Positions 1-26,944 of a stretch of DNA of 26,944 nucleotides are shown piece after piece. Made by a program: the position numbers and the translations under genes. Location of the stretch: positions 1 through 26,944 of the forward strand of contig JAUWOV010000012.1 in the NCBI GenBank assembly GCA_030611945.1. The letters are read 5' to 3'. Source of the stretch: a bacterium (lineage in GTDB: Bacteria > JAHJDO01). Numbering within the stretch: position 1 is the stretch's first letter; every line of letters starts with the position of its first letter. The notes beneath the pieces are model-generated. The model saw only the letters and a program-made list of their open reading frames with translations, was not told the origin of the DNA and did not search any database.

Positions 1-171
1 GCTATGCGCTGGATTATAAATTATGCTAAGGCAAGAAAGGGCAAAAGCATGGGAGAAAAATTAGCTCAGGAAATTATAGATGCATCTAAAGGCGAAGGGA
101 CTTCCGTAAAAAAGAAAGAAGATGTCCATAAAATGGCAGAAGCTAATAAGGCTTTTGCTCATTATAGATAA
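1..171 (+). CDS. rpsG: 30S ribosomal protein S7, C-terminal part of a second copy (cut by window edge)
   Basis: The frame is open from the first base and encodes the last 56 residues of S7, ending in the same residues as the complete rpsG at 19170-19637. I count 8 base differences from positions 19467-19637 over 171 bases, with one amino-acid change (Tyr here, His there, in the N-Y/H-AKARKG stretch). The mostly synonymous differences suggest the coding sequence is under selection. Whether the rest of the gene lies upstream or this is only a duplicated tail cannot be seen. S7 binds the 3' major domain of 16S rRNA and nucleates assembly of the 30S head. Confidence 0.9.
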
Positions 172-185
172 AGCCAAAAAAGGAC

Positions 186-213
186 TTGCAAGGCACAGAG
201 TATATGATATAAT
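186..213 (+). promoter_or_regulatory. Promoter of the first tuf (sigma-70 type)
   Basis: A TTGCAA -35-like box at 186-191 and a perfect TATAAT -10 box at 208-213 are separated by 16 bp. Both boxes and the leader after them are kept in the second tuf copy (19653-19680), while the spacer between them has diverged. That pattern supports function. Start of transcription is expected near 220. Confidence 0.7.
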
Positions 214-246
214 CCGTGAACTTATTTAAAAGAAGGAGGATAGGAA

Positions 247-1446
247 ATGGCAAAAGAGAAGTTTGAAAGAACAAAGCCGCATATAAACGTAGGGACAATA
301 GGACACGTAGATCATGGTAAGACGACATTAACGTCAGCAATAACAAAGATATTAAGCAAAAAAGGATTAGCATCAGCAAAGGAATTTGATGAGATAGATA
401 ATGCGCCTGAGGAGCAAGAAAGAGGAGTAACGATAAATGTACATCATGAAGAATATGAGACAGAGAACAGACATTATGCGCATGTAGATTGTCCGGGGCA
501 TGCAGATTACATAAAGAATATGATAACAGGCGCAGCGCAGATGGACGGAGCAGTGCTGGTAGTAAGCGCAGCAGACGGTCCAATGCCGCAGACAAGAGAG
601 CACATATTATTGGCAAGGCAGGTAGGAGTGCCGTCACTGGTGGTGTTTTTAAACAAGGCGGATCAGGTAGATGATAAGGAACTGTTGGAATTAGTAGAGC
701 TGGAGGTAAGGGAATTATTAACGAAGTATGAATTTCCTGGGGACGATATTCCTGTGATAACAGGTTCAGCATTAGCGGCAATGGATTGCGGATGCGGGAA
801 GGAAGACTGCGAGAAATGCAAACCTGTTCTGGAATTACTAAAACAGATGGACGAATATATACCGTTGCCAAAAAGAGAGATAGATAAACCGTTTCTGATG
901 GCAGTAGAGGATGTATTCACAATAACAGGAAGAGGAACAGTAGGAACAGGAAGAGTAGAAAGAGGAGTAGTAAAGGTAGGAGAGAGCGTAGAGATAGTAG
1001 GATTAAGAGAAACGAAGAAGACTGTAGTAACAGGAGTAGAGATGTTCAGGAAGCTGCTGGACCAGGGACAAGCTGGAGATAATGTAGGGGTATTGTTAAG
1101 AGGGATAGAGAGGAATGATATAGAAAGAGGGCAAGTATTGGCAGCGCCCGGAACAATAACGCCGCATACACAGTTTAAAGCAAAGGTGTATATATTGAAG
1201 AAAGAAGAAGGAGGAAGGCATACACCATTCTTCAAGGGATACAGACCGCAGTTTTATTTTAGAACAACAGATGTGACAGGGACAGCAAAGTTAGCCCAAG
1301 GAGTAGAGATGGTAATGCCAGGAGACAATGTAGATTTAGAGATAGAACTGATAGCGCCGATAGCAATGGAAGATGGATTAAGATTTGCGATAAGAGAAGG
1401 AGGAAGGACAGTAGGTGCTGGTGTTGTATCTAAAATTATTAAGTGA
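247..1446 (+). CDS. tuf: Elongation factor Tu, copy 1
   Basis: A 399-residue GTPase that delivers aminoacyl-tRNA to the ribosomal A site. The G motifs are intact: GHVDHGKT (19-26), the RGVTI switch I segment (59-63), DCPGH (81-85), NKAD (136-139) and GSAL (173-176). Domains 2 and 3 follow, with the conserved [20 protein letters not shown] block near 324-343. The start is set by a strong ribosome-binding site, AAGGAGGAT, at 233-241. Oddities: a four-cysteine loop (C181, C183, C188, C191) follows the G5 motif, and isoleucine is coded by ATA in 22 of 25 cases. It differs from copy 2 at residues 68, 138, 172, 205, 251, 282, 290 and 316. It heads the rpmG-tRNA-secE-nusG-rplK group. Confidence 0.98.
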
Positions 1447-1470
1447 AGAAAGTAGATAGGTAGTAAGAGT

Positions 1471-1620
1471 ATGCGCGATATAGTTACATTAGCATGTGTA
1501 GAGTGTAAAAATAGAAATTACACTACAACGAGAAACAAAAAAATCCAAAAAGATAAATTGGAATTAAAAAAATATTGTAGATTTTGCAGAAAGCATATAT
1601 TGCATAAAGAAACCAAATAG
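1471..1620 (+). CDS. rpmG: 50S ribosomal protein L33 (zinc-ribbon form)
   Basis: A 49-residue protein starting [17 protein letters not shown] and ending HKETK. It carries two CxxC-type pairs, C9/C12 and C36/C39, the zinc-binding form of L33. L33 sits near the E site of the 50S subunit. Its place between tuf and tRNA-Trp/secE is a common bacterial order. No strong Shine-Dalgarno sequence precedes the ATG; the gap after tuf is 24 bp, which suggests co-transcription with tuf. Confidence 0.95.
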
Positions 1621-1626
1621 AGCTGT

Positions 1627-1699
1627 AGGCCTGTAGCTCTAACGGTAGAGCAGCGGACTCCAAATCCGATGGATGGGGGTTCAAATCCCTCCAGGCCTG
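1627..1699 (+). tRNA. trnW: tRNA-Trp (anticodon CCA)
   Basis: A full cloverleaf can be folded: acceptor AGGCCTG (1627-1633) with CAGGCCT (1692-1698), D stem GCTC/GAGC, anticodon loop CTCCAAA at 1658-1664 with CCA at 1660-1662, and a T arm with loop TTCAAAT. The first anticodon-stem pair is a G-A mismatch and the T stem has one G-U. The discriminator is G1699, as expected for tryptophan. The 3' CCA is not encoded and must be added after transcription. Confidence 0.95.
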
Positions 1700-1718
1700 C
1701 TATTAATATTTAGAGATT

Positions 1719-1904
1719 ATGTTTAAACGCATTAAAATTTTTTTATTGGATGTTCATAAGGAACTCAAGAAGGTCTCTTGGCCAACAAAGAACGAAATAA
1801 AAGAATCCACTGTGATTGTCATTATAGCTGTTGGAATAAGCGCGGTATTTATTGGTATAGTGGACTTTTTCTTGGGCAATATTTTGAGTAAGATAATAAG
1901 GTAA
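1719..1904 (+). CDS. secE: Preprotein translocase subunit SecE
   Basis: A 61-residue single-span membrane protein. The N-terminal amphipathic helix contains the family motif KELKKVSWPTKNE (about residues 14-26), followed by one hydrophobic segment at about 31-54. This is the short SecE form, which clamps SecY in the SecYEG channel. It sits between tRNA-Trp and nusG, the near-universal bacterial position, 11 bp ahead of nusG. Confidence 0.95.
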   Translation: MFKRIKIFLLDVHKELKKVSWPTKNEIKESTVIVIIAVGISAVFIGIVDFFLGNILSKIIR

Positions 1905-1915
1905 CAAAAGTAACT

Positions 1916-2446
1916 ATGGAAAAAAAGTGGTATGTAATACACATACATTCGGGTTTTGAGGGTAAAGTAAAGCTACAGCTGGAACGTAAGCTAAAACTTG
2001 CCAATATGGAGGAGTTTGTATCTCAAATATTAATTCCGACAGAGAATGTTGTAGAAGTTAAAGCCGGGCAAAAAAAGGTCAGCAGCAGGAAGTTCTTTCC
2101 TGGTTATATTCTTATAGAGATGGAAATGAATGACGAAATTTGGCAGCTGATACGAAACGTTCCTGGAGTTAGCGGCTTTATTGGAAACAATAGAAAAGCT
2201 GTACCGCTTTCTGAGAAAGAAATACAAAAGATATTTGAGAAACTGAAGGAAAAAGAAGAAAAACCCAAACCAAAGGTAATGTTTGATAAAGGAGAAAGCA
2301 TAAGGATTATAGAAGGACCATTTGCTGATTTTAATGGTGAGATTGAAGAAGTTAGTCCGGAAAAAGGAAGATTAAAGGTAATGGTTTCTATTTTTGGCAG
2401 ATCAACACCTGTTGAATTAGAATCTTGGCAGGTAGAGAAGATATGA
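1916..2446 (+). CDS. nusG: Transcription termination/antitermination factor NusG
   Basis: A 176-residue protein with an N-terminal NGN domain (WYVIHIHSGFEGKV at the start, FFPGYILIEM near 80-90) and a C-terminal KOW domain (KGESIRIIEGPFADFNGEIEE near 125-145). NusG binds the RpoC clamp helices and couples RNA polymerase to Rho or to ribosomal protein S10, and both partners RpoC and S10 are encoded in this window. Length is normal. It starts 11 bp after secE without a clear ribosome-binding site, so translational coupling is likely. Confidence 0.97.
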   Translation: MEKKWYVIHIHSGFEGKVKLQLERKLKLANMEEFVSQILIPTENVVEVKAGQKKVSSRKFFPGYILIEMEMNDEIWQLIRNVPGVSGFIGNNRKAVPLSEKEIQKIFEKLKEKEEKPKPKVMFDKGESIRIIEGPFADFNGEIEEVSPEKGRLKVMVSIFGRSTPVELESWQVEKI

Positions 2447-2464
2447 TAAGGAGTAAATTTTAAT

Positions 2465-2896
2465 ATGGCAAAGGGGAAAAAAGTTGCAGGAATGATAAAG
2501 CTGCAGATTTCAGCAGGAAAGGCAACACCAGCGCCGCCAGTAGGTCCGGCTCTAGGTCAGCATGGCATTAATATAATGCAATTTTGTCAGGCATTCAATA
2601 ATCAAACCAAGGACCAGGAAGGATTAATAATTCCTGTTGTTATAACGGTTTATGAAGATAAGTCCATTACATTTATTACGAAATCTCCGCCTGCCGCAGT
2701 TCTCCTAAAGCAAGCTGCCGGTATTGCAAAAGCATCCGGAGAGCCTAATAAAAACAAGATAGCAAAGGTAAGCAAGGATAAGGTTAGAGATATAGCAAAA
2801 ATGAAAATAAAGGATTTGAATACTTCTAATATTGAATCTGCAATGAAGATTATTGCAGGAACTGCTAGAAGTATGGGGATTGAGATAGAAGGATGA
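2465..2896 (+). CDS. rplK: 50S ribosomal protein L11
   Basis: A 143-residue protein of normal length. The N-terminal domain has the [20 protein letters not shown] segment and the C-terminal rRNA-binding domain has the conserved end near [13 protein letters not shown]11 binds the GTPase-associated 23S rRNA region and works with L10/L12 and EF-Tu. A TAAGGAG site at 2448-2454 supports the start. In nearly all bacteria rplA follows directly, but here about 6.1 kb of unrelated genes come between. Confidence 0.98.
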
Positions 2897-2927
2897 TATT
2901 ATTTCAAAATTTAAGGGGTGATAAAAT

Positions 2928-5309
2928 ATGAAAAAACTCTCAATATTCTTACTCATATTTTCAATGGTCTTAAGCAGTGTAACTCCTGCTTATAGTCGAC
3001 CAAAAAAAGCAAGCACAGCTACAATTCAAGGACAAGTAACGAATTCAGTAACAAATCAAGCCATATCAGGCGCAACAGTCCGAGCAGGTCGTTATAGAGT
3101 TGCAACAAATGAAAATGGCAATTATATAATAAAAAATATTAGAGTATGGTTCTGGGGAAGAATATATAGAGTAAAAGCATCTGCAAAAGGATATTACGCA
3201 AGTTCCAGATGGATATATGTAAGAAAAGACAAAACATACACCTTAAACTTCAGATTAAGACCAAGAAGACCGCTGATATTAGTTAATATAACTTCTCCTG
3301 AAGATAATTCGTATATAAGAGGGTCAAATTTAGACGTATCAGTCTCATGGCAGGGCAGAGCGGGAATAATAGATTTATATTTAGATGATAGTTTAGCTGG
3401 AAGCTACAGGACATGGCGTTGGTGGCACAGGTCGGGGACTCATACATTCAATATAGATCTTTCAGAGCAACAAGATGGGGAACATAAGCTCAAATCAATT
3501 GCATACAGGTCGCACAGAAGAAAAGGCTACAAAGCAGAGTCCAAAGAGATAACATTTATCTTAGACAATGCCTCCCCTGTAATTTCAGATATATCTCCAA
3601 TAGACAATGCTTTAATTAACGACAACCAGCCAGAGATCTCAGCAGTATTGTCGGATGTCACGAGCGGAATAGATAAAGATACAATTATATTAAAACTTGA
3701 TGATGCAGAAGTAGCTGTAACTTATGATGAGATAACAGGAAAGCTAAGTTACACCCCAGCGATAGCGCTTGTAGATGGAACACATACAATTTCTATTGAA
3801 GTGAAAGACGGGGTAGGAAATGAAGCAAGCGCCACATCAACACTTATAATAGATGCAACACCGCCAGTAATATCAAACATCCAGCCGGAAGATGGTAGTA
3901 CAATTGAAGAAGCAAAACCTGTCATATCAGCAGAATACTCGGATAACCTATCAGGAATAGATGCAAGTTCAGTTAAATTATTATTGGATACTCAGGATGT
4001 AACAGGTAATGCTACTGTAACAGAGACTAGCATAACATATACTCCAGCTCAGGATTTGGAAAGCGGGGAACATACAGCAGGATTAGAAGTCAAAGACATT
4101 GCAGGAAACACAATATCAGAAATATGGACGTGGACAGTAGAGGGAGGAGCAAAGATATTAAATGAAATTCCCAGTAATGACCCGCAGGATCTGGCAGTAG
4201 ATAATAATAGAAACCTGTACATTCTTGAATCAGCGCCCGGAAGAATATACATTTATGATAAAGATGCGGCCTACATAACATATATTCAGCTTGAAGATAT
4301 GTTAAATCCAAAAGGAATAGCGCTGGATAAAGATAATAACCTTTATATAGCAGATACAGGAAACAGCTGTATAAAGAAGCTTAAACTCATAGAGCCGGAT
4401 ATATTTACCTATCAGCTTGACACTGATTTTGGAACAGACGGAGTTGCCGGCGATACGCTCATTAGTCCATGGGGAATAGCAGTTGATGATGATACGAATA
4501 TCTATGTAACAGATAATCAGGCAAATAAGGTGATAGAATTTGATGGACAAGGAAAGTATCTAACAGATTTTGACAGGACAGAAGAAGCGATAAGCGATAC
4601 TGAAATCATAGAACATCCATTCAATAGTCCAAAGGGAATCACAACAACAGGCTACGGGACAATATATGTAGCAGACAGTGGAAACAACCAGATACAGGAA
4701 ACATCAGCTAGCGCTTTAAATGTCATCATAGGTTCTGAGGGAACAGGAGATGGCGAGTTTCAAAATCCTGTAGACGTAGCAGTAAGTCTTTATTACATCT
4801 ATGTTATTGACAATGGAAATTTGAGGGGGCAGAAGTTCCTAACAGAGCCGAGAAAAGAAGATGACCCGCAGAGGCCGTTTGAAGCAAAATTTGACAATTT
4901 GAATCTAAATAATCTGACAGCAATTGCAATAGATAATGACCTGAAGAGAGAAATAATTTACATAGCGGATAATGGAAATAACAGAGTATTAAGAATTGAG
5001 ATACCGATTAAGTCTGCTGAACCTGTTTTGGAAGAGATGAAGACAAAACTTGAAGCTGAAGATATTGACAGCGCAGTTTCATGCGTAAGCATTGATTCGC
5101 AGGAGAAATACAGAGAAGCTTTTAATGTGTTGAAAGACGCAGGCAAGCTGAATGAATTTGCAGAAGATATGAAAAATCTGGAACTTATCTATGTAAGAGG
5201 AGACAGGGCAAAATACAGATTAAAGAGATTAGAAGATGGCGAAGAGATTACATATTACATATATTTCAAGAAAGATGAAAATGGAGAATGGAAGATAGAA
5301 TCATTTTAG
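2928..5309 (+). CDS. Secreted multi-domain protein with Ig-like domains and NHL repeats
   Basis: A 793-residue protein of unknown specific function. Seen in order: a signal peptide (about 1-23, cut near AYS); a carboxypeptidase-regulatory-like domain (about 32-108, GQVTNSVTNQAISGATV); an Ig-like domain (about 116-214); two repeated bacterial Ig-like domains (about 215-310 and 311-405, each opening with PVIS and ending in a VKD-GN turn); a propeller of NHL-type repeats (about 415-692, with repeated LYIADTGN and IYVADSGNN strands); and a C-terminal domain of about 95 residues with charged beta-strands. It is probably exported and binds carbohydrate or protein surfaces, which is inference. An AAGGGGTG site (2913-2920) supports the start. 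It is the first gene of the block between rplK and rplA. Confidence 0.85.
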   Translation: MKKLSIFLLIFSMVLSSVTPAYSRPKKASTATIQGQVTNSVTNQAISGATVRAGRYRVATNENGNYIIKNIRVWFWGRIYRVKASAKGYYASSRWIYVRKDKTYTLNFRLRPRRPLILVNITSPEDNSYIRGSNLDVSVSWQGRAGIIDLYLDDSLAGSYRTWRWWHRSGTHTFNIDLSEQQDGEHKLKSIAYRSHRRKGYKAESKEITFILDNASPVISDISPIDNALINDNQPEISAVLSDVTSGIDKDTIILKLDDAEVAVTYDEITGKLSYTPAIALVDGTHTISIEVKDGVGNEASATSTLIIDATPPVISNIQPEDGSTIEEAKPVISAEYSDNLSGIDASSVKLLLDTQDVTGNATVTETSITYTPAQDLESGEHTAGLEVKDIAGNTISEIWTWTVEGGAKILNEIPSNDPQDLAVDNNRNLYILESAPGRIYIYDKDAAYITYIQLEDMLNPKGIALDKDNNLYIADTGNSCIKKLKLIEPDIFTYQLDTDFGTDGVAGDTLISPWGIAVDDDTNIYVTDNQANKVIEFDGQGKYLTDFDRTEEAISDTEIIEHPFNSPKGITTTGYGTIYVADSGNNQIQETSASALNVIIGSEGTGDGEFQNPVDVAVSLYYIYVIDNGNLRGQKFLTEPRKEDDPQRPFEAKFDNLNLNNLTAIAIDNDLKREIIYIADNGNNRVLRIEIPIKSAEPVLEEMKTKLEAEDIDSAVSCVSIDSQEKYREAFNVLKDAGKLNEFAEDMKNLELIYVRGDRAKYRLKRLEDGEEITYYIYFKKDENGEWKIESF

Positions 5310-5348
5310 GAGAAAGTTTTAGATTAGAAATATAACAGGAGGACGGTT

Positions 5349-5564
5349 ATGGGAGAAAATAAATACACAGCGATAATAAAAAAAGAAGACGATTGGTGGA
5401 TTGGCTGGATAGAAGAGGTACCGGGCGTAAATTGCCAAGGACATACGCATGATGAATTAATGGAAAGTCTTGCTGCAACATTGAAAGAAGCTCTGGAATT
5501 CAATCGACAGGATGCTATCGCGACAGCAAAGCAAAATTATAAAGAAGAACCGGTTTTTGCATGA
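5349..5564 (+). CDS. hicB: HicB-family antitoxin
   Basis: A 71-residue protein with the HicB-like (UPF0150) fold pattern: YTAIIKKEDDWWIGWIEEVPGV followed by QGHTHDELMESLAATLKEAL, close to the family consensus of beta strands, a P-G-C/V turn and a helix. No DNA-binding extension is visible, so autoregulation may be weak or indirect. A strong AGGAGGA site at 5337-5343 drives it. Its stop overlaps the hicA start by 4 bases (ATGA), typical translational coupling of antitoxin and toxin. It would neutralise HicA by covering its active site, as known for the family. Confidence 0.85.
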   Translation: MGENKYTAIIKKEDDWWIGWIEEVPGVNCQGHTHDELMESLAATLKEALEFNRQDAIATAKQNYKEEPVFA

Positions 5565-5749
5565 AAAGGAAGGAGTTCTTGAAATATTTGAGACAGCACA
5601 GTTGTTCGTTAATCCGTGAAGGAGCGAACCATTCTTGGTGGGGCAGCGTCCTGGAAAATAAACGTTCATCTGTCCCGCGACATACGGAAATAAATGATAA
5701 TTTGGCAAATAAAATCTGCAAGGATTTAGGTATACCCAAAATAAAATAA
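5561..5749 (+). CDS. hicA: HicA-family mRNA interferase toxin
   Basis: A 62-residue dsRBD-like small protein. It has the family N-terminus (MKRKEFLKYLRQHSC), the predicted catalytic histidine in GANHSWW (H24), and the conserved VPRHTEINDNLANKICKDLG segment (38-57). HicA toxins cleave mRNA and tmRNA and are held in check by HicB. All landmarks look intact, so it is likely active. The order is antitoxin first. Its place inside a ribosomal protein operon is very unusual and would tie toxin transcription to ribosome synthesis. Confidence 0.88.
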   Translation: MKRKEFLKYLRQHSCSLIREGANHSWWGSVLENKRSSVPRHTEINDNLANKICKDLGIPKIK

Positions 5750-5761
5750 GAGGGATTTCTT

Positions 5762-6337
5762 ATGTATAAATTAGTAAAAATAATTTTGGTTTTTGCTTTA
5801 ATATTTTTAACCACAACCTCTGCTTTCTGCTTCGGCTTTGGATGGACATGGATGGGTAAGTATGAACCAATGAAAGTGGTTGATGCTGATACAGGAAAGC
5901 CGATAGAGGGAGCGTGGGTAGCAGTTAGGTGGCATAAAATACCATTTTGGGAGTATCTAAATGTTGGAGGTCCGAATTCGGTAACGACAAAGATTATATC
6001 ATTGGAAACAGATGAAAAAGGAGAATTTCATCCGTTTGAGAGCAAGTGGAAGTATGGAAGTGAAGTATGGATATATGCTTGGGAAAAAGGTTACAAGTTG
6101 GGAGTAGCAAGTCCGCCATATAGAGAACATGATGATGAACGAGGTAAATGGAAGGAAGAAGTATCTCCTATCATCAAGCTCAAGAAACTGCCTGAGGGAT
6201 ATGAAGGGACAGGGGAATATGTCAGCATGATGAATACTACAGAAAGTTTTTTTGAAGGTACAAAGTGGATAAAGTTTGTAACAAAAGAAAGAGATAGAGC
6301 TTCTAAGTTATGGCGTAAAAAAATAGAGGATAAATAA
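5762..6337 (+). CDS. Secreted protein with a carboxypeptidase-regulatory-like domain
   Basis: A 191-residue protein with an N-terminal signal peptide (about 1-23, a hydrophobic stretch ending TSAFC). A beta-sandwich domain of the carboxypeptidase regulatory type follows (VVDADTGKPIEGAWVAVRW near 38-56, then TDEKGEF near 82-88 and a GYKLG turn). The C-terminal third is charged and rich in Lys and Glu, probably helical. The cysteine near the cleavage site is not in a clear lipobox. A GAGGGA site lies just before the start. Function is unknown. It starts 12 bp after hicA and ends 2 bp before the next gene, so it is probably co-translated with the phospholipase C-like protein. Confidence 0.75.
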   Translation: MYKLVKIILVFALIFLTTTSAFCFGFGWTWMGKYEPMKVVDADTGKPIEGAWVAVRWHKIPFWEYLNVGGPNSVTTKIISLETDEKGEFHPFESKWKYGSEVWIYAWEKGYKLGVASPPYREHDDERGKWKEEVSPIIKLKKLPEGYEGTGEYVSMMNTTESFFEGTKWIKFVTKERDRASKLWRKKIEDK

Positions 6338-6339
6338 AT

Positions 6340-8907
6340 ATGGACAAAAGAAAAAACAGACTATTGGCTTGTACAATTGGAATATGCCTGTCGTTAATGT
6401 TTTCTACTAATCTGTTTGCATATGAAAAAGAAACACATAGAGAAATAACAAAAGAGGTGGTTAAAAATGTCGAATCAAAAATAAGCAATGTCCTCACTAA
6501 TGAATGGAAACTTGAGGAAGGAACAAATTTTTCTTTCCGTATCATTAAGGGAAAGTCTGGCAATTACAGGCAGTTGATAACTCAAGGCAGTTGGGAGGAG
6601 GATGTTCCTTTTACTAACTGTCCAAAGCATTTTTACGACCCTACAACAGGAAATGGGGTGCTCGGTTTTACTGATGCGATATCAAGGGGTGTTGATAGTG
6701 TTGGAACTGTCTGGAGTTACAAGGATTCGAAAAACTATTTGTACAGCGCATTAACAGCAGAAAAGGGAAAAGACAGGTTAGCCAATTTCGGCAGGATGTT
6801 TTACTCATTGGGCAGAACCATCCATCTTTTAGAGGACATGGCTGTGCCATCACATGTGAGAAATGATTCGCATATGTATCTTCCAGGTACAGAATGGCTA
6901 TTTCGTCAAAGAGATATGTATGAAAAGTGGGCAGAGAAAGCAGCAAGAGATGGAATCTTAAAAACAACTAGCTGTGGAGCTGTAGCAATTTCAAATGATG
7001 ACATAAAAGACCTGTGGGATGAAACAAGAGACTATGGAGAAGCAGGAGATAATACATACATAGGAATGGGGCTTTCGGAATACACCAACCACTATTTTCT
7101 AAGTAGAGATACAATATTTAGAGAATATACATATCCAGAGAGAGCTGGATGTGGCGAGAAATTGGTAAGTGTAGAAGCAGAAGATGAGAAGATTGATATA
7201 ATCAAGTATCTTTACACAGCGGAAGTAGACCCGCTTGCAAAAGAGTCATTATTTTACAAATATCGAGAAAAGTACGATTTATATCAGCTTGACGATGTTT
7301 CATATCAGCTTGATGGGAATTGCCATAAGGCATATTCAGATAAACTAATTCCAAGAGCAGTTGGCTACTCTGCTGGTCTGTTGGATCACTTTTTCAGAGG
7401 CAAGCTGGATGTTACAAAGAAGGAAGCGAAAAGAAAAAGCGCTGATAACAGGAATTATGATGTAACGCTTAAGATAAAGAACAACTCTGGCGAAGCGATG
7501 AGCGGCGGGAGTTTTGTGCTGATGTATAAAAAGAATGAGACTGAATATGTGGAATTGGGAAGCACAAGTCTCTTGGAACTTCTTGAGAGCGGAGAAACAC
7601 TTGATGCAGGAGCGGAGACAAAGGAATGGAAGATAAACGGCGCAACAATAGAAATGCCGGATTACGCAAAGAAGGAGTTTAAACAAGGTGATTTCAGCAA
7701 GATAGAATTTACCCTTGCGTATAAAGGAAAACTTGGCGAAGAATCAAGCGTAACAATCGGAAAAGTTTTTGATGAGATGGAAGAAATCCCACCCTACTAC
7801 TTCCACGTCCAGCTTTCCCCATCATATGTGGAAACTGGGAGTCCTGTATCACAAACAGAAACATTCACAATAAAAGTTCAGTGTTATAACTATGGAACAT
7901 CTGTTAATCCCCCACCTGAAGGGACAGTGAATAAGCTTTCTGGCACAGAAAGTTATGTAAAGAATGATGATGGAGAATGGGAGAAGGAGAAGATAAATCC
8001 AGATTGTCAGGCGCCAGAAGCAGGTTGGGCAAAAAGTAATTATAACGGCGAGGTAAGTTTAGAAATAGTTGATACATCAGGTTATGAATTATATTTTAGT
8101 GGAGAAAACTTAGAAACGTTAGAGCTGGCAGATGGAGCAAGTTCAATATCAGGAGTGGTAATAAAGGCAGAAGATGGAAATATAGGAGATAATCATCTAT
8201 TCTTGATCATCTCCGCATCAGATGGAGCAGGAAACGGTAATGGTGCTTTGATGGTAAATCCAGTAATAGTCACTGCTCATGGCATAGCAGGCAGATATCA
8301 GAAAAGAGCTTTTCATGATACTCATATTACAGATCCAGATGATTGGAATGTAGGGGCATATAATGAGGCGTGGCATAGACTTGTGTATGGGTATTGGAAG
8401 TCTGGTACATGGCACCCAGGGTGGATTGATGCATCTTGGACAACACATGTGTATCATGCTAAAAGTTTTTTCTGGTCAAAAATAGGTGATTACAGCCATG
8501 GGCATGTTTATGTACAGATATGGGCACAAAAGTGTCAGGCAGCAATCAACCTCTCGGGGTATGCTCCTGATGAGATTGAGCATGCATGGATGAGAGCGGC
8601 AGTTACGATTGATGATGACCGTATTAATCATCTTATAGGCAGCATAAAAAATAAAACAACAGGAGAGGTGGGAGTAGTGCAAGTAATAGATGATACCCAT
8701 AAGTATCTAATTTGGGAAAATATACCGTTTTCTGATTTTGGGTCGGAAGTAACGTATGCGTTTGAACCGTCTATTAACACTGAAGGAGTGGGAGGGGCGA
8801 TGCAATTAAAGCCTGAGTACGATCCCATATTTAAACCTAATTCTATATCTGGAGTTAAGATGACAGGTAGTCCACAGATTTTATTTATTCCAAAAACGCC
8901 GGAATAA
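6340..8907 (+). CDS. Secreted zinc-dependent phospholipase C-like multi-domain protein
   Basis: An 855-residue protein with a signal peptide (about 1-27, ending NLFA). Residues about 28-355 match the zinc phospholipase C / S1-P1 nuclease helical fold. Candidate metal ligands in order are H33 (ETHREIT), E86/E87/D88 (GSWEEDVPF), H97 (KHFYDP), H162 and D166 (IHLLEDM), H172 (VPSHVRND), H251 and H350. An Ig-like region follows (about 368-480), then another beta-rich region, and a histidine- and tryptophan-rich C-terminal part (about 640-855) that I do not recognise. Hydrolysis of phospholipids or nucleic acids outside the cell is inferred. An AGAGGA site at 6325-6330 lies inside the previous gene, which suggests coupling. 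Confidence 0.8.
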   Translation: MDKRKNRLLACTIGICLSLMFSTNLFAYEKETHREITKEVVKNVESKISNVLTNEWKLEEGTNFSFRIIKGKSGNYRQLITQGSWEEDVPFTNCPKHFYDPTTGNGVLGFTDAISRGVDSVGTVWSYKDSKNYLYSALTAEKGKDRLANFGRMFYSLGRTIHLLEDMAVPSHVRNDSHMYLPGTEWLFRQRDMYEKWAEKAARDGILKTTSCGAVAISNDDIKDLWDETRDYGEAGDNTYIGMGLSEYTNHYFLSRDTIFREYTYPERAGCGEKLVSVEAEDEKIDIIKYLYTAEVDPLAKESLFYKYREKYDLYQLDDVSYQLDGNCHKAYSDKLIPRAVGYSAGLLDHFFRGKLDVTKKEAKRKSADNRNYDVTLKIKNNSGEAMSGGSFVLMYKKNETEYVELGSTSLLELLESGETLDAGAETKEWKINGATIEMPDYAKKEFKQGDFSKIEFTLAYKGKLGEESSVTIGKVFDEMEEIPPYYFHVQLSPSYVETGSPVSQTETFTIKVQCYNYGTSVNPPPEGTVNKLSGTESYVKNDDGEWEKEKINPDCQAPEAGWAKSNYNGEVSLEIVDTSGYELYFSGENLETLELADGASSISGVVIKAEDGNIGDNHLFLIISASDGAGNGNGALMVNPVIVTAHGIAGRYQKRAFHDTHITDPDDWNVGAYNEAWHRLVYGYWKSGTWHPGWIDASWTTHVYHAKSFFWSKIGDYSHGHVYVQIWAQKCQAAINLSGYAPDEIEHAWMRAAVTIDDDRINHLIGSIKNKTTGEVGVVQVIDDTHKYLIWENIPFSDFGSEVTYAFEPSINTEGVGGAMQLKPEYDPIFKPNSISGVKMTGSPQILFIPKTPE

Positions 8908-8908
8908 A

Positions 8909-9019
8909 ATGCTAAAAACAATCATAAAACCAGAACAAAAAGTACTGAAGGAATTACTTGAAGATACCGTTTCAAGAGCGTATTATGCGTCGCTTCAGGC
9001 TAAAGAAGTTTCTAGATAA
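8909..9019 (+). pseudogene. 36-codon remnant resembling a HEPN-domain fragment
   Basis: A short frame starting 1 bp after the previous stop, encoding 36 residues. The segment LEDTVSRAYYASLQAKEV resembles the SRAYYAxFHAAKxLL helix of HEPN-domain toxins and nucleotidyltransferase partners, but the protein stops where that domain should continue. It has no clear ribosome-binding site. It could be the broken edge of a former toxin-antitoxin gene, or a chance frame. It lies at the right border of the cargo block, 18 bp before rplA. Confidence 0.4.
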
Positions 9020-9037
9020 ACAAAAGGGAACGCCAGA

Positions 9038-9748
9038 ATGAAAAAGAGAGGTAAGAGGTATCAGGCAGTTGAAAAATTAATAGATAAAGAAAAAGTGTAT
9101 GACATTTCTCAGGCAGTTGAATTGCTGAAAGAGTCGGCTAGCGCGAAGTTTGATGAAACGGTTAATATGGCTTTTCATCTGGGAGTAGATCCTAAAAATG
9201 CTGACCAGCAGGTAAGAGGCGTTATAAATTTGCCTCATGGAACAGGCAAGACTGTAAGGATTGCGGCTTTTGCGAAGGGCGATAATGCTGATAAAGCCAA
9301 GAAAGCAGGAGCTGATTTTGTCGGGGATAAGGATCTGATGGATAAAATAAGCAAAGGCTGGCTTGATTTTGATGTTGTGGTTGCAACACCTGATATGATG
9401 AAAGAGATAAGTAAGTTAGGCAAGATACTTGGACCGCGCGGATTAATGCCTAATCCAAAGAGCGGGACAGTCGCTTCGGATATAGCGGGAGCTGTAACAG
9501 AGATTAAAGCAGGGAAGGTAGAGTACAGGCTGGACAAAGGAGCGAATTTGCACATAGTAGTAGGAAAAGCTTCGTTCTCCAAAGAGCAATTATCAGATAA
9601 TATATTGGCAGTTGTAAAAGAAATTACTCAGGCAAAACCTGCGTCTTGTAAAGGACAATATGTAAAGAATCTTGCTATTAGTTCCACAATGGGACCAGCA
9701 ATAAGACTGAATGTAAATGTTAAGGCACAAAGTGGCAAAGGCACATAG
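9038..9748 (+). CDS. rplA: 50S ribosomal protein L1
   Basis: A 236-residue protein of normal length with hallmarks [18 protein letters not shown] (about 68-85) and [18 protein letters not shown] (about 127-144). L1 forms the mobile L1 stalk that handles exiting tRNA, and in many bacteria it represses translation of its own operon by binding near rplK. The start is supported by AAGGGA about 8 bases upstream. The gene is separated from rplK by the cargo block, so repression of rplA by L1 binding ahead of rplK would have to pass through the inserted genes. Confidence 0.98.
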
Positions 9749-9765
9749 GCACAAAGTATAAAAAG

Positions 9766-9793
9766 TCCCCCTTTGAAGGGGGATTCAGGGGGA
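9766..9793 (+). repeat. C/G-rich inverted repeat ahead of rplJ with two alternative pairings
   Basis: TCCCCCTT (9766-9773) can pair with AAGGGGGA (9776-9783) next to it, or its first seven bases can pair with AGGGGGA (9787-9793) further on. The distal arm is the only ribosome-binding-like sequence before the rplJ ATG at 9797. The shape, a C-run followed by two G-runs, resembles dispersed short repeats seen in many bacterial genomes. I find no second copy in this window. An 11-bp direct repeat, AGGCACAAAGT, lies just upstream at 9723-9733 and 9747-9757. Confidence 0.6.
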
Positions 9794-9796
9794 TGT

Positions 9797-10354
9797 ATGA
9801 ATAAAGATGAAAAGGCAAAAAGGGTAAAGGAATTAGCTGGGCAATTCCAGAAGAGTCCTAATAATATGATATTTACAGATTATAAAGGCTTAACAGTTAA
9901 AGAGATATCAGGCTTGCGGGAAACATTAAATGAAAAAGGAATATTATATAAGGTTATCAAAAATAGACTTGCATGTTTGGCATTAAAAGAGAGTGGACTG
10001 AAGGGTTTGGATCATTTTTTTACAGGTCCTACAGCTATTGCTTTTGCGCAAAATGATCCAACTGTTCCGGCAAAAGCGCTGTCAAAATGTTCAAAAGAAT
10101 ATGATTGTCTTAATATAAAAGGAGGGTTTATTGATGAACTCGTTTTTTCTGCAGAACAGGTTAAAGAGATCGCTTTAATTCCTTCCAGAGGTCAATTACT
10201 TATGCAGTTAGTGGGACAGCTTCAGGCTCCAATAGGTAATTTTGTATATTGTATTAGATCAATATTAGCCAGGTTTGTGTATGTGATTCAAGCTGTAATA
10301 GATAATAAAACTAATTCAAAGACAGAGGAGGTAGATAATGGTAACAAAAGCTAA
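9797..10354 (+). CDS. rplJ: 50S ribosomal protein L10
   Basis: A 185-residue protein. The N-terminal rRNA-binding part contains [19 protein letters not shown] and [15 protein letters not shown]. The C-terminal helix that carries L7/L12 dimers is around 160-180. I chose the ATG at 9797 because the only earlier start in frame is a TTG at 9773 inside the C/G-rich repeat, which would add non-homologous residues. The ribosome-binding sequence AGGGGG is part of that repeat. The 3' end overlaps rplL by 17 bases, consistent with coupled translation of the stalk proteins. Confidence 0.95.
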
Positions 10355-10805
10355 AAAAGCAACAGAAGAAAAGGCAACAGAAGAACCAGTAAAGAAAATT
10401 CCTAAGGTTGAGGCAAAAAAGCCGGACAAAGCAGGCATTATAGATCTGGTAAAGAATATGACAGTTTTGGAGTTATCTAATCTTGTAAAAGATCTGGAAA
10501 AGGAATTTGGTGTTACTGCTGCTCCGGTTGGTATTGGAGCTGTCTCTCCAGGAGCAGCATCTGCTTCTGCTGCTCCAGATGAAGAGAAGGAGAAGACAAC
10601 GTTTACTGTCTTATTAAAGCAGTTTGGGGATAAGAAGATTCAGGTAATAAAGGAAGTAAGAGCTCTTACAGAGTTAGGACTTAAGGAGGCGAAAGACCTT
10701 GTAGAGAGCGCGCCAAAGCCTATTAAGGAAAATATTTCAAAGGAGGAAGCTGAGGAGCTTAAGGGAAAATTAGAAGCTGTTGGCGCTGTTGTAGAATTGC
10801 AGTAA
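10338..10805 (+). CDS. rplL: 50S ribosomal protein L7/L12 with N-terminal extension
   Basis: A 155-residue protein. The dimerisation domain begins near residue 32 ([26 protein letters not shown]), followed by an Ala-rich hinge and the C-terminal factor-binding domain ([21 protein letters not shown] and [17 protein letters not shown]). L12 recruits EF-Tu and EF-G to the ribosome. About 30 Lys/Glu/Ala-rich residues precede the usual start (family length is about 120-130). The ribosome-binding site GAGGAGG at 10325-10331 clearly serves the ATG at 10338, so the extension is probably real. Confidence 0.97.
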
Positions 10806-10832
10806 TGCTAGTCCTTAAAGACATAATAATTG

Positions 10833-10855
10833 CTGCTAAAAGCAGTTTAATTTAA
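10833..10855 (+). terminator. Weak terminator-like hairpin after rplL (possible attenuator)
   Basis: CTGCT (10833-10837), loop AAA and AGCAG (10841-10845) form a 5-bp stem followed by TTTAATTT. The stem is short and the T-run is broken, so at most it is a partial attenuator between the stalk genes and rpoBC. A weak terminator in this place is known in E. coli. Confidence 0.3.
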
Positions 10856-10859
10856 GTGA

Positions 10860-10890
10860 ACCACGTTAGAGAATTTTCTCTAAGCGTGGT
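10860..10890 (+). promoter_or_regulatory. Long hairpin directly before the rpoBC ribosome-binding site
   Basis: ACCACGTTAGAGAA (10860-10873) is complementary to TTCTCTAA-G-CGTGGT (10876-10890): 14 paired bases with one bulged G and a very small loop. The ribosome-binding site GAAGGGGG starts at the next base, 10891. There is no T-run after it, so it is not an ordinary terminator. It could be an RNase III-type processing site, as known between rplL and rpoB of E. coli, or a translational control element. Confidence 0.65.
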
Positions 10891-10905
10891 GAAGGGGGAA
10901 TAAAT

Positions 10906-13900
10906 ATGTCTCAACGTGTATCTAATTCTTCTGGTAGAGATGTATATTGTCAGATCTCTTCTATTATGAATGTTCCTGATTTAATGTATGTTCAAAGGGC
11001 GCCATATGCAGAATTTCTTCAGAGGAATGTATCCCCTGCGACTCGTAAAAATCAGGGACTTCAAGCAGTATTTAACGAATTTTTCCCAATAATAGACGAA
11101 AAGGGAAAATTCTGCCTGGAATTTTCAAGTTATAGTATTGGTGATCCTAAACACAATGTAGCTGAATGCAAGAGGTGTGGAGCAACATATGCTGCTACTC
11201 TTAAGTTGAGGATGAAACTGACTATTAATGAAAAGGATTCCACCAAAGCCTGCATAGCAAGAGAGCAGGAGGTGTATTTGCTGGATTTACCTCTTATGAC
11301 AGAACAGGGGACATTTGTCATCAATGGAGCAGAGAGAGTTATTGTTAGTCAGTTACATAGATCTCCGGGGCTTTATTGTCAAAAAAAAGAAGTTTCTAAT
11401 GAGAAAGAGCTTTATTCAGCGCGTCTTATTCCGAACAGAGGGGTCTGGCTTGAGTTTGAATTTGATGCTAATGACATACTTTATGTCAGCATGGACCGTA
11501 AAAGAAAGATGCTTGCTACAGTTTTGCTTAGAGCGTTTGGATATGTGACAGATGAAGAGATTATCAGGCTTTTCTATATATGCAAGGCGAAAATAATTAC
11601 AAATAAGACAGTGTCTGATGATATTGTTGATGAAATTCTGGCAGAGGATGTAGTTGATGAAAATACAGGAGAGATCATAGCAGAGAGTAAAGAAAGAATA
11701 ACTCCTTCTATTGCTAAGAAGATATTAACATTCAAGATTAAAAGCATAAACATAATAGAAATGTCCGGCAAAGATATTTCTATTATAAATACACTTGCAA
11801 AAGATCATAGAAAATCAAAAGAAGAAGCTTTTGTGGAAATGTATAAAAGATTGCGTCCAAGTGATCACTTTACAATAGATGCTGCTGAGAGTTATTTTAA
11901 GGACATTATTTATAATCCTAGAAGATACGACCTTTCACAAGTTGGTAGATATAAGTTAAATCAGAAGTTAGGTCTTAATTATTCTTTGGACAAGACCACT
12001 TTAGATAAAGAAGACATAGTAGGAACAATCCATTATTTACTTAAGGCAAAGCACAATGCGGAAGAAGAGGATGATATTGACCATCTTTGGAATAGAAGGG
12101 TTAGAACTGTTGGGGAATTACTGCAGACTCAGTTTAGAATAGGGCTTGCTAAGCTGGAAAGATCTGTAAAAGAGAGAATAGCGTTTCAAGAACCAGATAC
12201 TGTTATGCCTCATAATCTAATTAATGGACGGTTAATTTCTTCAGCAGTAAATGATTTTTTTGCGCGTGGGCAGCTATCGCAATTTATGGATCAAACAAAT
12301 CCTTTATCAGAACTTACTCATAAAAGAAGGATAAGCGCCTTAGGTCCCGGAGGACTTACAAGAGAGAGAGCAGGATTTGAGGTCAGGGATGTTCATCCAA
12401 CTCACTATGGACGTATTTGTCCTATAGAAACTCCTGAGGGGCCTAATATTGGGTTGATAGCTTCTCTTGCTACATATACCAAGATTAATAAGCTGGGATT
12501 GTTAGAGACACCTGCAAGGAAAGTTGTCAATGGTAGAGTGACCAATGAAGTGGTTTGGCTGTCTGCTGATCTTGGTGACAAAAATATTGTTGCTCAGGCT
12601 AACGCAAAGATTGATAAAAAAGGGCATTTTATTGACGATGAGGTATCAGTTAGAGTTAAAGGCGATTTTCGTAAAGTCTCTCCAAAAGATGTAAATTTTG
12701 TGGATGTCTCGCCTAATCAAATAATTAGTGTAGCTGCAGGATTAATCCCTTTTTTGGAGCATGATGATGCAAACAGAGCTCTTATGGGATCCAATATGCA
12801 GAGACAGGCAGTTCCTCTTCTAAAACCGGAAGCTCCTTTGATTGGTACAGGAATGGAGAGTATTGTTGCCAAAGGGTCGGGATCTGCTGTTGCTGCTAAG
12901 AGAGCGGGGATTGTGGAATCGGTGTGTTCTGATAAGATAATTATTCGTCAGGAAGAAAACGAGGATGATTTTGATGAATACATATTAAGAAAATTTGAAA
13001 AATCAAATCAAAACACCTGTATTAATCAGCGACCGATTGTTAAAGAAGAAGAAAGAGTTTCTAAAGATGATATCATAGCTGAAGGATCTGCTACAGATAA
13101 TAGGGAATTAGCTTTGGGACAAAATGTGTTGGTAGCCTTTATGCCATGGAGAGGATATAATTTTGAAGACGCTATTGTCATTAGCGAAAAACTGGTTAAG
13201 GATGATGTTTTGTCCTCTATTCATATTGAGGAATTGGAAGTAGAAGCCAGGGAAACAAAACTTGGGAAAGAAGAGATCACTCGTGATATACCTAATGTTA
13301 GCGAAGGAGAACTGGCTAACCTGGATGAACATGGAATTGTTCAAATTGGGACACATGTGAAGCCGGGAGACGTATTAGTAGGGAAAGTGACTCCTAAAAG
13401 TGAAACAGGTCTGACATCTGAAGAAAAATTATTGATAGCAATTTTTGGAGAAAAGGCTGGTGATGTGCTTAACACATCTTTAACTGTTCCTGTTGGTATG
13501 GAGGGGATAGTTACAGATGTTAGAATATTGTCAAGACGCGATAAAGACGATATGGATGGGTTGCAGAAAAAGGTTATTGAGGATATTGAGTGTAAAATTG
13601 AGGAAGAAATCAGAAGAACTAAGAATAATCTAATTGACAGACTTGGGAAGCATATTATAGGGAAAGTAATAGCTGGGGATCTGATTAACAAGAGTGGGAA
13701 AGTCTTTCTCTCTGCTAACCAGAAAGTTAAAAGGGAAGATATAGGTAATATACCTCTTAAGTATCTGAGAAACCTTAGACTTAAAAGCACCGACATCAAT
13801 AGAAAAATTCTTACATTAATTGAGAGCTTTGAGGGAAAACTAAAGTCTCTTAGTAAAGAGAGGAGATTAGAAATAGAAAAGATCAAGAAGGGTGATGAAC

Positions 13901-16900
13901 TTTCCCCAGGTGTAATAAAACGTATAATGGTTTATATAGGCAATAAGAGAAAAATTTCAAAGGGAGATAAGGTTTCCGGCAGGCATGGCAATAAAGGTAT
14001 TATTGCAAAAATATTGCCGGAGGAAGATATGCCTTATTTATCAGATGGAACACCAATGGGAATTTTGCTTAATCCTTTAGGCGTTCCTTCAAGAATGAAT
14101 GCGGGTCAGATTTTAGAAACTCATCTTGGCTGGGCAGCTAAGGTTTTGGGTATAAAGATTGCGACACCTGTTTTTAATGGAATTAGAGAGGCAGAAATAA
14201 AACAGCTTCTCAAAAAGGCAGGGCTGCCTGAAGATGGTCAGGATACTTTGTATGACGGGATGACAGGAGAACCATTTGATAATAAGGTAACTGTTGGTTA
14301 TATTTACATGATGAAATTATCACATCTTGTGGATGATAAGATGCATGCTCGCGCAACAGGTCCGTATTCATTAGTTACCCAGCAGCCTTTGGGAGGAAAG
14401 GCTCAGTTTGGAGGACAGCGTTTTGGTGAGATGGAGGTATGGGCATTAGAAGCATATGGTGCTGCTCATACTTTACAGGAATTACTTACAGTGAAAAGTG
14501 ACGATGTTGTTGGCAGAATGCGGATATATGAAAGCATTGTAAAGGGGGAGAATACAGTTCAATCCGGCATACCAGAGTCTTTCAATGTTTTATTGAAGGA
14601 ATTGCAAGGCTTAGGTTTGGGAGTTAAGCTTATAAGGGCTAAAAGGCCTTGTGGATTTTCTGATCTTGTTTTTCCAAAATGGCAGCCTGACAGTTCAGAG
14701 GAATTTCAAAGTAGAACGGGTATGATTGAAGCTATATCTATTAATTTGGTTTCCTCTGAAGAGATTAGGCTATGGTCTAAAGGAGAAGTTAGAAAGCCGG
14801 AAACTATAAATTATAGAACATTCAGGCCGGAAAAAGACGGGCTTTTTTGCGAAAGGATCTTTGGACCAACAAAGGATTGGGAATGTTACTGTGGTAAGTA
14901 TAAGAGAATCAGACATAAAGGGGTAATTTGTGATAGATGCGGTGTGGAAGTTACACAATCTAAGGTAAGACGTCAACGTATGGGGCATATAAGTCTTGCT
15001 TCACCAGTAGCTCATGTTTGGCTTTTTAAGGTTGTCCCAAGTTATATGAGTACATTGCTTGATTTGAGTTTGAAGAATATAGAAAAGATTCTCTATTATG
15101 AGAGTTATGTAGTGCTGGGTGCTGGAAAGACCTCTTTAGGGAAGTATCAGCTTTTAAGTGATGAGGAGTATGAGAAATACAGAGAAGAATTCGGCAATGG
15201 ATTTCATGCAGAGATGGGAGCTTCAGCTATCAAAAAAATGTTGGAAGACATGGATTTGGATAAACTTGCAGAGAGCTTGAAGGAGAAAGAAAGGAAAACA
15301 TCGTTTAAACAATCAAAGAAAAAAATTAATAAAAGGTTAAGGGTTGTTGAAGCCTTTCGTACTTCCGGTAGTAGACCTGAATGGATGATTATGGATGTTA
15401 TACCTGTTATACCTCCTGACTTAAGACCTTTAGTGCCTTTGGATGGAGGGCGCTTTGCGACCTCTGATTTGAATGACTTATATCGGAGAGTTATTAACCG
15501 AAATAACAGGCTAAAGAGGCTTCTGGAACTAGGCGCGCCTAGTATAATTATTAGAAATGAAAAAAGGATGCTACAGGAAGCGGTTGATGCTCTATTTGAT
15601 AATGGCAGACATGGCAGGACAGTAGTTGGACATGGTAATCGTCCGCTTAAATCCCTTAGCAACATGCTGGGTGGAAAACAGGGTAGATTCAGACAGAATC
15701 TTTTGGGAAAACGCGTTGATTATTCAGGAAGATCAGTTATTGTTGTGGATCCAAAATTGAAGCTGCATCAATGCGGTTTACCTAAGCGCATGGCATTAGA
15801 ACTGTTTGAGCCGTTTGTGATCAGGAAATTAAGAGAGAAGGGAATAATAAATACTATAAAGAATGCGAAGAAGATGCTGGAAAAAGCAGAAGCAGAAATA
15901 TGGGATATTCTTGATGAGGTAATAAGGAATCGTTTCGTTTTACTTAACAGGGCTCCAACACTACATAGACTTGGCATACAGGCATTTCAGCCTGTTCTTA
16001 TTGAAGGTAAGGCAATAGGAGTCCATCCACTGGTTTGCGCTGCGTTTAATGCAGATTTTGACGGAGACCAAATGGCAGTCCATGTGCCTCTTACACCAGA
16101 GGCTGAGTTAGAAGCAGAGTTTTTAATGTTATCAAGTAAAAATATTTTTTCTCCTGCCAGCGGAGAAGCAATAATGGCGCCGAGACAGGAGATCGTATTA
16201 GGATGCTATTACTTAACAAAAGAAGAGCAGAGCAATAAGAAAGAAGAAAAAATATTTTCATCATCATACGAAGCAATTGCTTCGTATGATTCTAAAAAAG
16301 TGAAATTGCATTCTGTGATAAAGATAAGGATAAATGGAGAACTGATAGAGACAACAGTAGGAAGAATTCTGTTTAATGAAATTTTGCCTCATTCATTACT
16401 ATTTGTAAATAGGGTGTTTGATAAAGACAAATTGGGTGGCTTAATTGAAGAGTGTTTCAAAAAAGAAGGGCATCATCAGACAGTGTTAATGTTAGATAGA
16501 ATTAAGACATTAGGATTTGAGATGGCTACCAGAGGCGGTATTTCCATCTGCATTGATAATATGGTTATTCCTGCAATAAAGGGCAAGTTGTTAGAGCAAG
16601 GGAAACGAGAGGCTGGTATTGTTGAGGAGCAGTATAGGAAAGGCGTTATTACTGATGTAGAGAGATATAATAAGGTAATTGATGTGTGGACGCATATTAC
16701 GGATAAGGTCTCAGACGCTATGTTTAAAGAAATGGAAAAGGATCCTTTTAATCCTGTTCTAATGATGCTGCTTTCAGGCGCAAGAGGCAGCAGTCAGCAG
16801 ATAAGGCAATTAGCAGGCATGCGGGGGCTAATGGCTAAACCTAAGAAGAATATTACAGGAGAGATAGGAGAGATCATAGAGACTCCTATAATGACAAATT

Positions 16901-18771
16901 TTCGTGAGGGACTGAGTATGTTGGAATATTTTATCTCAACTCATGGGGCTAGAAAAGGTTTAGCAGATACAGCTTTGAAAACCGCAGAAGCAGGATACTT
17001 AACCAGGAGGTTGGTTGATGTAGCGCAGGATGTGGTTGTTACAAGCGAAGATTGCAGAACACTTAACGGCATAAGCGTTACAGCAATTAAAGAAGGAGAC
17101 AGAACTATTGAATCACTTAAAGACAGGCTTGCAGGGCGAACAGCATTGGAAGATATAAAAATACCCTTGTTGGATAATATAATCGTTAAAGCAGGCGAAG
17201 AGATTACAGACGAAATGGCAGAAGTCATAGAAGAAGCGGGAGTAGAAAAAGCAATGATAAGGTCTGTTCTAACATGTGAGCAGGAGAAGGGGATTTGTGC
17301 CAAATGTTACGGCAGAGATCTTACAACAAAGAAGCGAGTTAGAAATGGAGAAGCTGTAGGAATTGTTGCAGCTCAGTCCATAGGAGAGCCTGGAACTCAG
17401 CTTACTCTAAGAACTTTTCATATTGGAGGAACAGCCAGTAGAATAATTGGTGCCTCAAAAATAGCAGCCATTAATGATGGCATTGTTAAATTTCACGGAA
17501 TAAGAACAGTGGTGGATAAGAATAATAATGTAGTAGTGATTAACAGGAATGGAGAAATAGCAGTAGAAAATGCAGAGGAAAGGGAACTGGAAAGATGTAA
17601 TATGCCATTAGGCAGTATACTTAAGGTCAAAGATAATGGTGTAGTGAAAAGAAAAACTGTACTAGCTGAGTGGGATCCATATATCTTGCCCATAATTTCT
17701 ATAAAGAGCGGAGAAGTAAAATTTGTTGATATAATTGAAGGTCTTACAATGAAGACCGAAGTAGATAAGATAACAGGAAAAAAAGAAAGGATTATTACAG
17801 ATTACAGAAGCGCGGGTATGCATACACAAATATTGATACAAGACAAGAATGGAGAGGTGTTAAATTATCATAGTATTCCAAATGGAGCGTATCTAACAGT
17901 TAAAGAAGGAGAGCAAGTTTTGAAAGGAGATTTGTTAGCAAAGGCTACAAGAGAAAGAAGTAAAACCAGAGATATTACAGGAGGATTACCAAGAATTGCT
18001 GAACTCTTTGAAGCGAGGAGACCTAAGAATCCTGCTATAGTAACTGAGATAGACGGAATAGTGGATGAACCTATTGGCCTTAAGAAGAATATGCGTAGAA
18101 TAACTGTGACAGCAGATAATGGTGAGGAGAAAGAATATCTTGTTTCTCACGGTAAGCACTTGATTGTTTATAAGGGTGATAGGGTAAAAGCAGGTGATCA
18201 GCTTACAGATGGGTCTATGATTCTTGATGAAATATTGAGAATAGAGGGGGATAGGAGATTACAGGAATATTTATTAAATGAAATTCAAGAAGTTTATCGG
18301 TTGCAAGGTGTCCATATCAATGATAAGCATATAGGATTAATTGTGAGACAGATGCTTAAAAAGGTCAGCATAGAAGACAGTGGAGATACTGAGCTTTTAG
18401 CTGGAGAACAAGTAGACAAAGTTGTTTTTAAGAAAGAGAATGAGAGAGTGGTTGCGAAAAATAAAAAACCTGCTCGTGCAATACCAGTTCTTCAGGGTAT
18501 TACAAGAGCATCTATAAATAGAGAAAGTTTTATATCAGCTGCTTCATTTCAGGAAACCACGCGAGTTCTGACCAAAGCTACTGTTTTTTCTAAGGTAGAT
18601 AGATTATCCGGATTAAAAGAAAATGTAATAATCGGACGTTTGATTCCAGCTGGCACAGGGTGGGCTGACTATAGGAATATAACATTAACAGGGACCAAGT
18701 TATCCGATAAAAAGGATGTGGAAGAGGCCAAAGATAAAGATAATAGTAGTGTAGAAGAGGTAAAAGCTTAG
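10906..18771 (+). CDS. rpoBC: RNA polymerase beta and beta' subunits fused in one protein
   Basis: A single 2621-residue frame. Residues 1 to about 1243 are RpoB: the rifampicin-site segment runs from Q456 ([20 protein letters not shown]) and has the wild-type residues Q459, D462, S468, H472, R475 and S477. The end matches the normal RpoB tail ([19 protein letters not shown], 1225-1243). A connector of about 25-30 residues leads into RpoC, clear from about 1273 ([15 protein letters not shown], then [19 protein letters not shown]). RpoC has zinc site 1 (C1327, C1329, C1342, C1345), the catalytic NADFDGDQ with D1717, D1719 and D1721, and zinc site 2 (C2050, C2124, C2131, C2134). No internal Shine-Dalgarno precedes M1273. 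Start by GAAGGGGG at 10891-10898. It is preceded by the rplL-rpoB hairpin and followed by rpsL. Confidence 0.97.
16263..16290 (+). repeat. Perfect 28-bp palindrome inside the RpoC part
   Basis: ATCATACGAAGCAA (16263-16276) is followed directly by its exact reverse complement TTGCTTCGTATGAT (16277-16290). As RNA it could fold into a 12-bp stem with an AATT loop. It encodes the SYEAIASYD stretch of RpoC, a region that varies between bacteria. I see no other copy in the window. Confidence 0.9.
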
Positions 18772-18785
18772 GAAAGGAAATAAAT

Positions 18786-19157
18786 ATGCCAAGATTGTCA
18801 CAGTTAATAAAGAAAAACAGGAAGAAGAGTATAAAGAAAACATCTACTCCTGCCTTAAAAGGTTCTCCACAAAAGCGGGGAGTATGCACCAGGGTGTATA
18901 CAGTAACTCCCAAAAAGCCAAATTCAGCATTAAGAAAGGTGGCTAGAGTGAGATTGACGAGTGGCGTGGAGGTTACAGCTTATATTCCTGGAATAGGACA
19001 TAATCTACAGGAGCATTCAATTGTTTTAATTAGAGGTGGAAGCGTTGCAGATCTTCCAGGTGTTAGGTACCATATAGTTAGAGGAGCTTTGGATACTACA
19101 GGGGTTACAGATAGAAAGAAAAGCAGGTCTAAATATGGTACAAAAAAAGCAAAATAA
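18786..19157 (+). CDS. rpsL: 30S ribosomal protein S12
   Basis: A 123-residue protein of normal length. [17 protein letters not shown] (41-57) carries the unmodified lysines whose mutation gives streptomycin resistance, and D89 in ADLPGVRYH is the aspartate that is methylthiolated in many bacteria. S12 lies at the decoding centre. It starts 14 bp after rpoBC with a GGAAAGGA site, so str genes follow the polymerase gene directly, as in many bacteria. Confidence 0.98.
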
Positions 19158-19169
19158 AGGAGACATGTA

Positions 19170-19637
19170 ATGCCTAGAAAGGGGAGAGTTACTAAAAGGA
19201 CAATAACATCAGATCCTAAATACAATGACCAAATAGTAGCTAAATTTGTAAATTGTATTATGAGAAGAGGCAAAAAAAGTTTGGCTGAATCTATATTTTA
19301 TGATTCTTTAGATATTATAAATAAGAGTACAAAAAAAGATTCTTTGGAAGTGTTCAAGCAGGCTCTTGATAATGTGAAGCCGGTTTTAGAGGTTAAGTCC
19401 AAAAGAATTGGAGGCGCTACGTATCAAGTGCCTATAGAAGTTAGCTCTGATAGGAGAACAAGTTTGGCTATGCGCTGGATTATAAATCATGCTAAGGCAA
19501 GAAAGGGCAAAAGCATGGGAGAAAAATTGGCGCAGGAAATTATAGATGCATCTAAAGGTGAAGGAACTTCCGTAAAAAAGAAAGAAGACGTCCATAAAAT
19601 GGCAGAAGCTAACAAGGCTTTTGCGCATTATAGATAA
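19170..19637 (+). CDS. rpsG: 30S ribosomal protein S7, complete copy
   Basis: A 155-residue protein of normal length starting [12 protein letters not shown], with the conserved [16 protein letters not shown] (about 77-92) and [20 protein letters not shown] (about 100-119) segments. It begins 12 bp after rpsL with an AAAGGAGA site. It is a primary 16S rRNA binder and, in E. coli, the translational repressor of the str operon. The next gene should be fusA (EF-G), but tuf follows instead. Its last 171 bases recur at the start of the window. Confidence 0.98.
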
Positions 19638-19652
19638 TGATAGAAAAAGCAC

Positions 19653-19680
19653 TTGCAAGGTGTGAGAGATATGATATAAT
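19653..19680 (+). promoter_or_regulatory. Promoter of the second tuf (sigma-70 type)
   Basis: TTGCAA at 19653-19658 and TATAAT at 19675-19680 with a 16-bp spacer, the same geometry as before the first tuf. The spacer reads GGTGTGAGAG here against GGCACAGAGT there, but both boxes and the CCGTGAACTTATTT leader are unchanged. It would let tuf, and perhaps the whole S10 group, be transcribed independently of rpoBC. Confidence 0.7.
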
Positions 19681-19713
19681 CCGTGAACTTATTTAAAAGA
19701 AGGAGGATAGGAA

Positions 19714-20913
19714 ATGGCAAAAGAGAAATTTGAGAGAACAAAGCCGCACATAAACGTAGGAACAATAGGGCATGTAGATCATGGGAAGACAACATTAACA
19801 TCAGCAATAACAAAGATATTAAGCAAGAAAGGATTAGCATCAGCAAAGGAATTTGATGAGATAGATAATGCGCCAGAGGAGCAAGAAAGAGGAGTAACGA
19901 TAAATGTACATCATGCAGAATATGAGACAGAGAACAGGCACTATGCACATGTAGATTGTCCGGGACATGCAGATTACATAAAGAATATGATAACAGGCGC
20001 AGCTCAGATGGACGGAGCAGTGCTGGTAGTAAGCGCAGCAGATGGTCCAATGCCGCAGACAAGAGAGCACATATTATTGGCAAGACAGGTAGGAGTGCCA
20101 TCACTGGTAGTATTTTTGAATAAGGTTGACCAAGTAGATGATAAGGAACTATTGGAATTAGTGGAACTGGAAGTAAGAGAATTATTAACGAAGTATGAAT
20201 TTCCCGGAGACGACATACCGGTAATAATGGGCTCGGCATTAGCAGCAATGGATTGCGGATGCGGGAAAGAAGACTGCGAGAAATGCAAACCTGTTCTGGA
20301 ATTACTAAAACAGATGGACGAATATATGCCGTTGCCAAAAAGAGAGATAGATAAACCGTTTCTGATGGCAGTAGAAGATGTATTCACAATAACAGGAAGA
20401 GGAACAGTAGGAACAGGAAGAGTAGAGAGAGGAGTAGTAAAGGTGGGAGAGAGTGTAGAGATAATAGGGTTGAGAGAGACCAAGAAGACAGTAGTAACAG
20501 GAGTAGAGATGTTCAGGAAGCTGCTGGATCAGGGACAAGCAGGAGATAATGTAGGATTATTGTTAAGAGGAATAGAGAGAACGGATATAGAGAGAGGACA
20601 AGTATTGGCAGCGCCCGGGACAATAACACCGCATACACAATTTAAGGCAAAAGTGTACGTATTGAAGAAAGAAGAAGGAGGAAGGCATACACCATTCTTC
20701 AAGGGATACAGACCGCAGTTTTATTTTAGGACAACAGATGTAACAGGGACTGCAAAGTTAGCTCAAGGAGTAGAGATGGTAATGCCAGGAGACAATGTAG
20801 ATTTAGAGATAGAGTTGATAGCGCCGATAGCAATGGAAGACGGATTAAGATTTGCGATAAGAGAAGGAGGAAGGACAGTAGGCGCTGGTGTTGTATCTAA
20901 AATTATTAAGTGA
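19714..20913 (+). CDS. tuf: Elongation factor Tu, copy 2
   Basis: A 399-residue EF-Tu, 391 residues identical to copy 1. Differences include A68 (E in copy 1), NKVD in place of NKAD in the G4 motif (V is the more usual residue), M172, M205 and L282. All G motifs and the four-cysteine loop are present. The ribosome-binding site AAGGAGGAT is identical to that of copy 1. Isoleucine codons are ATA in 22 of 24 cases; the two exceptions are the last two. It lies between rpsG and rpsJ, the classical tufA position at the str-S10 junction. Confidence 0.98.
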
Positions 20914-20928
20914 AGTAAGGATAGCAAA

Positions 20929-21237
20929 ATGCCAAAAGCAAAGATAAGAGTAAGGTTAAAAGCTAACGACCATAGATTGCTTGATCAATCTGTTAAGGAT
21001 ATAGTTAAGACGGTTGAGAAAACGGGCGCTGTTGTTATAGGTCCTATTCCATTACCAACAAGAAAAGAAAGATTTACAGTATTAAGATCCCCTCATGTTG
21101 ATAAGAAATCACGTGAACAGTTTGAAATAAGAACGCACAAAAGATTGATAGATATTTTAGATCCAACTCCTAAGACTGTGGATGCATTGATGAAGCTTGA
21201 CTTACCGTCAGGGGTTGATGCCGAGGTTAAATTATAG
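20929..21237 (+). CDS. rpsJ: 30S ribosomal protein S10
   Basis: A 102-residue protein of normal length with [18 protein letters not shown] at the N-terminus and the conserved [20 protein letters not shown] loop (53-72). S10 belongs to the 30S head and is also NusE, the partner of NusG in transcription-translation coupling. It starts 15 bp after tuf with an AAGGA site and opens the S10 group. Confidence 0.98.
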
Positions 21238-21243
21238 GAAATT

Positions 21244-21879
21244 ATGATGTTATCCGGGCTAATAGGTAGAAAAGCAGGTATGACACAAATTTTTGGAGAG
21301 AAGGGAGAGGTTATACCTGTTACCTTGATTGAAGCCGGGCCCTGTGTTGTCTTGCAAAAAAAGGCGTCAGAGCAAGAAGGATATGATGCTATTCAAATAG
21401 GATATGAAGATATAAAAGAAAAGAAATTAACAAAATCCTTGAAGGCTAAGTTTACTAAGATAAAAGTAAAACCTAAGAGATATATAAGAGAATTCAGGGT
21501 AAGCAATCCTGATGATTATGAAGTGGGACAGGAACTAAAGGTTGATATTTTTGAGGAAGGAAGCTTTGTTGATGTATGCGGAACTTCCAAAGGAAAAGGA
21601 TTTGCCGGTGTAATAAAGCGATGGGGTTTTGCAGGAGGTCCCGCGTCTCACGGCTCAAGGTTTCACAGAGCCCCCGGATCCATAGGCGCCAGCGCATCTC
21701 CTTCACGTGTGTTTAAGGGACAGAAATTGCCGGGGCAGATGGGAAACAAGAGAATTACTATACAAAGTCTTAAAATTGTGCGGTTGGATAAGGAAAAGAA
21801 TTTATTAGTTGTAAAGGGTGCTGTCCCCGGAGCGAGCAGAGGAATTGTGATAGTGGAAAAAGCTGAGAAGAAGAGTTAA
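21244..21879 (+). CDS. rplC: 50S ribosomal protein L3
   Basis: A 211-residue protein of normal length. It opens with [13 protein letters not shown] and contains the central loop [20 protein letters not shown] (about 119-138) that reaches toward the peptidyl transferase centre; the GQMGNKR motif follows at about 164-170. The start could be either of two adjacent ATGs (21244 or 21247). It begins 6 bp after rpsJ with a poor ribosome-binding site, so coupling is likely. Confidence 0.98.
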
Positions 21880-21884
21880 TTATT

Positions 21885-22517
21885 ATGGCGTCTATTAAAA
21901 TACATAGTATTGAGAATAAAGAATCAGAAGCAATGAAGCTGGATAATAAGATATTTGATAAAAAGGTTAATGAGCCGGTTTTACAGCAAGCGGTGCGAAT
22001 GTATCTGGCAAATAAAAGAAAAGGTTCTGCTAATACGAAGACAAGGGCTGAAGTTAGAGGCGGAGGGGCAAAACCTTGGAAACAAAAAGGAACAGGCAGG
22101 GCGCGCGCAGGTAGTAATTCCTCTCCTTTGTGGAGAAAGGGCGGTGTTACTTTTGGTCCGAAGCCGAGAGACTTTCATTATTCGCTTCCTCAAAAAGTGA
22201 AGAATTTGGCTTTAAGGTCTGCAGTGAATGTTAAGTATAAGGATGATCAGATAGTGCTGATAGATAATCTTATTGTTAAAAGCGGAAAGACAAAGGATGC
22301 AGCAGGCATTTTTTCTAAGTTTTGTTCAGGAAAAAAGGTTTTGGTTATAAAAGATAAGATGGATGAGAATACAGCGAGGTCTATTAGGAATCTGCCGAAT
22401 ATAAGAGTTATTTGTTCAGCAAATGTTAATACATATGATATTTTGGCGCATAATATTCTATTTAGTGATAAAGACAGCTTCGCCAATTTCTCAAACAGGA
22501 TGATGAGTAAGGTATGA
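21885..22517 (+). CDS. rplD: 50S ribosomal protein L4
   Basis: A 210-residue protein of normal length, with the exit-tunnel loop AEVRGGGAKPWKQKGTGRAR (about 55-74) and SPLWRKGGVTFGPKPRDF after it. In E. coli L4 represses its own S10 operon through the leader and NusA; no such leader can be seen here because tuf lies immediately upstream of rpsJ. It starts 5 bp after rplC, and its stop overlaps the rplW start by 4 bases. Confidence 0.98.
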   Translation: MASIKIHSIENKESEAMKLDNKIFDKKVNEPVLQQAVRMYLANKRKGSANTKTRAEVRGGGAKPWKQKGTGRARAGSNSSPLWRKGGVTFGPKPRDFHYSLPQKVKNLALRSAVNVKYKDDQIVLIDNLIVKSGKTKDAAGIFSKFCSGKKVLVIKDKMDENTARSIRNLPNIRVICSANVNTYDILAHNILFSDKDSFANFSNRMMSKV

Positions 22518-22795
22518 AAAGCATATACGAAGTTATAAAGAAGCCATGGATTACGGAAAAGGGCACTGAGCTTGGCGAGAAACACAACAAATATGTTTTC
22601 AAGGTAGGTTGTAACGCAAATAAAATTGAGATCAGAAACGCAATAGAGAAGATATTTAATGTAAAGATAGACAAGGTTAATACTATAAAAATGCAGGGTA
22701 AAAAGAAAAGGGTTAGGAAAGTTGAGGGAAAAACACCTGATTGGAAGAAGGCTGTTATAACACTTAAGGAAGGCAGTAAAATAGAATTTGTTTAG
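22514..22795 (+). CDS. rplW: 50S ribosomal protein L23
   Basis: A 93-residue protein of normal length with IYEVIKKPWITEKGTEL at the start and YVFKVGCNANKIEIRNAIEK (about 28-47). L23 sits at the tunnel exit and is the docking site for trigger factor and SRP. It is coupled to rplD by an ATGA overlap and precedes rplB by 9 bp. Confidence 0.98.
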   Translation: MKSIYEVIKKPWITEKGTELGEKHNKYVFKVGCNANKIEIRNAIEKIFNVKIDKVNTIKMQGKKKRVRKVEGKTPDWKKAVITLKEGSKIEFV

Positions 22796-22804
22796 AGAGC
22801 AATT

Positions 22805-23635
22805 ATGGCAATAAAAAAACATAAACCAACAACTCCAAGTAGAAGATTTGCGGAGCTGCCTGCATTTGATGAGCTTACAAAAAGCAAGCCTGAAAAGAGT
22901 CTGACTGTATCATTGAATAAGAAGAGCGGGCGCAATGTTAGAGGCAAGATTACTGTCCGGCACAGAGGCGGCGGGCATAAACGAAAATACCGTATTATTG
23001 ATTTTATGAGAAGCAAAAAAGATATAGAAGGTAAGATAGTTTCAGTTGAGTACGATCCGAATAGAACGAGCAGAATTGCTCTGACGCAGTATCCTGACGG
23101 CGAGAAGAAATATGTGATCGCGCCAGCAGAAATTAGAGTTGGTGACAAGATCATGTCAGGTAAAAAGGTAGAAATAAAAACAGGCAATAATTTACCTTTA
23201 AGAAATATACCTGCGGGGACTTTAATTCATAATGTGCAATTATATAAGAATAAGGGTGGTCAATTAGCGCGCAGCGCCGGAGCAAGCGCTCAGTTAATGG
23301 CAAAAGAGGGAAACTACGCTCATGTAAAACTTCCATCAGGAGAAATCAGAGCCATTTTCCTGGATTGCATGGCTACTATCGGACAGGTTGGAAATATTGA
23401 CCATGAAAGCGTATCAAGCGGTAAAGCGGGCAGAAAACGCTGGCTGGGCCGACGTCCAAAGGTGCGTGGCGTTGCCATGAATCCTGTTGATCATCCTCTT
23501 GGAGGCGGAGAGGGAAAGAGCGCAGGAGGAAGACATCCTGTTTCTCCGTGGGGACAGCCTGCTAAAGGATTTAAAACAAGAAAAAAACGTAAAGAATCGG
23601 ATAAATATATAATAAAACATAGGAATAAAACGTAG
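22805..23635 (+). CDS. rplB: 50S ribosomal protein L2
   Basis: A 276-residue protein of normal length. The C-terminal segment [20 protein letters not shown] (226-245) contains H230, the counterpart of the conserved histidine near the peptidyl transferase centre. The N-terminal [17 protein letters not shown] (51-67) is also typical. L2 is a primary 23S rRNA binder needed for subunit association. It lies 2 bp before rpsS. Confidence 0.98.
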
Positions 23636-23637
23636 AA

Positions 23638-23934
23638 ATGTCCAGATCAATTAAAAAAGGTCCATATTTAGACCAAAGACTTGTAAAGAAAATGGAAGAA
23701 GCTAAAAGATCCGGCAATAAAAAGGTTATTCAAACATGGTCGCGCAGTTGTACTATTATACCTGATTTTGTTGGTCAGAGCATTAGTGTGCATAACGGTA
23801 TGAAATTTATACCAGTGTACATAACTGAAAATATGGTGGGACACAAGCTTGGCGAATTTTCCCATACACGCACGTTTCGCGCGCATAGCGGACAAAGGTC
23901 TAAAGTAGAAGAAAAAGGGGCGAAAAAGGAATAA
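23638..23934 (+). CDS. rpsS: 30S ribosomal protein S19
   Basis: A 98-residue protein with [19 protein letters not shown] at the start and the conserved [20 protein letters not shown] (about 52-71) and [13 protein letters not shown] (about 73-85) segments. It works in the 30S head with S13. Length is slightly above the usual 90-93 because of a Lys/Glu tail. It follows rplB by 2 bp in the standard S10 order. Confidence 0.98.
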
Positions 23935-23940
23935 GATATT

Positions 23941-24348
23941 ATGTATGCAAGAGCAAAAGCGCGATTTATCCATGCATCTCCAAGGAAGTTAAGGGATGTA
24001 GTAAACCTTATTAGAGGTAGAGACGTGACTAAAGCGCTCAATATCCTTAAACTTGTTTCTAGAACATCTACTCCTGTTGAAAAAGTTTTACGTTCAGCAG
24101 TAGCAAATGCTACGCAGATAACAGATATAAATGAGGAAGATTTATATATCTTCAGTATTACAGTTGACATAGGATCTGTTATGAAGAGATTTAGAGCTGC
24201 GCCAATGGGACGGGCGGTCAAAATAAGAAAAAGGACGAGTCATATTAATGTAGTATTGCAGGATAAAATTAAAAAGAAAATATTAAAAACTGAAGAAGCA
24301 AAAAAAGGAATACAGAATGGGACAAAAGGTTCATCCAGTAGGGTTTAG
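23941..24348 (+). CDS. rplV: 50S ribosomal protein L22
   Basis: A 135-residue protein, somewhat longer than the usual 110-120. ARFIHASPRKLRDVVNLIRG is at 7-26 and the tunnel-lining hairpin region APMGRAVKIRKRTSHINVVL is at about 86-105. The extra length is a basic C-terminal tail that runs 32 bases into rpsC. L22 lines the narrow part of the exit tunnel with L4. Confidence 0.97.
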   Translation: MYARAKARFIHASPRKLRDVVNLIRGRDVTKALNILKLVSRTSTPVEKVLRSAVANATQITDINEEDLYIFSITVDIGSVMKRFRAAPMGRAVKIRKRTSHINVVLQDKIKKKILKTEEAKKGIQNGTKGSSSRV

Positions 24349-24940
24349 ATTAGGAGGAATAAAAACCTCTCAGTCATGTTGGATTGCGAAGAAGAATTAT
24401 GCGTCCCTTATTTTAGAGGATGTACGGATTCGTGAATATATTAACAAGAATTTAGAACACGCAGGTGTAGCTGATATAGAAATTCGCAGGTCATTAGGAA
24501 AGGCAACTATAAATCTTCATACTGCAAGACCTGGAGTTATTATTGGCAGAAAAGGTACGGAAATTGATAAATTAAGAGAGAGCTTGGAGAAGATGACAAA
24601 CAAGCAGATTGTTATAAATATTGTGGAAATTGAAAATCCAGCCATAAATGCGCAGTTGGTTGCAAAGGCGATAAGCGCGCAGCTGGTAAAAAGAATTCCA
24701 TTCAGAAGAGCAATGAAAAAAGCTGTTAGTTTTGCAATGCAATCCGGAGCGCAGGGCATGAAAATAGTTTGCGCCGGGCGTCTGGGAGGAGTTGAGATAG
24801 CGCGAACTGAAACAGCAAAGGATGGAAAGGTACCTCTGCATACTTTAAGAGCTGATATAGATTACGGTTTTGCGGAAGCGCATACTACATACGGGATAAT
24901 AGGCGTGAAGGTGTGGGTGTGCAAAGGGGAGATAATATAA
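24317..24940 (+). CDS. rpsC: 30S ribosomal protein S3
   Basis: A 207-residue protein, at the short end of the family. It has [13 protein letters not shown] at the start, the KH-domain loop GVIIGRKG (73-80), and C-terminal [20 protein letters not shown] and [21 protein letters not shown]3 forms part of the mRNA entry helicase. The AAAAAAGG site (24301-24308) and the start lie inside rplV, giving a 32-base overlap and tight coupling. Confidence 0.98.
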
Positions 24941-24941
24941 G

Positions 24942-25370
24942 ATGGCATTAATTCCCAAACGCGTAAAACATAGAAAGGTGCACAGAGGACGTATGCAGGG
25001 AATCTCCTGCAGGGGGCATAAGACAAGTTTTGGAGAATATGGTTTGAAAGCTTTAGAATGCGCGTGGATAACCAGCCGTCAGCTTGAAGCCGCAAGAGTT
25101 GCAATGACAAGATATATTAAACGAGGCGGCAAGGTTTGGATAAGAGTGGTTGCTGACAAGCCTGTAACAAAGAAACCAGCTGAGACCAGGATGGGAAAGG
25201 GGAAAGGAGCCCCTGAGTATTGGGTTTCAGTTATCAAGCCGGGCAGGGTTTTGTTTGAACTGGGCGGTATTTCAGAAGATTTAGCGCGAGAGGCTATGAA
25301 ACTTGCATCAACAAAACTGCCTATAAAGACACGATTCATAGTTAGGGAAAAATTAGGGGTAGCATCGTAA
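24942..25370 (+). CDS. rplP: 50S ribosomal protein L16
   Basis: A 142-residue protein of normal length. It begins [20 protein letters not shown] and has the conserved [20 protein letters not shown] (about 85-104) segment. L16 contacts the A-site tRNA elbow and is added late in 50S assembly. It starts 1 bp after rpsC. Its stop codon overlaps by one base the ATG of the short frame that looks like the start of rpmC. Confidence 0.98.
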
Positions 25371-25402
25371 TGAAGGCTGAAAATTTATTAGAAAAAAGAT
25401 AA
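25370..25402 (+). pseudogene. rpmC: Ten-codon frame resembling the 5' end of rpmC (L29)
   Basis: The frame encodes [10 protein letters not shown] and then stops. L29 genes commonly start MKA-x-x-L-R/E, and L29 normally follows rplP exactly here, with a one-base overlap as seen. An AGGGG site lies about 14 bases upstream inside rplP, somewhat far from the ATG. No continuation resembling L29 is found in other frames before the next gene. It is either the stub of an interrupted rpmC or a chance leader peptide. An intact rpmC could lie beyond the window. Confidence 0.5.
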
Positions 25403-25418
25403 TATAGGAGCAAGTAAA

Positions 25419-26944
25419 ATGACTATAAAAAAAATAATCGCATTAATCAGCAGAGTGCTTTTATGTCTTTTAACTTTCTCGCCTAATCTGGAAGCCAAAG
25501 GCAGAAACATTGATATCACCATCACTCCCGATAAAGCGGAAGATTATGTCATAGAAGAGAAAGCTACCTTTGACATAGAGATGATTCGCCATAATAAGCC
25601 AGCCAACATAAAGCTTAAACAGATAGAGGCGATCTTTCCAAATGAGGAGACTTCAGTAATTTTAACAAAAATCAGTAAGGGTAAATTCAAATATATTACA
25701 GAAGAATTTGAGGAAACAGGAGAAAAGACTTTATCTATGATAGTCAGGACTTATGGTGCGGTAAAAAGCGTAGAAAAGCTTGAGAGATCAAAAGAAAGAC
25801 TTGAGAAGAGAATAGAGAAGCTGGAGGAACGAAAGGAGAATACAAACAATGAGAGGCTCAAACGGATACTAGATAAGTTAATAGCAAGATATCAGAAAAT
25901 CATTCAGAAGATAGAGGCAAAAATAGAGAAGATCAGAGAGAAGGGAATTATCGGGGAGGCAAGTTTAACGATCAATGTAATACCCATTGCGCCTCCGCCA
26001 GAAGTTCCTGAATCAGGACATATTTACGGCAATGTATACGACAGTGTGACAGAACTTCCCATTTATGAAGTTGTAATAATAGTGGAAGGCATAGAGGGAG
26101 GAGTTTCAACTGATGAAGAAGGAAGATTCAGATTTCCAATATCGGAGTTTGAGGGAGATTTCAGGGATGCGAAACTTCTCATTCAGAAAGAAGGATATAT
26201 CTCTGTAACGAGAAATATAAGTGTAGTATCTGAAAGAGATGTAACAGTTGGAGATATTTATCTAAAAGAAGTTGATCCTGTAGTTACAGAAATAACACCT
26301 GCTGGAGGAGAAGCTACTGATTCCACAGAAACGGTAAAGATAATCTTCCCTCCAGGCGCAGTATCAGAGCCTGTTGATATTGTGATTACGCCGTATGAAG
26401 AAGCAAAGGAAATACCGCAGGAATTACCGCTTGCCACTAACGCAATAATAGGAATGAATGTTGAAGCTGAGGGAGCTGTACTAACACAGCCTGTAACTGT
26501 AGAACTGCCAAATGATAAGGGATTTGCGCCAGGCACCTTAATCCCAATTGGCAGCTATGATAAAGAAATAGAGGAATGGGTGCATGAGACAATGGCGGTT
26601 GTAAGCGTAGACGGAACCAAAATAGTATATCAGACAATGCATTTCAGTGATAAAGCAGCAGGATTACCCACAATGGTTGTGGTAATAGGCGCTGCTCCGA
26701 CATCACATGGAGATGATGATGATGATGACGACGATGATCCTTGCGAGGATGAATCGGGAAGTAGCATAGGACTACGCAGAGGGAATCTTATTATTGAACA
26801 TGCTCTTCCAGAAGTAAAGTATCTCGGCAAAACAGAAGCATTAAATTTTCGCTATAACACAGAAACAGTAAATCCAAGACCGCGGATAAGCATGAAGCTC
26901 AGGGGTCCGTCAGGCGTAGCAGGAGGAAGGCCGATACCAGAGAC
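25419..26944 (+). CDS. Large secreted multi-domain protein, N-terminal part (cut by window edge)
   Basis: The frame stays open for 508 codons to the window end. Seen: a signal peptide (about 1-26), a beta-rich domain (about 28-115), a charged coiled coil (about 116-177), a carboxypeptidase-regulatory-like domain (about 198-285, GHIYGNVYDSVTELPIYEVV, then TDEEGRFRFP), a ZU5-like domain (about 288-425, TVKIIFPPGAVSEPVDIVIT), a run of nine aspartates (432-440), and then a segment (GNLIIEHALPEVKYLG, LNFRYNTETVNPRP) like the beginning of RHS/YD-repeat proteins. Function is unknown; a large surface or polymorphic-toxin-like protein is a guess. A TAGGAG site at 25405-25410 precedes the ATG. It sits where rpmC, rpsQ and rplN are expected. 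Confidence 0.85.
   Translation, partial: MTIKKIIALISRVLLCLLTFSPNLEAKGRNIDITITPDKAEDYVIEEKATFDIEMIRHNKPANIKLKQIEAIFPNEETSVILTKISKGKFKYITEEFEETGEKTLSMIVRTYGAVKSVEKLERSKERLEKRIEKLEERKENTNNERLKRILDKLIARYQKIIQKIEAKIEKIREKGIIGEASLTINVIPIAPPPEVPESGHIYGNVYDSVTELPIYEVVIIVEGIEGGVSTDEEGRFRFPISEFEGDFRDAKLLIQKEGYISVTRNISVVSERDVTVGDIYLKEVDPVVTEITPAGGEATDSTETVKIIFPPGAVSEPVDIVITPYEEAKEIPQELPLATNAIIGMNVEAEGAVLTQPVTVELPNDKGFAPGTLIPIGSYDKEIEEWVHETMAVVSVDGTKIVYQTMHFSDKAAGLPTMVVVIGAAPTSHGDDDDDDDDDPCEDESGSSIGLRRGNLIIEHALPEVKYLGKTEALNFRYNTETVNPRPRISMKLRGPSGVAGGRPIPE

Follow-up and report, generated by a model that had tools for sequence, protein, structure and literature searches.

The window analysed here, a stretch of 26,944 nt, is an entire contig (C103) of a 1.66-Mb genome that is 91% complete and consists of 119 contigs. 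It carries a fused rpoBC gene on the forward strand (10906..18771, +), a single stop-free ORF which begins with an ATG at 10906, ends with a stop codon at 18769-18771, has zero internal stops and encodes a protein of 2621 aa and 294 kDa that is covered over its full length by RpoB and RpoC models. Beta and beta', the two largest subunits of RNA polymerase and ordinarily separate proteins, are here encoded as one chain. According to Pfam, rplA, rplJ and rplL lie directly upstream (9038..10805, +), in the canonical rplAJL-rpoBC order that is kept in the congeners, while rpsL and rpsG lie directly downstream (18786..19637, +). Two EF-Tu genes were identified (247-1446 and 19714-20913), the second one right after rpsG in the usual place of fusA; no fusA was seen within the window. 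Contig breaks at tuf in the congeners are in line with its being a repeat. Between rplK and rplA, which are separated by a gap of about 17-21 nt in three congeners, the window harbors an insertion of approximately 6.1 kb (2897-9020). On the operon strand the insertion contains a 793-aa secreted-looking protein with Ig/NHL repeats (2928-5309), a 71-aa ORF with weak Pfam matches below the cut-off (5349-5564) and two unassigned, secreted-looking ORFs of 191 and 855 aa; a 62-aa HicA-like ORF (5561-5749; HicA 25.6 bits, just below the cut-off) stands beside the 71-aa ORF.

Analysis of the fused protein revealed an RpoB part comprising residues 1-1244 (10906..14637, +), with a TIGR02013 match at residues 12-1241 and Rpb2 domain 7 ending at residue 1243, a connector of residues about 1245-1275 (14638..14730, +), and an RpoC part comprising residues 1276-2621 (14731..18768, +), which matched TIGR02386 and Rpb1 domains 1-5. 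The Pfam and NCBIfam boundaries, with RpoB domains reaching residue 1243 and RpoC domains beginning at 1274-1277, agree with the unbroken frame and the connector at about 1244-1272 that an earlier note on this DNA had described. A motif search located in the RpoB part the Rif region (460-475), GYNFEDAI (750-757), GRHGNKG (1025-1031) and another motif at 1163-1181, and in the RpoC part the N-terminal zinc site CxCGKYK...CDRCGVE (C1327..C1345; 14884..14949, +), the catalytic NADFDGDQM (residues 1715-1723; 16048..16074, +), the trigger loop / bridge helix and the second zinc site (C2050..C2134). The Cys columns of the N-terminal zinc site were invariant in an alignment of 21 fused proteins. On either side of the junction all hallmark domains are complete and the catalytic, rifampicin-region and zinc motifs are preserved, and the same note was right that every catalytic and zinc-binding hallmark had been kept.

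The genome, at 91% completeness, gave one match and no second copy of rpoB or rpoC; when the DNA of the gene was matched to itself, a minus-strand hit (L002) proved to be an internal palindrome and was discarded as a second copy. The RpoC coding part contains a perfect 26-nt palindrome, TCATACGAAGCAATTGCTTCGTATGA, at 16264-16289, which folds to a 12-bp hairpin (z -4.9) and is unique in the genome. Within the genus, RpoB diverges fastest at residues about 880-995 (13543-13890), a segment that overlaps the region where many homologue matches break (about 880/995) and is probably a lineage-variable insert.

The window's genus, of which five genomes were available, is the sole one sampled for its phylum (phylum A). 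The rpoBC junction was uninterrupted in four of the five, namely the window genome (G000) and the separate assemblies G002, G003 and G004, while the fifth genome (G001, 62% complete) yielded no match. A query of 238 residues spanning the junction was then compared with 385 genomes spread over bacterial families. Fusions were found in 14 of the 366 surveyed genomes with a match. Ten of these lie outside the window's genus (G210, G340, G254, G117, G097, G381, G042, G187, G069 and G045), one of them being of the Helicobacter type, and all ten stop-free spanning matches were confirmed as single ORFs from their DNA. Open frames of 2600-2900 aa occurring in many unrelated genomes were rejected as fusions because stops lie between rpoB and rpoC; in a second batch of such loci the DNA showed one or more stops in 16 of 20, and the anchors were not found in L228 and L233-L235. 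Since the large open frames contained stops in all loci with recognisable anchors, only stop-free spanning matches were counted.

The fusion was present in 7/7 genomes of phylum B in a whole-phylum search (including G117, G254 and G381), in 7/7 readable genomes, of nine, of phylum C (including L103/G210, L034/G340, L037 and G069), in 3/3 readable genomes, of six, of phylum D (G097, G396, G397) and in 2/2 genomes of phylum E (G042, G187). No stop-free junction was seen among the 44 genomes of the G231 phylum, 38 of which had a match, and in that phylum each of the nine loci with large open frames that were read contained one or two stops in frame. As far as the genomes are readable, the fusion thus appears to be fixed in five small uncultured phyla. 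Members of phylum C that carry names are 'Nitrospirota bacterium M_MetaBat.229' (L103), CSMAG_454 (L034) and CSMAG_2252 (L037). Two deposited names appear to be wrong: M_MetaBat.229, deposited as 'Nitrospirota', belongs to the fused phylum C, and Centralia_MAG_561 (L033), deposited as 'Proteobacteria', groups with FCPU426.

Phylogenetic trees were constructed with RpoB+RpoC themselves as the markers, using FastTree (103 taxa) and IQ-TREE with LG+F+G4 (65 taxa, 2393 columns). The window's genus and phylum B grouped with a support of 100, inside a group that also holds phylum C, phylum D, Omnitrophota, the G231/G384 lineages and G028/G280. In AU tests a single fused clade of A+B+C was compatible with the data (p 0.45 under LG; p 0.27 under LG+C10 PMSF with 40 taxa), the addition of D was rejected (p 0.006 and 0.004) and that of E strongly rejected (1e-11). 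The resolution of the trees is limited owing to long branches (L151, L160) and to phylum C, which the mixture model leaves unresolved. The full support for A+B argues that phylum B shares its origin with the window's genus, phylum C possibly shares that origin as well, and the AU tests indicate separate fusions in D and E. These phylogenies point to a minimum of two or three origins in addition to the one in Helicobacteraceae, and on this reading the sample would hold four or more fused lineages, namely A+B(+C), D, E and that of the Helicobacter type. The published fusions of Wolbachia and of Ca. Adlerbacteria, a lineage of the Patescibacteria, stand outside the tree. The suggestion that the window carries an independent fusion therefore holds as regards Helicobacter and Wolbachia but not in the sense of a private event, being common to the genus and its sister phylum.

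A different history, which concerns only the past of the protein and not what it is, would place a single ancient fusion at the base of the Omnitrophota-side clade (phyla A-D) with later splitting in Omnitrophota, the G231 phylum and G028/G280. We consider it improbable, at odds of about one to four, even though the LG tree interleaves the fused A+B, C and D with split groups and, on that tree, one gain and two losses take the same number of steps as three gains. Re-splitting would need a new stop, a new start and a new ribosome site, no partial intermediates were seen, and monophyly of A+B+C alone fits the data (AU p 0.45 and 0.27). Were the ancient fusion true, several phyla would have kept a single-chain polymerase throughout, and both fusion and fission of the core polymerase would be possible at deep time scales.

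In the split relatives the RpoB tail past FNVLxKEL has a median of 16.5 residues and the RpoC head before the first conserved tryptophan a median of 33; from FNVLxKEL to that tryptophan the window has 56 codons and the fused genomes 39-59. Since tail and head of split proteins add up to about 50, the connector consists mostly of two ordinary subunit tails joined, and the idea of a newly acquired spacer is not upheld. Many split genomes carry the two genes in the same reading frame, and the rpoB stop is all that keeps the open frames apart; examples are G028, G013, G058, G047, G024, several Omnitrophota and FCPU426 loci, and further L033, L035, L036, L042, L043, L049, L050, L089, L102, L006, L007, L009 and others. 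Judging from their reading frames, such loci would be one substitution away from a fusion, which makes loss of the stop codon the likely origin, plausibly each time.

In an ancestor shared with at least the neighbouring phylum, the rpoB stop would have been lost with rpoC close behind and in frame. What had been the C-terminal tail of beta and the N-terminal head of beta', plus a short spacer if there was one, would then have become a flexible connector, and the start site of rpoC would have been dispensable. The fused chain would be expected to fold like two separate subunits and to assemble with alpha, omega and sigma into a bacterial RNA polymerase of the ordinary kind. As a consequence, beta and beta' would be supplied in equal amounts and assemble together, with no need to initiate translation a second time, and a benefit from the 1:1 stoichiometry is plausible.

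Alignment within the genus gave identities to the window protein of 92% for G002 and G004 and of 88-89% for G003, which is present as two contig pieces; the two complete congener proteins align with it end to end. The connector has the same length in the four species, with no indel and no stop, while the flanking segments differ at a dS of 0.15-0.66. Pooled pN/pS was 0.47 for the connector (32 codons), 0.17 for the RpoB segment and 0.07 for the RpoC segment. The connector thus appears to evolve fast yet under constraint, and this ratio, together with the lack of indels and stops between species, is what would be expected of a linker that is translated and under weak constraint. AF2 models of the junction were poor (mean pLDDT 40.2 with 21 sequences and 53.5 with 114) and the connector was of low confidence or disordered in them; it is probably disordered, lying between the beta C-terminal strand and the beta' N-terminal strand. 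No solved chain of fused length was present among the 60 best PDB sequence matches. A terminator-like hairpin at 14635 in the connector was dropped as a candidate, being absent in the congeners.

With a probability of roughly 0.88 we read the window gene as encoding a single beta-beta' chain, since the connector is constrained and conserves no internal start preceded by a Shine-Dalgarno sequence. An rpoC start codon with a Shine-Dalgarno was present in 66 of 74 split relatives, a count that favours split loci as the best-matching start was picked, while none at a usable spacing was found in the junction of the four genus members. That RpoC is also, or mainly, made separately from a start within the connector of the continuous ORF is suggested by an ATG at 14722 of the window, 17 codons before the RpoC tryptophan anchor, and by a conserved GAGGA/GGAGGA at about 14698. 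The ATG, however, is ACG in three congeners, the two elements are about 20 nt apart, and a second start would leave synthesis of the fused chain unblocked; with the difference between the genus and its split relatives, this makes separate RpoC very unlikely in the window genome. The GAGGA could be a relic of an old ribosome site. In a distant fused relative (L151, G069) a GTG with AGGAG 5 nt upstream was found at the position of the RpoC start, and there the fused and a separate RpoC are possibly both made.

A slightly smaller chance still is given to a fused polypeptide that is cut within the connector into beta and beta'. The connector, fast-evolving and predicted to be disordered, would be accessible to cleavage, but the 21-sequence alignment contains no conserved cleavage-like motif and the connector is not conserved between phyla. 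We know of no report of cleavage of the Helicobacter fused RpoBC. A missed stop or frameshift, conceivable in a metagenome-type assembly of 119 contigs, is practically eliminated as the cause of the continuous ORF by the identical junction in four separately assembled species and by the finding that every readable genome of four further phyla has the fusion.

The window fusion is real, conserved and independent of the two textbook cases. A literature search made mostly without subscription journals and preprints retrieved no description of fused rpoBC in these lineages; the papers found regard it as peculiar to Helicobacteraceae and Wolbachia, with a single mention of Ca. Adlerbacteria besides. 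What matters more is that the fusion recurs and appears to be fixed at the phylum level in small uncultured lineages. Comparison can now test why cells tolerate it, by what route it arises and whether assembly or dosage benefits. As a rare genomic change the fusion is useful for placing these phyla, and the fused genes may be mishandled by annotation pipelines built for two proteins.

A beta-beta' fusion is functional in E. coli, and separation of the subunits in H. pylori renders the cells urea-sensitive. The window protein scored 2846 bits on the Helicobacter-type model (PRK09603/NF007172; cut-off 5372) and 2686 bits on the Wolbachia-type model (PRK14844/NF011417; cut-off 4632), about half of either cut-off, while the positive control G045/L153 reached 5736 bits on the former. 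In the trees and AU tests it grouped with phylum B beside Omnitrophota and not with L153/L180, outside the Helicobacter-type clade. The earlier note's impression that neither known group was involved was thus confirmed, and since the window fusion falls outside both groups it is independent of them.

For Helicobacter and Wolinella, fused rpoBC is documented in a passage of PMC1557499 that cites Zakharova et al., and a passage of PMC7483510, citing Lane and Darst 2010, names Helicobacteraceae and Wolbachia as fused. Like the window gene, the Helicobacter/Wolinella fusion joins the two subunits in a single frame and a single chain with rpoB first; it differs in its phylum, its length (approximately 2890 aa versus 2621 aa), its unrelated connector and its separate origin on the tree. 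The Wolbachia fusion is likewise a single beta-beta' chain but alphaproteobacterial, and the window protein scores low on its model. Ca. Adlerbacteria (PMC11515920) also has a fused beta-beta' in an uncultured bacterium and is set beside the window gene by description only. A recombinant M. bovis RNA polymerase with beta and beta' joined by the 9-residue linker LARHGGSGA has been used functionally and structurally (PMC5837556); it shares the short tether from the beta C-terminus to the beta' N-terminus and is a usable, if artificial, enzyme, so that tethering over a short distance is sterically and mechanically acceptable. The fusions of phyla B-E have the same architecture as that of the window and a connector of similar length, B being the closest, C perhaps of the same origin, and D and E separate. 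The window fusion would work like those of Helicobacter, Wolbachia and the engineered mycobacterial enzyme, as a separate evolutionary instance.
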